NCBI RefSeq assembly: GCF_009796805.1
Contig: NZ_CP047029.1
Span: 3,300,001 to 3,364,000, forward strand
Direction: 5' to 3'
DNA length: 64,000 bases
Origin: Algibacter sp. L1A34
GTDB taxonomy: Bacteria > Bacteroidota > Bacteroidia > Flavobacteriales > Flavobacteriaceae
Shown here one piece after another: positions 1 to 64,000 of the stretch. The position numbers and the translations under genes were made by a program. The notes beneath the pieces were generated by a model. That model ran no database searches. It was given only the letters and a program-made list of their open reading frames with translations, and was not told where the DNA came from. Each line of letters begins with the position of its first letter. Within the stretch, counting starts at the first letter, position 1.

Positions 1-1
1 A

Positions 2-205
2 GGATTAATTCCAAACACAACTAGTGTAAAAGGTGTTATTGACTTGAACAAAAACGGATTTATTACCACAACAGCTTTAGGAGAAACCAATGTAGCTGGT
101 GTTTTTGCTGCTGGAGATTGTCGCGAAGGTGCAATTGCACAAGTAGCAGCCGCTACAGGCGAAGGTGTATTGGCAAGTTATGGTGTGCGTAATCACTTAA
201 AATAG
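2..205 (+). CDS. Thioredoxin reductase-like FAD/NAD(P) oxidoreductase, C-terminal 67 residues (partial)
   Basis: The gene enters from the left edge; only the C-terminus is visible. It ends with the second FAD-binding motif of the TrxB family, seen as GVFAAGDCRE followed by a Q-V-A-A-A-TGEG segment and a stop at 203-205. In TrxB this Asp contacts the FAD ribitol and the following helix closes the FAD domain. The redox-active CxxC, which lies upstream, is outside the window, so I cannot tell a true thioredoxin reductase from a ferredoxin-NADP reductase-like paralogue. The next gene starts 4 bp downstream, so the two are probably cotranscribed. Confidence 0.85.
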   Translation, partial: GLIPNTTSVKGVIDLNKNGFITTTALGETNVAGVFAAGDCREGAIAQVAAATGEGVLASYGVRNHLK

Positions 206-209
206 AAAC

Positions 210-581
210 ATGGAAAACTGGCATTTACCAATTACAATTGTTCCTGGCTTAGGTTTACTCATTCTTTCTACTTCAAACTTAATGGTAACATTGAGTAATG
301 AAATAAGTGGGATGATTGAAAATTCTAATAAAAAATCAATTACTGCAAGAAAATTGAAACAACTAAGGTTGCTTAATATGGCTATGGTTTTTTTCTATGT
401 GGCTGTAGCACTTTTATTAATTTCTGCCGTTATTAATGGCTTATATGAAGTAGGAAAAACGTCTTTATATACAAGCGTTTTGGCAATTATTTTTGCGCTC
501 ATTGGTCTTATTTCTTTGATTATTTATTCTTTTAGAGCGGTAACCATTCGTCAAAATCAATTTAAAAGCAAACTAGATTAA
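210..581 (+). CDS. Small integral membrane protein, DUF2721-like
   Basis: A 123-residue protein with three hydrophobic segments (about residues 7-28, 51-75 and 85-108) and no enzymatic motif. The N-terminal VPGLGLLILSTSN stretch followed by a charged loop resembles DUF2721 membrane proteins, whose function is unknown. It starts 4 bp after the flavoprotein stop and ends 12 bp before the Rieske-ThDP gene, so it sits inside a redox operon. DUF assignment is from memory of the family pattern. Confidence 0.65.
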   Translation: MENWHLPITIVPGLGLLILSTSNLMVTLSNEISGMIENSNKKSITARKLKQLRLLNMAMVFFYVAVALLLISAVINGLYEVGKTSLYTSVLAIIFALIGLISLIIYSFRAVTIRQNQFKSKLD

Positions 582-593
582 ACCTGAAATATT

Positions 594-2543
594 ATGAAAA
601 AAACAACAAAATGGTATAGTGTACTAAAAGATAAGAAAACTTTGCCTGAAGGACGTGTACAAACGGTAACAGCAGGTCATCAAGGTGTATGTTTAACACA
701 TTACGATGGTAAGTTTTCTGCATTAGATAATAAATGTCCGCATCAAGGTGGTCCATTAGGAGAAGGTTCTATTGAAAACGGGATGCTGCGTTGCCCTTGG
801 CACGGTTGGGATTTCGATCCATGTTCTGGTTTACCACCAGGAGGTTTTGATGATGGCGTTAAAACCTTTGAAGTAAAAGAAGAAGGTGACGAAATTTTTG
901 TTGGTGTTTTGGAAGAAGAAGAACATCAAGATACCATTTCGGATGTGATGATGCAGACCATGGTAAATTGGGGAGTTGATACAGGTTTTGGTATGGTTGG
1001 CCATTCTAACTTAGCAGTTGCCGATGCTATGATGCGATTAGAGCAACAAGATAAATTTCAGTTTTTTGGTATTCGTCACGAAGGTGCAGCCGCTTTTGCA
1101 GCTTCAGCTTATGGAAAATTAACTGGGAAACCTGCAGTTTGTTTTGGTATTGCAGGACCAGGTTCTACCAATATGTTTACTGGAATGTGGGATGCAAAAG
1201 TAGACCGATCACCAATGTTAGTGCTCTCTGGTCAAGTAAATACACAAGTATTAGGCACAGGTGCCTTTCAAGAAGTAGATTTAGTTGGTGCGTTTCAAAC
1301 CGTAGCCAATTTTAACCATAGCGTACAACAAAACTCAAAGCATAGCGAGTTAATGAGTTTAGCCATAAAAAGTGCTTTATTAAACAGAGATGTGTCTCAT
1401 ATAACATTTCCAGATGAAGTCGCATTTATGCCAAAACCAGAAGGAGAAGAAGCGCAAACACCAGAAGATAGAATAACACCTATGAATATTTCGCCGCCAA
1501 GGCAAATGGTTGCAAAAGCCGTAGGCATGTTAGAAAATGCTAAAATGCCAGCAATTATTGTTGGTCACGGTGCTCGTTTTCACATGGAAGCTATTACCGC
1601 TTTCGCGGAAAAGTTAAACTGCCCAGTAATTACGACATTTAAAGGAAAAGGATTAATAGCAGATAATCATTCATTAGGCTGTGGTGTACTAGGAAGAAGT
1701 GGTACACCAATAGCCTCTTGGTTTATGAACGAAAGTGATTTACTGCTAGTCTTTGGAGCTTCGTTCTCTAATCATACAGGTATTACACCCAAAAAACCAA
1801 TTATTCAGGTGGATTACGATCCTGCAGCTTTAAGTAAGTTTCATAAAGTAGATGCAGCACTTTGGGGAGAAATTTCCGAAACTTTAGCATTAATTGAAGA
1901 ACAAACGCAAGGAAAACTGAATACAATCGACAGACGTCCAGAGATTGCAGAACGTTGGGCGATTTGGCAAGAAGAAAAAGCAAGTCGATTAAAAGACGAA
2001 AGTAAAGTTGGATTAAGTTCTATTGCTGTTTTCGAAGCAATGAATAAAGTAGTACCAGAGAATGCAGTAATTGCTGTAGATGTAGGGAATAATACGTATT
2101 CTTTTGGGCGCTATTTTGAGCCTAAAAATCAGTCGGTTTTAATGTCTGGTTATTTAGGATCTATAGGTTTTTCATTACCAGCAGCAATGGGAGCTTGGGC
2201 AGCACAAGGAAAAGAGAGACCCATTTGGTCGGTTTCTGGTGATGGTGGTTTCGGGCAGTATTTAGGAGAAATGATGACTTTGGTGAAGTACAATATGAAC
2301 ATCAAGCACGTATTGCTTAACAACTCAGAAATTGGAAAAATTTCAAAAGAACAGAAAGCAGCAGAATTAGACGTTTGGAAAACATCTTTGCACAATGCAA
2401 ACTTTGCTAAATATGCAGAAAATTGTGGCGCATTAGGCATAAGAGTCACCAAAAAAGAAGAACTATTACCAGCTTTAGAAAAGCTAAGAGATCATAAAGG
2501 TCCTGCATTATTAGAAATAATTACTGATGCAACTTTAATATAA
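594..2543 (+). CDS. Rieske [2Fe-2S] domain fused to a pyruvate-oxidase-like ThDP enzyme
   Basis: A 649-residue two-part protein. Residues 1-105 form a Rieske ferredoxin domain with all four cluster ligands in place: C48-P-H50 and C67-P-W-H70, 16 residues apart. Residues about 112-649 are a complete ThDP-dependent enzyme of the pyruvate oxidase/acetolactate synthase class: the catalytic Glu in IRHEGAAAF (E163), a central FAD/DHAP-type domain, and the C-terminal GDGGF...NN diphosphate/Mg motif. The family decarboxylates 2-keto acids such as pyruvate, using FAD and an electron acceptor. Having the Rieske domain in the same chain suggests electrons may leave through an iron-sulfur centre, which is inference. 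A YHS-domain gene follows 15 bp later. Confidence 0.85.
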   Translation: MKKTTKWYSVLKDKKTLPEGRVQTVTAGHQGVCLTHYDGKFSALDNKCPHQGGPLGEGSIENGMLRCPWHGWDFDPCSGLPPGGFDDGVKTFEVKEEGDEIFVGVLEEEEHQDTISDVMMQTMVNWGVDTGFGMVGHSNLAVADAMMRLEQQDKFQFFGIRHEGAAAFAASAYGKLTGKPAVCFGIAGPGSTNMFTGMWDAKVDRSPMLVLSGQVNTQVLGTGAFQEVDLVGAFQTVANFNHSVQQNSKHSELMSLAIKSALLNRDVSHITFPDEVAFMPKPEGEEAQTPEDRITPMNISPPRQMVAKAVGMLENAKMPAIIVGHGARFHMEAITAFAEKLNCPVITTFKGKGLIADNHSLGCGVLGRSGTPIASWFMNESDLLLVFGASFSNHTGITPKKPIIQVDYDPAALSKFHKVDAALWGEISETLALIEEQTQGKLNTIDRRPEIAERWAIWQEEKASRLKDESKVGLSSIAVFEAMNKVVPENAVIAVDVGNNTYSFGRYFEPKNQSVLMSGYLGSIGFSLPAAMGAWAAQGKERPIWSVSGDGGFGQYLGEMMTLVKYNMNIKHVLLNNSEIGKISKEQKAAELDVWKTSLHNANFAKYAENCGALGIRVTKKEELLPALEKLRDHKGPALLEIITDATLI

Positions 2544-2558
2544 ATAAAAACAAATAAA

Positions 2559-2942
2559 ATGAAACAAAATTTAAAAGACGGAACAGCAGCACAAGGATAT
2601 GATGTGGTATCATTCTTTAACGGAAGCCCTAAAAAAGGAAACGCAGCTTATACTTCAACTTATAACAATGCAAAGTACCTATTTGCGTCATTAGAGGATA
2701 AAGAAAAATTTGAAAAAGCACCAGAATCGTATACACCAGAATACGGTGGGTTTTGTGCTATTGCAATGTCTGAAGATAAACAGCTAGATCCTAATCCTAA
2801 AAGTTGGGAAGTTAGAGATGGAAAGTTATATTTTTTCACTAGAATGTTTTTCGGAATCATCGATGCTAAAAGACAATGGGTTAAAAAGCCAAAAGAATTA
2901 AGAGATTTAGCAGATACTGCTTGGGCTAAAATGAATGCTTAA
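2559..2942 (+). CDS. YHS domain-containing protein
   Basis: A 127-residue protein lacking a signal peptide. It has the YHS-domain pattern: AAQGYDVVSFF near the start, then Y-x-F-A-S-L-E-D-K-E-K-F, a P-x-x-Y-x-P-x-Y-G-G-F-C-A segment around residues 55-68, and a trailing W-x-V-x-D-G-K-L-Y-F. Family members are small, often metal- or redox-associated proteins; no reaction is established for this type. It directly follows the Rieske-ThDP oxidase and is likely the last gene of that operon, since 168 bp separate it from the next gene. Confidence 0.75.
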   Translation: MKQNLKDGTAAQGYDVVSFFNGSPKKGNAAYTSTYNNAKYLFASLEDKEKFEKAPESYTPEYGGFCAIAMSEDKQLDPNPKSWEVRDGKLYFFTRMFFGIIDAKRQWVKKPKELRDLADTAWAKMNA

Positions 2943-3110
2943 AAAGGCAGCACGATTTTAATAAAGAATCGTAGTACTTTATATAAAAAAATACAAGGGA
3001 AAGATTGAAGTAAATACTACAGATAATCTTTCTCGAGTATATTCTCCTAGACTAACCGGCGCATTGTTTTGCTATAGTAGAGAATTAGAAACAAGCTTAC
3101 ACTAATTATT

Positions 3111-4121
3111 ATGAATAAAATTAAAAGCATAGTTTATTTAGTTATACTAGTTATTACTACTAACCTAAATGCACAAGATTTATCTACTTTATTCAAAGAA
3201 CTCGATCCATCAGTGGTAACCATTGAGGTTATAGAATATAAGGTAAAAGATGACAAAATAACAAGTTCAGGAGGTTTAGGCTCTGGGGTTATTATTGATA
3301 AAGAAGGCTTTATTTTAACAGCAGCTCATGTTGTTGAATCGGCAAATAAAGTATCGGTTAAACTTCAAAATGGAGTTGAGTTTACGGCAGATGTGTTATC
3401 AAGTTCAACAGCTGCAGATGTAGCACTTCTTAAAATAAGAACGGTACCTATAAATTTAAAACCAGTAAAAGTAGGAAGTTCTAATGCTTCAGAAGTTGGA
3501 GAACAAATACTTGTAATTGGTGCACCTTTAGGTTTGGAACACTCATTATCTGTTGGGCATATTAGCCGTAAGATGAAAAAAAATATTATTTCTAATGGTG
3601 AGATGGCCGGTTTTATACAAACAGATGCTTCTATAAATCATGGGAATTCTGGAGGGCCAATGTTTAATACCAAAGGAGAATTAATTGGTATTGTAAGCTT
3701 TATTTTATCTAATAGTGGAGGGTTTGAAGGACTTGGTTTTGCTGTAGATATTGATACGGCGAAAAAAGTTTTGTTTGATGTTAATAGTTTTTGGACAGGG
3801 TTTGAAGGTGTTTTTTTAAGCGAAGGTCTTGCTGGTGTTTTTAATACACCACAAAAATCAGGAGTCTTAATTCAGCGTATAACGCCTAACTCTTTTGCAG
3901 ATAAAATTGGATTAAAACCTGGTGTTATTCAAGCAGAAATATTAGGTCAGAAATTATGGTTAGGTGGTGATATTATTTTAAGTATTCAAGGCTTAAGCTG
4001 CAATGCACCTCACGATTTGGGGAATATTAAAAAGCAGATAGAAAGTCTAAAAGTTGGAGATAAAGTGTTAATTGAGGTTTTAAGAAAAGGAAAGGTATTA
4101 ACGCTTGAGTCTAATTTTTAA
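3111..4121 (+). CDS. HtrA/Deg-type periplasmic serine protease with one PDZ domain
   Basis: A 336-residue S1C-family protease. A signal peptide covers about residues 1-21 (ends ...NLNAQ), so it acts in the periplasm. The trypsin-like domain has the full triad: H73 in LTAAHVV, D103 in AADVALLKI and S180 in GNSGGPMF. Residues about 240-336 make a single PDZ domain (GVLIQRITPNSFADKIGLKPG). Family members degrade misfolded envelope proteins. It is shorter than DegP, which has two PDZ domains, and resembles DegS-sized enzymes but lacks a retained membrane anchor. It is the first gene of a run of six with spacings of 6, 1, 9-15, 5 and -4 bp. Confidence 0.88.
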   Translation: MNKIKSIVYLVILVITTNLNAQDLSTLFKELDPSVVTIEVIEYKVKDDKITSSGGLGSGVIIDKEGFILTAAHVVESANKVSVKLQNGVEFTADVLSSSTAADVALLKIRTVPINLKPVKVGSSNASEVGEQILVIGAPLGLEHSLSVGHISRKMKKNIISNGEMAGFIQTDASINHGNSGGPMFNTKGELIGIVSFILSNSGGFEGLGFAVDIDTAKKVLFDVNSFWTGFEGVFLSEGLAGVFNTPQKSGVLIQRITPNSFADKIGLKPGVIQAEILGQKLWLGGDIILSIQGLSCNAPHDLGNIKKQIESLKVGDKVLIEVLRKGKVLTLESNF

Positions 4122-4127
4122 TATATA

Positions 4128-4793
4128 ATGAAGCTGCAATCAATAATTAACTGGAAGAAAATTATAAAATATAAGTATTTGATTGCGCTTGTAGCGGCCT
4201 TCAATTTTTTATTGACCCCAGTACATGTTGCATTTAGCAGTTTTAGTGCAAGTTATGTAGTAGTTATAAATTATACATTGGTTATTTTGAGTAGCTCGTT
4301 ACTTGCCACTAAAAAAATCGCGAAATTAACTACCTATATTATTGGTTTTCTGACCTTATTGGCTATTTGGTTAGAGTTTGCAAATGCTAATTCTGAGTCA
4401 ATTTTAATTTGTAGGTTAGTGTTTTCTTTTGTGCTATTTGCTTGTTTTAGTGTTATTCTTATAAGGCAACTACTAAAAATAAAGGAGATAAGCCTGCAGT
4501 TTATCCTTGGACCATTATTAGGGTTTCTTTACTTAGGTATTCTTGGAGGCATTCTTTTTGAAGCTATTAACTTCTTAAATCCAAATTCATTTCAACTCAT
4601 TGAAGGGTTTTCAGGCTTTAGTTTTTACTATTTCAGTTTTATAAGTATTACCACTGTTGGTTATGGAGACATTACACCGCTTACGGCGCCAGCACAATCT
4701 CTTACGCTTGTTATGAATATCATCGGGCAATTTTATCTGGCTATTGTTATCGGTGTTTTTGTAGGTAAATACATTAATACAAAATCTAAATAA
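4128..4793 (+). CDS. Potassium channel family membrane protein
   Basis: A 221-residue protein with about five hydrophobic helices followed by a pore loop and a last helix. The K+ selectivity filter is intact: TTVGYGD at about residues 173-179. No cytoplasmic RCK/TrkA-N or cyclic-nucleotide domain is attached, so gating cannot be inferred. The two helices flanking the filter form the conserved ion-channel-2 fold; the four N-terminal helices are not a voltage sensor, because I see no regular arginine ladder. It lies 6 bp after the protease gene and 1 bp before a Na+/H+ antiporter, which suggests joint control of ion balance. Confidence 0.85.
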   Translation: MKLQSIINWKKIIKYKYLIALVAAFNFLLTPVHVAFSSFSASYVVVINYTLVILSSSLLATKKIAKLTTYIIGFLTLLAIWLEFANANSESILICRLVFSFVLFACFSVILIRQLLKIKEISLQFILGPLLGFLYLGILGGILFEAINFLNPNSFQLIEGFSGFSFYYFSFISITTVGYGDITPLTAPAQSLTLVMNIIGQFYLAIVIGVFVGKYINTKSK

Positions 4794-4794
4794 A

Positions 4795-6036
4795 ATGTTC
4801 GAATCTTTCAGTATTGTATTTACAATTTCAGCACTTTTTAGCTACATTAATTATAAGTGGTTAAAATTACCAACAACTATTGGGTTAATGATTTTAAGTT
4901 TAATCTTAATCATCCCAATAACCCTAAGTAAAACTATTTTCCCTGAATTTTACAGGTTCTTTTGCGACATTATTGTTAATGCAGATTTTAAAACACTACT
5001 ACTTAATGGTATTTTAAGTTTTTTACTGTTTGCTGGAGCTCTACATGTTAACCTTGCCGCACTTAAAAAAGAAAAAAAATCAATTTTTCTGTTTGCAACT
5101 TTAGGGGTTCTCATATCTACATTTTTAGTTGGTGGTTTAACCTTTTTTGGTGCGCAACTTATTGGTTTAGAATTACCTTTTTTACACGCACTTTTATTTG
5201 GTGCATTAATATCTCCAACCGATCCAATTGCTGTTATGGCTATTTTAAAAGAGGCTAATATTGCGGAAAGTTTAGGAATTAAAATAGAAGGAGAATCGTT
5301 GTTTAATGATGGTATTGGTGTTGTTGTTTTTTCAGGAGTATTATTAATAGCTGCTGCGACAGGAGAGCATAGTTCAACCGAAATAGGAACAGAAATAGGA
5401 ACATTATTTTTAGAAGAAGTAGTAGGAGGAGTATTCTATGGACTAATAATTGGTTTTCTAGGATTAAAATGTATTCAATCTTTAAAAGAAAATCCTCAAT
5501 TAGCGGTAATGATTACACTTGCTGTAGTTATGGGTGGAACAGCAGGTGCCTTTTTATTGCATATTTCAGCACCATTAGGGATGGTTGTTGCAGGATTATT
5601 TATAGGAAACAAAATACATCTTAATGAAGATAAAAACCCTGTGCAAAAAGCAATTAGTTCTTTTTGGGAGATCTTAGACGATGTATTTAATGGTATTTTA
5701 TTTGTACTTATTGGGCTTGCCATTCATTTATTAAATTTTAATACAGGTTATATTGTATTAGGTATTCTTGCTATTCTAATTGTGCTTCTAGCTCGGTTTA
5801 TTTCCGTGCTTTTACCATATTCATTATTAAAACATGAAGAAGAAAAACCAATTAAAACAGTTGCTATTTTGACATGGGGCGGCTTACGAGGCGGTATTTC
5901 TATAGCATTAGCGTTAAGTTTAAGTAAAGAACTTTCAGGAGATTTAATACTTCATATAACTTATATTATTGTGTTGTTCTCAATTATTGTACAAGGATTA
6001 AGTATAGGTCGTTTTGTAAAGAAATTATATACATAA
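4795..6036 (+). CDS. Cation:proton antiporter, CPA1/NhaP type
   Basis: A 413-residue polytopic membrane protein with about 12-13 helices. CPA1 signatures are visible: ALISPTDPIAV in the middle of the transport core and the following GESLFNDGIGVVVF, which carries the paired acidic ion-binding residues (N-D of the ND motif). The C-terminal LTWGGLRGGISIALALS motif is also typical of NhaP/NHE proteins. The family exchanges Na+ or K+ for H+ across the inner membrane. There is no cytoplasmic tail. The start codon is 1 bp after the K+ channel stop, consistent with translational coupling. Confidence 0.92.
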   Translation: MFESFSIVFTISALFSYINYKWLKLPTTIGLMILSLILIIPITLSKTIFPEFYRFFCDIIVNADFKTLLLNGILSFLLFAGALHVNLAALKKEKKSIFLFATLGVLISTFLVGGLTFFGAQLIGLELPFLHALLFGALISPTDPIAVMAILKEANIAESLGIKIEGESLFNDGIGVVVFSGVLLIAAATGEHSSTEIGTEIGTLFLEEVVGGVFYGLIIGFLGLKCIQSLKENPQLAVMITLAVVMGGTAGAFLLHISAPLGMVVAGLFIGNKIHLNEDKNPVQKAISSFWEILDDVFNGILFVLIGLAIHLLNFNTGYIVLGILAILIVLLARFISVLLPYSLLKHEEEKPIKTVAILTWGGLRGGISIALALSLSKELSGDLILHITYIIVLFSIIVQGLSIGRFVKKLYT

Positions 6037-6051
6037 ACAACATAGGTGAAA

Positions 6052-6939
6052 ATGAAAAACTTAAAAGCTCTGTGTTTTACAATTACTCTATTTATTATAA
6101 ACTTTAGTTTTGCTCAATTAAGCGATTTAGCAAGAATTGACTATACAATACTTCCAGCGGGAGAATCTAATATTCAATATAGTCGGGTACGTGCATTATT
6201 TAACTATCCTATTAAATTAAAAAAAGAGGGTACATATTTATTTTTAGGAGTTGATTATAGTACTGTAAATCTTAATATGAGAGAAACTCCTTCTTTTGGC
6301 AAAGAGGAGCTTAATGATTTTCAATTACTAGATATTAATATAGCCTATACAGCGCCTTTAAAAAACGATTGGCGTTTAGGTGTAAGATTAACGCCAGGTT
6401 TTAGCTCTAATTTAACGGCAAATGATTTAAATCTTGAAGATGTAATACTCTCTGGAGATGTTATTTTTATAAAAGATAAAAAGGAAAGTAAAGATGTAAA
6501 AAAACCATGGAGACTTGTCTTAGGTGTATCTTATTCAGGAAACCGTGGGTATCCTTTTCCTTTACCATTTATTAGTTATTACAGGAAATTTAATTCAAAA
6601 TGGTCGTATAACCTTGGGGTTCCAAAATCAAATTTACAATATCACGCTTCAATTAAACACCGATTTAAATTATATACAGAGCTTGATGGTTTTACATCAA
6701 ACTTACAGCGTGGTGTTCTTATAAATAATTCTATAGTTGCAAAAAGTATTAATATGTCTTTACTTTTAAGTGGATTGCAATATGAATTTCACATTACCAA
6801 CAATATTCAATTTTATGCAAGAACATCTTACGTGCTAAGTAATTCAGTTAATTTAAGGGATAAAAACAAAGATGATATTGTTGGATTAGATAGCTCTAAT
6901 CCGCTGTATTTAAGAACAGGAATTCGCTTTAAAATTTAG
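6052..6939 (+). CDS. Outer-membrane beta-barrel-like protein (DUF6268-like)
   Basis: A 295-residue exported protein. A signal peptide (MKNLKALCFTIT..., ends ...SFAQ) is followed by alternating aromatic/polar beta-strand sequence up to a terminal strand ending in F-K-I, as in Bacteroidota outer-membrane barrels. I chose the ATG at 6052 over the in-frame GTG at 6046 because it begins the signal peptide directly. The family resemblance to DUF6268 is from memory. Its place between an antiporter and ppk1 in a tight operon suggests an envelope role, but the ligand is unknown. Confidence 0.7.
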   Translation: MKNLKALCFTITLFIINFSFAQLSDLARIDYTILPAGESNIQYSRVRALFNYPIKLKKEGTYLFLGVDYSTVNLNMRETPSFGKEELNDFQLLDINIAYTAPLKNDWRLGVRLTPGFSSNLTANDLNLEDVILSGDVIFIKDKKESKDVKKPWRLVLGVSYSGNRGYPFPLPFISYYRKFNSKWSYNLGVPKSNLQYHASIKHRFKLYTELDGFTSNLQRGVLINNSIVAKSINMSLLLSGLQYEFHITNNIQFYARTSYVLSNSVNLRDKNKDDIVGLDSSNPLYLRTGIRFKI

Positions 6940-6944
6940 AAAAC

Positions 6945-8939
6945 ATGTTAAACACAAAGGAGTATTATAATAGAGATTTATCATGGTTAAGGTTTAATCA
7001 TCGCGTACTTCAGGAAGCCGCAGATGAAAGAAACCCATTGTATGAACGTATTAAATTTTTGGCCATATTTTCTTCTAATTTAGATGAGTTTTTTAAAGTT
7101 AGAGTTTCAGATATTAGAAAAATAAAACAATTAGATAAACCACTTAGAAAACGTTTAATAACAAAGCCAAATAAATTACTGAGAGAAATTAAAAAACAAG
7201 TTAATGTACAGCAAAAAGAATTTGGACGAATTTTTTTTACTAAAATAATTCCGGCATTAGAAAATGAAGGTGTTAATTTGATTTGTTATAAAGAATTTAA
7301 TCAAGAACAACAGGCGTTTAGTAAAATATATTATAAAGAAAAAATAGAGTCTTCGCAATCTTTAAATATCAGTAAAGAGAAGCCTTTTCTTGAAAATGAG
7401 GCGTTGTATTTAGTTTCTCAAATTGAAGATGATTCTCTTATTTGGGTAAAAATAAATGAGCAAACACCTCGATTTGTAGAACTTCCTTCAATAGATAATA
7501 AGCATTATATAACATTTGTTGATGATATTTTAAAAGATAATCTTAAAGCAGTTTATAAACAGAGTTTTTATAGTGTAAAGATATCAAGAGATGCAGAACT
7601 GTATATAGACAATGAATATTCTGGTAATTTATTAGATAAAATTAAAGCAGCATTGCCTAATAGAATTAGCGGTCAGGTTACAAGAGCTTTAATAGATGAG
7701 CTATCTCCCAAAAAATTACAGCTTAAATTAAACGAGGTTTTAGATATTAATGAGACAGATATTATAAAAGGCGGTACTTATCATAATTTTAAAGATCTGT
7801 TTACTTTTCTTAATCCAACTACTAAAAATTTATCTTTTGCAAGTTTACCACCCTTATTAAGCAAAGAGTTTATTGACTATGACACTATGTTCCATGCTAT
7901 TAAAGCTAAAGATAGACTTTTGTGTTTTCCATATCAATCTTACCAACCGGTTATTCAATTATTAGATGAAGCCTCTAATGACGATAGCGTTACAAAAATT
8001 AAAATCACTTTATATCGAATTTCAAAAAAATCACTTGTTGTAAATGCACTTTTAAATGCAGCGAAAAATGGAAAAGAAGTGTTTGTTTTTATTGAAACAA
8101 AAGCACGTTTTGATGAGGAAAATAATATAAAATGGGGAAAAGTTTTAGAAGAAAACGGAGCGCATGTAGTTTACAGTTATCCGGGAATAAAAGTACATTC
8201 TAAAATTTTATATATAGAACGTATTGAGAAAAATAAATCGCTTATTTATGGTTATATAAGTACGGGTAATTTTAATGAAAAAACCTCGGAGATTTATACC
8301 GATTTTGGGTTAATGACTGTAAACCCTAAAATTACAGGAGAACTTTGTCAGGTATTTCAAGTATTACAAGGACAAATTATTATTCCAAAATCTAAAAAAC
8401 TTTTAGTATCTCCATTTACAACACGAAGTAAATTTAGAGAATTAATAGAGTCGGAAATTGAAAATGCCATAGCAGGTAAAGAAGCCTATATCATTTTGAA
8501 ACTGAATAGTCTTCAAGATGCTAAAATGATTAAGTTACTCTATAAAGCAAGTAATGCAGGAGTGAAAATAAGATTACTTATACGCGGTATTTGTTGTTTG
8601 GTTCCAGGAATTGAAGGACAAAGTGTAAACATATCTATAACTAGTATTGTAGATCGATTTTTAGAACACGGTAGAATTTATGTTTTTGGAAATAATGGAA
8701 AAGAAAAAATGTATCTTGGTTCTGCAGATTGGATGACACGTAATTTAGATCATAGAATAGAAGTTATAACACCTATTTTAGATAGAGATATTCATTTAAA
8801 ATTAAAAGAATTATTAGACTTACAATTAAAGGATACTATAAAATCTAGAGTAATAGATTCTAATCAAAACAACAGTTATGTAGAAAAAGGTTCATTAGGA
8901 GAATCTTCTCAACATATAATTTATAAAACATTATTATGA
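6945..8939 (+). CDS. ppk1: Polyphosphate kinase 1
   Basis: A 664-residue PPK1, close to the usual 680-700. The enzyme makes inorganic polyphosphate reversibly from ATP. The N-terminal helical domain starts with the family motif NRDLSWLRFNHRVL and continues with FLAIFSSNLDEFFKVRV. The autophosphorylated histidine is H418 in KVHSK, and the second phospholipase-D-like site carries the conserved D-R-F-L-E-H-G-R. The gene begins 5 bp after the barrel-protein gene and its stop overlaps the next start (ATGA at 8936-8939), so ppk1 and the downstream PycTM-like gene are translationally coupled. Confidence 0.95.
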   Translation: MLNTKEYYNRDLSWLRFNHRVLQEAADERNPLYERIKFLAIFSSNLDEFFKVRVSDIRKIKQLDKPLRKRLITKPNKLLREIKKQVNVQQKEFGRIFFTKIIPALENEGVNLICYKEFNQEQQAFSKIYYKEKIESSQSLNISKEKPFLENEALYLVSQIEDDSLIWVKINEQTPRFVELPSIDNKHYITFVDDILKDNLKAVYKQSFYSVKISRDAELYIDNEYSGNLLDKIKAALPNRISGQVTRALIDELSPKKLQLKLNEVLDINETDIIKGGTYHNFKDLFTFLNPTTKNLSFASLPPLLSKEFIDYDTMFHAIKAKDRLLCFPYQSYQPVIQLLDEASNDDSVTKIKITLYRISKKSLVVNALLNAAKNGKEVFVFIETKARFDEENNIKWGKVLEENGAHVVYSYPGIKVHSKILYIERIEKNKSLIYGYISTGNFNEKTSEIYTDFGLMTVNPKITGELCQVFQVLQGQIIIPKSKKLLVSPFTTRSKFRELIESEIENAIAGKEAYIILKLNSLQDAKMIKLLYKASNAGVKIRLLIRGICCLVPGIEGQSVNISITSIVDRFLEHGRIYVFGNNGKEKMYLGSADWMTRNLDHRIEVITPILDRDIHLKLKELLDLQLKDTIKSRVIDSNQNNSYVEKGSLGESSQHIIYKTLL

Positions 8940-9562
8940 GTGATAAACAAAAAGAAAAAGCAGAAGATAAGTATTTAATGGATGAATTAAGTCTTGATAA
9001 AGACGGCTTAAAGCAGTTAAAAAAGAAATTAGCTAAAGTAGCACCAAGGTCGGAAAGAGGTGTAGAAACATTGTTTAGATTGTTATCTAAAAATCAGTAT
9101 ACATTGAATACAATGATAGATACAAAATCAAATATTTTGATATCTATAAATGCTTTAATTTTATCGTTAATATTAGGGACTGTCATGAGCCAATTAAGTA
9201 ACGACCCACATCTTATTTATCCAATAGTGATGATATTATTCACCAATTTAGCATCAATTACTTTTGCCATTTTTGCAACACGTCCAGAATTGGTTCACGG
9301 AAAAAGTGAAGCGAAAAATTTAATGTTTTATGGCAATTTTCAAGATATGGAAGAAGATGAATATGTTAATAATATTACCAATTTAATGAATGAAGGGGAT
9401 GAGCTTTATAAAACAATTGCAAAAGATACTTATCATTTAGGGAAAACGATTGATCGTAAATTTAAGCTCCTTCGTAAATCGTTTAATATTTTTTTGATTG
9501 GCATTATTTTATCTGTGATTGCTTTTATCGCATGTCATGCTTTGTTTGGAGGATTCATGTAG
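8936..9562 (+). CDS. Pycsar-effector-like (PycTM/DUF5706) membrane protein, no HD domain
   Basis: A 208-residue protein. After a lysine-rich N-terminus (1-45) comes the pattern I recognise from DUF5706/PycTM proteins: R-L-L-S-K-N-x-Y-x-L-N-x-M-I-D-T-K-S-N-I-L, then helices at about 72-93 and 98-118 ending in FAIFATRPE, a Y-G-N-F-Q-D-M segment, and a C-terminal helix (LRKSFNIFLIGIILSVIAF). In many flavobacteria this module is fused behind an HD phosphohydrolase domain; that part is absent here. Known PycTM proteins are membrane effectors opened by cCMP/cUMP. No pyrimidine cyclase is in the window. It overlaps ppk1 by 4 bp, so a role in that operon rather than in a defence pair is my inference. 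Confidence 0.72.
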   Translation: MSDKQKEKAEDKYLMDELSLDKDGLKQLKKKLAKVAPRSERGVETLFRLLSKNQYTLNTMIDTKSNILISINALILSLILGTVMSQLSNDPHLIYPIVMILFTNLASITFAIFATRPELVHGKSEAKNLMFYGNFQDMEEDEYVNNITNLMNEGDELYKTIAKDTYHLGKTIDRKFKLLRKSFNIFLIGIILSVIAFIACHALFGGFM

Positions 9563-9703
9563 TTTTAAATGTGTTACTATTAATGTGGATAGATTTTTAT
9601 GACAATCTTCAAGGTTACAGAAATGGTTAGGAACAACAAATTATATTGTACGGCATAATTAAAAATTTTTATTCTTTGGAAAAATTAAAAAATAACTTCT
9701 AAT

Positions 9704-9733
9704 AAAAAAAGAACTCATAAGAGTTCTTTTTTT
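9704..9733. terminator. Bidirectional rho-independent terminator
   Basis: A 13-bp perfect stem, AAAAAAAGAACTC with its complement after a 4-nt ATAA loop, leaving a T-run on either strand. It lies about 140 bp after the last gene of the ppk1 operon and probably ends that transcript. Confidence 0.75.
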
Positions 9734-9840
9734 ATTGTACCATAATGATTACTAGTAGTTTTATGAAAATTATTCACTCTTAGATATTCTTTATTTGAAT
9801 CATCCATAATCAGTGAGTTCTGACTATCTGCCAAAAACAA

Positions 9841-9873
9841 AAAACCCCATAAACATAATGTTTAAGGGGTTTT
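9841..9873 (-). terminator. Terminator of tRNA-Ser
   Basis: Stem AAAACCCC / GGGGTTTT around an 17-nt loop that itself contains AAACAT / ATGTTT. Read on the minus strand the hairpin is followed by a T-rich tract, and it lies just 24 bp downstream of the tRNA 3' end. Confidence 0.75.
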
Positions 9874-9896
9874 ACAGAGATTTTGTAATCTCTAAG

Positions 9897-9981
9897 CGGA
9901 GAGTAAGGGATTCGAACCCCTGGAGGTGTGACCCTCAACAGTTTTCAAGACTGCCGCATTCGACCACTCTGCCAACTCTCC
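9897..9981 (-). tRNA. tRNA-Ser (anticodon UGA)
   Basis: On the minus strand the sequence folds as a class II tRNA: acceptor GGAGAGT pairing with ACTCTCC, discriminator G, a T-arm with GGTTCGAATCC, a variable arm of serine type, and an anticodon arm CAGTCTTGAAAACTG whose loop carries TGA, which reads UCA serine codons. The 3' CCA is not encoded (GCT follows), as is common in Bacteroidota. A terminator follows directly. Confidence 0.95.
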
Positions 9982-10204
9982 AGTGTGTCTCATCAAGTAT
10001 TCCCTGATTGCGGGTGCAAATATAAGAGCCTTTTTCGTTCTATTCAAATAAAATTTAAGTTTTTTTACATTAATTTTAAAACTAGTTTATAAAGTATTCA
10101 TTTATAGGTAAAAACAATGAAATTGAGTTTTAGAAATAATAAAACAAATTCAGTAATCATCAATATTTACCAATCAATTCAAAAAAAATAAAATTATAAA
10201 ACCT

Positions 10205-10212
10205 TACTTTTG
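10205..10212 (+). promoter_or_regulatory. Bacteroidota -7 box (TACTTTTG) of the nitroreductase gene
   Basis: Matches the TAnnTTTG consensus of the Bacteroidota primary sigma factor, 22 bp upstream of the ATG at 10235. The -33 element is weak: there is no TTG at the usual distance. Confidence 0.5.
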
Positions 10213-10234
10213 CATAGCAATCAAGTAAAACTAG

Positions 10235-10864
10235 ATGGATATTATAAAACAGTTGCAATGGCGTTATGCAACAAAAAAATTCGACGTAAACAAAACACTA
10301 ACACCTACTAAGTTAAATACACTAAAAGAAGCCTTTAACCTAACCGCAACCTCTTTTGGTTTGCAAACGTTAAGCCTTGTTATAGTAAAGAACAAAACAC
10401 TTCGTGAAAGCCTACTGCCTCACTCTTATAACCAATCGCAAGTGGTAAACGCATCACATTTACTTGTAATATGTATTCAAGAAAATATAGAAGAAAACGA
10501 TGTAATCGACTATTATAATAACATAAAAAATATACGTAATACACCCGAAAGTATTCTAAAACCATACCGGGAACAGCTAGCTGGGATGATGGAGAGTAAA
10601 AGCCTAGAACAACGCCAAAGCTGGTCTAAAAACCAAGCCTACATTGCACTAGGTAATCTCATGACGGTTTGCGCTATAGAAAATATAGACGCTTGCCCAA
10701 TGGAAGGGTTTATCCCAGAAAAATACGACGAAATCCTTCAACTAAAACAAAAAGGACTAAAATCCGTATTAACTTTACCTGTAGGTTATCGCGCCGAGGA
10801 TGATATGTTTTCAACCTTAAAAAAAGTACGAAAACCAATTAACCAAACCATTATAGAAATTTAA
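10235..10864 (+). CDS. NAD(P)H-dependent nitroreductase-family oxidoreductase
   Basis: A 209-residue flavoenzyme of the NfsB/nitroreductase family, which binds FMN and reduces nitro compounds, quinones or flavins with NAD(P)H. Family features: the N-terminal QWRYATKKFD, where the R-x-x-x-K loop binds FMN phosphate; S-F-G-L-Q-T near residue 47; the central A-Y-I-A-L-G-N-L helix; and P-M-E-G-F followed by L-P-V-G-Y-R near the C-terminus. No signal peptide, so cytoplasmic. It stands alone with its own promoter; the element downstream is an intergenic repeat. Confidence 0.88.
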   Translation: MDIIKQLQWRYATKKFDVNKTLTPTKLNTLKEAFNLTATSFGLQTLSLVIVKNKTLRESLLPHSYNQSQVVNASHLLVICIQENIEENDVIDYYNNIKNIRNTPESILKPYREQLAGMMESKSLEQRQSWSKNQAYIALGNLMTVCAIENIDACPMEGFIPEKYDEILQLKQKGLKSVLTLPVGYRAEDDMFSTLKKVRKPINQTIIEI

Positions 10865-10869
10865 TGTTT

Positions 10870-10979
10870 TTGGGCGTTACCGCAAGGGTCGGGCTTTCAC
10901 TACTCAATCTTTTTGTTTTTTCACTAAAACAAAAAGGATTTCAAACAAGCCGTTCAATCCCTAACGCAGCAACCGTCCA
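10870..10979 (+). repeat. Flavobacterial intergenic repeat element, copy 1
   Basis: A non-coding block beginning GGGCGTTACCGCAAGGGTC and ending TTCAATCCCTAACGCAG, with an internal near-perfect inverted repeat of about 14 bp (10906-10920 against 10926-10940, one bulge). I remember this GGGTCGGGCTTTC...ATCCCTAACGC layout as dispersed intergenic elements in several flavobacterial genomes. A related but divergent copy is at 56740-56830. The number of copies in this genome cannot be seen from here. Confidence 0.55.
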
Positions 10980-11011
10980 CCATTAAATAAAAAGATAAAA
11001 AAAATAACAAT

Positions 11012-12205
11012 ATGCCAGGATTTGAATTATTTGGAGAACTAGAAAAACAAGAAGTAAATGATGTTTTAGACAATGGTGTTTTAATGCGCTATGGTTTCGA
11101 TGGTATGCGTAAAGGGCATTGGAAAGCAAAAGCCTTAGAAGCCGAATTAGAAAGCACTTTTCAATCCAAACACGTACAACTCGTATCAAGTGGTACAGCT
11201 GCTGTATCGGTAGCTTTAGGGGCTGCTGGCGTTGGAGCAGGAGACGAGGTTATTATGCCAACCTTTACCTTTGTAGCCAGTTTTGAAGCTATAATGATGT
11301 TAGGAGCTATTCCTGTTTTAGCAGATATAGATGATACTTTAGGCTTAAACCCTGAAGCTGTAGAAGCCGCTATAACACCAAAAACAAAAGCCATTATGGT
11401 GGTGCAAATGTGTGGTAGTATGGCTAATATGGATGCGCTTAAAGATATTGCAGATAGACATAACCTTCTTTTAGTAGAAGATGCTTGTCAAGCTATTGGC
11501 GGAACTTTTAATGGTAAACCATTAGGGAGCGTTGGAGATCTTGGATGTTTTTCATTCGATTTTGTTAAAACCATAACCTGTGGAGAAGGAGGAGCTGTAA
11601 TAACCAATAACGAGAAATATTACACTAATGCCGATCATTATAGCGATCATGGTCACGATCACGTTGGTAGCGATCGCGGAGCAGAAACACATCCGTTTTT
11701 AGGATATAACTTTAGAATATCAGAATTGCATGCCGCTGTAGGTTTAGCGCAAGTAAAACGGTTACCAGAATTTTTAGATATACAGAGGCGTAATTTTAAT
11801 ATTATACGTGAAGCTTTATCAACCATTCCAGAAGTTGTTTTTAGAACGGTTCCAGAAGGTGGAGTAGAAAGTTGTGCATTTTTAAACTTCTTTTTACCCG
11901 ATTTAGAAACATCTAGAAAAGTAATAGAAGCCTTTAAAAATGGAGGCGTAGATGCTTGTTGGAATTATTTCGATAACAATTGGCATTACATTCGTAAATG
12001 GGATCATTTAAAGAATTTAAAATCGTTGTTTCCTATTTCTAAAGAAGTTAAAGAAGGATTAGAATATCTTCAAACTAGAACATTCGAAAAATCCGATCAC
12101 TATATTTCTAGAAACATATCTTGTTTAATAAAACTATCATGGACAGAGGAGGAAGTTAAACAACGTGCTAATAAAATGGCAGAACTCATTAAAAGTGTAT
12201 TATAA
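11012..12205 (+). CDS. DegT/DnrJ/EryC1/StrS family PLP-dependent aminotransferase
   Basis: A 397-residue fold-type I PLP enzyme. Seen in order: substrate/PLP-phosphate loop SSGTAAVSVALGAAG, TFTFVASFEAI, the PLP-ring pair in VEDACQAIG (D and Q), and the Schiff-base lysine in SFDFVKTITCGEGG, where the G-E-G-G motif is diagnostic of the DegT family. The family transaminates keto-sugars or, in AHBA synthase-like members, aminates other rings. There are no sugar-nucleotide genes beside it, so the substrate is open. It is followed by a strong terminator and appears monocistronic. Confidence 0.88.
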   Translation: MPGFELFGELEKQEVNDVLDNGVLMRYGFDGMRKGHWKAKALEAELESTFQSKHVQLVSSGTAAVSVALGAAGVGAGDEVIMPTFTFVASFEAIMMLGAIPVLADIDDTLGLNPEAVEAAITPKTKAIMVVQMCGSMANMDALKDIADRHNLLLVEDACQAIGGTFNGKPLGSVGDLGCFSFDFVKTITCGEGGAVITNNEKYYTNADHYSDHGHDHVGSDRGAETHPFLGYNFRISELHAAVGLAQVKRLPEFLDIQRRNFNIIREALSTIPEVVFRTVPEGGVESCAFLNFFLPDLETSRKVIEAFKNGGVDACWNYFDNNWHYIRKWDHLKNLKSLFPISKEVKEGLEYLQTRTFEKSDHYISRNISCLIKLSWTEEEVKQRANKMAELIKSVL

Positions 12206-12252
12206 GTTATAAACACATAACCTTATAGGTTGTTATAGAATAACATAAACAT

Positions 12253-12289
12253 AAAAAAGGCTTTAAATTTAATATTTAAAGCCTTTTTT
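12253..12289 (+). terminator. Rho-independent terminator after the aminotransferase
   Basis: A 15-bp perfect stem, AAAAAAGGCTTTAAA against TTTAAAGCCTTTTTT, with a 7-nt loop and a T-run. It ends 84 bp after the aminotransferase stop. Confidence 0.85.
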
Positions 12290-12362
12290 ATGTAAAGATT
12301 TTAACTGCAATCATCTGTTTTTTATATAATTGCGTATATTTAGTAAGCTATTAATTATTCTT

Positions 12363-15296
12363 ATGAAATTCGCATGCTTTCCATTTTTATTTTTGGTCTG
12401 TTTTTGTTCTTTAGGACAAAATGATAAACAGTCAGATTCTGCTGTAATTGCAAAATACAAAACAAAGGTAATTCAGTACATAAATCCAAAGCCCGACAGT
12501 GCGCTTTATTATATACAGAAGAGTTTTAAAGTTGCAAAAAAAAGCAGTTATAAAAAGGGTATTGCCGATACGGAATATTTATATGCTCAGTATTTTAGAC
12601 GCACGCAACAAAGGGATTCTGCCTTATATTATTTTCAAAGCTCAGCAAGGAAATCAGAAAATGAAAAATATAATATTGGAGCAGCCATAGCTTACAATGG
12701 GTTGTGTAGAAATTTGTACCTCTTAAGCGAATTTAAAGAAGCAGAATTTGCATGTGAGAAAGCTTTATTAAATATTAATAGCGAAGACGAACTGTCTTAT
12801 ATGACCAAAGCAGATACATACACCGCTTTAGGAACTATTTATAAGCAACAAGATTTTATAAAAAAGGCTCAAATATATTTTTTAAAGGTCGATTCTATGC
12901 ATGTTAAAAAGACATTAAGACCAGATGTTATTGCTGCAGCATATCAAAATTTAGGAAGTATTTACTTGGAGTTTGACGATCTTGAACTTGCCGAATCATA
13001 TTATTTAAAAGCAAATAATCAGTTTGGAAAACTACCCGCTGCAGCTGCCGAATATTACATGAGTACTAATAATGTAGAGTTAGGTAAACTATATTTTAAA
13101 CAACAAAAATTAAACTTAGCAGATAGTATTTTAACCAATTCGCAGAAATTTTTTATTAAAATTAAAGACTTAAGTAACGCCGCAGAGATAGGGAGAGCAC
13201 TTGGCCTTATTAAATTGGATAAAAATGAATTAGAAGAAGCAAAAGTCTATTTTACGAAATCTTTTGAATTTTATAAGGAATCAAAATTTAATTTACAAGC
13301 GGCTACAAATGCACTTGAACTCGCAAAACTTTCATTACTCCAAAATAATTTACAAAAAGCTTTATCATGGTCTAAGGTTGGGATTCAATTAAATGAAAGT
13401 ATAAATAACAGCATACTTAAAAAGGATTTGGCATTTGTTATGGCAGATGTTTATACGCAAACAGGGGAGCATCAAAAAGCAAATAATCTCAGTAAAATAG
13501 CATACAAAATAAAAGATTCACTCAGTCAAATTCAAATTGCTGAAACTATTAAAGAAATTGAAGAGAAATATCAAACAGAACAAAAAGACAAGGAGATAAA
13601 ATCTTTAAAAGCAGAAAGTGATTTAGCCCTACAACAACAAAAGAATGAGCGCAACTTATTAGTTGGCGGTTTAGGGTTTACAACGCTTGCTGGACTATTT
13701 CTTTTCGTGCTTTACAGAAATCATCAAAAAACAAATACTAAATTAAAAGAGCTGGATACTGCCAAATCAAACTTTTTCGCTAATATATCGCACGAGTTTC
13801 GAACACCACTTACTTTAATATCAAATCCAATAGATGCCGCTATTGAAGATCCTTCTATTTCAGATAAAAAACGAGAGCAGTTTGTTATGGCTAAACGCAA
13901 TTCCGATAGGTTATTGGCATTAGTTAATCAATTATTAGATCTATCAAAAATAGACGCAGGACAATTAAAACTTCATATTCAAACAGGTAATATTCAAGAC
14001 CTTATTTCTGGGCTAGCAGAATCTTTTAACTATTCAGCTAAACAAAACCATATTAATTATCAACTACAAATTGAAAAATATGAAGATACCGTTTGGTTTG
14101 ATAAGGACGCAGTTGAGAAAATAAGTATCAATTTATTGTCTAACGCCATAAAATACACACCCGCTAATGGCAGTGTTACTTGTAAGTCTTATATAGAAAA
14201 TAATACATGGCATTTTAGTGTAAAAAATACAGGTGTAGGATTAACAAAGCAAGAACAAGAAGATGTTTTTACTCGTTTTTATCAAACCGATGAAAACAAC
14301 CAGGGAACAGGTATTGGTTTAGCTCTAGTGAAGGAATTAGTAGAACTTCATAAAGGAACCATAAAAGTGGAAAGTAAGCTTAATGAATCTATTTGCTTTA
14401 GTGTTACACTGCCCATAGATAAAAATAGTTTTAAAAATGAAGTATTTATAGCATCATCTAAAATTACCGACAATTACGAATCCGTTCAAATTGAAGCTTC
14501 CAAAAACATAGAGGACGATTTTGAAGATGCAGATAAGCCTATTTTGTTAATAGTTGAAGACAATGTAGATGTTACCATTTTACTTAAACAAACATTTGAA
14601 GATTATTATAATATTATTACGGCTAAAAATGGACAAATAGGTATAGATTTAGCGATCGAGCATGTGCCAGATATTATAATATCTGATATTATGATGCCTG
14701 TTAAAGATGGTGTAGCACTTACCAAAACATTAAAAAATAACGCGCTTACTAGCCATATTCCCATTATTTTACTGACCGCGAAAGCAGGGGACAAAAACGA
14801 ATTAAAAGGTATAGAAATTGGTGCCGATGATTATATTACAAAACCATTTAGTTCTAAACTTTTAAAAACGAAAGTATCTAACCTTATCGCGATTAGGCAA
14901 AAGCTTCAAAGTCGCTACAGTCAGGAAATAGTGTTAACTCCTAAAGATATTGCTGTTACTAATTTAGACGAACAATTTTTAAATAAAGTTCAGGAAGTTC
15001 TAGAAGCAAACCTTATAGAATCTTCTTTCAATGTCGAAAATTTCAGTAAAGCTGTCGGTATGAGCCGTATGCAACTGCATCGTAAAATAAAAGCACTTAC
15101 TGGTTTATCGGCTTCGGAATTTGTTAGATCACAACGTTTAAAATTAGCTGCTCAGCTTTTAAAAACTTCCGATATTAATATTTCTCAAGTAGGATATTCG
15201 GTTGGTTTTAACGATCATTCTTATTTCGCAAAATGCTTTAAAGATACTTACAAGTCTACACCAACCGAGTATGCAAAAAATAATGTTGTTAAATAA
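12363..15296 (+). CDS. Hybrid two-component regulator: TPR sensor, histidine kinase, receiver, AraC DNA-binding domain
   Basis: A single chain of 977 residues. A signal peptide (MKFACFPFLFLVCFCSLGQ) leads into about seven TPR-like helical repeats (residues 30-395), then a coiled segment and one membrane helix (LLVGGLGFTTLAGLFLFVLY). Next come HisKA with the phospho-acceptor His in SHEFRTPLTLI, HATPase_c (N box NAIKYT, GTGIGLALV), a receiver with VEDN and the acceptor Asp in ISDIMMP, Lys in KPF, and a C-terminal AraC helix-turn-helix pair. I chose ATG 12363 rather than TTG 12330 because it opens the signal peptide. Regulators like this usually control nearby genes; the surface-protein island follows, but no polysaccharide locus is present. 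Confidence 0.9.
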   Translation: MKFACFPFLFLVCFCSLGQNDKQSDSAVIAKYKTKVIQYINPKPDSALYYIQKSFKVAKKSSYKKGIADTEYLYAQYFRRTQQRDSALYYFQSSARKSENEKYNIGAAIAYNGLCRNLYLLSEFKEAEFACEKALLNINSEDELSYMTKADTYTALGTIYKQQDFIKKAQIYFLKVDSMHVKKTLRPDVIAAAYQNLGSIYLEFDDLELAESYYLKANNQFGKLPAAAAEYYMSTNNVELGKLYFKQQKLNLADSILTNSQKFFIKIKDLSNAAEIGRALGLIKLDKNELEEAKVYFTKSFEFYKESKFNLQAATNALELAKLSLLQNNLQKALSWSKVGIQLNESINNSILKKDLAFVMADVYTQTGEHQKANNLSKIAYKIKDSLSQIQIAETIKEIEEKYQTEQKDKEIKSLKAESDLALQQQKNERNLLVGGLGFTTLAGLFLFVLYRNHQKTNTKLKELDTAKSNFFANISHEFRTPLTLISNPIDAAIEDPSISDKKREQFVMAKRNSDRLLALVNQLLDLSKIDAGQLKLHIQTGNIQDLISGLAESFNYSAKQNHINYQLQIEKYEDTVWFDKDAVEKISINLLSNAIKYTPANGSVTCKSYIENNTWHFSVKNTGVGLTKQEQEDVFTRFYQTDENNQGTGIGLALVKELVELHKGTIKVESKLNESICFSVTLPIDKNSFKNEVFIASSKITDNYESVQIEASKNIEDDFEDADKPILLIVEDNVDVTILLKQTFEDYYNIITAKNGQIGIDLAIEHVPDIIISDIMMPVKDGVALTKTLKNNALTSHIPIILLTAKAGDKNELKGIEIGADDYITKPFSSKLLKTKVSNLIAIRQKLQSRYSQEIVLTPKDIAVTNLDEQFLNKVQEVLEANLIESSFNVENFSKAVGMSRMQLHRKIKALTGLSASEFVRSQRLKLAAQLLKTSDINISQVGYSVGFNDHSYFAKCFKDTYKSTPTEYAKNNVVK

Positions 15297-15465
15297 TATT
15301 TTGAGCCCTATTTAACAACGTTTATTTCTTAAACACAAACTATATTACTTCTAAATCTTGGGTTTTGTTTTACTATAATTAGAATTGTTTTTAATTATTA
15401 GTAAAAAAACAGTCTTCTTAAACCCTTGCTAATACTCACTTGTTACATAATTTATAGCTATTGTT

Positions 15466-15497
15466 ACGTGCGTTATAAATAATTATTTATAACACGT
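15466..15497. repeat. Palindrome around TTATAAATAATTATTTATAA
   Basis: The 20-bp core at 15473-15492 is a perfect palindrome, flanked by ACGTG and CACGT arms with a 2-nt CG bulge on the left. It could be a protein-binding site or a weak hairpin upstream of the surface-protein genes. Confidence 0.5.
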
Positions 15498-15542
15498 TTA
15501 CATTTGAAGGAATTAATAGCAATAATGTTACTCAATTAATAA

Positions 15543-15695
15543 GTGATTAAAAAAAATAAAACTTATAAAGGAGAAATAGAATCATTCCCAAGACATATTA
15601 TATATCTAAATGTTAACAATTTAGATGAAGGAGCGTACACTTTAATAATTCTTAACAGAAATAAAGTAATTAAAAAAATAAGCTTTGATAAGTAA
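15543..15695 (+). pseudogene. 3' remnant of a small secreted-protein gene
   Basis: A 50-codon open frame with GTG as the only candidate start, directly preceded by an in-frame TAA. It encodes a beta-rich tail, ending LDEGAYTLIILNRNKVIKK and then ISFDK. That layout (short strand, L-x-x-G-x-Y-T-L turn, strand, basic end) is how flavobacterial small periplasmic proteins of about 110 residues and sorting-domain-like tails finish. The N-terminal two thirds are missing, so I read it as a decayed 3' end lying 5 bp before the next gene. Confidence 0.4.
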
Positions 15696-15700
15696 TAATT

Positions 15701-16942
15701 ATGAAACGGAAATACACATTATTTTTATTAATATTCATTTTAGCATTTTTCAACTTTAATGCTCAAACTGAGTTTAGGAAAGATTCCATTCATCTATTTC
15801 AATGGGATAATACCAATGATAATTGGAAACATAATACAAGAGAGTATCTCACTTATGATGATGGAGGAAGTAATGAAACGAATCTACGTCGGCAGTTTCT
15901 TAGTGGTAATACTTGGGCTAATTATTATCAATTCAATAAAGTTTACACAACTAGTGATCTTTTAGAAGAGAACATTCAACAAAACTGGAATAGTCCAAAC
16001 ACAGGTTGGAATGATAAGTATAAACATGTTTACCTGTTTGATAGCAACCAAAACGAAATAGAACATCAATATTTTTTATACAATAATGGTGTTTGGGGAA
16101 ATTATCAAAAGGAAACTAAAGATTATGTGAACAACTACCTTAATACCAAAACGCAATATCAATACAACTCTGTATTGATGGAGTTTGTACCAGAAAAACA
16201 ATTTATTTATAACTATTCAGACAATTTATTGGATTTTGAAATACATCAAATTTACTTTCCAGATTTTGGTGTTTGGGATAATAATGAAAAAATTGAGTAT
16301 ACATATAATATAAATAATCAACATAAAAATATTGAATATTTTGGATTTAATGCGACTACTGGCATGTTTTCAGAATCTCCATACAAAAAAACAGTTATCA
16401 CTTATACTTCTGAAGGACTTATAGAAGGAAGTATAACGCAGTTATGGGCATCCTCAGAATATGTGAATACAGAACGATTTCTGTATAGCTACACCAATGA
16501 AAATCTAACAGAATTAGTAATGCAAAATTGGAGTACTACCTTGGGAGATTGGGTTAATTCCTATAGACATGTAAAAACATACGACTCCAATGATAACGAA
16601 ATAGAATTCATCTATGAAAACTGGAATATAGCTATGGAACCTAATGAATGGAAAGGGTTTTTACGAATAGTTAATTTCTGGTCAGAGTCTGAAACATTAG
16701 AGGTTAATAATTATGAAAAAAATGCTTCAGTTAGTGTCTATCCCAATCCAGCAACTCATTACTTAAACATCCTTTCTAAAGAACCAATTCTCTCCGTTGA
16801 ATTGTATAATTTGTTAGGGAAACAAGTATTAAAAACAACCCAAACAGAACATATAGATATCTCAAACTTAGACTCAGGTATGTTTCTTCTAAAATTAAGT
16901 TCAGACCATACGCACACTATAAAAAAGTTAATAATTAAATAG
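15701..16942 (+). CDS. Secreted T9SS protein with tandem aromatic repeats
   Basis: A 413-residue exported protein. Signal peptide 1-21 (ends FNAQ). Residues about 25-330 consist of degenerate units of about 40 residues rich in W-x-N-Y and K-x-x-Y-x-Y-D-S-N-x-N-E-I-E patterns, reminiscent of YD/RHS-like strands. The last about 75 residues are a T9SS type A sorting domain: VYPNPATHYLNI, then L-Y-N-L-L-G-K-Q-V and L-x-S-G-M-F-L-L-K-L, ending KKLIIK. The protein should therefore be exported through the type IX system and attached or released at the cell surface. Function unknown. Confidence 0.8.
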   Translation: MKRKYTLFLLIFILAFFNFNAQTEFRKDSIHLFQWDNTNDNWKHNTREYLTYDDGGSNETNLRRQFLSGNTWANYYQFNKVYTTSDLLEENIQQNWNSPNTGWNDKYKHVYLFDSNQNEIEHQYFLYNNGVWGNYQKETKDYVNNYLNTKTQYQYNSVLMEFVPEKQFIYNYSDNLLDFEIHQIYFPDFGVWDNNEKIEYTYNINNQHKNIEYFGFNATTGMFSESPYKKTVITYTSEGLIEGSITQLWASSEYVNTERFLYSYTNENLTELVMQNWSTTLGDWVNSYRHVKTYDSNDNEIEFIYENWNIAMEPNEWKGFLRIVNFWSESETLEVNNYEKNASVSVYPNPATHYLNILSKEPILSVELYNLLGKQVLKTTQTEHIDISNLDSGMFLLKLSSDHTHTIKKLIIK

Positions 16943-16983
16943 GGCAGATAGAATAGCCTAATAATAACTAAAAAAATAACCAC

Positions 16984-18003
16984 ATGAAAACTTTAATACT
17001 CAGTTTATGTTCATTAGTTCTATTCTTAATTTGTACATCTTGTTCGGATGATGATAACAAAGGTAATGATGATACTGAAGACTTTACATTAACCTTTAAT
17101 GTAGAAACCAATCAAGACCAAATGGAAAATTTTTCTCATAATAAAATGGTTATTTTTAATAGTGAAGTTTGGTCAATTGGTGGTATTATCCAATCTAATA
17201 TAAGTGCTGGTAGTGATGTTTGGAAAAGTACAAACGGCGTAAACTGGTTGTCAGTTACAAGCAATCAATTTCCAATGCGTGTTGAACATACACTTACAGT
17301 TTTTGATAATAAAATGTGGGTCATAGGTGGTTTTACAGAAAATGATTCTGGTGTCTATGAAGCATTGAGTGACGTATGGTATTCTTCAGATGGTGAAACC
17401 TGGACTCTAGCTACTAATGATATTATTGGTACATCAACTATAGGATTTCATAGTACAGTTGTTTTTAATAACAAATTGTATCTTATTAAAGATGGTTACT
17501 ACGAAAGTGCCCCAGGTTGTACCGTTTGGTCTTCTAGTGATGGTATTTCATGGGTACGAGAAACCGATAATGCATTTCCTTACAGAGACGATTTTAGTTC
17601 AACTGTATTCAATAACGAAATTTATGTAACAGGTGGAAGTTGGGGGTCTGACTTTTTTAATGAAATATGGAAAAGTTCAGATGGTATAAACTGGACCCAA
17701 GTAAATACCAGTAGTACTATTTTTTCGCCAAGAGCAGGTCATGCCTTTATAGTTTACGAAAACAAACTATGGGTTTTTGGTGGTAGAAATAATACATCAA
17801 CAATTACGGGTATGGGACTTTGGTATTCTAATGATGGTGAAGCATGGTTTAGGTACGAACCACTTCCAGCAGAGGATGGCCTTCAAAACTTTGCTGCGTT
17901 AAACTACAATAATGCTATATGGATTTTTGGAGGTTTACGTCAAGTACCAGGGGCTACTTTAAAAAATAGAGTAGGAACAATAAATACTATAACTCTAAAT
18001 TAA
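16984..18003 (+). CDS. Kelch-type beta-propeller lipoprotein
   Basis: A 339-residue lipoprotein: the lipobox is LICTSC with Cys at about residue 20, followed by SDDDNKGNDD, an acidic stretch typical of surface-exported Bacteroidota lipoproteins. The body has five to six blades with W-x-x-x-D-G-x-x-W and N-x-x-W/Y-V-I/F-G-G motifs (for example MWVIGG, LWVFGG, IWIFGG), i.e. a Kelch/galactose-oxidase-like propeller. No catalytic residues are apparent; a binding role is more likely than an enzymatic one. It lies 41 bp after the T9SS protein and 20 bp before another propeller-like lipoprotein. Confidence 0.8.
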   Translation: MKTLILSLCSLVLFLICTSCSDDDNKGNDDTEDFTLTFNVETNQDQMENFSHNKMVIFNSEVWSIGGIIQSNISAGSDVWKSTNGVNWLSVTSNQFPMRVEHTLTVFDNKMWVIGGFTENDSGVYEALSDVWYSSDGETWTLATNDIIGTSTIGFHSTVVFNNKLYLIKDGYYESAPGCTVWSSSDGISWVRETDNAFPYRDDFSSTVFNNEIYVTGGSWGSDFFNEIWKSSDGINWTQVNTSSTIFSPRAGHAFIVYENKLWVFGGRNNTSTITGMGLWYSNDGEAWFRYEPLPAEDGLQNFAALNYNNAIWIFGGLRQVPGATLKNRVGTINTITLN

Positions 18004-18023
18004 TTTTTCAAAATAAACTACTT

Positions 18024-19031
18024 ATGAAAGCATTTATTAAACAAATAGCATTAATAATACTTATAACTATAATAACGGCTTGTAGTAAAGATTCAGTTTC
18101 TAAATCCGAAACAAATGTTTATGCTGCAGGGTTTGAAGATTACGGATTAAGAAAGGTAGCTAAAATGTGGAAAAATAGTGAAGCTATAGCCTTAACAGAT
18201 GGCTCTTATTATTCAGAAGTAGTCGATTTATATATAGTGAATAACGATGTATATGTTTTAGGTTACGAATCGAATGGTGCTAATGAAGTTATTAAAATAT
18301 GGGAAAACGGCCTAGAAATAGCGCTTACCGATGGTACTAATAATGCAAGACCAACATCTTTATATGTTTCAGAAGGTGATGTTTATGTTACTGGCTATAA
18401 AAATGGAGATGCAACACTTTGGAAAAATGGCATAGAGGTAGCCTTAACTGATGGGAATCATTTTTCATCAGCAAATTCCGTTTTTGTTTCTAGCAACGAT
18501 GTATATGTGGCAGGTTTTGAAGAAGATGATGGATTTGGATATATCGCTAAAATTTGGAAAAATGAAATACCAATTCCATTAACAAATGGAACTACCGATG
18601 CAGAAGCAACATCTGTATATGTTTTAGGTAGTGATGTATATGTATCAGGACACAAAGATAATGGTACAGTAAAAGTGGCTACCATGTGGAAAAACGGAGT
18701 AGAAACAGCCTTAAGCGATGGGGTTTATGACACTGAAACAACTGATATATATGCAGTAGGTGGTGATGTGTATGTCACTGGTTTTGCAAGTAATGATATC
18801 ATTAGAGTGGTAAAAATGTGGAAAAACGGCATTGAAGTCCCTATAACAGATGGTTTAAATCGTTCTAAACTTTATTCGATTTCTGTTTTAGATGATAATA
18901 TTTACCTATCTGGTTACGAGTCTAATAATGAAAATGATATTGCAAAAATTTGGAAAGATGGAGAAGAAATATTTTTAACAGACGGTAGTAACTATGCAAG
19001 TGCTAATGCTGTTTTTGTAGTGAAAAATTAG
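18024..19031 (+). CDS. Lipoprotein made of seven tandem ~43-residue repeats
   Basis: A 335-residue lipoprotein (lipobox TIITAC). After residue 30 the whole chain is seven repeats of 40-45 residues, each built as [V/I]Y[V/A]xG[F/Y/H]E, then [A/V]K[M/I]WKNGxE, then xLTDG, then a short strand before the next D-V-Y-V. The first repeat starts VYAAGFEDYG and the last ends VFVVKN. Seven equal blades suggest a seven-bladed beta-propeller. The repeats are clear but diverged, so this is not a recent tandem amplification. No catalytic motif is visible; function unknown. Confidence 0.75.
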   Translation: MKAFIKQIALIILITIITACSKDSVSKSETNVYAAGFEDYGLRKVAKMWKNSEAIALTDGSYYSEVVDLYIVNNDVYVLGYESNGANEVIKIWENGLEIALTDGTNNARPTSLYVSEGDVYVTGYKNGDATLWKNGIEVALTDGNHFSSANSVFVSSNDVYVAGFEEDDGFGYIAKIWKNEIPIPLTNGTTDAEATSVYVLGSDVYVSGHKDNGTVKVATMWKNGVETALSDGVYDTETTDIYAVGGDVYVTGFASNDIIRVVKMWKNGIEVPITDGLNRSKLYSISVLDDNIYLSGYESNNENDIAKIWKDGEEIFLTDGSNYASANAVFVVKN

Positions 19032-19064
19032 AAAAGAGGCTTTTAAAAATTAAAATAAATAATC

Positions 19065-19598
19065 ATGAAAAAAACAATCTACTTTCTTTTAATCTTTTTA
19101 TTAATAACAGCACAAAGCTGCGAAACTGATATTCCAGAAACCGATAATATTCCACCAACCTTCTCATTTAGAATAACAGGAGACGGGTTTGAATATGTAT
19201 TTGATCAAGATACAGATTATGATAATATACAGCTTAATTTAAAGCATGATGCCGAATATGATTTCATCTTTTCTGGTAGTGACAATGGAGGTGTTAAGCT
19301 TATAGAATGGCAATTGCCAGATGACGATTTTATAGAGTTTGATTCTACCGTTTCAAGCCCATGGACAGTAACGAATGTTTCATCGATAAATAAAATTATT
19401 AAGTGGGAAGGTAACTCCAATAATCCCTTAACAGGAAATATACTTGCAGGAACGTTTGAATCTAATGGCGAGAATATATCAGACACTTTTAGATTTTTTG
19501 TATCAGATTTTGGAGGAGAATCTGGAGTATCAAACACCACATCAAAAGAGCTTACCATATACATAGGTGAGCACGACACAGAAATAGTTTCATTATAA
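19065..19598 (+). CDS. Lipoprotein of unknown function
   Basis: A 177-residue lipoprotein with lipobox ITAQSC near residue 19, followed by an acidic ETDIPETDN linker. The rest is predicted beta-rich with an immunoglobulin-like look (D-x-x-x-D-F-I-F-S-G-S-D-N-G-G and a closing L-T-I-Y-I-G strand). I do not recognise a family. It sits 33 bp after the seven-repeat lipoprotein in the same transcription unit. Confidence 0.65.
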   Translation: MKKTIYFLLIFLLITAQSCETDIPETDNIPPTFSFRITGDGFEYVFDQDTDYDNIQLNLKHDAEYDFIFSGSDNGGVKLIEWQLPDDDFIEFDSTVSSPWTVTNVSSINKIIKWEGNSNNPLTGNILAGTFESNGENISDTFRFFVSDFGGESGVSNTTSKELTIYIGEHDTEIVSL

Positions 19599-19614
19599 CT
19601 AAAATCTAGAACCT

Positions 19615-20196
19615 ATGAAAAATATATTTAAAATCATTTTATGCTTAACAAGCATATTGATACTATCTAGCTGTAGTAAAAATGATGATGATAATTCAGA
19701 AAACATACAAATTGGTAATTTTCACGAAGGCGGTATTGTATTTTATGTAGATGATACGGGTGAGCATGGTCTTGTTTGTGCAACAAAAGATTTGATTCAA
19801 CCAATGCGATGGGGTTATAACGATGTACTATTAAATAATACTGAACAAATTATAGGTTCTGGGTTAGCAAATACCCTAGCTATTACCGCTGCATATCCAG
19901 ATATTGATACAGCTGCAAAATTGTGTTTAAACTTTGAAGATGATGAGTATGCAGATTGGTACCTACCTAGTTTAGATGAACTTAACCTAATATACACAAA
20001 CAAAAACAAGATTAATGCGACAGCTATTGCTAATGAAGGTGAAGTATTTAAAACTTTAGATGACGACAGGTCTAACTATTGGAGCTCTAGTGAAGAAGTC
20101 GAAATAAATGCTTGGTTAATACAATTTGATACGGGCTTAACAAAAACATATTATAAAACATACATACAAAATATTAGGCCAATTAGAGCTTTTTAA
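19615..20196 (+). CDS. DUF1566-domain lipoprotein
   Basis: A 193-residue lipoprotein: lipobox ILSSCS followed by KNDDDN. The mature part has the pattern of DUF1566 / Lcl C-terminal domains: G-G-I-V-F-Y-V near the start, then W-Y-L-P-S-L-D-E-L, Y-W-S-S-S-E, A-W-x-I-Q-F-D-T-G, and a final V/I-R-P-I-R-A-F. These domains have a C-type-lectin-like fold and are surface-exposed in bacteria; a ligand is not known. The gene is one of several lipoprotein genes in a row, 16 bp after the previous one. Confidence 0.78.
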   Translation: MKNIFKIILCLTSILILSSCSKNDDDNSENIQIGNFHEGGIVFYVDDTGEHGLVCATKDLIQPMRWGYNDVLLNNTEQIIGSGLANTLAITAAYPDIDTAAKLCLNFEDDEYADWYLPSLDELNLIYTNKNKINATAIANEGEVFKTLDDDRSNYWSSSEEVEINAWLIQFDTGLTKTYYKTYIQNIRPIRAF

Positions 20197-20219
20197 TAAA
20201 AAGATATAAAAAATGACAC

Positions 20220-21113
20220 ATGAAAAATTTAAGAATACTCTTAATCACTATAATCGCTACCCTTATTAGTTGTAGTAAAAATGATGATGTAAATAATCTA
20301 GAAGATGGCATTCGTGTAAAGACTTATGCTATAAATGCAGATGAGTATAATCTTGTATATAATGCAAAAAATCTATTAACAGATTATGAATCAAATACAG
20401 AAAATAACCAAGTAAAATATAATGCAGATAATAATATTATTGAAAACGGAAATACCACATACACCTACAATTCGCAAGGAAGGATGTCTACAATAACTAT
20501 ATTAAATAGTAGAGGTACAAGAGAAAGTGATGTAGTATATATTAATGACGGAAAAACGGTGCAAATTAATTCTATTTACACACCAAATGTTGGTGTTACA
20601 GGTACTTCACAAACAACGGTTGTATATAATAGCAATAATAAAGTAGACTCTATTTTAGAATACAATCCTATTTATTATAATAAGTATTATAAAATAGAAT
20701 TTGCTTTTGATGATAAGGATAATATTATACAGCAAAGAACATCAGGTAGTGTAGATGGTGAAACATTTACAACTACAGAAACCGTAAGTTATATCTATGA
20801 TGATAAACTAAACCCGTATTATAATACACTTACAAAAACGGGTACTACTAGCAATATTAATTTAATAAGTATAACTGGTTCTAGAACCTTAGGAAACCAA
20901 ATAGGCTATCAAGCACTTTATTATTACAGTAAAAATAATGTAATCACAATCAATCAGAGATTTTCCTCAGGAGATTCACAAGTAACTCAAAATGAGTATG
21001 CTTATAACGAAGGTAATTATCCAATAGCGTCAGAAAGAACGGTAAGTTATACTACCGGTACAGATTCTGATACCTATACAACCTATTACAATTGGACATA
21101 CGAAATATATTAA
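20220..21113 (+). CDS. Lipoprotein with YD-like repeats
   Basis: A 297-residue lipoprotein with lipobox TLISCS and the KNDDVNN acidic stretch. The mature chain alternates short strands containing Y-N-A-K/D-N-x, Y-N-S-Q-G-R and Y-x-Y-D-D-K motifs, similar to the loose YD-type repeats of Bacteroidota surface lipoproteins. No enzyme motif. It follows the DUF1566 gene by 23 bp. I do not recognise a more specific family. Confidence 0.65.
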   Translation: MKNLRILLITIIATLISCSKNDDVNNLEDGIRVKTYAINADEYNLVYNAKNLLTDYESNTENNQVKYNADNNIIENGNTTYTYNSQGRMSTITILNSRGTRESDVVYINDGKTVQINSIYTPNVGVTGTSQTTVVYNSNNKVDSILEYNPIYYNKYYKIEFAFDDKDNIIQQRTSGSVDGETFTTTETVSYIYDDKLNPYYNTLTKTGTTSNINLISITGSRTLGNQIGYQALYYYSKNNVITINQRFSSGDSQVTQNEYAYNEGNYPIASERTVSYTTGTDSDTYTTYYNWTYEIY

Positions 21114-21131
21114 TTAATTAAACAGATAAAA

Positions 21132-21788
21132 ATGAATTTTAAAAAATACACCATCACAATTTTAAGTGTGTTATTGCTGATATCATGTAGTAAAGACGAC
21201 GATAATGGTAATAAAAACCAAGGCTTTGTAACCACTTGGCAAACCACCGCATCTAACGAAGATATTACTATTTACACAAACTCAAGTTATACCTATAATT
21301 ATACAGTAGATTGGGGAGATGGAACAATTTCTAATAATGCTATTGGAACTGTTTCTCATACTTACGCTACAGCAGGAGCACATACAGTAAGTATAACCGG
21401 AGATTTTCCTGCTATTTATAATTATGAAAGCCCTAATAATGCCGCCAAACTCCAAACTATTGAAAGTTGGGGCAATATAGCTTGGAAGTCTATGTATTAT
21501 GCTTTCTCTGGATGTGTAAATCTAAGATTAAATACAAAAGATGCACCTAACTTAAGTAGTGTAACAAGTCTAAGAGGTGTGTTTCGGGGAGCTAGTTCTT
21601 TTAATCAAGACCTAAGTGGTTGGGATGTTAGTAATGTAATTGATATGAACGATATGTTTCGGAACTCTAGTTCTTTTAATCAAGATCTAAGTGATTGGGC
21701 TACAGGAAACGTAAGAAATTGTTATGACTTTTCAATAGGTTCAGCCTTAACAATATCAAACCTACCCACGTTAGGTCGTTGTTTTTAG
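21132..21788 (+). CDS. BspA-family (DUF285) surface lipoprotein, short paralogue
   Basis: A 218-residue lipoprotein (lipobox LLISCS, then KDDDNGN). Residues about 30-90 form a PKD-like strand set (YTVDWGDGT ... YATAGAHTV). Then come two to three DUF285 units of 25 residues: F-R-G-A-S-S-F-N-Q-D-L-S-G-W-D-V-S-N-V and a second copy. It is a shorter paralogue of the protein at 23077-24129, with which it shares both the PKD-like N-terminus and the ending A-L-T-x-x-N-L-P-T. DUF285/BspA repeats are leucine-rich-repeat-like and mediate adhesion in the founding members. Confidence 0.82.
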   Translation: MNFKKYTITILSVLLLISCSKDDDNGNKNQGFVTTWQTTASNEDITIYTNSSYTYNYTVDWGDGTISNNAIGTVSHTYATAGAHTVSITGDFPAIYNYESPNNAAKLQTIESWGNIAWKSMYYAFSGCVNLRLNTKDAPNLSSVTSLRGVFRGASSFNQDLSGWDVSNVIDMNDMFRNSSSFNQDLSDWATGNVRNCYDFSIGSALTISNLPTLGRCF

Positions 21789-21826
21789 TTAAAATAATTA
21801 TTTAGAAAATTTTAATAATAAAAATC

Positions 21827-22174
21827 ATGAAACGATTACAAAAACTATTAATTGTATTTACCATAAGCGCATCTGCCATATCACAAGCCCAAGAAAAAAA
21901 AACAGACAGTACGCAAGTTAATAAAAGTAACTATTTAGACATGGGAGCAGGAACCTTAACCGATATTTTTGGTAGCAATTTAGATGGCAATAAAGATGGG
22001 AAAAAATTGAGTTTTTTAGAAATGGTAGATAAAATGGATTTACCTGCAGAACAAAAAACAGAATACAAAAATCTATATTATTTACAGTCTAAAAATCTTA
22101 CTGAAAAGCAAAAAGACTCACTAGGAAAAGTAATGAGTAAAAAAATAAAAGAAGCAAAACGAGTTGATGAATAA
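21827..22174 (+). CDS. Small exported protein of unknown function
   Basis: A 115-residue protein with a signal peptide (MKRLQKLLIVFTISASAISQAQ). The mature part is hydrophilic and helical, with two D-x-x-x-K-x-K-rich stretches, and ends in a lysine-rich helix. I do not recognise it. It is 22 bp upstream of the DUF4412 gene and probably cotranscribed with it. Confidence 0.6.
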   Translation: MKRLQKLLIVFTISASAISQAQEKKTDSTQVNKSNYLDMGAGTLTDIFGSNLDGNKDGKKLSFLEMVDKMDLPAEQKTEYKNLYYLQSKNLTEKQKDSLGKVMSKKIKEAKRVDE

Positions 22175-22195
22175 TTAATCCATAAAACTTAAAAA

Positions 22196-23053
22196 ATGAA
22201 AACCTCAAAAAACAATACACGCATATTATATGTTTCCAAAGTTATTTTACTGGCTATTGCATTTTGTTTTACTACAACTACAAATGCACAATTTTTAAAA
22301 AAATTAGGAAATACTATAGAAAACGCTGCACAAAAAACAGTAGAGAAAAAAGTAGAGGAAAAAACAGAAAAAGAAACCAATAAAGCATTCGATTCTACAT
22401 TCAATAAAACGCCCAAGAAAAAGAATAAAGAAAACAATCCCATAGTATCAAAATCGGCCGTAGAGCCAGCAGGCACATATACATTTACACATATATATAC
22501 CATGCAAATTGAAGATGGTAATCGTAATACTAATTTAGATTATTATTTAACACCATCTGGTGATTATTTTGCGACCCAAATACTAGATGGTAATGCTAAA
22601 AACACCACCATTAGTGTGATGGATTTGACTCAAAAAACAATACATACATTAATGGATAATAAAGGTGATAAAACCCGTATCTCTATGGGGCTTAATTTGG
22701 ACAAGTCATCAAATTATATGATTGACCAAACTAATATCAAAGTAACTCCAACAGGAACTACAAAAACTATACTAGGCTACACCTGCGAAGGTTATAAAGT
22801 AGAAGGGGATACGGTTGAAGGTACTGTATGGGTAACTCAAGATGCTGGAATTTCTTTTTCGAAGCATATGTACAAATCAGATCCTACTCAATCCCAAGAT
22901 GTCATTTTTAAAAAATTATTAACGGGCTTAACATTAGAAATGGATATGGTAGATACCTCTAGAAAAAAAGATAAACCCATAAAAATGACCTGTATAAAAC
23001 TAGAAAAAAATAACACGACCATTAATACTAGTAGTTATAAAAAACTCATGTAG
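22196..23053 (+). CDS. DUF4412-domain periplasmic protein
   Basis: A 285-residue exported protein. The signal peptide ends near TTTNAQF. Residues about 35-75 are a charged, probably coiled-coil segment with repeating K-K-V-E-E-K-T-E-K. From about residue 95 on, the pattern matches DUF4412: Y-x-L-T-P-S-G-D-Y-F, a central T-x-x-T-I-L-G-Y-T-C-E-G-Y-K-V and a V-W-V-T-Q-D-A-G strand. DUF4412 proteins resemble LolA-like half-barrels; their role is not established. Confidence 0.75.
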   Translation: MKTSKNNTRILYVSKVILLAIAFCFTTTTNAQFLKKLGNTIENAAQKTVEKKVEEKTEKETNKAFDSTFNKTPKKKNKENNPIVSKSAVEPAGTYTFTHIYTMQIEDGNRNTNLDYYLTPSGDYFATQILDGNAKNTTISVMDLTQKTIHTLMDNKGDKTRISMGLNLDKSSNYMIDQTNIKVTPTGTTKTILGYTCEGYKVEGDTVEGTVWVTQDAGISFSKHMYKSDPTQSQDVIFKKLLTGLTLEMDMVDTSRKKDKPIKMTCIKLEKNNTTINTSSYKKLM

Positions 23054-23076
23054 TCAAATAAATAAAACATATTACT

Positions 23077-24129
23077 ATGAAGAAGACACTTAGATATACA
23101 ATATTGCTTTTATTATCCATCACACTTTTTAATTGTGGAGGTGGAGATGATGATACCTCTGCTAATAGTGATGATAGACCATTTATCACGACTTGGTTAA
23201 CGACTACCGATAATGAAAATATTAGAATACCTATAGATAGTAGATATACGTATAGCTACACCGTAAATTGGGGAGACGGTACAACTGATAATAACCTAAC
23301 AGATCATGCTAGGCATACCTATGAAATGCCTGGTACATATACTGTTGAAATCTCAGGAACCTTTCCTGCTATTAGATTTAGTGGTGGAGGAACTAACAGT
23401 ACCCCAGACAAATTACGAACTATAGAACAATGGGGTGGTATAGAATGGGAATCTATGATAGATGCTTTCGAAGGGTGCAGATTTTTAACATACACGGCTA
23501 CAGATGCTCCTAACTTAAGTAATGTAACAAATATGTCTAGTATGTTCTCATTTGCATGGGAGTTTAATGGAGATCTTAGTAGCTGGGATACCAGTAACGT
23601 AACAAATATGTCTGCTATGTTTGCTCATGCAAGAGCCTTTAATGGGGATATAAGTACTTGGGACACTAGTAATGTAGATGATATGGGGTTAATGTTTACT
23701 TCTGCATGGGCGTTTAATGGAAACCTTAGTAATTGGGATGTTAGTAATGTAACAGTTATAGCGTCTATGTTCTCAGGTGCATCCGTTTTTAATGGCGACT
23801 TAAGTAACTGGGATGTTGGTAATGTTATACAATTACAAAGTATGTTCGCAGGAGCAAGTGCTTTTAACGGAGATCTTAGTAATTGGAATGTTGGCAGTGT
23901 AACCATTATGGATGATGTGTTTAAAGGAGCAAGTATTTTTAACGCAGATCTTAGTAATTGGGATGTTAGCAATGTAGAAGATATGAGAAATACGTTTGAA
24001 AATGCAACAGTTTTTAATCAAAATTTATCTGGTTGGAATACAAGTAATGTAATACGATGTGAAGATTTCGCTTTAGGATCTGCATTAACATCAGCTAATC
24101 TCCCTACGCAAGGATGCTTTGGTTTGTAA
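23077..24129 (+). CDS. BspA-family (DUF285) repeat surface lipoprotein
   Basis: A 350-residue lipoprotein (lipobox LFNCGGG, then DDDTSANSDD). A PKD-like N-terminal part (YTVNWGDGT, MPGTYTVEI) is followed by about eight DUF285 repeats of 25 residues with the core MFxxAxxFNGDLSNWDVSNV. The repeats are near-identical at several positions, for example three consecutive F-N-G-D-L-S-N-W. The last repeat ends with a Cys-containing cap (LPTQGCFGL). BspA-like proteins bind extracellular matrix or other cells in known cases; here only surface display can be inferred. The strong repeats also produce long antisense open frames, which are not genes. Confidence 0.88.
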   Translation: MKKTLRYTILLLLSITLFNCGGGDDDTSANSDDRPFITTWLTTTDNENIRIPIDSRYTYSYTVNWGDGTTDNNLTDHARHTYEMPGTYTVEISGTFPAIRFSGGGTNSTPDKLRTIEQWGGIEWESMIDAFEGCRFLTYTATDAPNLSNVTNMSSMFSFAWEFNGDLSSWDTSNVTNMSAMFAHARAFNGDISTWDTSNVDDMGLMFTSAWAFNGNLSNWDVSNVTVIASMFSGASVFNGDLSNWDVGNVIQLQSMFAGASAFNGDLSNWNVGSVTIMDDVFKGASIFNADLSNWDVSNVEDMRNTFENATVFNQNLSGWNTSNVIRCEDFALGSALTSANLPTQGCFGL

Positions 24130-24175
24130 GGTCACAAATTTATATATAAAAAGTAAAAACTAAAATTAATCCATC

Positions 24176-25042
24176 ATGAAAAAACTATCAATTATCCTCT
24201 TTATTCTTGTAAATTCAATCTTCACGTTTGCCCAACAAGGTATTAACTATAAAGCCATTATTAAAGATGCTAGTGGCAATGTAGTAGCCAACGATTTAAT
24301 ACAAGTTGAGTTTGCTATTCGCACAGGCATATCTAATCCTTCAGACAATAATTATTTAGAAACGCATACACCAACTACCGATGCTAATGGGTTAGTAATA
24401 CTTAACATAGGTGAAGGTACTGTAAATAGCGGTGTTTTTGCAGATATAGATTGGGCAAGTGGTAGACACTTTCTTAGTGTGTATATTAATATTGGAGAAG
24501 GTTTTGTAGATATGGGAACTACGGAGTTTATGTCTGTGCCATATGCGAAGCATGCTCAAATTGCGGAAAAAATTATTAAACTTCCTGAACCTTATATTTT
24601 AGGAAGAAGTTTAATAAGTTCTAATGCAAGATTTCAATTTAATGAAAAGCATGGGTGGCAGGCTGCACAAAAAATGTGTGAAGCAGCCTATCCTAGAGAC
24701 CCTAATGTACGTGCTTTTACTTTAGAGCAAATAACCCAAGCCATAATTTTAGGAAACTATGATGAAACTAATTTAAATAGTATTAATCAAGTACGATTTT
24801 GGGCAATTACACCAGTTACCTATAATGTAGGTAATACCTATTTTGCAAGTGCTCATGAAAATAATGCTCATGGGCTCAATATTAGCGCTGGAGATAGTGG
24901 CCGTGGAACAACAGGGGAAATACGTATCGAAGATTCAACTTTTATAGAAAACGGGAGTAATCCTTTTAAAACGTATTTAAAAGTATTTAATGGGGTTGGT
25001 CCAAATACGAATTATCCATGTATGTGTGGTACATATAGGTGA
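24176..25042 (+). CDS. Secreted protein with flavobacterial QGINYKA-type N-terminal domain
   Basis: A 288-residue exported protein. The signal peptide ends FTFAQ. Residues 20-125 form the domain that begins QGINYKAIIKDASGN and ends VPYAKHA, also present in the tail-fibre-like protein at 25756-26985 and common in flavobacterial cell-surface fibres. The C-terminal half (about 140-288) is a different, unrecognised domain with several W and C residues (CEAAYP, PCMCGTYR). No T9SS sorting domain is present. Confidence 0.68.
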   Translation: MKKLSIILFILVNSIFTFAQQGINYKAIIKDASGNVVANDLIQVEFAIRTGISNPSDNNYLETHTPTTDANGLVILNIGEGTVNSGVFADIDWASGRHFLSVYINIGEGFVDMGTTEFMSVPYAKHAQIAEKIIKLPEPYILGRSLISSNARFQFNEKHGWQAAQKMCEAAYPRDPNVRAFTLEQITQAIILGNYDETNLNSINQVRFWAITPVTYNVGNTYFASAHENNAHGLNISAGDSGRGTTGEIRIEDSTFIENGSNPFKTYLKVFNGVGPNTNYPCMCGTYR

Positions 25043-25138
25043 TTTCAATCTTGTATTTGTTTTAATAATGCTATGAAAACCTTAATTAAGGTTAGTAATA
25101 AATTTAATTATATGCTATATAAACTTTAATCTAAACTC

Positions 25139-25738
25139 ATGAAAACATACAAGGTCATCTTACTACTTACCATACTTGTTCTGTCTTGTAAAAACGAAAC
25201 AAAAATAGTGGTTGAAAATAACAAACCAAAAGCGGTTAAAAAAGAAACGTCACCTGTAACCAATAAAACGCCAAAAGGTACTTTTCTATGTAACATTAAT
25301 GGTGAAGTTTGGAGTTATACTAAAGCGTCTGGAATTGTAAGTCGCCATAAAAAAACACAAAAACGTACAGCGATTATCACTTTTACTAAACAGTTAGAAA
25401 AAGGAAAGGAAAGTGTTCAACTTTTTTATGATGGAGATAGCAATGTCTTAGAAGAAGTTACAGCCATACTTAAAACTCCAAAAAGGGTAGGAGGTAATAT
25501 GAGCGCCATGTATCAACTTAAAATAAAAGGAGGGAAGCGCCTTCCAGAAAGTAAAATCACCGGCACTTTAGATTTATCTAACCCAACAGCCTCCGGAACT
25601 GCAGAGGTATCAAATATGGAAATTCGTTTTGAAGAAAATCAGTTGGCAGACCAAACCATGGCGACTATTTCTTTAACGCCTTTCAGCTTTAGTAGTGTTG
25701 GATATTCTGATGCAGAAAAACTATTTGGAACTAAATAA
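25139..25738 (+). CDS. Lipoprotein of unknown function
   Basis: A 199-residue lipoprotein (lipobox LVLSC, then KNETK). After a lysine-rich linker the mature part (about 50-199) is beta-rich, beginning GTFLCNINGEVWSYTKASG and containing L-T/G-T-L-D-L. The start resembles small Bacteroidota lipoproteins that open with an N-G-x-x-W strand, but I cannot name the family. Between it and the preceding gene is a 16-bp palindrome (25078-25093, AACCTTAATTAAGGTT). Confidence 0.62.
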   Translation: MKTYKVILLLTILVLSCKNETKIVVENNKPKAVKKETSPVTNKTPKGTFLCNINGEVWSYTKASGIVSRHKKTQKRTAIITFTKQLEKGKESVQLFYDGDSNVLEEVTAILKTPKRVGGNMSAMYQLKIKGGKRLPESKITGTLDLSNPTASGTAEVSNMEIRFEENQLADQTMATISLTPFSFSSVGYSDAEKLFGTK

Positions 25739-25755
25739 TTTAAAACTATTTAATT

Positions 25756-26985
25756 ATGAAAACATCAATCACATTACTCGTTTTTTTTATTACTTCAATT
25801 TGCTTTGCTCAAAACGGTATTAATTATAAGGCTGTTATAAAAGACGGAAGTGGTAATTTAATAGATAACAGTCAAATAGCAGTGCAGTTTAATATATTAA
25901 AAGGTATTGCTCAAACCAATGTATATTCCGAAATTCACGAACCAACTACAGACGATAACGGCATTATAGTTGTCAATATAGGAGAAGGTAATTTAATTTC
26001 TGGAAGTCCAGATTTCACTAATATAGAGTGGGGAAACGACACTCATTTTCTAAACGTTTTAATTGATAAAAGTGATGGTTTTGTAGATATGGGAACAACA
26101 GAGTTTAAGGCTGTACCTTATGCCAAACATTCTGAAACTACCGGTAATTTAAATTGGACACAAACCGGAAATAATATTGCAAATAATAATTCTGAGAGAG
26201 TTATAGTAAATAGCAGTTCTTCAAACCCATTATCAATTAGAACAACGAACAATATTAATTTTATGTCATTTTCTAATTCCAATGGTTATAAGGGCTACTC
26301 AGGGATTTTTTCAGATGTAAATGATTTGGAATTTGGTACGGGTTTTGGAAATGAAACTGGTAATGCACATTTAGTTACGCAAGCCATTCCTAGATTAACT
26401 ATTGACGCAGAAGGGAAAGTCGGTGTTAATTCTAGCTCTCCTTCAAGTCAATTTGAAGTTGTCTTAAAAGATGGTTCGCCAACACCTGAAAATAGTGAAA
26501 ATACTTTTAGCATTACGAATGCAATTAGCGGTTCCTCATGGCAATACTATGTGTATTCAGAAGGTCCATTAAGCCTGAGTTATAATGGTGATTTTTTAGG
26601 GTATTTTGATCATACAAATGGAACTTATAACACTTTTTCTGATAGAAGCCTTAAAAAAGATATCACATCTTTAGAAAATGGGATATTAGATAAAATTATG
26701 GAACTAAATCCGGTGAGCTACTTAATAAAAAACCAAGTAAATACAAAGCGCAGTATGGGTTTAATATCTCAAGAAGTTCAAAATATATTTCCAAGTATTA
26801 CTAACTATTTAAAAGAGCCTGACGTATTAACCCTGTCTTATTCTGAATTTATTCCTCTATTAATTAAGGCTTTGCAAGAGCAACAACTTATAATTGATAA
26901 GCAGAATTCTCAAATTGATAATGTAGAAAATGACTTAATGAAATTATCAAAACAATTAGAGAATTTGGAAGTTCTAAATAATTGA
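25756..26985 (+). CDS. Tail-fibre-like secreted protein with S74 intramolecular chaperone domain
   Basis: A 409-residue exported protein. The signal peptide ends ICFAQ. Residues 20-125 are the same N-terminal domain as in the 24176 gene (NGINYKAVIKDGSGN ... VPYAKHS). The middle is low-complexity beta fibre. The last about 110 residues are an S74 peptidase/chaperone domain: SDRSLKKDIT, where the Ser and Lys form the self-cleavage dyad, then P-V-S-Y-x-I, MGLISQEVQ and LSYSEFIPLLIKALQEQ, ending in a coiled coil. S74 domains trimerise the fibre and then cut themselves off. There are no phage genes nearby, so this is a cellular surface fibre. Confidence 0.85.
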   Translation: MKTSITLLVFFITSICFAQNGINYKAVIKDGSGNLIDNSQIAVQFNILKGIAQTNVYSEIHEPTTDDNGIIVVNIGEGNLISGSPDFTNIEWGNDTHFLNVLIDKSDGFVDMGTTEFKAVPYAKHSETTGNLNWTQTGNNIANNNSERVIVNSSSSNPLSIRTTNNINFMSFSNSNGYKGYSGIFSDVNDLEFGTGFGNETGNAHLVTQAIPRLTIDAEGKVGVNSSSPSSQFEVVLKDGSPTPENSENTFSITNAISGSSWQYYVYSEGPLSLSYNGDFLGYFDHTNGTYNTFSDRSLKKDITSLENGILDKIMELNPVSYLIKNQVNTKRSMGLISQEVQNIFPSITNYLKEPDVLTLSYSEFIPLLIKALQEQQLIIDKQNSQIDNVENDLMKLSKQLENLEVLNN

Positions 26986-27103
26986 TTCTGATAATCATCT
27001 GAAATACAGAATGATAAATGTACCGTTCTGTTTATTATTTAAGTATGATTAGTGTAGACATATTAAACTGTGATTAAAAAAAACATTGAAAAAAACAAAG
27101 ATT

Positions 27104-27559
27104 ATGAAAACTACAATATTAAGTTTACTTATTACCTATTTAGGATATTCTCAAAGCATAGAAAAATATAGCATCGATTCTGGAGGGGCATCAACAAGTG
27201 CTGATGGCATTCAAATGATTTATACCATTGGAGAAGTTAATGTACAAGAATTAAGTGCTGATAATATTCTTCTTTCCGAAGGCTTTATCAATGGAGATAT
27301 GGATAAAATCACTTTATCTTCAAACAATTTAGAGTTTGGATTAGGGTTTAAAATATACCCAAATCCAACATCTAATTATATTAATGTAGAATCTAAAATT
27401 GATGTAGATCGGTTTGAAATATACGATTTGTCTGGAAAGAAAGTTTTAAGTTCTAATAATTACGAAAAGATAAATGTAGAAGATTTATCAAAAGGACTTT
27501 ATTTACTTAAAGCTTTTTCCGGTATTAAGCATATAACAAAAAAGGTCATTATTGAATAA
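27104..27559 (+). CDS. Small secreted protein with T9SS type A sorting domain
   Basis: A 151-residue exported protein. I chose the ATG at 27104, which opens the signal peptide (MKTTILSLLITYLGYSQS), over an in-frame TTG at 27086. A short mature region with G-G-A-S-T-S-A-D-G-I-Q and T-I-G-E-V is followed by a T9SS type A domain starting KIYPNPTSNYINV and ending TKKVIIE. The domain signals export through the type IX machinery. It closes the surface-protein island and is followed by a strong terminator. Confidence 0.8.
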   Translation: MKTTILSLLITYLGYSQSIEKYSIDSGGASTSADGIQMIYTIGEVNVQELSADNILLSEGFINGDMDKITLSSNNLEFGLGFKIYPNPTSNYINVESKIDVDRFEIYDLSGKKVLSSNNYEKINVEDLSKGLYLLKAFSGIKHITKKVIIE

Positions 27560-27585
27560 TGCTTCATAATAAAATAATCAATACA

Positions 27586-27619
27586 AAATGGGTCGTAAAT
27601 CACTCATTTTGTATTGATT
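27586..27619. terminator. Bidirectional terminator between convergent genes
   Basis: A 15-bp perfect stem, AATCAATACAAAATG with its complement, and a 4-nt loop. It lies between the stop of the T9SS protein (+) and the stop of ribB (-), so it can end transcription from both sides. Confidence 0.8.
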
Positions 27620-27632
27620 AAATTTAATTTTT

Positions 27633-28793
27633 TTAATACTTAACGTAATCCACAATCTCTAGACCGTAACCAATTAAACCAACACGTTTGGTTTGTTCGG
27701 TATTAGAAATTAAGCGTAATTTATGTATGTTTAAGTCGTGTAATATTTGCGCGCCAATACCAAAATCACGGTTATCCATGTTTATTTTTGGAGCTTTAGT
27801 AACACTATTTTCAGCTTGATTATCTTTTAGAAAAGCTAATCGACTTAAAATATTCATTGATTGTACCTCTTGGTTTATAAAGATAATAGCACCTTTTCCT
27901 TCTTTATTAATAACCTTAAACATGTTTTCTAGTTGTGCGTCTACATTGTTTGTAAGCGTTCCTAAAATGTCGTTATTTATAAGCGTAGAGTTTATTCTAG
28001 TTGGCACAGCTTCTTCATCGGTCCAAGAGCCTTTTGTTAAAGCTATATGGATTTGGTTGTTAGTGGTTTGTTTGTAAGCTCTTAGTCTATAACTTCCAAA
28101 GCGAGTTTCAATCTCGAAATCTTCTTTTTTCTCAATTAAAGAGTCGTGTTGCATTCTATAAGCCACTAAATCTTCAATAGAAACAATTTTTATATCGTGT
28201 TTTTGTGCAATTTTGTACAATTCAGGTAAACGTGCCATGGTACCATCTTCATTCATTATTTCAACAATTACACCTGCTGGTTGTAAACCTGCTAAGCGAG
28301 CAAAATCTATTGCAGCTTCCGTGTGGCCAGTTCGTCTTAAAACACCACCTTCTCTTGCTACTAGTGGGAAAATATGTCCAGGTCTTGCTAAATCTTGTGG
28401 CTTTGTAGATGGATCTATTAATGCTTTTACGGTTTTTGAGCGGTCTCCTGCCGATATTCCCGTGGTTACTCCTTGTCCGCGTAAATCTACAGATACTGTA
28501 AAAGCCGTCTCCATTGGGTCTGTATTATTCCTAACCATCATGTTTAGGTCAAGAGCTTTACATTGTGTTTCCGTTAATGGTGCGCAAATTAATCCACGAC
28601 CATGTGTGGCCATAAAGTTTATCACTTCTGGAGTTACCTTTTCGGCAGCAGCCAGAAAATCACCTTCATTTTCTCTGTTTTCATCATCGACTACGATAAT
28701 AACTTTTCCATTTCTAATGTCTTCAATAGCATCGTGAATGGTGTTTAATTTAATATCTGGGTTCGAAGTTTGGTTCATAATTTCTGTAATCAT
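27633..28793 (-). CDS. ribB: 3,4-dihydroxy-2-butanone 4-phosphate synthase with a degenerate GTP cyclohydrolase II domain
   Basis: A 386-residue RibBA-like chain in riboflavin synthesis. The N-terminal half (about 12-215) is an intact RibB: DDENRENEGDF with acidic metal ligands, and RRTGHTEAAIDFA. The C-terminal half (about 222-386) follows the GTP cyclohydrolase II fold (ETRFGSYRLRAY, DFGIGAQILHDL, GLIGYGLEIV) but has lost all three zinc cysteines: the usual C-x-x-C-D-C region reads NNVDAQ, and the HSECLTGD segment reads NSTLINND. The catalytic QEGRGIG loop reads QEVQSMN. It should therefore make only the four-carbon precursor; a separate RibA must exist elsewhere. It is the last gene of the ftsK-lolA-lptF/G-ribB run. 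Confidence 0.92.
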   Translation of the reverse strand: MITEIMNQTSNPDIKLNTIHDAIEDIRNGKVIIVVDDENRENEGDFLAAAEKVTPEVINFMATHGRGLICAPLTETQCKALDLNMMVRNNTDPMETAFTVSVDLRGQGVTTGISAGDRSKTVKALIDPSTKPQDLARPGHIFPLVAREGGVLRRTGHTEAAIDFARLAGLQPAGVIVEIMNEDGTMARLPELYKIAQKHDIKIVSIEDLVAYRMQHDSLIEKKEDFEIETRFGSYRLRAYKQTTNNQIHIALTKGSWTDEEAVPTRINSTLINNDILGTLTNNVDAQLENMFKVINKEGKGAIIFINQEVQSMNILSRLAFLKDNQAENSVTKAPKINMDNRDFGIGAQILHDLNIHKLRLISNTEQTKRVGLIGYGLEIVDYVKY

Positions 28794-28809
28794 GTATTAT
28801 AAAATATTG

Positions 28810-30778
28810 TTATTTCAAAGAATCTAAACAAAATCGCTTTATATCTTCTTTCAATTTAACATTCAATAGTGGATATGTTATCATATAAAACGGTAATCCT
28901 AAAATTAGTAAACCAAGGTTAGGGCGTTTTATTTTTTTGTTGATATAGGTGTAAAAACTATTTAAATTGAAAATAGTTTTTGCGTAGTAAACAACGTAAA
29001 GAGCAAATGATACAACGCTTAATTGTATAGAAGCCGTTGCAAGTGGTAGTAGTTTATTGTTCTTAAATACAAAAAAGAGAATAAGTAATACCGCAGCTGT
29101 TCCGTAAAGGAAAATAGCAAACTTAGAATGATCGGTGTAATCTTTAGAAATCTTTTCCGAAGCATTAAAACGGTTATCTATCGTAATACTATTAGATTCT
29201 TTTAAATCTTGAATACTGTATCCGCGTTCATTTAAAATATTAAGCGCTTCATAACGGCAGTTTTCATCGTGTCCTAATGCTTCATAATTTTTAACTACAT
29301 CAATAAGTTCTTCGTTTTTGTAAGATCCTAAAAATTTATAATCAACACTGTCTTTTTCTTTAATTTTGAAGATTTTTTTAAGCGGAACCATAATACTTCC
29401 AACTTCAAATAAACCTTTATCGTCAGTAGCACGTTTAGTTAGAAAAAAGCCCAAAGGCAGCATAACTAATGTTGAAAACCAACTGGCTAGAACAGGATTA
29501 AAATCACCTGTTTTAGCAGAGTTTGTTGCGAAAATCCCTATAAAGTGATAAGTTAAAAATAATAAAATGGCAACAACCATCGGCAAACCAATACCACCTT
29601 TTCTAATTAATGCACCCAAAGGAGCACCAACAAAGAATAAAATAATACAAGCTATACCTAACGCGAATTTTTCGTGAAACGAGATAATATGGCGGTTAAA
29701 TGATGTTTTTGCTTTTTTAGATGTTATAATTTTTTGACTTACAGTTTGCAGTGTGCTTGATGCGGCTTTTAGGGTGAGTTCTACTAATTTAGATTTTTCT
29801 TTAGTATCAAAAACATCAAGAATAGGGCCAGTGTAAACAGAGTCCGTACGTTTTTTAGTGTTACGGTATACTTTAGTAACGCTCGATCTATTAATTAAAT
29901 TTTTAGCAAGGCCTTCGCTTTGGTTTTTTTGTTGTACAATTAACGAGTCCATTGCAGTGTTTAAATCTACAACATCGAGCATACTGTATTTATCAGTTTG
30001 AGATTGCTCGTCCATATCGACTTTATTAAGGTCCGATAAATCGATGTTTATAATATACTTTTCAAATGTACTTTTTGCAAAAGGTTTTTTCTCTCTGCTT
30101 TTTTTATTTTTGCTAGTGATATCACTATAATAGTTTCCGTCGAATAAAATTAGCTTTAAAACGTTAGAATCTGGCGCACTAGCTAATTCTCCTGTTTTCG
30201 ACTTAATAGTTGTGGCATTTGTACGTCCATCTGCAGCTTTTAAGTGGATGGTAACATCTTCTAAATACTGATCGCGATCACCGTATTTATTGGCAAATTT
30301 AATATTGTAGTTATCATCGACTTTGTTAAATTGACCTTCAGCGAGTAACATGGCCGGTTTCATTTTGGCTATATTTCGTCGGAGATTATAAGAGTTAACT
30401 TCTGCCCAAGGAATAACGTTATTAGCAAAGAAAAAAGTAAGAATACCAAGACCTACAATAAAAACACTTAAACCCGACATAGCACGTTGCAATGAAATAC
30501 CTGTAGATTTCATGGCAGCAAACTCGTAGTTTTCGGCAAAACTACCAAACACCATAATGGATGACAGTAAAATGGTAAGCGGTAATACCAATGGTATAAG
30601 CTTAGGCATAAAATAGATTAAGAACTTAAAAATAACACCTATTTCTAGATCTTTACCTGCAAGTTCTTTAATGTATAACCAAATGGTTTGTAAAACAAAA
30701 AATCAGCATGAGTATAATAAACACGCTGAAAAAAGTTTTTAGGTAAGTTGTTAATATGTAACGGTCTAATATTTTCAA
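28810..30778 (-). CDS. LptF/LptG family permease (frameshifted as sequenced)
   Basis: Inner-membrane permease of the Lpt ABC system that extracts lipopolysaccharide and feeds it to the LptA/C bridge. The uninterrupted frame (28810-30609, 599 codons from M-P-K-L-I-P-L-V-L-P) lacks the usual first helix. Reading on, codons for VLQTIWLYIKELAGKDLEIG lie just upstream in the same frame, and the expected start K-I-L-D-R-Y-I-L-T-T-Y-L-K-T-F-F lies in the neighbouring frame, starting with TTG at 30776-30778. The two are joined if one T of the T6 run (A6 at 30697-30702 on the plus strand) is removed. The true gene is therefore 28810-30778 with a +1 in a homopolymer. Four membrane helices and a periplasmic jellyroll domain are visible. 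It begins 7 bp after lolA. Confidence 0.85.
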
Positions 30779-30785
30779 AGGAAAC

Positions 30786-31429
30786 CTAATCTAATTTATT
30801 GATATAATAGTCTTGATACTTGTTAGCATCAAAGGTAAATAAGGTTTTTGATAAAGTCTCGTTTGTTTTAAAAGAATTAACAGTAAGTGTTGTTTTTGTA
30901 CTGTTTTTCCCCTTTTCCCCATTTGTATTAGATTATAAATATTTTTTGTTTTAGAATCTATACCTAACAAGATGGTTTTAATTTCCGAACTAGAATCAAT
31001 AGGTGTTAATTTTACATATTGAATTTTTCTTCCATTAATGTTTTGCTCGATATCTAAAGCGTAAGTGTAACCATCTTCATAAAAAGATAGCATTTTACTT
31101 GGTGTAATAGCATCGTTTTCATCATCATTTTCCGAAGAAATTGTTACCTCTTCATCTTCTGGACTTATGCTATATAAAGTTTTTCCGTCGAATAGGCGTG
31201 TAATACCAAGAATGTTTAATTTGTAATTATCACCTTGCATAACAACATCACCTTTTGTGACTTGTTTAATACTTTCGGCCGTGTTTTCTAACACATATTT
31301 AAAATCTATTGAAATGTTATCATAACTTTTTACTTTTTGAGAGACTTCATTCAACAGTGCTTTTCCTTTATTTTGAGCAAAGGCGTTAACTGAAAGGGTA
31401 ATTAATAAAAGTGCAATAATTTTCTTCAT
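30786..31429 (-). CDS. lolA: LolA-family outer-membrane lipoprotein carrier (frameshifted near the 3' end)
   Basis: A periplasmic carrier that moves lipoproteins between membranes. The signal peptide MKKIIALLLITLSVNAFAQ starts at 31429; MIM at 31435 is an alternative start. The LolA-like half-barrel reads normally to about residue 174 (YNLIQMGKRGK). There the frame changes: the as-read tail (KQHLLLILLKQTRLYQK...) is basic and unlike the family, whereas the +1 frame gives TKTTLTVNSFKTNETLSKTL, then FTFDANKYQDYYINKLD with a stop at 30786-30788. Adding one A to the A5 run near 30904-30908 restores it. The unshifted stop would be 30791. It lies between ftsK and the permease. Confidence 0.85.
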
Positions 31430-31441
31430 TATCATTTTAAA

Positions 31442-33862
31442 TTATATTTCGTTTTCTAAATGTAGATCCAATGCTACTAAATCTGTTATTAATACTTGTC
31501 TGGCTTTACTACCTTCAAATTGACCAACAATTCCTGCGGCTTCTAATTGATCGATAATTCGTCCCGCGCGGTTATAACCTAATTTCAACTTTCGTTGTAA
31601 TAATGAGGCCGAACCTTGCTGTGCTGTTACAATAACTACAGCAGCATCTTTAAAGAGTTTATCTCTATCCGATATATCTATATCAAGACTTGTGCCACTT
31701 TCTTCGCCAACATACTCAGGAAGTAAATAAGCTTCTGGATATGCTTTTTGTGCACCAATAAAGTCTACAATACGTTCTACTTCTGGCGTATCAACAAAGG
31801 CACACTGTACACGTATTAAATCGTTTCCTTGCGTGTAAAGCATATCTCCACGACCAATAAGTTGATCGGCACCCGAACCATCCAAAATGGTACGTGAATC
31901 GATTTTAGAGGTTACTCTAAAAGCAATACGTGCAGGGAAATTGGCTTTAATAATACCGGTAATTACATTTACTGACGGACGTTGCGTAGCAATAATTAAG
32001 TGAATACCAATGGCACGAGCAAGTTGAGCTAAACGCGCTATAGGAGTTTCTACTTCTTTACCAGCCGTCATAATTAAATCTGCAAACTCATCGACCACCA
32101 AAACAATATATGGTAAAAATTGGTGTCCGTCGTTTGGATTTAATTTACGAGCTTTAAACTTAACGTTGTATTCGGCAATGTTTCTACAAAGTGCATTTTT
32201 AAGCATTTCGTAACGGTTATCCATTTCAATACAAAGTGAATTTAATGTATTGATAACCTTAGTGTTATCTGTTATGATAGCTTCTTCGCTATCTGGAAGT
32301 TTCGCTAAATAATGACGTTCAATTTTATTGAAAAGCGTTAGTTCTACCTTTTTAGGATCGACTAATATAAACTTAACTTCCGCAGGGTGTTTTTTATAAA
32401 GTAAGGACGTTAAAACAGCATTTAAACCAACCGATTTACCTTGTCCTGTAGCACCTGCCATAAGCAAGTGAGGCATTTTAGCTAAATCCACAACAAGTGT
32501 TTCATTACTAATTGTTTTTCCTAAAGCTATAGGAAGTTGCATTTCGGATTTTTGGAATTTCTGCGAAGCAATAGCAGATCTCATGGAAACAATAGTGGAA
32601 TCTTTATTTGGTACCTCAATACCAATAGTTCCTTTTCCAGGAATAGGAGCAATGATACGAATTCCTAAAGCGGCTAATGAAAGTGCAATATCATCTTCTA
32701 AGTTCTTGATTTTAGAAATACGTACGCCTGCTTCTGGTACAATTTCATAAAGAGTAACTGTTGGTCCAATGGTAGCTTTAATACTTGCAATACCAATTTT
32801 ATAATTGCTTAAAGTATCAACAATTTTATTCTTATTACTTTCTAATTCTTCTTGGTTGATGGTAATACCACCAGTATCATACTGTTTTAATAAATCTAAA
32901 GGAGGGAATTGATATTTACCAAGTTCTAGAGTAGGGTCGAACTGCCCAAAATCTTCAACCAATTTATTGGCTAAATTATCGGTTTCCGAAAGTTCTTCAG
33001 GAACTTCTACCACTTTCATTTCTAAATCTTCATCGATAGCTTCTTCTTCAGCAACTTTTACTACTAATGGTGTTTTATCTTCAACCGTAACTTTTTCTAC
33101 TTTAGGTTTTATAGGAACTTCAACCTTTTGGAGAGGTGTCTCTATTGGTTTTTCATCCTCTACAGTAATATTGAAAGCCGCTTTAATATCATCTGCTTCT
33201 TCAGATAAATTATTATCTAAAGGCACGATCATATCTTCTTTCATATCCGATAACTCACTTTTTAAATTGCTTTTTGCAGATTTAAATTGATTCGAAATAC
33301 TTTCAAACGTAAGTTTAAATCGAATAGCCAAATAGGTAATTAAGCCAAAAAGAAGTAAAAGTGAAACGCCTATTTTTCCAATATAATCTTGTAGGTAGCT
33401 GTTAATTTCGAAACCTATAGTACCGCCAAGAATGGCATTTTTATTTCCGAAGAAACCAAAAAGTACAGATAACCAAATGATGATTAAAACGCCCCAAAAC
33501 CAATGTCTTCTCAGTTTTTCTTTATTGATGTTCATTAAAACATACATACCCGATAGGCAAAGTAGACCAGCAAATATGAATGAAGGCAAGCCAAAACCAC
33601 GTTGAATAAAAAAATCGCTTAACCATGCGCCAGATTTACTTAACCAGTTCTCGGTTTCGATCTCGCGATCTGCAAAATGAGATAAAGTGCTTTGATCGGC
33701 TTCTCCTGTAAAAAAGAACGATACAAAGGCAATGGCTAGCACAAAGCCGAAAATTATTAAAAAGCTACCTAATACTAGTTTTTGTTGACTAGATATTTTA
33801 AAACTAGGTAGTTCTGCTTTTTTACGAGGTGCTTTTTTAGGTTTAGTTTTACTTTTCGCCAT
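31442..33862 (-). CDS. ftsK: DNA translocase FtsK
   Basis: An 806-residue septal DNA pump that moves chromosome ends through the division septum and activates dif recombination. Seen in order: a basic N-terminus, four to five membrane helices in residues about 25-185, an acidic linker (190-330) and the motor domain with Walker A GATGQGKSVGLN and Walker B IVLVVDEFADL. The motor continues with the AIGIHLIIATQRPSV motif, and the chain ends in a gamma winged helix (LLQRKLKLGYNRAGRIIDQLE) that reads KOPS sites. Length fits the Bacteroidota form. It stands first in the run with lolA 12 bp behind it. Confidence 0.95.
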   Translation of the reverse strand: MAKSKTKPKKAPRKKAELPSFKISSQQKLVLGSFLIIFGFVLAIAFVSFFFTGEADQSTLSHFADREIETENWLSKSGAWLSDFFIQRGFGLPSFIFAGLLCLSGMYVLMNINKEKLRRHWFWGVLIIIWLSVLFGFFGNKNAILGGTIGFEINSYLQDYIGKIGVSLLLLFGLITYLAIRFKLTFESISNQFKSAKSNLKSELSDMKEDMIVPLDNNLSEEADDIKAAFNITVEDEKPIETPLQKVEVPIKPKVEKVTVEDKTPLVVKVAEEEAIDEDLEMKVVEVPEELSETDNLANKLVEDFGQFDPTLELGKYQFPPLDLLKQYDTGGITINQEELESNKNKIVDTLSNYKIGIASIKATIGPTVTLYEIVPEAGVRISKIKNLEDDIALSLAALGIRIIAPIPGKGTIGIEVPNKDSTIVSMRSAIASQKFQKSEMQLPIALGKTISNETLVVDLAKMPHLLMAGATGQGKSVGLNAVLTSLLYKKHPAEVKFILVDPKKVELTLFNKIERHYLAKLPDSEEAIITDNTKVINTLNSLCIEMDNRYEMLKNALCRNIAEYNVKFKARKLNPNDGHQFLPYIVLVVDEFADLIMTAGKEVETPIARLAQLARAIGIHLIIATQRPSVNVITGIIKANFPARIAFRVTSKIDSRTILDGSGADQLIGRGDMLYTQGNDLIRVQCAFVDTPEVERIVDFIGAQKAYPEAYLLPEYVGEESGTSLDIDISDRDKLFKDAAVVIVTAQQGSASLLQRKLKLGYNRAGRIIDQLEAAGIVGQFEGSKARQVLITDLVALDLHLENEI

Positions 33863-34022
33863 TAATGCGTTTAGATTTCATGATTGAGGTCTTGAATCGA
33901 ATTCAAAAGAGGTCATTATTTTTATAACGACACAAAAATACAAATTACTAACGTTAACGAAACTATATTTTAAAAAATTGCAGAGTAAACCTTTTAATTC
34001 ACTCATTTTTAAAAGATGATGT

Positions 34023-34394
34023 CTAGAAAATTTTAGGAATATAAATGATAAGCCCAATAATAGAGGTGAAAATAGCAGCAATAAATACGGCTCCGGCGGC
34101 AATATCTTTTATTAAACCTATTTTTTCGTGATGTTCTGGGTGAATAAAATCGGCTATAGCTTCAATGGCGGTATTAACGCCTTCGGCACACATCACTAAG
34201 GCAATGGCCAAAAGTTGAATAAGCCACTCGGTAGTAGATATATTATAGTAAAACCCAGCGATAGTCACTATAACGCCGAGTGTAAATTGAATTTTAATGC
34301 TGGCTTCGGTTTTAAGGAGTAATACAGCACCTTTAAAAGCAAAGCCAACACTTTTTAATCTATTTACTAAAAAAGATTCTTTTTTGTTACTCAT
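34023..34394 (-). CDS. dgkA: Diacylglycerol/undecaprenol kinase family protein
   Basis: A 123-residue inner-membrane kinase of the DgkA/PAP2-associated UdpK family, which phosphorylates diacylglycerol or undecaprenol with ATP. Seen: an N-terminal amphipathic helix with FAFKGAVLLLKTEASIKIQ, two membrane helices, the catalytic/metal motif CAEGVNTAIEAIAD, the K-D-I-A-A-G-A-V segment and a third helix. Length is typical. Its start overlaps the end of tpx by 8 bp, so the two are coupled. Confidence 0.92.
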   Translation of the reverse strand: MSNKKESFLVNRLKSVGFAFKGAVLLLKTEASIKIQFTLGVIVTIAGFYYNISTTEWLIQLLAIALVMCAEGVNTAIEAIADFIHPEHHEKIGLIKDIAAGAVFIAAIFTSIIGLIIYIPKIF

Positions 34395-34893
34395 TTAAAA
34401 GAGCTTCTAAAGCAGCTTTATAATTTGGTTCTTCTGTAGTTTCTGCAACTTGCTCTGTGTATAAAACCGTTCCTTTTTCATCTAAAACAACAACGCTTCT
34501 AGAGTGTAAACCATCTAAAGGGCCATCGATAAAATCTAAACCATAAGCTTTCCCAAAGTCTCCCGTTTTAAAATCAGATAAACTAATTACATCATTTAAA
34601 CCTTCTGCACCACAAAAACGCGCATTAGCAAATGGTAAATCGCGAGAAACACATAATACTTTAGTATTGTCTAGTTCACTAGCTTCACGGTTAAATTCGC
34701 GAACAGATGTTGCGCAAGTTCCTGTATCTACACTAGGGAATATATTTAAAACTACTTTGCTACCTGCAAAATCGCTTAATTTTTTTATTGATAAATCGTT
34801 TGCTGTTAAAGCAAAATCAGGTGCTTTTGTTCCTTTTGCAGGAAGATTTCCCGATGTATGTATTGCGCCACCTTTTAATGTTACTGTTGCCAT
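34387..34893 (-). CDS. tpx: Thiol peroxidase Tpx
   Basis: A 168-residue atypical 2-Cys peroxiredoxin that reduces H2O2 and lipid hydroperoxides using thioredoxin. The peroxidatic Cys is C60 in DTGTCATSVREFN and the resolving Cys is C94 in ARFCGAEGL, 34 residues on, which is the diagnostic Tpx spacing. The N-terminal KGGAIHTSGNLP and C-terminal TTEEPNYKAALEALL also match. No signal peptide. It heads a two-gene unit with dgkA; the pairing with other peroxidases in this window (katG, peroxiredoxin) suggests a well-equipped peroxide defence. Confidence 0.95.
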   Translation of the reverse strand: MATVTLKGGAIHTSGNLPAKGTKAPDFALTANDLSIKKLSDFAGSKVVLNIFPSVDTGTCATSVREFNREASELDNTKVLCVSRDLPFANARFCGAEGLNDVISLSDFKTGDFGKAYGLDFIDGPLDGLHSRSVVVLDEKGTVLYTEQVAETTEEPNYKAALEALLNE

Positions 34894-37592
<2,699 letters not shown>

Positions 37593-37614
37593 TAACATTA
37601 AACATAGATTTTAG

Positions 37615-37646
37615 AGGAATGGTTTTTATAGCCATTCCTTTTTTTA
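37615..37646 (+). terminator. Terminator or attenuator after katG
   Basis: An 8-bp stem AGGAATGG / CCATTCCT with a 9-nt loop and seven Ts, 22 bp after the katG stop and 15 bp before the ankyrin gene start. Incomplete termination here would tune the ratio of KatG to its partner. Confidence 0.7.
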
Positions 37647-37660
37647 TAAAAAAAATCCAA

Positions 37661-38131
37661 ATGAAAGACATTAATAACTTATTTGAAAGCATAAAAAATA
37701 GAGACATTTTAACTCTAAAAAACTTACTATCAGAAAACCCTAAATTAGCCGAAGCGACAGACGAGCGCGGTTTTACACCATTAATTTTAGCAACCTATTT
37801 TGATAACGAAGCAGCAACCAAAACATTGGTAGAACATCAAGCACCTATAAATGCTAAAGATGCCTCAGGAAACACCGCTTTAATTGGTGTGAGTTTTAAA
37901 GGTAACGTCGCCTTTGCAAAATATTTAATTGAAAACGGCGCCGATTTAAACGAAGTGAATACCAACGGAACCACAGCCTTAACCTTTGCTACACAATACA
38001 ACAAAGTAGACATTGTTAAACTACTTTTAGAGCATAACGCTGATAAAACCATAAAAGATAACGCAGGAAAAACAGCTTTAGCTTACGCTGAAGAAAAGAA
38101 GTTTACCGAAATTGTTGCGCTTTTAACCTAG
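37661..38131 (+). CDS. Ankyrin-repeat protein
   Basis: A 156-residue protein with four to five ankyrin repeats from about residue 35 to the end (repeating G-x-T-P/A-L-x-x-A and N-x-x-x-x-x-G-x-T-A-L). The start is ATG 37661 (MKDINNLFESIKNRD); the longer in-frame extension back to 37550 runs inside katG and across the terminator, so I reject it. No signal peptide is visible. In Pseudomonas aeruginosa the ankyrin protein AnkB next to the catalase KatB is needed for full catalase activity; a similar helper role here is inference from position. Confidence 0.85.
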   Translation: MKDINNLFESIKNRDILTLKNLLSENPKLAEATDERGFTPLILATYFDNEAATKTLVEHQAPINAKDASGNTALIGVSFKGNVAFAKYLIENGADLNEVNTNGTTALTFATQYNKVDIVKLLLEHNADKTIKDNAGKTALAYAEEKKFTEIVALLT

Positions 38132-38140
38132 TAGAAACGT

Positions 38141-38208
38141 TGACTGAAATTAAAACTGAGTTTAGAATTAAGGTTGTTAAAGTTTTTTTTTAACTCAGTT
38201 TTTTTTAG
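38141..38208. repeat. 68-bp repeat A with terminator-like hairpin
   Basis: Contains AAAACTGAGTT (38152-38162) and its complement AACTCAGTTTT (38192-38202) with a long loop, flanked by T-runs. It is closely similar to 39858-39924 in the same orientation. It lies directly after the ankyrin gene and can act as its terminator. Confidence 0.7.
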
Positions 38209-38232
38209 GGTATCTTACTTATATTTGACCTA

Positions 38233-39294
38233 ATGAAGAAAAAAATAGTAATTATTGGTGGTGGACTTTCCGGTTTGTATTTAGGATATAAATTAAAAAA
38301 AGAAGGCTTCTCTATCCAAATTCTAGAAGCGAATAATAGAATTGGTGGAAGAATTTTTACCAAAAAAAATGATCATACAAAAGTAGAATTAGGTGCCACT
38401 TGGCTCTGGAGATACAATGAAGAACTTATAAAGTTATGTGCTACACTACAAATTTCTTTATTTGAGCAAAACACGAAAGGTGATGCTTTATATGAAGCTT
38501 CAAATACCAATTTGCCAGAACGTTTTCAATTGCCAGGAAACCAAGAAATTAGTTATAGAATTGTTGGCGGAACGGCAACTATCTTAGAAAAACTGTCTAA
38601 CGATTTTTCAGAAGATGAATTGCAACGCAATCAGAAAGTTTTGCGCATTGAGGGTCAAGAAAATTCAATACACGTACTAACTGAAAATGCAACTTTTACT
38701 GCAGATATGGTTATTTCTACAATGCCACCACAACTCTTAGTTAATACGGTTGATTTTTCTTCTCAATTAGACCTCAATCTTTTAGAAATTGCAAATAATA
38801 CGCATACTTGGATGAAAGATTCCATTAAGTTTGCATTGGTTTATAAAACGCCGTTTTGGAAAGAAAAAGGACTGTCTGGAGTTGGTTTTAGTAATGTAGG
38901 TCCTTTTACAGAAATCTATGACCATTCTGATTTTGAAAATAATCATTTTGCATTAATGGGCTTTTTAAATGCAGGTTTAGCTAACGAAACCAAAGCGTAT
39001 AGAGAAGAAAAAATAAGAGCCCAACTTTTTAAGTTCTTTGGTGAAGCCGGAAAAAATTATCTTTATTATGATGAAAAAGTTTGGAGTAAAGAAAGCTTGT
39101 TACACTCAGCGACTACTAGGTTTCTAAATCCACATGTAAACAATGGCCATCCAGTCTATCAACAAAACTATTTAAATGGTAAATTTATAATTGCAGGTTC
39201 AGAAACGTCACCAAGCTATGGTGGTTATATGGAAGGTGCCATTTATAGAGGCAACCAAATTGTGAAACAATTAAAAATAAAATTTAAGAGATAG
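38233..39294 (+). CDS. FAD-dependent amine oxidase / NAD(P)-binding flavoprotein
   Basis: A 353-residue flavoprotein of the flavin monoamine oxidase family. The N-terminal Rossmann motif for FAD is complete: IVIIGGGLSGLYLGYKL, followed by E33-type LEANNRIGGRI. The C-terminal FAD-closing motif is AGSETSPSYGGYMEGAIYRG. It is shorter than typical MAO (about 430-450) and has no signal peptide, so the substrate is unclear. It stands alone between the two 67-68 bp repeats. Confidence 0.85.
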   Translation: MKKKIVIIGGGLSGLYLGYKLKKEGFSIQILEANNRIGGRIFTKKNDHTKVELGATWLWRYNEELIKLCATLQISLFEQNTKGDALYEASNTNLPERFQLPGNQEISYRIVGGTATILEKLSNDFSEDELQRNQKVLRIEGQENSIHVLTENATFTADMVISTMPPQLLVNTVDFSSQLDLNLLEIANNTHTWMKDSIKFALVYKTPFWKEKGLSGVGFSNVGPFTEIYDHSDFENNHFALMGFLNAGLANETKAYREEKIRAQLFKFFGEAGKNYLYYDEKVWSKESLLHSATTRFLNPHVNNGHPVYQQNYLNGKFIIAGSETSPSYGGYMEGAIYRGNQIVKQLKIKFKR

Positions 39295-39344
39295 AAGTGG
39301 GTTTTTAACTTCATAACTGAAGTTTTATAGCATTCTATTTAAAT

Positions 39345-39803
39345 CTATTTCGCTTCTTCTTTTTCTTCTTTTGTTTCGTCTAGCATATCTAAATAAAGGT
39401 CTTCAACATGCTCTCTTGCCCAAGTTGTTCTTCTTAAGAAACCAAGACTAGATTTCATAGTAGGATTGTAGATAAAACAGCGAAGATTAGTACGTTCTCC
39501 CAAATACGCCCAACCATAATGTGCTACCAAATGTTCTAAAACCTGTTTTAGTTTTACTCCATGAAACGGATTGCTTAGTTGTTCTTCTGTTGCTGGTCTT
39601 CTTATGCGTTTAGGCTTTGGTTGCAGTTCTGTTTCTTTGAGTGTTTTAGATGGTGTCTGTTTATTAGCCAATTTGTTCTTTTTTAGTGTATATGCGGATA
39701 TATGTTCTTCGTTGTTTACCGAAGCGTAAGTCTCCCTAAATGTTTGTTTTTCAATTGCTTTTAAGTTTTCAATATCTTGAAGACTTACTTGTTTGATTTT
39801 CAT
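39345..39803 (-). CDS. VF530 DNA-binding family protein with a GNAT-like N-terminus
   Basis: A 152-residue chimera. Residues about 70-140 are a VF530 (DUF2132) domain: NPFHGVKLKQVLEHLVAHYG, then GWAYLGERTNLRCFIYNP and SSLGFLRRTTWARE. Members are usually stand-alone proteins of about 70-80 residues, judged DNA-binding from structure. Residues 1-38 (MKIKQVSLQDIENLKAIEKQ, TFRETYASVNNEEHISAY) look like the first strand and helix of a GNAT acetyltransferase, which then stops abruptly. I read this as a deletion that joined the front of a GNAT gene to VF530. No internal Met lies between the two parts. Confidence 0.75.
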   Translation of the reverse strand: MKIKQVSLQDIENLKAIEKQTFRETYASVNNEEHISAYTLKKNKLANKQTPSKTLKETELQPKPKRIRRPATEEQLSNPFHGVKLKQVLEHLVAHYGWAYLGERTNLRCFIYNPTMKSSLGFLRRTTWAREHVEDLYLDMLDETKEEKEEAK

Positions 39804-39857
39804 TTAGTTTTGGTGATGGCTGGTTTTAACTTGTAGCTAACGTGTTAATAATTGATT

Positions 39858-39924
39858 TTACTAAAATTGAAAACTGAGTTTAAAATTAGCTGTTGATAGC
39901 TTTTTTTGAACTCAGTTTTTTTAG
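39858..39924. repeat. 67-bp repeat B with terminator-like hairpin
   Basis: Second copy of the element at 38141-38208, same orientation: AAAACTGAGTTTA...AACTCAGTTTTTTTAG, with about 80% matching positions by eye. It lies after the SLOG gene stop and may terminate the TIR operon. Confidence 0.7.
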
Positions 39925-39937
39925 ATTTAATTTGTCG

Positions 39938-40873
39938 TTAGAAACTTGATTTTTTCAGTCCCTTCATAATTAAATATGTTATTTCATGAATGTTTGTACT
40001 ACTGAACAATACCCTGTTTTCATCTATACTTAACTTATTAGTTAAAGATAGTTTTTCAATCGAAAAATCAGTAAATGTTGATATTATCTTTGAATATTCA
40101 CTAAATTCATATTTGTCTGAAATATATTTTTTAAAATCTTGAAGAAATGGTGTCGAATATTGATATTCATTTGTTAGTTCTTCAGGATTATGCCCTTCAA
40201 ATAGTTTGGCTAAAGATTGGCTTGCTCCACCAAAACCGCCAACAATAAATAATGGCTTTGAATTGATAAGAGTGTATAAAGCTTCTTCAATAATTCCAGG
40301 CATAAAACCTAAATATCCAGTTATTTTTCCACCAACAATAATTCTTGCATTACAATCAATAGCCATTTTTTCTCTCATAGCTTTAAAGCATTCACAGAAA
40401 ATATACCTGTCCTTCACTTTTTTTAATGGTTTATATTCAAATTCTTTATCAAAAGCAATATTAGGATTAGGTTTTACTATTTCAATTCCTATTTGCTTAG
40501 ACTTAAAATCAATTTCAGCTTTTCTATCTATTTGTTTGCTATAAGGTAGAGCAAAATAATTAATGAATCGTATAGAGGGGTCGTCACTTTTTTTATATTG
40601 ATTAGCTAATTCAGAAAAATAGTTTGTAAAACCATTTACTCTTAAGTCTCCTCCGTAAATTGCTGTTCCACCATTGGCAATAATATATCGGGCTATCTCA
40701 ATTGAAATATCATTTAGGTGGTGTTCACTCAATCCTAGATTTTCTAAATCTTTATTTATTGAAACAGAAATGGCTATTTTTTTATTAATAATTGGATTAA
40801 ATCTGTTTATAATTTCAATATTTTCATCGACCAATTCATTTTCTATCCCGGTTATATTCAATTCTTCATTCAT
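39938..40873 (-). CDS. Stand-alone SLOG-superfamily protein
   Basis: A 311-residue cytoplasmic protein. A Rossmann-like nucleotide-binding core shows IAISVS (33-38), a helix, then GGTAIYGGDLRVNGFT (68-83), RIIVGGKITGYLGFMPGIIE (177-196) and VGGFGGASQSL (211-221). The glycine-rich second motif followed by P-G-I-I-E-E and a final G-G-x-G-G is the layout of SLOG proteins, which bind nucleotide ligands. In Thoeris ThsA a C-terminal SLOG domain senses cyclic ADP-ribose-type signals and switches on SIR2. Here SLOG is separate and no SIR2 gene is present. It follows the tandem-TIR gene by 1 bp and is the last gene of the operon, so it is probably a sensing partner of that protein (inference). Confidence 0.72.
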   Translation of the reverse strand: MNEELNITGIENELVDENIEIINRFNPIINKKIAISVSINKDLENLGLSEHHLNDISIEIARYIIANGGTAIYGGDLRVNGFTNYFSELANQYKKSDDPSIRFINYFALPYSKQIDRKAEIDFKSKQIGIEIVKPNPNIAFDKEFEYKPLKKVKDRYIFCECFKAMREKMAIDCNARIIVGGKITGYLGFMPGIIEEALYTLINSKPLFIVGGFGGASQSLAKLFEGHNPEELTNEYQYSTPFLQDFKKYISDKYEFSEYSKIISTFTDFSIEKLSLTNKLSIDENRVLFSSTNIHEITYLIMKGLKKSSF

Positions 40874-40874
40874 A

Positions 40875-42047
40875 TTAAAAAAGATTTATTGGAGTAATAA
40901 ATTCAACTTCAGGATCTACTTCATTCAATATAGATAATTCTTCAATCCCAATAGGAGGGTCTGGATAAAGAATCATTAGTTTTTTGTCAATCTCTTTCTG
41001 ATATTTCTTGATGTTAACAAAGTTAAAAAGTTCGGGTGGTGAGGTAATTATCTTTACTTCGACATCTTGTTTAACTAGTTTACGATAGTTAGAAAGTAAT
41101 CTGAATTGATACAAATTGTTTAAAACTTGATATAATGTCAAATAAATAATTTTATAGAAACCAGTTTCGGTCTCGTCATCATTTAAAACAGTTGTGGGCA
41201 TATTTCCAAGGTAGGGGAAAGCTCTATTTTCGCCTTCTTTAATGTTATGAGCAACCACAATTGGGGATTTATATTTTTTTGCAATAAGAACCTCTTTGCG
41301 ACACCATTCTCTATTTGAATATTCATCTGTGTGAAACACTACAAGAGCTGAATTTAAAATCTCTTGTTTAAATTGTTCTGCAAAATCATAACCATTTGCA
41401 ATATCCACAGTATCAAAAAAAACATCTAGTTTTAAATTATCTTCAATAAAACGCTTAAATTTTAGGGTAGTTATTTCCCCATCATATTTTGCATGGCTTA
41501 AAAAAAGTTTTACAGGTGATCCAATTCTGTCTTCTTCTTTGTCTTTATATGTTGGATGAAAAGCCATTAATAATCGAGCACAGTCATGTAAAATTTCTGA
41601 TTTTATTTTTCGTATCGATTTTGTTAAATGTTCTCTTAATTCTAAATCTAGTTTTTCATCTAGGAACACAGTTCCATTAGTAAATTGGATATTACTTAAA
41701 CCACATCCAATTGTGTGTGCCTTGTCAAATAGAGAAACAGGGAATATTCTAGTATCATCATCTATTAGATTTACTAACTCTTTTGTGTATTCTTTGAAAG
41801 CATCATCTAAAAAATATTCCTCATCAATTAGTAAAATAACAGCATTTTTTTCAGCATTATTAAAATTAATTTCAACAGGTTTCTCATCAACAATTTTTTT
41901 AAACCGAAAATAAACAGGAATACCTAAACCTCTTGATAATGGATCTTTATAATTTCTACAAAATGTATTATAGAGAGCTTTGGCAATTGATTCACTTATT
42001 AGCGAATTTGGATGCCATACAATATAAATATTTAATGGATATTTCAT
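40875..42047 (-). CDS. Tandem protein: TIR-like N-terminus plus TIR domain, putative effector
   Basis: A 390-residue cytoplasmic protein. Residues 179-290 form a canonical TIR domain: VKLFLSHAKYDG, DVFFDTVDIANG, ALVVFHTDEYSNREWCRKE, with the putative catalytic Glu at E252. Residues 5-110 look like a second, degenerate TIR-like domain: LNIYIVWHP, GLGIPVYFR and AVILLIDEEY, with no obvious catalytic Glu. The C-terminus (300-390) has no recognised domain. TIR domains with this Glu break down NAD+ or make cyclic products. The 1-bp spacing to the SLOG gene implies equal expression, as for a two-subunit effector. The split with SLOG is unlike described ThsA proteins. Confidence 0.8.
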   Translation of the reverse strand: MKYPLNIYIVWHPNSLISESIAKALYNTFCRNYKDPLSRGLGIPVYFRFKKIVDEKPVEINFNNAEKNAVILLIDEEYFLDDAFKEYTKELVNLIDDDTRIFPVSLFDKAHTIGCGLSNIQFTNGTVFLDEKLDLELREHLTKSIRKIKSEILHDCARLLMAFHPTYKDKEEDRIGSPVKLFLSHAKYDGEITTLKFKRFIEDNLKLDVFFDTVDIANGYDFAEQFKQEILNSALVVFHTDEYSNREWCRKEVLIAKKYKSPIVVAHNIKEGENRAFPYLGNMPTTVLNDDETETGFYKIIYLTLYQVLNNLYQFRLLSNYRKLVKQDVEVKIITSPPELFNFVNIKKYQKEIDKKLMILYPDPPIGIEELSILNEVDPEVEFITPINLF

Positions 42048-42092
42048 ATATTAATAATTATCAGGAATTAAACATTATATTACTTAAAGTTT

Positions 42093-42653
42093 TTAATGTG
42101 TTTGATTGTGTATTTTACAAGATGTATTATATTTCATAATTGATTGTGAATTTACAATTAATTTATTTCTGGTACTTCTGGCATAGTATGCATCATCAAT
42201 CCATTCTCCAAGTTGATTTCCTGTTGTTGGATAAGACCAATATCTTCCATAACAATTAGAATGCTCTTGATTCCAATTTGCTTCAAATCTAGGTGGAAGG
42301 TGAGCAGAGTTATTTTGACTAGGCAAAACAATACTTATTAATCCATTTGGTGTATAATTACCTTGTCTTAAAGATGATTTTATTTCCCAATCTACATATC
42401 TTCTACTATGGGTGCAACTTCCTAAAAGGACAATTGTAACAGTTGAATCTTTTAAATATTTTTCTCGAATACGTCCCATTACATAGTCAGTGTTTGTACT
42501 GTCAATAAATTCATCATTATCGTTTGCACCAAGAACATAAGGTGTGAAAATGCCTAGATTATTAGCAAAATGATTTATAAAATTATCTACTTCAGTTCTA
42601 TCGCCTCTGAAGTGTGATATAAAAACTCTTCTTTTTATTCCTGACCAAGCCAT
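42093..42653 (-). CDS. ThsB/DUF1863-type TIR-like protein, copy c
   Basis: A 186-residue single-domain protein. Seen: RRVFISHFRGDRTEVDNFIN at the start, then VMGRIREKYLKDSTVTIVLL and GSCTHSRRYVDWEIKSSL. This T-V-T-x-V-L-x-G-x-x-T-x-x-R-x-x-x-x-W-E pattern matches the MTH538/ThsB TIR-like family (DUF1863); E90 aligns with its catalytic Glu. In Thoeris, ThsB senses phage and makes a cyclic NAD-derived signal. The C-terminal 70 residues differ from copies a and b. Third of three related genes in the operon. Confidence 0.8.
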   Translation of the reverse strand: MAWSGIKRRVFISHFRGDRTEVDNFINHFANNLGIFTPYVLGANDNDEFIDSTNTDYVMGRIREKYLKDSTVTIVLLGSCTHSRRYVDWEIKSSLRQGNYTPNGLISIVLPSQNNSAHLPPRFEANWNQEHSNCYGRYWSYPTTGNQLGEWIDDAYYARSTRNKLIVNSQSIMKYNTSCKIHNQTH

Positions 42654-42659
42654 AATTTA

Positions 42660-43202
42660 TTAGATTTTTATTCCTAGAAAGTTTATTGCATTACTTTCTT
42701 GTCGGTTTCTGTTATTGCGTATTAAATTTGCAGCATTATTTCTTTTCCGATAAGCATAATTTACTTTGCTTTCAAAATCTCTTTCTAAATTTTTCCATCT
42801 CATAGACACAGCATAACCTGAATCTATATTATCTTGTAATCTGTCTGGAATTGAATGATTTTGTCCTGGTAGAAAAATTGCTAAAAGACCATTTGGTTTA
42901 AATGATTTCTTTTTATCAAAAGGATGATTATAACCTCTTAAAGAAGCCCAAATTTCCCAATCTATCCATTTTCTATGCCCTGTTCTTGTTCCTATTAAAA
43001 TAATTGTAACTGAACAAGTTCTCATTTTACTTCTAATCTTATTGTATATAGTTTCATTTGTTAAATGACCAATATCTGTTTTAAGAGAATAATCAGAAAC
43101 TTTCATACTCTTTACAGTCTTTCTTAATTTAGAAAGATATTTTTGGTCATTATCGTGATGATAACTTATAAAGCAATTTCTTGTTTTTTTCTCGATGTTC
43201 AT
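42660..43202 (-). CDS. ThsB/DUF1863-type TIR-like protein, copy b
   Basis: A 180-residue relative of the preceding and following genes: NCFISYHHDNDQKY, ETIYNKIRSKMRTCSVTIIL, IGTRTGHRKWIDWEIWASL. The putative catalytic Glu is E83. It shares the SYHHDND start with copy a but is otherwise well diverged, so the copies are old. The C-terminal tail is asparagine- and arginine-rich (NNAANLIRNNRNRQESNA). Separated from copy c by 6 bp and from copy a by 40 bp. Confidence 0.8.
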   Translation of the reverse strand: MNIEKKTRNCFISYHHDNDQKYLSKLRKTVKSMKVSDYSLKTDIGHLTNETIYNKIRSKMRTCSVTIILIGTRTGHRKWIDWEIWASLRGYNHPFDKKKSFKPNGLLAIFLPGQNHSIPDRLQDNIDSGYAVSMRWKNLERDFESKVNYAYRKRNNAANLIRNNRNRQESNAINFLGIKI

Positions 43203-43242
43203 TTAATTGAAGGAAAATTTTTTTATTAATTCACTTTTAATT

Positions 43243-43854
43243 TTAAGAGTTGTTTCTTTTCATTGTTCTGCTTAAATCATATTCACAAGTAGCTTTATCT
43301 TCAAAAGTTGCGTGAATCAAAAAACTAAGCTTTTCAATATTAATTTCATTCCAGTTAACTACTGATATTTTAGCTTCTGTTTTTAATAAATTATCTATTA
43401 TTCTTGAAGGTAAATAAGGATATCTTCTTTCGTATTCTGCTCTTGTATCAATTGATGTCCAAAAATTATTTTCTGGATGAACCTTTTCTTTTTCACCTGA
43501 ATGAGTTGCAGTGTAATAGGTAGAGCCAGTGCTAGGTAAATTGAGAACAAGAATACCAGATTTTTTATTCAGAGAACCATTTATCATACTAGATTTTAAT
43601 TCCCAATCAATATGTTTTCTATTCTTAGTTTCTGTACCAACAAGTAAAATAGTAACTGTTGTATCTTTTAAGTAATTATCTCTAATTATTTGCCTTATAG
43701 TTTGATTATCTAATCTATCATCAATGTCTCCTGTATCTACAGAACCATCTATGAAAATATTATGTAACTTATTTAATCTTAATAATTCATTTTTATACCA
43801 TTGGTCATTATCGTGATGATAACTGATAAATACTTTGTGTTTTGTTTGGCTCAT
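43243..43854 (-). CDS. ThsB/DUF1863-type TIR-like protein, copy a
   Basis: A 203-residue protein starting MSQTKHKVFISYHHDNDQW. The start at 43854 overlaps the upstream TIR stop as TAATG, a coupling junction; an upstream in-frame ATG at 43866 is less likely. The core reads IRDNYLKDTTVTILLVGTET and then RKHIDWELKSSM, putting the putative catalytic Glu at E85. The C-terminal 90 residues are unlike copies b and c. If these proteins are phage sensors, the variable C-termini would be the recognition parts (inference). Confidence 0.8.
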   Translation of the reverse strand: MSQTKHKVFISYHHDNDQWYKNELLRLNKLHNIFIDGSVDTGDIDDRLDNQTIRQIIRDNYLKDTTVTILLVGTETKNRKHIDWELKSSMINGSLNKKSGILVLNLPSTGSTYYTATHSGEKEKVHPENNFWTSIDTRAEYERRYPYLPSRIIDNLLKTEAKISVVNWNEINIEKLSFLIHATFEDKATCEYDLSRTMKRNNS

Positions 43855-44456
43855 TATAATTTCCAATTTAATACATTATCTAATGGGTGATTTAGTTGAT
43901 AATGGGAAAACATTCTAGTCTCATTTATCATTGATTTTTCTAGCTGATTGGAGATGATTGAAATATAGGAGTTAAGCGATTTAGTTCCTTTGAGAATATT
44001 TCCTATTTGCATAAATGTTGGTAATTCTTTTTCAGCAATATCTTTTAAAGTTAAAATTGATAGTTTAGAATTATCAGTATTTGATGTTGCCTCAATAATT
44101 GTTGAATGACCATAGCCGACTTCAAAAGGAACCCATTGAGATTTATAAGTTTTCTCAGAAACTAAAACTAGCATATGTGTACTTTCAGCAATACCTTTTT
44201 TTATGTTTTCTGTTATTTTATTAGCATTTCCACTGAATACAGCACTTTGCAGCTCTGCACTTTCCTCATCCAAAAAATAGTCAATTTCTGCATCAGAAAG
44301 ATATTTAGCAATGGTTCTACAAGCTGGTTTATCTTCTTTTTTATGACTTAAAAATACACAAGGTCTATTTCTAATTTCAGTGAAATTTATGGTTTCTAAT
44401 GTAAATGTTAGAGCTTGTATTGCGTCAGCTTTGTTAATTCCTTTTATCCTTTTCAT
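43854..44456 (-). CDS. TIR-domain protein, first gene of the operon
   Basis: A 200-residue protein. I use ATG 44456 (MKRIKGINKADAIQ) rather than the TTG 21 bp upstream. Residues 31-140 are a TIR domain of the classical prokaryotic type: PCVFLSHKKEDKPACRTIAK, YLSDAEIDYFLDEES, ITENIKKGIAESTHMLVLVS and SQWVPFEVGYG, with putative catalytic E112. The S-x-W-V-P-F-E form is common in TIR proteins linked to bacterial defence. The remaining 60 residues are uncharacterised. It is coupled to the next gene by a TAATG overlap. Confidence 0.8.
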   Translation of the reverse strand: MKRIKGINKADAIQALTFTLETINFTEIRNRPCVFLSHKKEDKPACRTIAKYLSDAEIDYFLDEESAELQSAVFSGNANKITENIKKGIAESTHMLVLVSEKTYKSQWVPFEVGYGHSTIIEATSNTDNSKLSILTLKDIAEKELPTFMQIGNILKGTKSLNSYISIISNQLEKSMINETRMFSHYQLNHPLDNVLNWKL

Positions 44457-44551
44457 TCGTTTTTTTATTAAGCACAACTAGTTCTATAACTACAAACACT
44501 GCTCATATCCTACAATAGAACAAATTATAGCCCATGTATTCCTATCATCAT

Positions 44552-44582
44552 CAAATCTAATTCATATTCGTAAGTAAATCAA
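44552..44582 (-). promoter_or_regulatory. Candidate promoter of the TIR/SLOG operon
   Basis: On the minus strand: TTG at 44582-44580, a 20-nt spacer, then TAGATTTG at 44559-44552, which fits the Bacteroidota -33/-7 consensus TTG-N(19-21)-TAnnTTTG. The expected start of transcription is about 90 nt before the ATG at 44456. Confidence 0.45.
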
Positions 44583-44643
44583 TACGTGGATCTACGTATA
44601 TTTCATTCTAATTACAGCTAAATTATAACATTCTAAGTTAAGA

Positions 44644-44680
44644 ATTTTACGGTAAACCGTAGAACCAAAAAATTAAAAAT
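44644..44680 (-). repeat. Left copy of the element bracketing the epimerase fragment
   Basis: TTTTACGGTAAACCGTA followed by an A-rich stretch, leading into the hairpin at 44681-44712. A similar arrangement (TTTTACGGGTAACCGTA, A-rich, hairpin) is at 45080-45147, on the other side of the truncated gene. Confidence 0.45.
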
Positions 44681-44712
44681 AAAATCCACCATGCTTTCGC
44701 AAAGTGGTTTTA
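44681..44712 (-). terminator. Terminator after the epimerase fragment
   Basis: On the minus strand AAAACCAC and GTGGATTTT pair around a loop containing GC-GAAA-GC, followed by T-rich sequence. The loop and right arm share GCTTTCGCAAAGTGGTTTT (plus strand) with the hairpin at 51726-51757. Confidence 0.55.
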
Positions 44713-45072
44713 AGTATGTTTCTTTCTTATAAAATTTACTGCATTTTTCAAGCACTTCAAGGCTTCTTCTAAGGCTTGTTTAGATGGTTTTGGGTTAAAA
44801 CCTAAAACGCTTTTAGAAGCACTAATATCATAATCTTGTTTTAATCCATAAAACATATCGAGATAATGCCTTTGGAGTAAAGGTTCTTTTCCAGTTATTT
44901 TACTACTAAATTCCATAAGCCCAGCAACGGCGTATAATAGACATTTTGGAACTGTTTTTGGGGTTTTAATTTTGCCTACTTCTTTTTTTTGTCTTTTTTC
45001 GGCTTGTTCAGACTTTATACTTGTAAAAATTAATTCATGTTTTTTTACAAAGGCTAAATTAGAACAGTACAT
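44710..45072 (-). pseudogene. Truncated NAD-dependent epimerase/dehydratase (C-terminal fragment)
   Basis: A 120-codon frame whose last 80 residues (VPKCLLYAVAGLMEFSSKIT, GKEPLLQRHYLDMFYGLKQD, YDISASKSVLGFNPKPSKQA) match the substrate-domain end of extended SDR epimerases of about 330 residues. The Rossmann half with GxxGxxG and YxxxK is absent, and only 45 bp separate the start from the neighbouring hairpin. It cannot be catalytic. It sits exactly between two similar repeat/hairpin elements and beside the defence operon. Confidence 0.65.
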
Positions 45073-45079
45073 CAAATAT

Positions 45080-45147
45080 GTTTTACGGGTAACCGTAATT
45101 TTGAAAAAAAAGAGTAAAAAAAAACACCATCCTTGTGGAAAGTGTTT
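45080..45147 (-). terminator. Terminator with repeat element, right copy
   Basis: TTTTACGGGTAACCGTA (45080-45096) followed by an A-rich tract and the hairpin AAACAC / GTGTTT at 45122-45147. On the minus strand the hairpin ends in a run of about ten Ts, so it terminates the beta-lactamase-like gene at 45198-46412. Confidence 0.6.
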
Positions 45148-45197
45148 GTTCTAAAATTATAATTATTGAAGTCTGTAAATTTAAAACTTGCTGTTTT

Positions 45198-46412
45198 TTA
45201 ATCACTTAAATGCGCCAGTTTTCTGTATAATTCTAAATGCACAAGAGTTTGCACATAAGGGTTATTTTGATCGTAATAATTTTTATTGGCCGAATTTTTT
45301 ACAATAACCGTGTTTGTGGTTGGGTTGATATAGATATGCTGGTTAAATACGCCAATGGCCATAAACTCGCCTTCGTTACCATCGTTAATCCACCATTGAT
45401 AACCGTAACCTATGCCAGGGCTAGAGGAGTTTTTACTTACTGCTTGCAAATGTTCTTCGTTGGAATTTACGGAAGCTTCAAACCAACTTAGCGGTACAAT
45501 TTGTTTGCCATTCCAATTCCCTTTTTGGAGATACAGTTTTCCTAGTTTGGCATAATCTCTTAAGCAAGCATTTAGTCCGCCGTTTGCCATTTCCATGCCT
45601 TCGCCATCGGCTAACCAATAGGCATCGAATTCTGTGCCAATAGGTTTCCATATTTTTTCTTCTAGATAGTCGGTTAAACTTCTGCCGGTAGCTTTAACGA
45701 TAATCATGCCCAAAACATGGGTGTTAATGCTTACGTAATGGTTGTAAGTTCCGGGAGGTATGTCGTTAGTTAATGTGCTAGCAAAGGCATCTTGAGATTT
45801 TCCGGTAATAAAACCTTGCCAATATCTATTAATATCAGAATTGAGGTCGCTGTAGGTTTCGTCGAATTTAATACCTGTAGACATTTGTAAAACATCTTTT
45901 ATTTTTACACCATCGTAACCAGAGCCTTTTAATTCGGGTAAGTAGGTTTCTACGGTTTCATCGATACTTTTAATATAACCTTCTTCCATAGCGATGCCAA
46001 AAAGCGCCGACACATAAGATTTTGCCATAGACCAAGAGATATGCCGCACATCTTCTTTTTGTCCGCGCCAATAATCCTCGTACTGAATGGTATCATTTTG
46101 AATAAAAATAAAGCCTTGCGTGTACGATGAGTCTATGTACTTTAAAGTGTTGTAGGTTGTACCATTATGACTAAAATTTTCGGGTAATGTTATATTATTT
46201 ATTTTAGGAAATAGAAAAGGAGTATTGGCTTTTTTTACTGTTTTAGTAGGCAAATATTCGTCCATGTGTATAAACGAATATTCTTGATTTTTCATAGCCA
46301 TAGCGTCTTTAAACTCTTGGGCTTTTTTGTTGTTCTGGTTGTAGATCACAGCTGCTACTATTATAATTAGCAATAAAATGATAAATGGAATTTTGAGCTG
46401 TTTTAAATTCAT
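45198..46412 (-). CDS. Serine beta-lactamase-like hydrolase (NylB/class C fold)
   Basis: A 404-residue protein with one N-terminal membrane anchor (IPFIILLLIIIVAAVIY), so the enzyme faces the periplasm. The serine hydrolase domain has S-M-A-K in HISWSMAKSYVSAL (nucleophile and general base), Y-x-S in YNHYVSINTHVLG, and the helix ending GMEMANGGLNACLRDYAKLG. This arrangement matches 6-aminohexanoate-dimer hydrolase-like members. The substrate cannot be inferred. It is followed by a T-rich terminator and precedes, with two other minus-strand genes, the MRJP-like lipoprotein. Confidence 0.85.
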   Translation of the reverse strand: MNLKQLKIPFIILLLIIIVAAVIYNQNNKKAQEFKDAMAMKNQEYSFIHMDEYLPTKTVKKANTPFLFPKINNITLPENFSHNGTTYNTLKYIDSSYTQGFIFIQNDTIQYEDYWRGQKEDVRHISWSMAKSYVSALFGIAMEEGYIKSIDETVETYLPELKGSGYDGVKIKDVLQMSTGIKFDETYSDLNSDINRYWQGFITGKSQDAFASTLTNDIPPGTYNHYVSINTHVLGMIIVKATGRSLTDYLEEKIWKPIGTEFDAYWLADGEGMEMANGGLNACLRDYAKLGKLYLQKGNWNGKQIVPLSWFEASVNSNEEHLQAVSKNSSSPGIGYGYQWWINDGNEGEFMAIGVFNQHIYINPTTNTVIVKNSANKNYYDQNNPYVQTLVHLELYRKLAHLSD

Positions 46413-46541
46413 GGTTTACTATTTTTTTGAAATTATAAGTGTTCTTAATACATATCGTTCTTTTTTAAAACGCTCTCGATTTTATTGAGATTAACATATT
46501 TTTGAGCTTTTATTACAGCATTTACCAATAGCTTTTTATGC

Positions 46542-47579
46542 TTAGTTTATTTTCAGCTTATTTATGGTAAACTCCAATGCGCTTATATCGCCTTTTGCTT
46601 CATTAATTCTAGAATTTGTATAATACAGCTCGTTTTTATAAATACTAAAAGTATCGGCCCATTTTACTTGTTCGCCTTCTGCAACAACACTTATTTCACC
46701 GCTAGTAACATCTAGCTTCATAATTTTATTATGTTCTAAATCGGCATAAAAAAGTTGTCCTGATGCATCCATAATCATCCCGTCTGGAGCAGATGTTTTG
46801 GCTATATGTTTTACACCGTTTTCAATAGTTGCTTTATTTTGGCTCAATAGATTTTCGGTTGAAATAGCATAGAGATTATAACCGGTAAGTGCATGAAAAT
46901 AAAGCATATCGTTTTTAGTATCTAGCGCAATACCATCGGAATGTACTGTATTTTTCCAAATCCCGTTATTAAACGTTAATTGGTTGGTTTCTGCCAAGGT
47001 AGATTTGTGATTATCGAGCGCTCTAAAAGATGTTCTGGAAGCTATATCGATCACCACAAGGCCAGCATGACCAGAATCTGTTAAGTAAATTTTGCCCTTC
47101 TTTTTGTCTATGCGTAAGTCGTTAATGTAAGAGTCTTTATGAAAACTTTCCTCTTGTAAAACATAGATTTTTTCTAGTTTATTAGAAGACAGATTAAAAG
47201 CGAAAATTCTAGGGTTTACTATAACACCTTTAAATAACGGGTTGCGAGTATCGAGAACATACAACGTATTTTCGAAAGCAACTACCGATTGTACGGCCAC
47301 AAATACACTGTCGGTAACAGTTTTTCCAATATCCCAACTGTTCCAAGTTTGATTAGGAAAAGGTGTTGATGTAGTATTGGTAACTTCAATTACCGAGTTT
47401 TTAACCTGTTCGCGCCATCTCGGAAAGTTGGCAAAAACACGACCATTATCACTCACTGTAACACCAGTAACTTGTTGACCTTTAAAAGAGGCTATATTTT
47501 CAATTTCGGGCTTTTCAGAGGTGCAACTCCAAATTCCAAAGACAATAACTAGTATAAATATCTTTCTCATGTTTTCCAT
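46542..47579 (-). CDS. Major royal jelly/yellow-type six-bladed propeller lipoprotein
   Basis: A 345-residue lipoprotein (lipobox FGIWSC). The mature part follows the MRJP/yellow (L-dopachrome tautomerase-related) pattern: QVTGVTVSDNGRVFANFPRW at the start, then VLDTRNP, INDLRIDKKKGKIYLTDSG, SDGIALDTKNDMLYFHALTG and ADLEHNKIMKLD. These are six-bladed propellers; in bacteria the role is unknown. It stands between two serine beta-lactamase-like genes on the same strand. Confidence 0.85.
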   Translation of the reverse strand: MENMRKIFILVIVFGIWSCTSEKPEIENIASFKGQQVTGVTVSDNGRVFANFPRWREQVKNSVIEVTNTTSTPFPNQTWNSWDIGKTVTDSVFVAVQSVVAFENTLYVLDTRNPLFKGVIVNPRIFAFNLSSNKLEKIYVLQEESFHKDSYINDLRIDKKKGKIYLTDSGHAGLVVIDIASRTSFRALDNHKSTLAETNQLTFNNGIWKNTVHSDGIALDTKNDMLYFHALTGYNLYAISTENLLSQNKATIENGVKHIAKTSAPDGMIMDASGQLFYADLEHNKIMKLDVTSGEISVVAEGEQVKWADTFSIYKNELYYTNSRINEAKGDISALEFTINKLKIN

Positions 47580-47684
47580 TTAATTAAGCTACTAATTTAG
47601 CAAATATAACCGTAATAGAAACTTAAAAAGCTTTTGAAAATAGGGAAGTGGTTTCAGAAAAAACTATAGGTTTTATCTGTTTTA

Positions 47685-48920
47685 CTATTCTTTTTTTAAT
47701 TCGGTTTCGTACTTAATTAAAGCATTCCAAATGGATACGACTTCGGGCCAAAAATTATCATCAAAATCGGAGTCTGTATTTACTAAAAGTATTTTGCCTG
47801 TTTCAGTAATTGGATTAAAATACATGGCTGTCATCACGCCAGGATCCGATCCGTTATGGCCAATAACGTTGTCTTTAATTTTTATAAAGGCATTGCTAAA
47901 CTCCATAAAAATGCCAAATTGTTCTCCCGTTTCTATATTCGGGAATTGCTGTTTTTCAAATAACTTTTTATAGCTCGCTTTGCTTAAAAGTTCACCATTT
48001 CCCTTGTAGCCTTTCATTAACTCCGTTAAAAACAGGCCTAAATCTCTATTAGAAGTAATAAAACCACCATCGGCATAGGTGATTAGCGAATATTCTGCGA
48101 TTAGCATCTCTTTGTTTGCGAATAGTCTAGAACGCTGCGTGGTATCAATATCTTTAGAAGACCAACCAGACGATGTCATTTTTAAAGGTTTTAATATATA
48201 GTCCTTCGTAAATGCTTGGTAATCTTGTCCTGTTGCAAATTCAATAATTTGAGCACAAAGCGCAGCGCCTATATTTGAATAAGCTCTTAGTTTTCCTGGC
48301 TTGCTATTGGTAAACATACCTTTGCTATACCATTTTCCTTCGGGAGTAAGGCTGTTTTTAATAAATTCTATAAGCGAAATTTTAGATTCAGGCATGCCAA
48401 ACCAATCGTATACACCTTCGTTTTCATTATGCTTAGATTTTTTTAAGACATAGGATTTAGAATACACCTCGTCAAGATCATTTATAGAGCTCGTGTGGTA
48501 GGCGAGATGTTTAATTAAAATGGGTGTTTCAGGAAAATTAGGATTTGTAATTTCGAAAGGTAAATATTTATTTATGGGATCATTCAGATTTAATTTTCCC
48601 ATTTCCTGAGCTTTTAAAAGAGAAACTCCTATTAAAGTTTTTGATATGGAAGCAATATTTTGTGTGGTGTTTGGTGTGTACTTTTTTGTTAGTGCTATAT
48701 CTGTATAACCAAAGGCATTTTCATAGATTAAACCTTGATCATCAACGACAGAAACCGACAACCCAATGATAGCATCTTTTTTGAAAGCACTTTGCAAGTT
48801 GTTAGTGAGCGTATCGTTTATTGCCGTATAGTCTCTTTTGAGTGTTTTGTGAGATGCTTCTTTTTGTTTACACGAAAATAATATAGTTGATACTAAAAGA
48901 AATAGAAGTGTATTTTTCAT
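47685..48920 (-). CDS. Serine beta-lactamase-like lipoprotein
   Basis: A 411-residue lipoprotein (lipobox STILFSC, then KQKEA). Penicillin-binding-like motifs: S-x-x-K in IASISKTLIGVS, Y-x-N in RAYSNIGAAL, and the third-motif equivalent in VIGHNGSDPG. The family includes esterases, D-aminopeptidases and peptidoglycan-related hydrolases; I see nothing that decides. The signal and lipobox place it in the periplasm or outer membrane. It is not a close paralogue of the gene at 45198-46412. Confidence 0.85.
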   Translation of the reverse strand: MKNTLLFLLVSTILFSCKQKEASHKTLKRDYTAINDTLTNNLQSAFKKDAIIGLSVSVVDDQGLIYENAFGYTDIALTKKYTPNTTQNIASISKTLIGVSLLKAQEMGKLNLNDPINKYLPFEITNPNFPETPILIKHLAYHTSSINDLDEVYSKSYVLKKSKHNENEGVYDWFGMPESKISLIEFIKNSLTPEGKWYSKGMFTNSKPGKLRAYSNIGAALCAQIIEFATGQDYQAFTKDYILKPLKMTSSGWSSKDIDTTQRSRLFANKEMLIAEYSLITYADGGFITSNRDLGLFLTELMKGYKGNGELLSKASYKKLFEKQQFPNIETGEQFGIFMEFSNAFIKIKDNVIGHNGSDPGVMTAMYFNPITETGKILLVNTDSDFDDNFWPEVVSIWNALIKYETELKKE

Positions 48921-48960
48921 CTTGACTTAGTTTGTTTTATTAAATGTGTAATTGTATAGA

Positions 48961-50229
48961 TTAACAATCGTAATATTCTGGTGCCGTTATTATTTCTAAT
49001 CCGGTTAATTTAGATATTTTTTCTGTGTAACCATCAAAACTGTGGCAAGAACCGTAAAGAATGACATAGCTTCTATTATCGTTCTCAAAATTCAATTCTA
49101 AATAACTGGCACCTCCACCTTTTGCGGGCAGGACATTTTGAATAGTTAAAGATGAAATATCACATGTATTATAAACTTGAGAATAGTTCTTATCTGCAAA
49201 GCCAATTTTAGAATTTTTATGATCGACCCAAATAGTTACTGCATCGTTATTATTCGGTAAAAGATTTGCAGGTCTGCGTTTTATACTGCTATTTCTTTTG
49301 TAATCGGAAGATGTTTTAACGCTTGCATTAATAACAAGATATTCGCCAACTTCCATGATATTCTCGTAATCACTATTAGCTAATAATTCGGGATAATCAC
49401 GTTCGTTTTTTACAGAAAGGGATGTATATGCTCCATCAAATAGATACGTGCTATCATAAGTGTAAACTATGGAAATTACGATACCTTTAGCTTTAAATGA
49501 AAAGCTGTTTTGATCATCGCGCTCATAACCAAAGTATTGGTTTTCTTCTGAAAAATCTTTTTGAAAGCGTTCTTTTAAAGCGTAATAACTTTTATCTGAA
49601 TTTGAAACGTTGAAAGCATGTGTATAAAAATGCAATACAGGAACATCTGTTCTGGCATTATCAAAATACGCCTTAAAATCTGTTAAAATGATGTTCCCAA
49701 GTCTAACCGGATATTTAAAATTCAAAATCTTTTGGCCATAAGGCGACTCGGTAAAATAAACATGAGGATGCTGTTCTATATATTGATAGGTTGTGCTCCA
49801 GTTTATAAACGTTTTTTCTTGAGATTGTATTTCAAACCCTAATGCGTAATCATTATAGTTTTCATCAAGAATTTCAAAAGTTGTATTGTTTAATTTACGC
49901 CAAACTAGATGCTTTTGCTGGGTGGTTTTATTTATATTTTTGAAAAAAGCTGTATCGTTAAAATTAAACTTTTTAGATAATGTATTGTAAACTTTGGAGA
50001 AGCCTTTAAAATTAGTTGGCAACCAATTTTGATGATGATCAAATATAAATAATGAGGATACACCTTGTGCATTTACAACCATATAGGCGTATTGCATAGC
50101 ATTAATGTTAATCTCACAATTTTTAAAAGCATCGTTACTTCTGCAAATAATTTTGTTTTCTGCTATGTAAATTTCGCCTAGATTTTCTTCTTTAGGAAAT
50201 TTTCTTTTGTTTAAATATTTTCCAAACAT
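48961..50229 (-). CDS. Protein of unknown function
   Basis: A 422-residue protein with no signal peptide and no membrane helix. It is beta-rich and aromatic. The N-terminal part (about 15-90) and the C-terminal part (about 330-415) both look like small PH-like or sandwich domains, since each has a strand ending in a G-S/V-x-x-L/Y-x-I-F/L-Y/D pattern. I do not recognise a family. Its start lies 8 bp from the end of the HxlR regulator gene, so it is probably cotranscribed with that regulator. Confidence 0.55.
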   Translation of the reverse strand: MFGKYLNKRKFPKEENLGEIYIAENKIICRSNDAFKNCEININAMQYAYMVVNAQGVSSLFIFDHHQNWLPTNFKGFSKVYNTLSKKFNFNDTAFFKNINKTTQQKHLVWRKLNNTTFEILDENYNDYALGFEIQSQEKTFINWSTTYQYIEQHPHVYFTESPYGQKILNFKYPVRLGNIILTDFKAYFDNARTDVPVLHFYTHAFNVSNSDKSYYALKERFQKDFSEENQYFGYERDDQNSFSFKAKGIVISIVYTYDSTYLFDGAYTSLSVKNERDYPELLANSDYENIMEVGEYLVINASVKTSSDYKRNSSIKRRPANLLPNNNDAVTIWVDHKNSKIGFADKNYSQVYNTCDISSLTIQNVLPAKGGGASYLELNFENDNRSYVILYGSCHSFDGYTEKISKLTGLEIITAPEYYDC

Positions 50230-50236
50230 GTTGCTG

Positions 50237-50581
50237 CTATTTAAGATGCAAATTGCTCCATTCCATTATTTTGGTCAAGTTTTCTTTTAGCGATTTACCT
50301 TTTTCTGTTAATCGGTATTCAACTTTAGGTGGAATTACCGGATAAGCCTTTCGGTCTACTATTTTTAATTCCTCTAAGTGTTTTAATTGCTGCGATAGCA
50401 TTTTCTGGCTTATGCCGTCTATGGCTTTATCCAATTCATTAAAGCGCATCACGTCGTTTAACAATAAAAGCCAAATAATAACAGGTTTCCATTTGCCACC
50501 AATTTGCTCCATAAATAGTGTTATTGGGCATTCTTTGGCTTTTTGATATTTTTTTTTAATTTTTTTTTCCTCTGTTTTCAT
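50237..50581 (-). CDS. HxlR-family transcriptional regulator
   Basis: A 114-residue winged-helix regulator. The family pattern is clear: CPITLFMEQIGGKWKPVIIW with a conserved N-terminal Cys, then RFNELDKAIDGISQKMLSQQ (recognition helix) and VEYRLTEKGKSL. Members respond to aldehydes, quinones or disulfide stress, sometimes through the Cys. It is divergent from the SDR gene at 50678, and the space between holds a good inverted repeat, so it likely represses that gene and itself. Confidence 0.93.
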   Translation of the reverse strand: MKTEEKKIKKKYQKAKECPITLFMEQIGGKWKPVIIWLLLLNDVMRFNELDKAIDGISQKMLSQQLKHLEELKIVDRKAYPVIPPKVEYRLTEKGKSLKENLTKIMEWSNLHLK

Positions 50582-50613
50582 TTTAATAGCGATTTTCCGA
50601 CCAATTAGTTAGT

Positions 50614-50633
50614 TACTTACCTAAAAGTAAGTA
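50614..50633. promoter_or_regulatory. Candidate HxlR operator
   Basis: An inverted repeat TACTTAC-CTAAAA-GTAAGTA, 7 bp arms and 6 bp spacer, in the 96-bp divergent region between the regulator and the SDR gene. Spacing of about one helix turn fits binding of an HxlR dimer. Confidence 0.65.
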
Positions 50634-50677
50634 CTTGCCAAATGTAAAGTTATTTACCAAATTTGCAAAAAAACAAT

Positions 50678-51415
50678 ATGGATAGCAAAAAAATAGTGAT
50701 TACAGGCGGCACAACAGGTATTGGTTACGCTTGCGCGGAATATCTCATCGGGTTAAATTACCAAGTGATTATAACGGGTAGAACCCAAGAAAACTTAGAT
50801 CGTGCCATTTCTAAATTAGGGCATCAAGCATTCGGGATTCTGTCAGACACATCATCTTTAAGTGCTATTGATGATTTAGTACTAAACGTTAAAAAAGAGT
50901 TCGGAACCATTGATGGTTTGTTCGTTAATGCGGGTATATTTAAAGGGTCTAGTTTTGAAAGTACTTCCGAAGCATTATTTGATGACACCATGAATATTAA
51001 TTTTAAAGGCGCTTTTTTTACCATTCAAAAATTTATTTCCATTTTAAAAAATCCATCGAGTGTTGTTTTAAATACGTCTATTGTGGTTTTTAAAGCCTTT
51101 GCGAATACAAGTGTTTATACCGCAAGTAAAGCGGCGCTGGAGAGTTTATCACAAGTTTTGAATATAGAACTTGCAGATCGAGGCATTCGGGTAAATGTAG
51201 TAAGTCCTGGTGTTACGGAAAGTCCAATTCAAAAAAAATCTGGAATGACGGACGAAGCTATTAGTAATTTGTTAGAGCATTTTTCAGCAACATCTCCCAT
51301 TGGTCGTATTGTTCAACCTACCGATATTGCACCCATGGTAGAATTTCTACTTTCGGATAAATCGTTAGTGTTAAGAAATGAAAAAATTGTTATCGATGGT
51401 GGAACAACGCTTTAG
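50678..51415 (+). CDS. Short-chain dehydrogenase/reductase
   Basis: A 245-residue classical SDR. NAD(P) motif TGGTTGIGYACAEYL, the D/N-A-G site LFVNAGIF, catalytic S in NTSIVVF and Y-x-x-x-K in VYTASKAALESL, and C-terminal S-P-G-V-T-E-S-P. I use ATG 50678; the frame can be extended to TTG 50663, but that would place the start in the promoter. R-T after the second strand suggests NADPH. The divergent HxlR regulator and operator suggest induction by a small electrophile or aldehyde substrate. Confidence 0.92.
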   Translation: MDSKKIVITGGTTGIGYACAEYLIGLNYQVIITGRTQENLDRAISKLGHQAFGILSDTSSLSAIDDLVLNVKKEFGTIDGLFVNAGIFKGSSFESTSEALFDDTMNINFKGAFFTIQKFISILKNPSSVVLNTSIVVFKAFANTSVYTASKAALESLSQVLNIELADRGIRVNVVSPGVTESPIQKKSGMTDEAISNLLEHFSATSPIGRIVQPTDIAPMVEFLLSDKSLVLRNEKIVIDGGTTL

Positions 51416-51435
51416 TTAATCATGTGAAAAGACTT

Positions 51436-51657
51436 TTATTCCAGATTGTAATTTGCGTTTGCCCATTTTACGGTGGGTTTAATATACCCTTTTACAATGT
51501 CTTCACTTAAAAAATAGACATAGCGCTCAACTTTTCCGGCTTCTAAAAGTTTGGTTTGCGCTGTTAGGTGTTTGCAAATAAAACAATGTTGAACGAAGCG
51601 AGTATCTTCTTCTGTTAAAGTAAATCGCGATTGAATATAGTTTAGTAAGTTTTTCAT
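51436..51657 (-). pseudogene. Truncated Crp/Fnr-family regulator (N-terminal fragment)
   Basis: A 73-codon frame. The first about 58 residues (MKNLLNYIQSRFTLTEEDTR, FICKHLTAQTKLLEAGKVER, YVYFLSEDIVKGY) match the start of a cyclic-nucleotide-binding-type regulator of about 190 residues. It then ends in unrelated residues and a stop. The rest of the effector domain and the HTH are missing, and the SDR gene end is only 20 bp away. It is a remnant. Confidence 0.6.
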
Positions 51658-51725
51658 GAGCTTGCTTTGAATAGTGTAGAAGACTCTTCATTTCTAACAA
51701 ACAAAGACAAACATCATATAAAACA

Positions 51726-51757
51726 AAAAACCACTAAGCTTTCGCAAAGTGGTTTTT
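51726..51757. terminator. Bidirectional terminator after the peroxiredoxin-thioredoxin operon
   Basis: A 10-bp perfect stem AAAAACCACT / AGTGGTTTTT with a 12-nt loop containing GCTTTCGC. It lies 23 bp beyond the last gene of the operon. The loop and right arm are shared with 44681-44712. Confidence 0.75.
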
Positions 51758-51779
51758 AATACTAATTTTTCTTTTTCAA

Positions 51780-52037
51780 TTATTTATCAATAGATCCTAA
51801 TACGCGTTGCATAAAACTGTTTACAGCTTCCTTTTTAGGGGTGCCTTCTTTTATCATTTTATTCACTTCTATGGCGCCGTACATATTAGAAATAAGCTCA
51901 CCAATAACATCTAATTCTTCATCTTTTAGAGAAGATACTTCGGTTAAAGCTTCTAATGTTTCAATAGTTTCAACAACGTAATCTTCGTCGTTTTCTTCAA
52001 TAAATTGAGTTAAATGTTTTATTACTGGTAATTTCAT
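51780..52037 (-). CDS. Small conserved protein of the peroxiredoxin operon (DUF6952-like)
   Basis: An 85-residue acidic, helical protein without signal peptide: VIKHLTQFIEENDEDYVVET, then SLKDEELDVIGELISNMYGA and KKEAVNSFMQRVLGS. I remember a protein of this size and pattern following peroxiredoxin and thioredoxin in many flavobacteria, named DUF6952. Function unknown. It begins 47 bp after the thioredoxin stop. Confidence 0.7.
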   Translation of the reverse strand: MKLPVIKHLTQFIEENDEDYVVETIETLEALTEVSSLKDEELDVIGELISNMYGAIEVNKMIKEGTPKKEAVNSFMQRVLGSIDK

Positions 52038-52084
52038 TTTAATAGGTTTTTATTCTGCTTTCGCAAAAAGATCTTTAATAGGTG

Positions 52085-52393
52085 TTAAATCACTTCGCTA
52101 ACTAATTCTTTTAAAACATCGAATTTGTTAGTTTGTACTTGTTTAACCAATTTTCCACCTTTAAAAGTCGCAAAGGTTGGTAAATTATCTACCGTAGCTA
52201 GCTTTCTAGATTCTGGAAATTTTTCAGCATCAGCAATAACAAAAGATACACCTTCGTTTTCTGTTGCTAATTTTTTGAATTTAGGTTTCATAATTCTACA
52301 GTTACCGCACCATGTTGCAGAATATTGTACAATTACAGTATCATTACTCGAAACGATTTCACCTAAATTATCTTGGTCTAATTCACTTATCAT
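52085..52393 (-). CDS. Thioredoxin-family protein with CGNC active site
   Basis: A 102-residue cytoplasmic thioredoxin fold: VIVQYSATWCGNCRIMKPKF, with C29 and C32 forming a CGNC redox site rather than the CGPC of housekeeping thioredoxin, and cis-Pro in VDNLPTFATFKGG. The altered dipeptide shifts redox potential and partner choice. It lies between the peroxiredoxin gene and the DUF6952-like gene and is probably the reductant of this peroxiredoxin (inference from position). Confidence 0.9.
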   Translation of the reverse strand: MISELDQDNLGEIVSSNDTVIVQYSATWCGNCRIMKPKFKKLATENEGVSFVIADAEKFPESRKLATVDNLPTFATFKGGKLVKQVQTNKFDVLKELVSEVI

Positions 52394-52409
52394 AACTATA
52401 TTTTTTTAA

Positions 52410-52439
52410 CCTGTCTGGTTTAAAATAAAAACAGACAGG
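52410..52439. repeat. Inverted repeat between peroxiredoxin and thioredoxin genes
   Basis: CCTGTCTG and CAGACAGG, 8 bp perfect, with a 14-nt loop, inside the 66-bp gap of the operon. On the minus strand it lacks a T-run, so it is a processing or stability hairpin rather than a full terminator. Confidence 0.5.
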
Positions 52440-52459
52440 ATTTTAATTTTTGTAATTTA

Positions 52460-53098
52460 TTAGTGAGTTGCTAAATATGCAGCAGTTCCTTTTGCATTTG
52501 GAGCCATTGCATCTTTGCCTTCTTCCCAGTTTGCAGGACAAACTTCACCTTTTTCTTGTACATGTGTTAAAGCATCTACTAAACGAATGTACTCACCAAC
52601 ATTTCTACCTAAAGGCATGTTATTAATACTTTCGTGTTGTACAACACCATCTTCATCAATAATGTAAGTTGCTCTGTAAGTTACGTTATCACCTTCAACT
52701 TGTACGGTTCCAGTTTCTTCATCAAACGTTTCGTTAGTGATATCTAAAATACCTAAGATGTTTGATAAGTTTCTGTTGCTATCTGCTAAAATTGGGTAAG
52801 TTACACCTTCAATTCCACCGTTATCTTTAGCTTGGCTTAACCATGCAAAGTGCACTTCTGGAGTATCGCAAGATGCACCAATAACAATAGTATTACGTTT
52901 TTCGAATTCTGGTAAAGCTGCTTGGAATGCGTGTAATTCTGTTGGGCATACAAAAGTAAAATCTTTTGGGTACCAAAATAAAACTACTTTTTTCTTATTG
53001 TTAACCGCTTCTTCTAGAACGTTTACTTTAAAAGTATCGCCCATATCGTTCATTGCGTCAACGTTTAAATCTGGAAATTTTTTTCCTACTAATGCCAT
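52460..53098 (-). CDS. 2-Cys peroxiredoxin (AhpC/Prx1 class)
   Basis: A 212-residue cytoplasmic peroxidase that reduces H2O2 and organic peroxides. Peroxidatic C51 in DFTFVCPTELHAFQ and resolving C187 in GEVCPANW are both present, as are the conserved Y-P-K and R-x-T-x-x-I-D-E-D-G-V. It is followed by a thioredoxin gene and a small partner protein. A TAnnTTTG box is found at 53137-53144. Confidence 0.95.
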   Translation of the reverse strand: MALVGKKFPDLNVDAMNDMGDTFKVNVLEEAVNNKKKVVLFWYPKDFTFVCPTELHAFQAALPEFEKRNTIVIGASCDTPEVHFAWLSQAKDNGGIEGVTYPILADSNRNLSNILGILDITNETFDEETGTVQVEGDNVTYRATYIIDEDGVVQHESINNMPLGRNVGEYIRLVDALTHVQEKGEVCPANWEEGKDAMAPNAKGTAAYLATH

Positions 53099-53136
53099 GT
53101 GTTTTATATTTTATTTGTTAATTATTTTTGCTGGTA

Positions 53137-53144
53137 CAAATATA
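53137..53144 (-). promoter_or_regulatory. -7 box (TATATTTG) of the peroxiredoxin operon
   Basis: TATATTTG on the minus strand, matching TAnnTTTG, 38 bp upstream of the peroxiredoxin ATG. No convincing -33 element at the right distance. Confidence 0.45.
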
Positions 53145-53240
53145 AAACACATTGAAGATTTTTACTGAATTACCAAATTTTAATTTCTTATTTGAGAATA
53201 GATTTTGTCTATATAATTAAAACTAAATAATAATATAACT

Positions 53241-54707
53241 CTATTTAGAAGCGAGTTGTTTAATTTTAATATTTAAAGCAGCAAATAGGAGTGTAGTAAA
53301 CGGACTTAACCAGTTGAAAATGGCATAAACAAAATATTCTGATATACCAACACCTAAAACACTAGATTGATAGGCTCCACAAGTATTCCAAGGGATAAGC
53401 ACGGAAGTTACTGTACCAGCATCTTCTAAAGTTCTACTTAAATTCTCTGGTGCTAAGCCACGATCTTCGTAAGCTTTTTTAAACATTTTTCCAGGTATTA
53501 CAATAGCTAAATATTGATCGGAAGCTATAATATTTAAACCTAAACAACTAATTACCGTACTGGCAAATAAACCAAACACAGAGGTTGCTATAGAAAGCAA
53601 TCCTTTTGTAATTCTGGCTAAAGCTCCAATGCCATCCATAATACCACCAAAAACCATGGCACAAGTAATTAAATAGATGGTCCAAAGCATACCTTTCATA
53701 CCACCAGCAGAGAAGAGCTCGTTAAGTTTTTCGTTATCGGTTGTTATTTGGGTGTCACTTAAAATAGATGTTATTATAGTCGAAATTTTAGAATCTCCTA
53801 AACCATTAAGAATTTCTGGTTGAAAAATAAATGCAAAAACAGCCGCTAATAAAACACCCATTATTAAAGCAATAAGAGGTTTTGTTTTTAATAATATTAA
53901 AGCAATTACGGTTACAGGGACTAAAAACAACCAAGGTGTAATGTTAAAAGTACTTGCAATTGTAGTTAACAAACTAGAAACATCGGCGGTTCCTGTAGTT
54001 TCAACATTCATACTTAAAACAGTAAAAAATATTAATGTAATTACTATGGTTGGTACGGTGGTAATCGTCATGTATCTAATATGTGTAAACAAATCTGTGC
54101 CAGCCATAGCAGGAGCAAGGTTAGTAGTATCACTTAATGGCGACATTTTATCTCCAAAATAAGCGCCAGAAATTACGGCTCCAGCAATCATACCTGGCGC
54201 AATACCTAAAGCGGTACCAATACCAACTAGGGCAATACCAACAGTAGCCGAGGTGGTCCATGAGCTTCCTGTGGCAATCGAAATTATTGCAGCAATAACA
54301 ACAGAAGCTGGTAAAAATATACTTGGGCTAAGCACTTGCAAACCATAGTAAACCATGGCAGGAATTATACCACTAACGAGCCATGTACCAGCTAATGCTC
54401 CCACCAAAAACAGTATCATAATTGGTACAAAAACACTTTTTAAGTTTTCCCAAACTTCTTTAATCATTAAATTAAAAGATACTTTATTATAAAAACCAAC
54501 GATGGCGGCAATAGATGCTCCTATAAGTAAAATAAGTTGATTAGAGTATTCTCCGAACCACTCGCCATCTTCGAAGGTGATATTATAAAATAATAATCCC
54601 ATTAAAAGAATTACCGGAATTAAAGCTTCCCAAATATTTAACTCTGAATTTTCTATAATTGTTTCGTGGCCTGCTTTTATTTCGGAAATATTCTTGTCGT
54701 CGTGCAT
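53241..54707 (-). CDS. nhaC: Na+/H+ antiporter NhaC
   Basis: A 488-residue polytopic membrane protein with about 11-12 helices. NhaC features: GTWLVSGIIPAMVYYGLQVL, SIATGSSWTTSATVGIALVG with the conserved S-S-W-T/S motif, GAVISGAYFGDKMSPLSDTT, containing the conserved G-D-K-x-S-P-L-S-D-T-T, and ASDQYLAIVIPGKMF. The family exports Na+ in exchange for protons at high pH. It is monocistronic. Together with the CPA1 antiporter at 4795 it gives at least two sodium/proton systems, consistent with a saline habitat. Confidence 0.95.
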   Translation of the reverse strand: MHDDKNISEIKAGHETIIENSELNIWEALIPVILLMGLLFYNITFEDGEWFGEYSNQLILLIGASIAAIVGFYNKVSFNLMIKEVWENLKSVFVPIMILFLVGALAGTWLVSGIIPAMVYYGLQVLSPSIFLPASVVIAAIISIATGSSWTTSATVGIALVGIGTALGIAPGMIAGAVISGAYFGDKMSPLSDTTNLAPAMAGTDLFTHIRYMTITTVPTIVITLIFFTVLSMNVETTGTADVSSLLTTIASTFNITPWLFLVPVTVIALILLKTKPLIALIMGVLLAAVFAFIFQPEILNGLGDSKISTIITSILSDTQITTDNEKLNELFSAGGMKGMLWTIYLITCAMVFGGIMDGIGALARITKGLLSIATSVFGLFASTVISCLGLNIIASDQYLAIVIPGKMFKKAYEDRGLAPENLSRTLEDAGTVTSVLIPWNTCGAYQSSVLGVGISEYFVYAIFNWLSPFTTLLFAALNIKIKQLASK

Positions 54708-55004
54708 ACTATCAATTTAGTACCGTAATGTTACGATTTTAGTTGAATGTATGCAAATAAGAAATACTTTCTCACTTTTTCCTTTCAAATTTAGAGCAGA
54801 ATATATATTTATTAATTCAAATCGTTTTAGGTGAAAAACCATCAATAAAATAATGTTTTTTTTGAATAATTAAAAGGTGTTCTTAATTTTAATATTGAGA
54901 AGACCTAGACCATTTTAGTCTAAAAAAATTAATTATGCAGTATAAAGCTATACTAAAATTTTTATTATCTTGTTGCCTTTATTACAACCCCAATACCTTA
55001 AATA

Positions 55005-55610
55005 ATGCCACATATTGAAGAAAAGGATCTTGTTGCAATGCATGATCAAATAGAGCATAGCGAAAAGACTCTAAATGAATTTAAAGACGTTTTTTATGGA
55101 GAACGTAAAAAAACAGAAGTTTTAAAAAAACAGCGAAGTATTTTTATGGGTATTTCATTTCTGTTTTTATTGTTTTTACTCTTTGTGATTTTTACAAATT
55201 TCACGAATCCAACAAGCCTTAATAATGAAAGCCATCTTCAAGATAAAGGCCTTAAATTGTATGAGAGTGTATATGTAGATTCACTTGAGAATAAACTTGG
55301 CGAGTTTAATAAGATAAATCAAGATTTTTTAGATCCTAATATACTTCAAGATAAGGTAGCAGACGATGTTGTAGTTTACGCCGTTCAGGTAGGTGCTTTT
55401 GAAGAGCGCATGGTTTCTACACCTTCAGAATCTTTAATAAATTTGAAAGAATTTCAAGAAAATGGATTTTATAAATATGCCATTGGACAATTCGATAATC
55501 TTAACGAAGCACAGCGTCTAAGAAAAGAACTTTTAAAAATAGGTTTTAGTGATGCTTTTATTGCTTCTTACAAAAATGGAAAACGTATAAAAATTGAAGA
55601 AGTATTGTAA
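55005..55610 (+). CDS. Membrane-anchored SPOR-domain protein
   Basis: A 201-residue protein. The N-terminal 45 residues are a charged helix (EKDLVAMHDQIEHSEKTLNE), followed by one membrane helix (FMGISFLFLLFLLFVIF), a periplasmic linker and a C-terminal SPOR-like domain (about 122-201: VVYAVQVGAFEER, FYKYAIGQFDNLNEAQRLRK, IGFSDAFIASYKNGKRI). SPOR domains bind denuded glycan strands at septal or turnover sites in peptidoglycan. A cell-wall role is inferred. Its end faces the end of the next gene, 19 bp apart. Confidence 0.85.
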   Translation: MPHIEEKDLVAMHDQIEHSEKTLNEFKDVFYGERKKTEVLKKQRSIFMGISFLFLLFLLFVIFTNFTNPTSLNNESHLQDKGLKLYESVYVDSLENKLGEFNKINQDFLDPNILQDKVADDVVVYAVQVGAFEERMVSTPSESLINLKEFQENGFYKYAIGQFDNLNEAQRLRKELLKIGFSDAFIASYKNGKRIKIEEVL

Positions 55611-55628
55611 AGTTAATTAGAGATCTAA

Positions 55629-56186
55629 CTAATCCAAATATTTCGACGGAATTGGGTTATACCAAGCTTCCTTTGTCCAATAAATATTAAGAATCCACCA
55701 ACGGCTGCCATCATTTAATAATTGGATACTATTAATACCTCGCATATTTGGTTCCTCTTCCTCTTTACTATTAAAAGTTTCATAAGTACTAAAAACATGA
55801 GCCATACGACCAAAAATTTCAGTTTTTCTACTAATTTCATTTTCAATAAAACCATTAGAAAGCATCCATTTTTCTGAACTTTTAATATAATCCGCAGATC
55901 CCATAAATTTAACTAGAAATTCTCTGTCATTATTTTTTCCAGCGGTAATTAGTTTTGCATCTGGGTAAAACAAAAACTTAAAAAGTTTCCAATCGCGTTT
56001 TTTTCCCTTTTCACCCGAAACAACACTATAAAATGTTTTAATAACGTCATCAACCGTAGCTACATTTTTCTTATAATCAATAGGTTTTTCTGTTTTCTCG
56101 TTACCTTTTTCTTTTTCCTTTCCTTTTTGAGCAGAAGCAGTAATAGAAATAACAGTTAAAAGAAGTATAAAAACGTATTTTTTCAT
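55629..56186 (-). CDS. Exported NTF2/SnoaL-like protein
   Basis: A 185-residue exported protein. The signal peptide ends SITASAQ, followed by a lysine/glutamate-rich linker (KGKEKEKGNEKTEK). From about residue 40 the NTF2-like pattern appears: VDDVIKTFYSVVSGEKGKKR, F-L-F-Y-P-D-A-K-L, and RWWILNIYWTKE near the end. No catalytic residues can be assigned. It lies 6 bp after smpB on the same strand and is probably cotranscribed. Confidence 0.75.
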   Translation of the reverse strand: MKKYVFILLLTVISITASAQKGKEKEKGNEKTEKPIDYKKNVATVDDVIKTFYSVVSGEKGKKRDWKLFKFLFYPDAKLITAGKNNDREFLVKFMGSADYIKSSEKWMLSNGFIENEISRKTEIFGRMAHVFSTYETFNSKEEEEPNMRGINSIQLLNDGSRWWILNIYWTKEAWYNPIPSKYLD

Positions 56187-56192
56187 AGTAAT

Positions 56193-56651
56193 TTATTTGT
56201 AAATTTTCTTAATTCGGTCTAGATTTCGCTTATTATCTCGATCTTTTATCGATTCACGTTTATCATAAAGTTTTTTACCTTTAGCTAAAGCAATTACAAG
56301 CTTAGCATAACCATTATCGTTAATAAATAAACGTAACGGAATAATAGTTAAACCGGTATTTTGAACCTCTTTATATAATTTTTTTAATTCCTTTCGGTTA
56401 AGCAGCAATTTTCGTTCCGCTTTTGGTTTATGGTTGTAATAATTTCCATAAATATATTCCTCAACAGTCATATTTATCACAAAAAGTTCGCCAGCCTCGT
56501 TAAACTCGCAAAAACTTTCGGCAATAGATGCTCTACTACTTCTAATCGACTTAATTTCAGTACCCGAAAGTACAATTCCTGCGGTGTACTTATCTAAAAT
56601 CTCGTATAGAAAGCGCGCCTTTTTGTTCTGTATGTTTATCTTATTTTGCAT
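56193..56651 (-). CDS. smpB: SsrA-binding protein SmpB
   Basis: A 152-residue partner of tmRNA that brings it to stalled ribosomes. I use ATG 56651 (MQNKINIQNKKARFLYEILD); an open frame extends to 56774 but lacks family similarity and enters the repeat element. Family motifs: AGIVLSGTEIKSIRSSRASI with the conserved E-I-K-S, KAERKLLLNRKEL and the C-terminal RESIKDRDNKRNLDRI. The tail is short and basic as in Bacteroidota. Confidence 0.95.
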   Translation of the reverse strand: MQNKINIQNKKARFLYEILDKYTAGIVLSGTEIKSIRSSRASIAESFCEFNEAGELFVINMTVEEYIYGNYYNHKPKAERKLLLNRKELKKLYKEVQNTGLTIIPLRLFINDNGYAKLVIALAKGKKLYDKRESIKDRDNKRNLDRIKKIYK

Positions 56652-56688
56652 GACCAACAAAATTACAAAAATTATTATGGCATTCCCT

Positions 56689-56739
56689 TTTTTAAAGCTA
56701 GAAGATTTTTTTAAATTAAATCTTCTAGCTTTAAAAAAC
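56689..56739. repeat. Long near-perfect inverted repeat
   Basis: Arms TTTAAAGCTA-AGAAGAT and ATCTTCTAGCTTTAAA pair over 16 bp with a single-base bulge, extended by T/A runs. It directly precedes the intergenic repeat and may be part of the same unit, giving a stable RNA structure on either strand. Confidence 0.6.
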
Positions 56740-56830
56740 GTCGGGCTATTCGTTACAAGTCCTCGTGCCACCAATTACCATTGGCAGCACTGTGGGCTTT
56801 TCACTGCTATCCCTAATGCGAAAGCCAAGT
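56740..56830 (+). repeat. Flavobacterial intergenic repeat element, copy 2
   Basis: Contains GTCGGGCTATTCGTTACAAG and TGGGCTTTTCACTGCTATCC followed by CTAATGCG, with a small inner palindrome CCAAT-tacc-ATTGG. It matches the pattern seen at 10870-10979 in the CGTCGGGCT and ATCCCTAA parts but differs in the middle. I recall close relatives as dispersed repeats in other flavobacteria. Confidence 0.55.
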
Positions 56831-56962
56831 TTAGGTTTACCAACAAATTATTGTAGACCTTCTGCAACCAGAAATTCTTTTAATTGATAATAAAAGGATA
56901 GTTTATTATCAATCAAAAAAATAAATTACATTTACAAATCAATAAATTACCGTTTAACTTCC

Positions 56963-58540
56963 ATGCGAAAATTAGTTATATTTTCAATCTTAATCATTCA
57001 ACTTGTATCATGTGTTAGTGCAAAAAAACACAATCAACAAATTGAAACTTTACATACGCCAGAGTCTTTATACAAAGACATCGATAAAGTTTATAGTCAA
57101 CTAAAAAAACACCATCCAAACCTCTATCAATACACGTCTAAAAAAGATTTAGATTTCAAATTCGATAGCTTAAAAAAATCTATTAAAACCCCTATTAATT
57201 CACGCGAATTTTATAAAAAATTAGCACCAGTTGTGGCACAAGTAAAACAAGGTCATGTTTCTTTAGGTTCAGCATACAAAGAGTTTACAAGAAAAGAACG
57301 GAAGGAATTAAAAAAGAAAGAATTTGAGTTTTATAATCTCGATTTTGAGTATTTAAACAACAAACTTTGGGTTGTAAAAACTCGCGGTAAAGACTCATCG
57401 ATGATAGGCGCAGAAGTTCTTAAAATTGATAATGAAAAGGCTTCAGTTTTAGTAGAAACTTTTAAAACGCGTTTCGCTTCCGATGGTTATAATCAAACAT
57501 TGCAAAATAGGTTAGTTGGCCGGAGTTTTTCAACATTCTACTATAAAGATAAAGGGTTTTTAGATAATTTAAATATTCAGTTTAAACTAAAAGATTCTGT
57601 TTTTTCAAAAACATTAAAACGTATTTCAAAAAAGAAAAAAACTAAAGAAAACGATTCAGTAGAACAAAAAACACCAATAAAACTCACTAAACTAGAACGT
57701 AAGCAAAACAAGATTGCGGCCAAAAACAAACGTAAAAAAGATAAGAAATTTGGCTTTATTGCTAAACGAAAAGAATACACACGTAACTTTAATTTTATAG
57801 GTAAAGACAGCGCCACGGCATACATGAAAATTAGAGGGTTTACCAATGGAACCTATCGTAAATTTTATAAAGAGAGTTTTAAAAAGTTAGATTCTGCTAA
57901 AACTAAGAATTTAATTCTTGATTTACGTGATAATGGAGGCGGGCGCATAGAAGAGATAAACTATTTATATGGGTATTTATCCAAAACAAAATACACGTTT
58001 ATGGCGCCTAGTAAGGTAAATAGTAGATTATCTTTTTTTCCTGCTTTTATGAATAATACAAGTGGTGTACCTCAAAAAATATTTGCTGGTATTATTTCTC
58101 CTTTCTTGGCTTTGGACAATCTGTTAAAAACAAAAAAGAAAGATGGAGAACTGTATTATAGATTTCCATATTCAAAAGAAAAAAGCCCTAAAAAAATAAA
58201 TTATACAGGTAATTTATATGTGTTAATTAACGGGAATTCGTTCTCGGCATCTTCATTAATTTCAACGAATCTCCAAGCTACCAAAAGAGCGGTTTTTGTT
58301 GGAGAAGAAACTGGTGGTGCTTATAATGGTTGTGTTGCGGGCTTATATAAAATTTATCGATTGCCAGAATCGAAATTAAAAATAAGAATGGGTTTAATGC
58401 AAATTGAAGCACCTTTTAAACAAAACCCAGATGGTTATGGAATAAAACCTAATGTTGAGATTGCTCCAACTATTTCTAGTAGGCTTTCAGGTAAAGATCT
58501 AGAACTCGATTGGATTCTAGATAATATTTCCAAAAAATAA
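56963..58540 (+). CDS. S41-family (tail-specific) peptidase lipoprotein
   Basis: A 525-residue lipoprotein (lipobox QLVSC at about residue 18). An N-terminal helical domain with H-T-P-E-S-L-Y-K-D-I-D-K-V-Y contains V-K-Q-G-H-V-S-L. A lysine-rich insert lies at about 215-265. The C-terminal S41 domain (290-525) has KNLILDLRDNGGGRIEEI and VLINGNSFSASSLISTNLQA with the likely nucleophile Ser in FSASS, then GEETGGAYNGC. The position of the general base is not certain by eye. The protein acts in the periplasm or outer membrane. Confidence 0.85.
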   Translation: MRKLVIFSILIIQLVSCVSAKKHNQQIETLHTPESLYKDIDKVYSQLKKHHPNLYQYTSKKDLDFKFDSLKKSIKTPINSREFYKKLAPVVAQVKQGHVSLGSAYKEFTRKERKELKKKEFEFYNLDFEYLNNKLWVVKTRGKDSSMIGAEVLKIDNEKASVLVETFKTRFASDGYNQTLQNRLVGRSFSTFYYKDKGFLDNLNIQFKLKDSVFSKTLKRISKKKKTKENDSVEQKTPIKLTKLERKQNKIAAKNKRKKDKKFGFIAKRKEYTRNFNFIGKDSATAYMKIRGFTNGTYRKFYKESFKKLDSAKTKNLILDLRDNGGGRIEEINYLYGYLSKTKYTFMAPSKVNSRLSFFPAFMNNTSGVPQKIFAGIISPFLALDNLLKTKKKDGELYYRFPYSKEKSPKKINYTGNLYVLINGNSFSASSLISTNLQATKRAVFVGEETGGAYNGCVAGLYKIYRLPESKLKIRMGLMQIEAPFKQNPDGYGIKPNVEIAPTISSRLSGKDLELDWILDNISKK

Positions 58541-58632
58541 AAATATTTGGCAATGTATTTGCATAAAACAATTTGAAATTAATAATTTCGTTTTCAATAC
58601 AAATACAACCTATTTAAATTAAGATTTTATAT

Positions 58633-59334
58633 ATGAAATTAATAAAATTATTGTCTTTACTATTTTTTCTTTCTTCAATTATGCTTTCTGCACAAAGCAT
58701 CAATAAATTTGATAGCGCAGGGAAAAGAGATGGGGTTTGGAAGAAGAATTTTGAGAGTACAGATGTTATACGTTATCAAGGTACTTTTTTGCACGGTAAA
58801 GAAGTAGGAGAATTTAAGTTTTATAAAAATATAAACGGTAAAGCTGTTTTATCTGCAACAAAGGTATTCAACAAAGAAAATAATATTGCTAAAGTTACTT
58901 TTCTTGGTTCAAAAGGAAAAATTATAAGTGAAGGAGAAATGGATGGTAAAACCTTTATTGGTACATGGAAATACTATCAAAAGAGTAACGATAATCTTTT
59001 AATTTTAGAGAATTTCAATAATAACGGAGAATTAATAGGAGATCGTTTTGTTTATTATAAAAACGGTGAAATTGCTGAAAAACAAAGTTATCTTGCTGGT
59101 AAACTCAATGGTGAATCCTTTTGGTATTCTGAAAACAATGTGGTTTTAAAATCTTTTGTTTACGAAAATGATGAAATTCATGGACCTTCAAAAATCTATA
59201 ACGGAAAAGGTGAGTTGCTTATCGAAGGACAGTACAAACGTGATAAAAAAGATGGTGTTTGGAAATACTACGAAAACGGGGCTTTAAAGGAAGAAAAAGA
59301 TTTTACTTATGTACCAAAATACGTAAAGAAGTAA
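58633..59334 (+). CDS. Exported MORN/YwqK-repeat protein
   Basis: A 233-residue exported protein. The signal peptide ends MLSAQS. The rest is a series of beta-hairpin repeats with D-G-x-W-K, G-T-F-x-x-G-K-x-x-G-x-F-x-x-Y, G-x-W-K-Y-Y and K-D-G-V-W-K-Y-Y-E-N-G, i.e. the MORN-like repeats that databases label YwqK. The label antitoxin sometimes attached to YwqK does not fit an exported protein with no toxin gene nearby. Function unknown. Confidence 0.8.
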   Translation: MKLIKLLSLLFFLSSIMLSAQSINKFDSAGKRDGVWKKNFESTDVIRYQGTFLHGKEVGEFKFYKNINGKAVLSATKVFNKENNIAKVTFLGSKGKIISEGEMDGKTFIGTWKYYQKSNDNLLILENFNNNGELIGDRFVYYKNGEIAEKQSYLAGKLNGESFWYSENNVVLKSFVYENDEIHGPSKIYNGKGELLIEGQYKRDKKDGVWKYYENGALKEEKDFTYVPKYVKK

Positions 59335-59438
59335 TAATTTAATTCCGCTTTTATTAGTAATAATTCTTATATTTTTTGCTTATCGAGGTAATAGTTATTT
59401 ACTATCACAATTCAATTTTAAAACCAATCGATTATACC

Positions 59439-59446
59439 TACCTTTG
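59439..59446 (+). promoter_or_regulatory. -7 box (TACCTTTG) of mnmA
   Basis: Matches TAnnTTTG, 107 bp upstream of the mnmA ATG. The -33 region does not contain a clear TTG. Confidence 0.4.
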
Positions 59447-59552
59447 TGAACTAATTTTTTAGACGACAAACCATTAATCATAACATTTTATTTGTAGATT
59501 TTTACTTAATATTATTAAGTATATCTTCAAGTATATTTTATAATAAAAAACA

Positions 59553-60740
59553 ATGAAACGAGTTGTAATTGGACTTTCAGGAGGGGTAGATTCTAGCGTT
59601 GCTGCTTATTTATTGCAGGAGCAAGGTTACGAAGTTATTGGGTTATTTATGAAGAATTGGCATGATGATACGGTTACAATATCTAACGAATGCCCGTGGT
59701 TAGACGATAGTAATGATGCCATGTTGGTTGCCGAAAAATTAGGAATCCCTTTTCAAACTGTAGATTTAAGCGAAGAATATAAAGAGCGTATTGTTGACTA
59801 TATGTTTAATGAATACGAAAAAGGACGCACACCAAATCCAGATGTACTTTGTAATAGGGAAATAAAGTTTGATGTGTTTATGAAAATCGCTCTAGATTTA
59901 GGTGCAGATTTTGTAGCAACGGGTCATTATTGCCGAAAAGGAACGCTTCAAAAAGATGGTGAAGATATTTATCAATTATTGGCAGGTGTTGATGGTAATA
60001 AAGATCAGTCTTATTTTTTATGCCAATTATCACAAGAGCAACTTGCAAAATCATTGTTTCCTATTGGAGAATTAACGAAGCCTGAAGTTCGTAAAATTGC
60101 TATGGATTTGGATTTAGTTACTGCGGAGAAGAAAGACTCTCAGGGTCTTTGTTTTATAGGGAAAGTAAAATTACCCGATTTTCTTCAGCAACAGCTAAAA
60201 CCAAAAGAAGGTGTTATTGTAGAAATACCTAGTGAGCAATCTGTATATACCGAAATAGAAGATACTTTTGCTTCCACGGAAGAAAAGCTTGCATATTTGT
60301 CTCGGAAAATTGATTATAAAGTCGATTTAGGAAAAATAGTAGGAAAGCATCAAGGTGCTCATTATTTTACAAAAGGCCAAAGAAAAGGTTTAGGTGTTGG
60401 AGGAACAATTGAGCCGTTATTTGTAATTGATACCGATGTAAACGAAAATGTTATTTATACAGGACAAGGAAAAACACATCCAGGTTTATATAAAAGTGCA
60501 CTTTTTGTAACGAACGAGGAGTTACATTGGGTTCGACAAGACTTAGAATTAAAAGATGGTGAAACAATGGAAGTTCTTGCTAGAATACGCTATCGCCAAG
60601 CTTTAGAAAAAGCAACGCTGCATAAAGTAGATTCTGGTTTGTATGTAGAATTCGAGAATCCGCAATCTGCAATTACAGAAGGTCAGTTTGTTGCATGGTA
60701 TTTAGAAGATGAGTTGCTTGGTTCCGGAGTTATTTCGTAA
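59553..60740 (+). CDS. mnmA: tRNA-specific 2-thiouridylase MnmA
   Basis: A 395-residue enzyme that adds sulfur to U34 of tRNA Lys, Glu and Gln. PP-loop G-L-S-G-G-V-D-S-S (7-15), N-acceptor region [10 protein letters not shown], catalytic C100 in [12 protein letters not shown] and C200 in [21 protein letters not shown] and [15 protein letters not shown] are all in place. The C-terminal beta-barrel is full length. It is followed 24 bp later by a subtilase gene on the same strand. Confidence 0.97.
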
Positions 60741-60764
60741 CTTAGTAGGTCTAAATCTATTGTC

Positions 60765-62414
60765 TTGAAAAAACTATTTATTGTTTTAAGTATTATTTTT
60801 TTTTCGTGGAACCTATTTTCTCAAGAAGATGCTTGGGTTTATTTGGTAGATAAAGAAAACGAGTCTGTTTATCTTGCAGATCCTATTTTAATGCTTTCTC
60901 AAAAAGCTATTGATAGAAAAGAAAGGCACGGTGTTTCTATTGATAGTAGAGATATTCCTGTTAACGAAACCTATATTTCTGCTTTAAAAAGTGCTAATGG
61001 TATTACTATTTTGGCCAAGTCAAAATGGTTTAATACTGTTCATATTCGTGGAGAAAAAACGGATATAGAAAATTTATTCCTCAATCAAAATAGTCTACTA
61101 GATCCAGAAAAACGGTTTATAGATAAAATTGTTTTTGCCGATAGATCGGAAGCTGCTTTAGAGCGCAGTGCAAACAATAAAACTAAGACGAAGCTCGAAA
61201 CGACTCTAACTACTTTTGATTATGGTAATTCGGCCAACCAAATTGAAATGTTTAATGGTGATGTTTTACATCAGGAAGGTTATACTGGAGAAGGAATGAC
61301 AATTGCTATTATGGATGGTGGTTTTCCCAATGTAAATAACATGAGCGCTTTTCAAGACTTGAGAAATGCAGGGAAAATTATTGATGATTACGATTTTGTT
61401 AATCGCGATGATGATGTTTACACCAGCACCGTTACAGATCATGGCACATTGGTTCTAAGTACCATGGCCGGCTATTTTAATGGCGATGGGAAAAACTTTG
61501 TGGGTACAGCTCCAGATGCTTCTTATTATTTGTTTATTACTGAAGACGGAAGTGACGAAAACCCGGTAGAAGAAAGTTATTGGGTAGAAGCTGCGGAACG
61601 CGCAGATAGTTTGGGTGTGGATATTATAAACACATCTCTTGGTTACGACGATTTTGATCCTGGAACAAAATATGACTATTCAGATGCTGATATGGATGGT
61701 AATACAACTTTTATAACAAAAGGTGCTAACATTGCTTTCGATAAAGGTATGCTATTGGTTACATCTGCGGGAAATGCTTATGCTACAAGCATTGGTGCTC
61801 CTGCCGATTCTCCTAATACTTTAACTGTTGGTGCGGTAGATTCTAATGGTGATTTTGCTTTTTTTAGTTCTATTGGTACCTCATATCAGCCGTCTTTAAA
61901 ACCAGATGTTGTAACACAAGGCTTAAATAGTTTTGTTATAGACGAAAATGATAATATTACAACAACTAGTGGTACATCATTCAGTTCTCCAATTATGGCT
62001 GGAGGTGTAGCTTGTTTATGGCAAGTGTTTCCTGACTTAAGCAATTTAGAAATTATTAATTTGGTTAGAGAATCTGGATCGCAATACAATAACCCCGATT
62101 ATTATTTAGGCTATGGAATTCCAGATTTAGAAGTTGCATTCAATAATATCAATGCTTTATATCTAATAGGTTCTAATACTGAATTCGATTTAAAACTTTA
62201 TCCAAATCCTGTTACAGATAAATTATATATTAGTTTACCAACGGAAGGTGTGTTTACTTTAAATTTATTTGATATTTTAGGTAAAATAGTAAATACGTTT
62301 CAAGTTTCTAATGAGTTTAATACAATAATTACCGCTAATTTAGCAAATGGTATTTATGTTGCGCGTATTCAAACGTCTACAGGTACGCATACATTTAGAT
62401 TAATAAAGCAATAA
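60765..62414 (+). CDS. T9SS-exported subtilisin-like serine protease (S8)
   Basis: A 549-residue protease. It uses TTG as start (60765); no ATG is closer to the signal peptide (KKLFIVLSIIFFSWNLFSQ). A propeptide-like region (20-150) precedes the catalytic domain: D184 in IAIMDGGFPN, H226 in VTDHGTLVLST, oxyanion N337 in TSAGNAYA and S405 in TSGTSFSSPIMAGG. The last about 75 residues are a T9SS type A sorting domain (KLYPNPVTDKLYISL ... FRLIKQ). It should be exported to the cell surface or medium. Its stop overlaps the next start by one base (TAATG). Confidence 0.92.
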   Translation: MKKLFIVLSIIFFSWNLFSQEDAWVYLVDKENESVYLADPILMLSQKAIDRKERHGVSIDSRDIPVNETYISALKSANGITILAKSKWFNTVHIRGEKTDIENLFLNQNSLLDPEKRFIDKIVFADRSEAALERSANNKTKTKLETTLTTFDYGNSANQIEMFNGDVLHQEGYTGEGMTIAIMDGGFPNVNNMSAFQDLRNAGKIIDDYDFVNRDDDVYTSTVTDHGTLVLSTMAGYFNGDGKNFVGTAPDASYYLFITEDGSDENPVEESYWVEAAERADSLGVDIINTSLGYDDFDPGTKYDYSDADMDGNTTFITKGANIAFDKGMLLVTSAGNAYATSIGAPADSPNTLTVGAVDSNGDFAFFSSIGTSYQPSLKPDVVTQGLNSFVIDENDNITTTSGTSFSSPIMAGGVACLWQVFPDLSNLEIINLVRESGSQYNNPDYYLGYGIPDLEVAFNNINALYLIGSNTEFDLKLYPNPVTDKLYISLPTEGVFTLNLFDILGKIVNTFQVSNEFNTIITANLANGIYVARIQTSTGTHTFRLIKQ

Positions 62415-63355
62415 TGAAAAATAGAATAACCGAACTTTTTGGAATAGAATATCCTATAATTCAAGCAGGGATGATTTGGAATAGTGGATGGCGATTGGCT
62501 TCTGCAGCAAGTAATTCTGGTATTTTAGGTTTAATAGGAGCAGGATCGATGTATCCGGAAATACTACGTGATCACATTCAGAAATGTAAAAAAGCAACCA
62601 ATAAACCTTTTGGTGTTAACGTTCCTATGTTGTACCCAAACATTGAGGAAATTATGAATATTATAGTTCAAGAAGGCGTGAAGATTGTTTTTACTTCAGC
62701 TGGAAACCCAAAAACTTGGACGTCTTGGTTACAAGAAAAAGGTATAACGGTTGTACACGTCGTAAGCTCTGTTAAGTTTGCTTTAAAAGCGGAAGCTGCT
62801 GGTGTTGATGCTATTGTTGCCGAAGGTTTTGAAGCTGGTGGGCATAATGGTAGAGATGAAACGACGACGTTAACATTAATCCCGATGGTGAAAGAGCAGG
62901 TGAAAATTGCGTTAATAGCTGCAGGTGGAATAGCCACAGGTAAAGCTATGCTGGCGACTATGATTTTAGGAGCCGATGCAGTACAAATAGGAAGCCGGTT
63001 TGTTGCAAGTACAGAAAGTTCGGCACATGAAAGTTTTAAACAAGTTGTTGTAGATAGTAAAGAAGGTGACACACAATTAACTTTAAAAGAATTGGCACCT
63101 GTACGGTTGATAAAAAACTCATTTTATAATCAAGTTCAAGAATTATATAAATCATCACCAAGTATTGATGCTTTAAAGTCCTTATTAGGACGAGGACGAT
63201 CTAAAAAAGGAATGTTTGAAGGTGATTTAGAAGAAGGCGAACTAGAAATTGGTCAAATTGCGGGTTTAATTCATGATATAAAACCTGTAGATCAAATTGT
63301 TACCGAAATTATTGCTGAATTCGAGGAAGCAAAAGCTAGTATTTCTGCACTTTAA
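62414..63355 (+). CDS. Nitronate monooxygenase-family FMN enzyme
   Basis: A 313-residue TIM-barrel flavoenzyme of the NMO/2-nitropropane dioxygenase and enoyl-ACP reductase II class. Seen: GIEYPIIQAGMIWNSGWRLA, GVNVPMLYP, IVAEGFEAGGHNGRDETTTL with the conserved G-H and LIAAGGIATGKAMLATMILG, then G-A-D-A-V-Q-I-G-S-R-F, which binds FMN phosphate. The enzyme oxidises nitronates, but the class also includes FabK-like reductases, and I cannot exclude that. Translation is coupled to the protease gene through TAATG. Confidence 0.88.
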   Translation: MKNRITELFGIEYPIIQAGMIWNSGWRLASAASNSGILGLIGAGSMYPEILRDHIQKCKKATNKPFGVNVPMLYPNIEEIMNIIVQEGVKIVFTSAGNPKTWTSWLQEKGITVVHVVSSVKFALKAEAAGVDAIVAEGFEAGGHNGRDETTTLTLIPMVKEQVKIALIAAGGIATGKAMLATMILGADAVQIGSRFVASTESSAHESFKQVVVDSKEGDTQLTLKELAPVRLIKNSFYNQVQELYKSSPSIDALKSLLGRGRSKKGMFEGDLEEGELEIGQIAGLIHDIKPVDQIVTEIIAEFEEAKASISAL

Positions 63356-63414
63356 GAAGATACATTCCATTCAAATATAAGTTGAATATTTCCTTTTAAA
63401 TTAGGAATACAAAA

Positions 63415-63445
63415 TTGCTTAAGAGAAAGCATAAGATTACTTTTG
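63415..63445 (+). promoter_or_regulatory. Promoter of the MATE gene
   Basis: TTG at 63415-63417, a 20-nt spacer and TACTTTTG at 63438-63445 match the Bacteroidota -33/-7 consensus. The -7 box ends only 4 bp before the ATG at 63450, so the mRNA is probably leaderless. Confidence 0.6.
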
Positions 63446-63449
63446 CAAA

Positions 63450-64000
63450 ATGCAATTAACCGACTACACTAAAGAATTTAAATATAATTGGCAGCTAGCA
63501 GCACCAGTTATGTTAGGTATGCTCGGTCATACTTTTGTTAGTTTTATAGATAATATTATGGTTGGGCAGTTAGGAACCGCTCAACTTGCCGCTGTTTCTC
63601 TTGGTAATAGTTTTATGTTTATTGCAATGTCTCTTGGTATTGGATTTTCTACTGCCATTACCCCATTAGTTGCAGAGGCGGATGCCGAAGAAAACTTCAT
63701 AAAAGGTAAATCGTCTTTTAAGCATGGTTTATTTTTATGTACAGTTTTGGGGATTTTACTGTTTTTTTTAGTGTTTTTTGCAAAACCTTTGATGTATTTA
63801 ATGAAACAACCTATTGAGGTTGTAGAATTGGCTATTCCATATTTGGATTTAGTTGCGTTTTCACTTATTCCTCTAATTATTTTTCAAGGATTTAAGCAGT
63901 TTAGCGATGGTTTATCGCTAACCAAATTCCCTATGTATGCCACAATTTTAGGTAATGTAGTTAATGTGGTTTTGAATTATTTATTAATTTTCGGAAAGTT
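63450..64000 (+). CDS. MATE-family efflux transporter (5' part)
   Basis: The first 183 residues of a multidrug and toxin extrusion transporter; the gene runs off the right edge. It starts MQLTDYTKEFKYNWQLAAPV and shows APVMLGMLGHTFVSFIDNIM followed by V-G-Q-L-G-T-A-Q-L-A-A-V-S-L-G-N-S. That is the NorM-type first repeat, and IGFSTAITPLVAEADAEEN and further membrane helices follow. Such proteins export cationic drugs in exchange for H+ or Na+. Confidence 0.92.
   Translation, partial: MQLTDYTKEFKYNWQLAAPVMLGMLGHTFVSFIDNIMVGQLGTAQLAAVSLGNSFMFIAMSLGIGFSTAITPLVAEADAEENFIKGKSSFKHGLFLCTVLGILLFFLVFFAKPLMYLMKQPIEVVELAIPYLDLVAFSLIPLIIFQGFKQFSDGLSLTKFPMYATILGNVVNVVLNYLLIFGK

Follow-up and report, generated by a model that had tools for sequence, protein, structure and literature searches.

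Six genes in the 64,000-nucleotide window analysed here, a single stretch of Algibacter sp. L1A34 DNA, probably constitute a Thoeris-like antiviral operon, in which TIR sensors would generate an NAD-derived signal that is received by a SLOG protein and passed to a TIR NADase (TIR390), and in which the sensors have been exchanged among loci. The sequence basis of this reading comprises the parts themselves, their linkage and fusion, the conserved catalytic positions, the discordance between sensors and effectors and the absence of the operon from the congeners tested.

The six genes run from 44456 to 39938 and all lie on the minus strand, in the order T0 (43854-44456, 200 aa, ATG start), sensor copies a (43243-43854, 203 aa), b (42660-43202, 180 aa) and c (42093-42653, 186 aa), TIR390 (40875-42047, 390 aa) and SLOG (39938-40873, 311 aa). 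T0 and a overlap by one base (TAATG), and the remaining intergenic gaps are 40 (a-b), 6 (b-c), 45 (c-TIR390) and 1 base (TIR390-SLOG); given the shared strand and gaps of at most 45 bases, a single operon is very likely. The first-pass annotation described a, b and c and left out T0, the fourth TIR gene, immediately before them and the two effector-type genes immediately after them. T0 scores above the cut-off for both TIR_2 (41.1 bits) and ThsB_TIR (34.3 bits), and its family retains the conserved F and the catalytic-position Glu in 13/13 members. An alternative start for T0, a TTG at 44477, would give a longer product, and its orthologue in genome G711 begins at a nearby equivalent Met.

A 66-68-bp repeat, 84% identical between its copies at 38140-38205 and 39857-39922, contains a palindrome and a T-run (AAACTGAGTTT...AACTCAGTTTTTTT). 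The palindrome with T-run that follows the operon (39870-39919, no strand assigned) was recovered as an inverted match in self-BLAST and is a weak call, being absent from a simple terminator scan; it is probably the terminator of the operon and a recurrent element. A promoter scan returned sites no more numerous than in shuffled sequences. ThsB_TIR was absent from all four same-genus genomes tested, PF18163 was absent from both congeners included in the family-wide draw (2 genomes), and the one congener readable beyond the flanking gene carries different genes at the operon position; as far as tested, the operon is absent from the four same-genus genomes. Just upstream of the operon lies a truncated remnant of an epimerase-like gene (44710-45075), which encodes 341 aa in a congener (L097:3976-5001). 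Gene content across 38206-51701 varies among congeners, and the region may be a hot spot of turnover.

Copies a, b and c match the Pfam ThsB_TIR family (PF08937) at 73.6, 67.9 and 60.5 bits, respectively, all far above the curated cut-off of 21.2 bits, and they align with one another in BLASTP essentially over the core only, with E-values of 1e-15 to 3e-15, so that their likeness is not due to chance. Identities in pairwise alignment were 43% (core) and 12% (tail) for a-b, 35% and 13% for a-c, and 28% and 27% for b-c. Profile, BLASTP and alignment results thus confirm the initial description of three adjacent ThsB-like genes with a common TIR core and unrelated tails. The conserved Glu was found exactly where it had been placed (E85 in a, E83 in b and E90 in c), and the core consensus printed with it held at most positions, the exceptions being the first T (S-V-T in b) and G-T-x-T (G-S-C-T in c), which gives a corrected form of [TS]-V-T-x-x-L-x-G-[TS]-x-T-x-x-R-x-x-x-D-W-E. 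An upstream Phe is present in a, b, c and nearly all members of their families, and the catalytic-position Glu is kept in all sensor families. By analogy with Thoeris, a, b and c would produce a cADPR-type signal upon infection.

Phylogenetic analysis of 67 short TIR proteins, with support given as pairs of values, resolved T0 and the three copies into four supported groups distinct from one another. Copy a belongs to the A family, with members in Flavobacteriaceae, Chlorobiota, Acidobacteriota, Rhodothermota, Klebsiella and Pseudomonas (support 100/100), copy b to the B family, a clade of 6 (100/99), and copy c to the C family, a pair (100/100). The closest relative of a is 90% identical (core 91%) and encoded in G711, a genome of another genus that also holds the closest relative of T0 (77%); those of b and c are in locus L023 (73%) and in G448, a genome of the same family and another genus (82-83%; 83% over all 186 residues). 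Because these nearest relatives lie in other lineages, the copies diverged before the strain arose and did not originate in it. Recent duplication within the strain is ruled out by the tree and the identities, as a, b and c do not group together. The proposal that the set is old and maintained was therefore upheld, each copy representing a distinct family that has orthologues in further genera or phyla and all three being under purifying selection.

The accompanying view of the tails as the varying part was not supported, since all three are conserved across species, an outcome that the first-pass annotation itself had named as refuting, with identities to the nearest orthologue used of 86% (a), 65% (b) and 77% (c); further comparisons of the tail of a gave 60% against a Chlorobiota MAG and 51% against Klebsiella. 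Pairwise dN/dS counts, in which dS was saturated in several comparisons, were 2 to 6 times higher in the tail than in the core where dS was unsaturated, and never near 1 (0.068 in the core and 0.144 in the tail of a; 0.036 and 0.237 in c). On these counts, the tails of a, b and c are less constrained than the cores yet under purifying selection, and fast or positive selection on the tails was rejected, the pairwise ratios being well under 1 (with the same saturation of dS). Judged from sequence, the tails mark distinct sensor families and are not freely diversifying recognition surfaces, and the tree and identities indicate that sensors a, b and c were gathered singly from other lineages, not duplicated in situ.

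Comparison of 35 loci collected with the SLOG protein and the PF18163 profile showed a different pattern for the effector genes. TIR390 adjoins or is fused to SLOG in 32/35 loci, from Bacteroidota, Chlorobiota, Rhodothermota, Acidobacteriota, Pseudomonadota, Bacillota, Cyanobacteriota and one archaeal MAG, and the two form a single polypeptide in 7 (Chlorobiaceae L028, Desulfoluna L030, Methanoplasma L032, Rhodothermales L033, Priestia L042, Gloeothece L043 and Aureispira L044). In 28/35 loci, one or more additional TIR genes occur in the neighbourhood (TIR390 pieces in L036 and L046 excluded). The parts list is not obligatory, as SLOG occurs without TIR390 in three loci (L026, L029 and L039) and effector loci occur without a nearby sensor in L031, L032 and L040. 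Over 186 locus pairs, which are non-independent, the identities of TIR390 and SLOG were correlated at r = 0.95 and those of sensor and TIR390 at 0.67. Between the window and Flavobacterium loci L018-L020, TIR390 is 69% and SLOG about 60% identical and T0 only 31-35%; between the window and G448, sensor c is 83% identical, TIR390 46% and SLOG 33%. This reversal in the sign of the sensor-effector discordance fits sensor exchange and is not easily explained by rate differences alone. In G711, T0 and a occur together beside DUF4297-HerA genes, and SLOG and TIR390 were not found near them in the 16 kb read. One conserved effector pair occurs with at least six sensor families in differing combinations, including B with D but without A, and C with D. 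These comparisons suggest that TIR390 and SLOG are passed on together and that the sensors are swappable cassettes mixed among loci.

The same loci bear on the extent to which the sensors act alone. In Staphylococcus aureus, a phage capsid protein joins ThsB1 to ThsB2 as one sensor, with the active site needed only in ThsB2 (PMC12578639), and the short TIRs of the window could likewise be obligate partners in one heteromeric sensor, T0 or one of the copies binding the phage trigger and another copy acting as the cyclase. The one-base overlap of T0 and a and their co-occurrence in G711 would suit such an arrangement, which we nevertheless consider somewhat unlikely, as an A-family sensor is the sole sensor in five loci (L034, L037, L038, L045 and L066), the combinations listed above reveal no fixed pair, and all families retain the catalytic-position Glu. 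Where Bacillus systems encode several ThsBs, these are believed to work independently of one another, and the literature infers that such multiplicity widens phage recognition (PMC11204291). Independent ThsBs as in Bacillus and paired ThsBs as in S. aureus would each fit parts of the data, with A alone in five loci and T0 and a apparently coupled.

The cassette was found in type I restriction-modification (R-M) operons, a defence context, and on plasmids and a viral contig. SLOG, mostly with TIR390 and sensors, lies within or beside type I R-M operons in L024, L025, L026, L031, L039 and L069, between hsdS-type and hsdR-type genes (HsdM and HsdS confirmed with Pfam in L024 only, the other five judged by eye). 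On the conjugative Klebsiella plasmid pKpnB199 (L045), transposase genes flank the cassette on both sides, and the viral contig (L066) carries an integrase-like gene, judged by eye; both have a compact three-gene form, its A-family sensor being divergent from TIR390-SLOG, and among the forms that include a sensor this is the smallest seen. This viral contig carries a SLOG homologue, and none was found in phage genomes among 50,697 records. Predicted DNA-base modification genes accompany the cassette in other loci, with a 5-hmdU kinase helical domain (PF18723) in L018, Nmad2 (PF18753) in L018 and L041 and a thymidylate-synthase-like gene also in L041, in every case together with the E-family sensor; the neighbours in L020 and L073 look alike by eye.

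An unnamed family of small proteins recurs near TIR sensors (L071:8337-8858, L027:9522-10202, L042:2809-3531, L044:7283-7948, L028:1058-1744 and L030:2472-3074), and several of them seem, by eye, to begin with a membrane segment near the N terminus; scans of four of them gave no Pfam match and no convincing NCBIfam match, and the family is possibly another effector or partner. Two further Flavobacteriaceae loci place ThsB-like genes beside other proteins: in L070:7109-10538 the neighbour is a caspase-domain protein, an arrangement like that of type IV Thoeris, and in L072:7213-9218 it is a SLATT membrane protein.

The last gene of the operon encodes a SLOG cluster 2 protein (PF18163, E 1.5e-72, 244.8 bits against a cut-off of 25.3). 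Its predicted structure (pLDDT 87.5; rows from plasmid records were left out of the alignments behind the structure models) had as top match the SLOG domain of BcThsA with 3'cADPR (Z 16.7, rmsd 2.8 over 184 residues), and TRPM2 also ranked high. Searching the sequences of solved structures with the SLOG profile gave nothing useful, and ThsA was not found in this way. Within the family, R167 and P192-G193-x-x-E196-E197 are invariant and the GGFGG motifs near-invariant; these resemble the catalytic architecture of LOG proteins, and LOG structures were matched at Z about 12, as would be expected if SLOG were a LOG-like N-glycosidase making, processing or removing the signal, not a passive receptor. 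Both roles are proposed for SLOG domains in PMC9503650. We regard an enzymatic role as quite unlikely, because the best match is the signal-binding ThsA SLOG, 4 to 5 Z units over the LOGs, and repeated fusion to a TIR effector suits a receptor better. The SLOG of ThsA binds the signal produced by ThsB (PMC11204291), and the structural model suggests that the window protein is probably a receptor of an NAD-derived signal, with the proviso that a common fold alone does not establish cADPR binding.

TIR390, the probable effector, matches TIR_2 at 37.7 bits and combines a degenerate TIR-like domain that lacks the catalytic Glu (residues about 1-110, by eye) with an intact TIR domain (residues 177-309), in which F182, W248, C249 and E252 are kept in 29/29 relatives. 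In the predicted structure (pLDDT 84.7), residues 178-305 match the TIR domain of SARM1 best (Z 16.1, rmsd 2.5 over 124), followed by the TIRs of SPARTA, with Cat1 also among the matches. An isomerase fold, suggested by the top Foldseek rows, was rejected as a multi-Rossmann coincidence with TM about 0.2 over the whole length. At the C terminus, residues 329-384 form an alpha/beta module in which the motifs PEL and YPDPP are near-invariant and which the fold comparison barely covers. On the model, TIR390 is probably an NAD-depleting killer enzyme. That it is instead a further signal-making or scaffold TIR, with the true effector encoded elsewhere, has a low probability in our judgement. Catalytic TIRs can in principle all be cyclases, and besides its intact TIR the protein carries a degenerate TIR-like domain and, at the C terminus, a module of no assigned role. 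Against this reading, no gene but TIR390 is so nearly always found with SLOG, E252 of TIR390 is invariant, the NAD-consuming TIRs of SARM1 and SPARTA are among its closest folds, and SIR2_2 is absent from the genome.

Comparison with known systems placed the operon closest to Thoeris. It shares with type I the ThsB_TIR sensors, often several, and a SLOG whose model is closest to that of ThsA, and differs in that the killing domain would be a TIR, not a SIR2, and the SLOG has a gene of its own or is joined to a TIR. A reading of the locus as a ThsA/ThsB type I system was not borne out, as a Pfam scan revealed no ThsA with SIR2 and SLOG domains in the operon and SIR2_2 (PF13289) had no match in the genome with a control that gave its match; STALD (PF18185) also had no match in the genome, but its control gave none either. 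An ordinary type I Thoeris with ThsA elsewhere in the genome, to which the ThsB_TIR identity of a, b and c might point, can be set aside as highly improbable given the absence of SIR2_2 and an operon with its own TIR and SLOG. No PADLOC 2023 model matches SLOG, and the TIRs match mostly PADLOC ThsB models.

Type III Thoeris, examined in five Bacteroidota genomes carrying NCBIfam ThcA, resembles the operon more closely, with a stand-alone SLOG (there about 200 aa), a TIR protein of ~390 aa whose N-terminal region is divergent, and short TIRs, T0-like and ThsB-like ones included, and with SLOG/TIR adjacency where the contig permits. In contrast to these loci, the window SLOG belongs to another family (PF18163, 311 aa) and the sensors fall in separate clades. 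TIR390 scored 36.8 bits against ThcB4 (NF058526), under the cut-off of 220, and the window SLOG had no match to ThcA (NF058525), for which its Klebsiella homologue reached 19.0 bits against a cut-off of 110. Profile-profile comparison linked TIR390 to ThcB4 over the TIR domain and the preceding part (probability 95.8%, E 7e-9) and SLOG to ThcA (probability 91.9%, E 7e-7). With the layout and remote homology of type III and scores far under the cut-offs, the system is termed type III-like, not type III, and a divergent, type III-like Thoeris is the best reading of these sequences.

Cat1 with cA4 and the TIR-SAVED and TIR-STING effectors of CBASS are similar in that a TIR NADase is gated by a nucleotide-binding module, whereas here TIR proteins, in place of a CD-NTase or Cas10, would supply the signal, and the sensor module is SLOG. 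TIR and SLOG families were predicted as NAD-signal systems by Burroughs, Iyer and Aravind, as cited in the accessible part of PMC9503650, where the six-part operon, the sensor families and sensor exchange are not described. The operon may already be covered by a December 2025 preprint on TIR signalling systems, and novelty is claimed with that reservation.

From these parts, we infer a defence function, the identity of the signal, the role of SLOG as receptor, the loss of NAD+, complex formation and the trigger of each sensor. T0, a, b and c would detect infection, each probably through a different trigger or in pairs such as T0 and a, and would turn NAD+ into an ADP-ribose-type signal. The stand-alone SLOG protein would bind this signal in complex with TIR390, and the signal-bound SLOG would switch on the NADase of the second TIR domain, so that NAD+ would fall and the infection abort. 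The effector pair would be passed on as a unit and the sensors acquired one at a time from other lineages. A more specific model, which we advance tentatively and hold to be possible, not probable, is a TIR-to-TIR relay, in which several TIR sensors, passing between lineages as cassettes of one or two genes, would supply one NAD-derived signal to a detachable SLOG receptor, and this receptor would turn on a second TIR enzyme. Being a TIR as well, the effector could add to the signal and so amplify the response. Under this model, the sensor repertoire would change through gene exchange around a constant effector, and not through diversification of the tails.

Divergent tails within one genome should not be equated with diversifying recognition, each tail being conserved within its own family. 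The stand-alone SLOG and TIR pairs suggest a second outlet of TIR signalling beside the SIR2-SLOG of ThsA. With a constant effector readout and swappable sensors, the question of why there are several ThsBs becomes testable, and the phage and the signal that belong to each sensor family could be learned.
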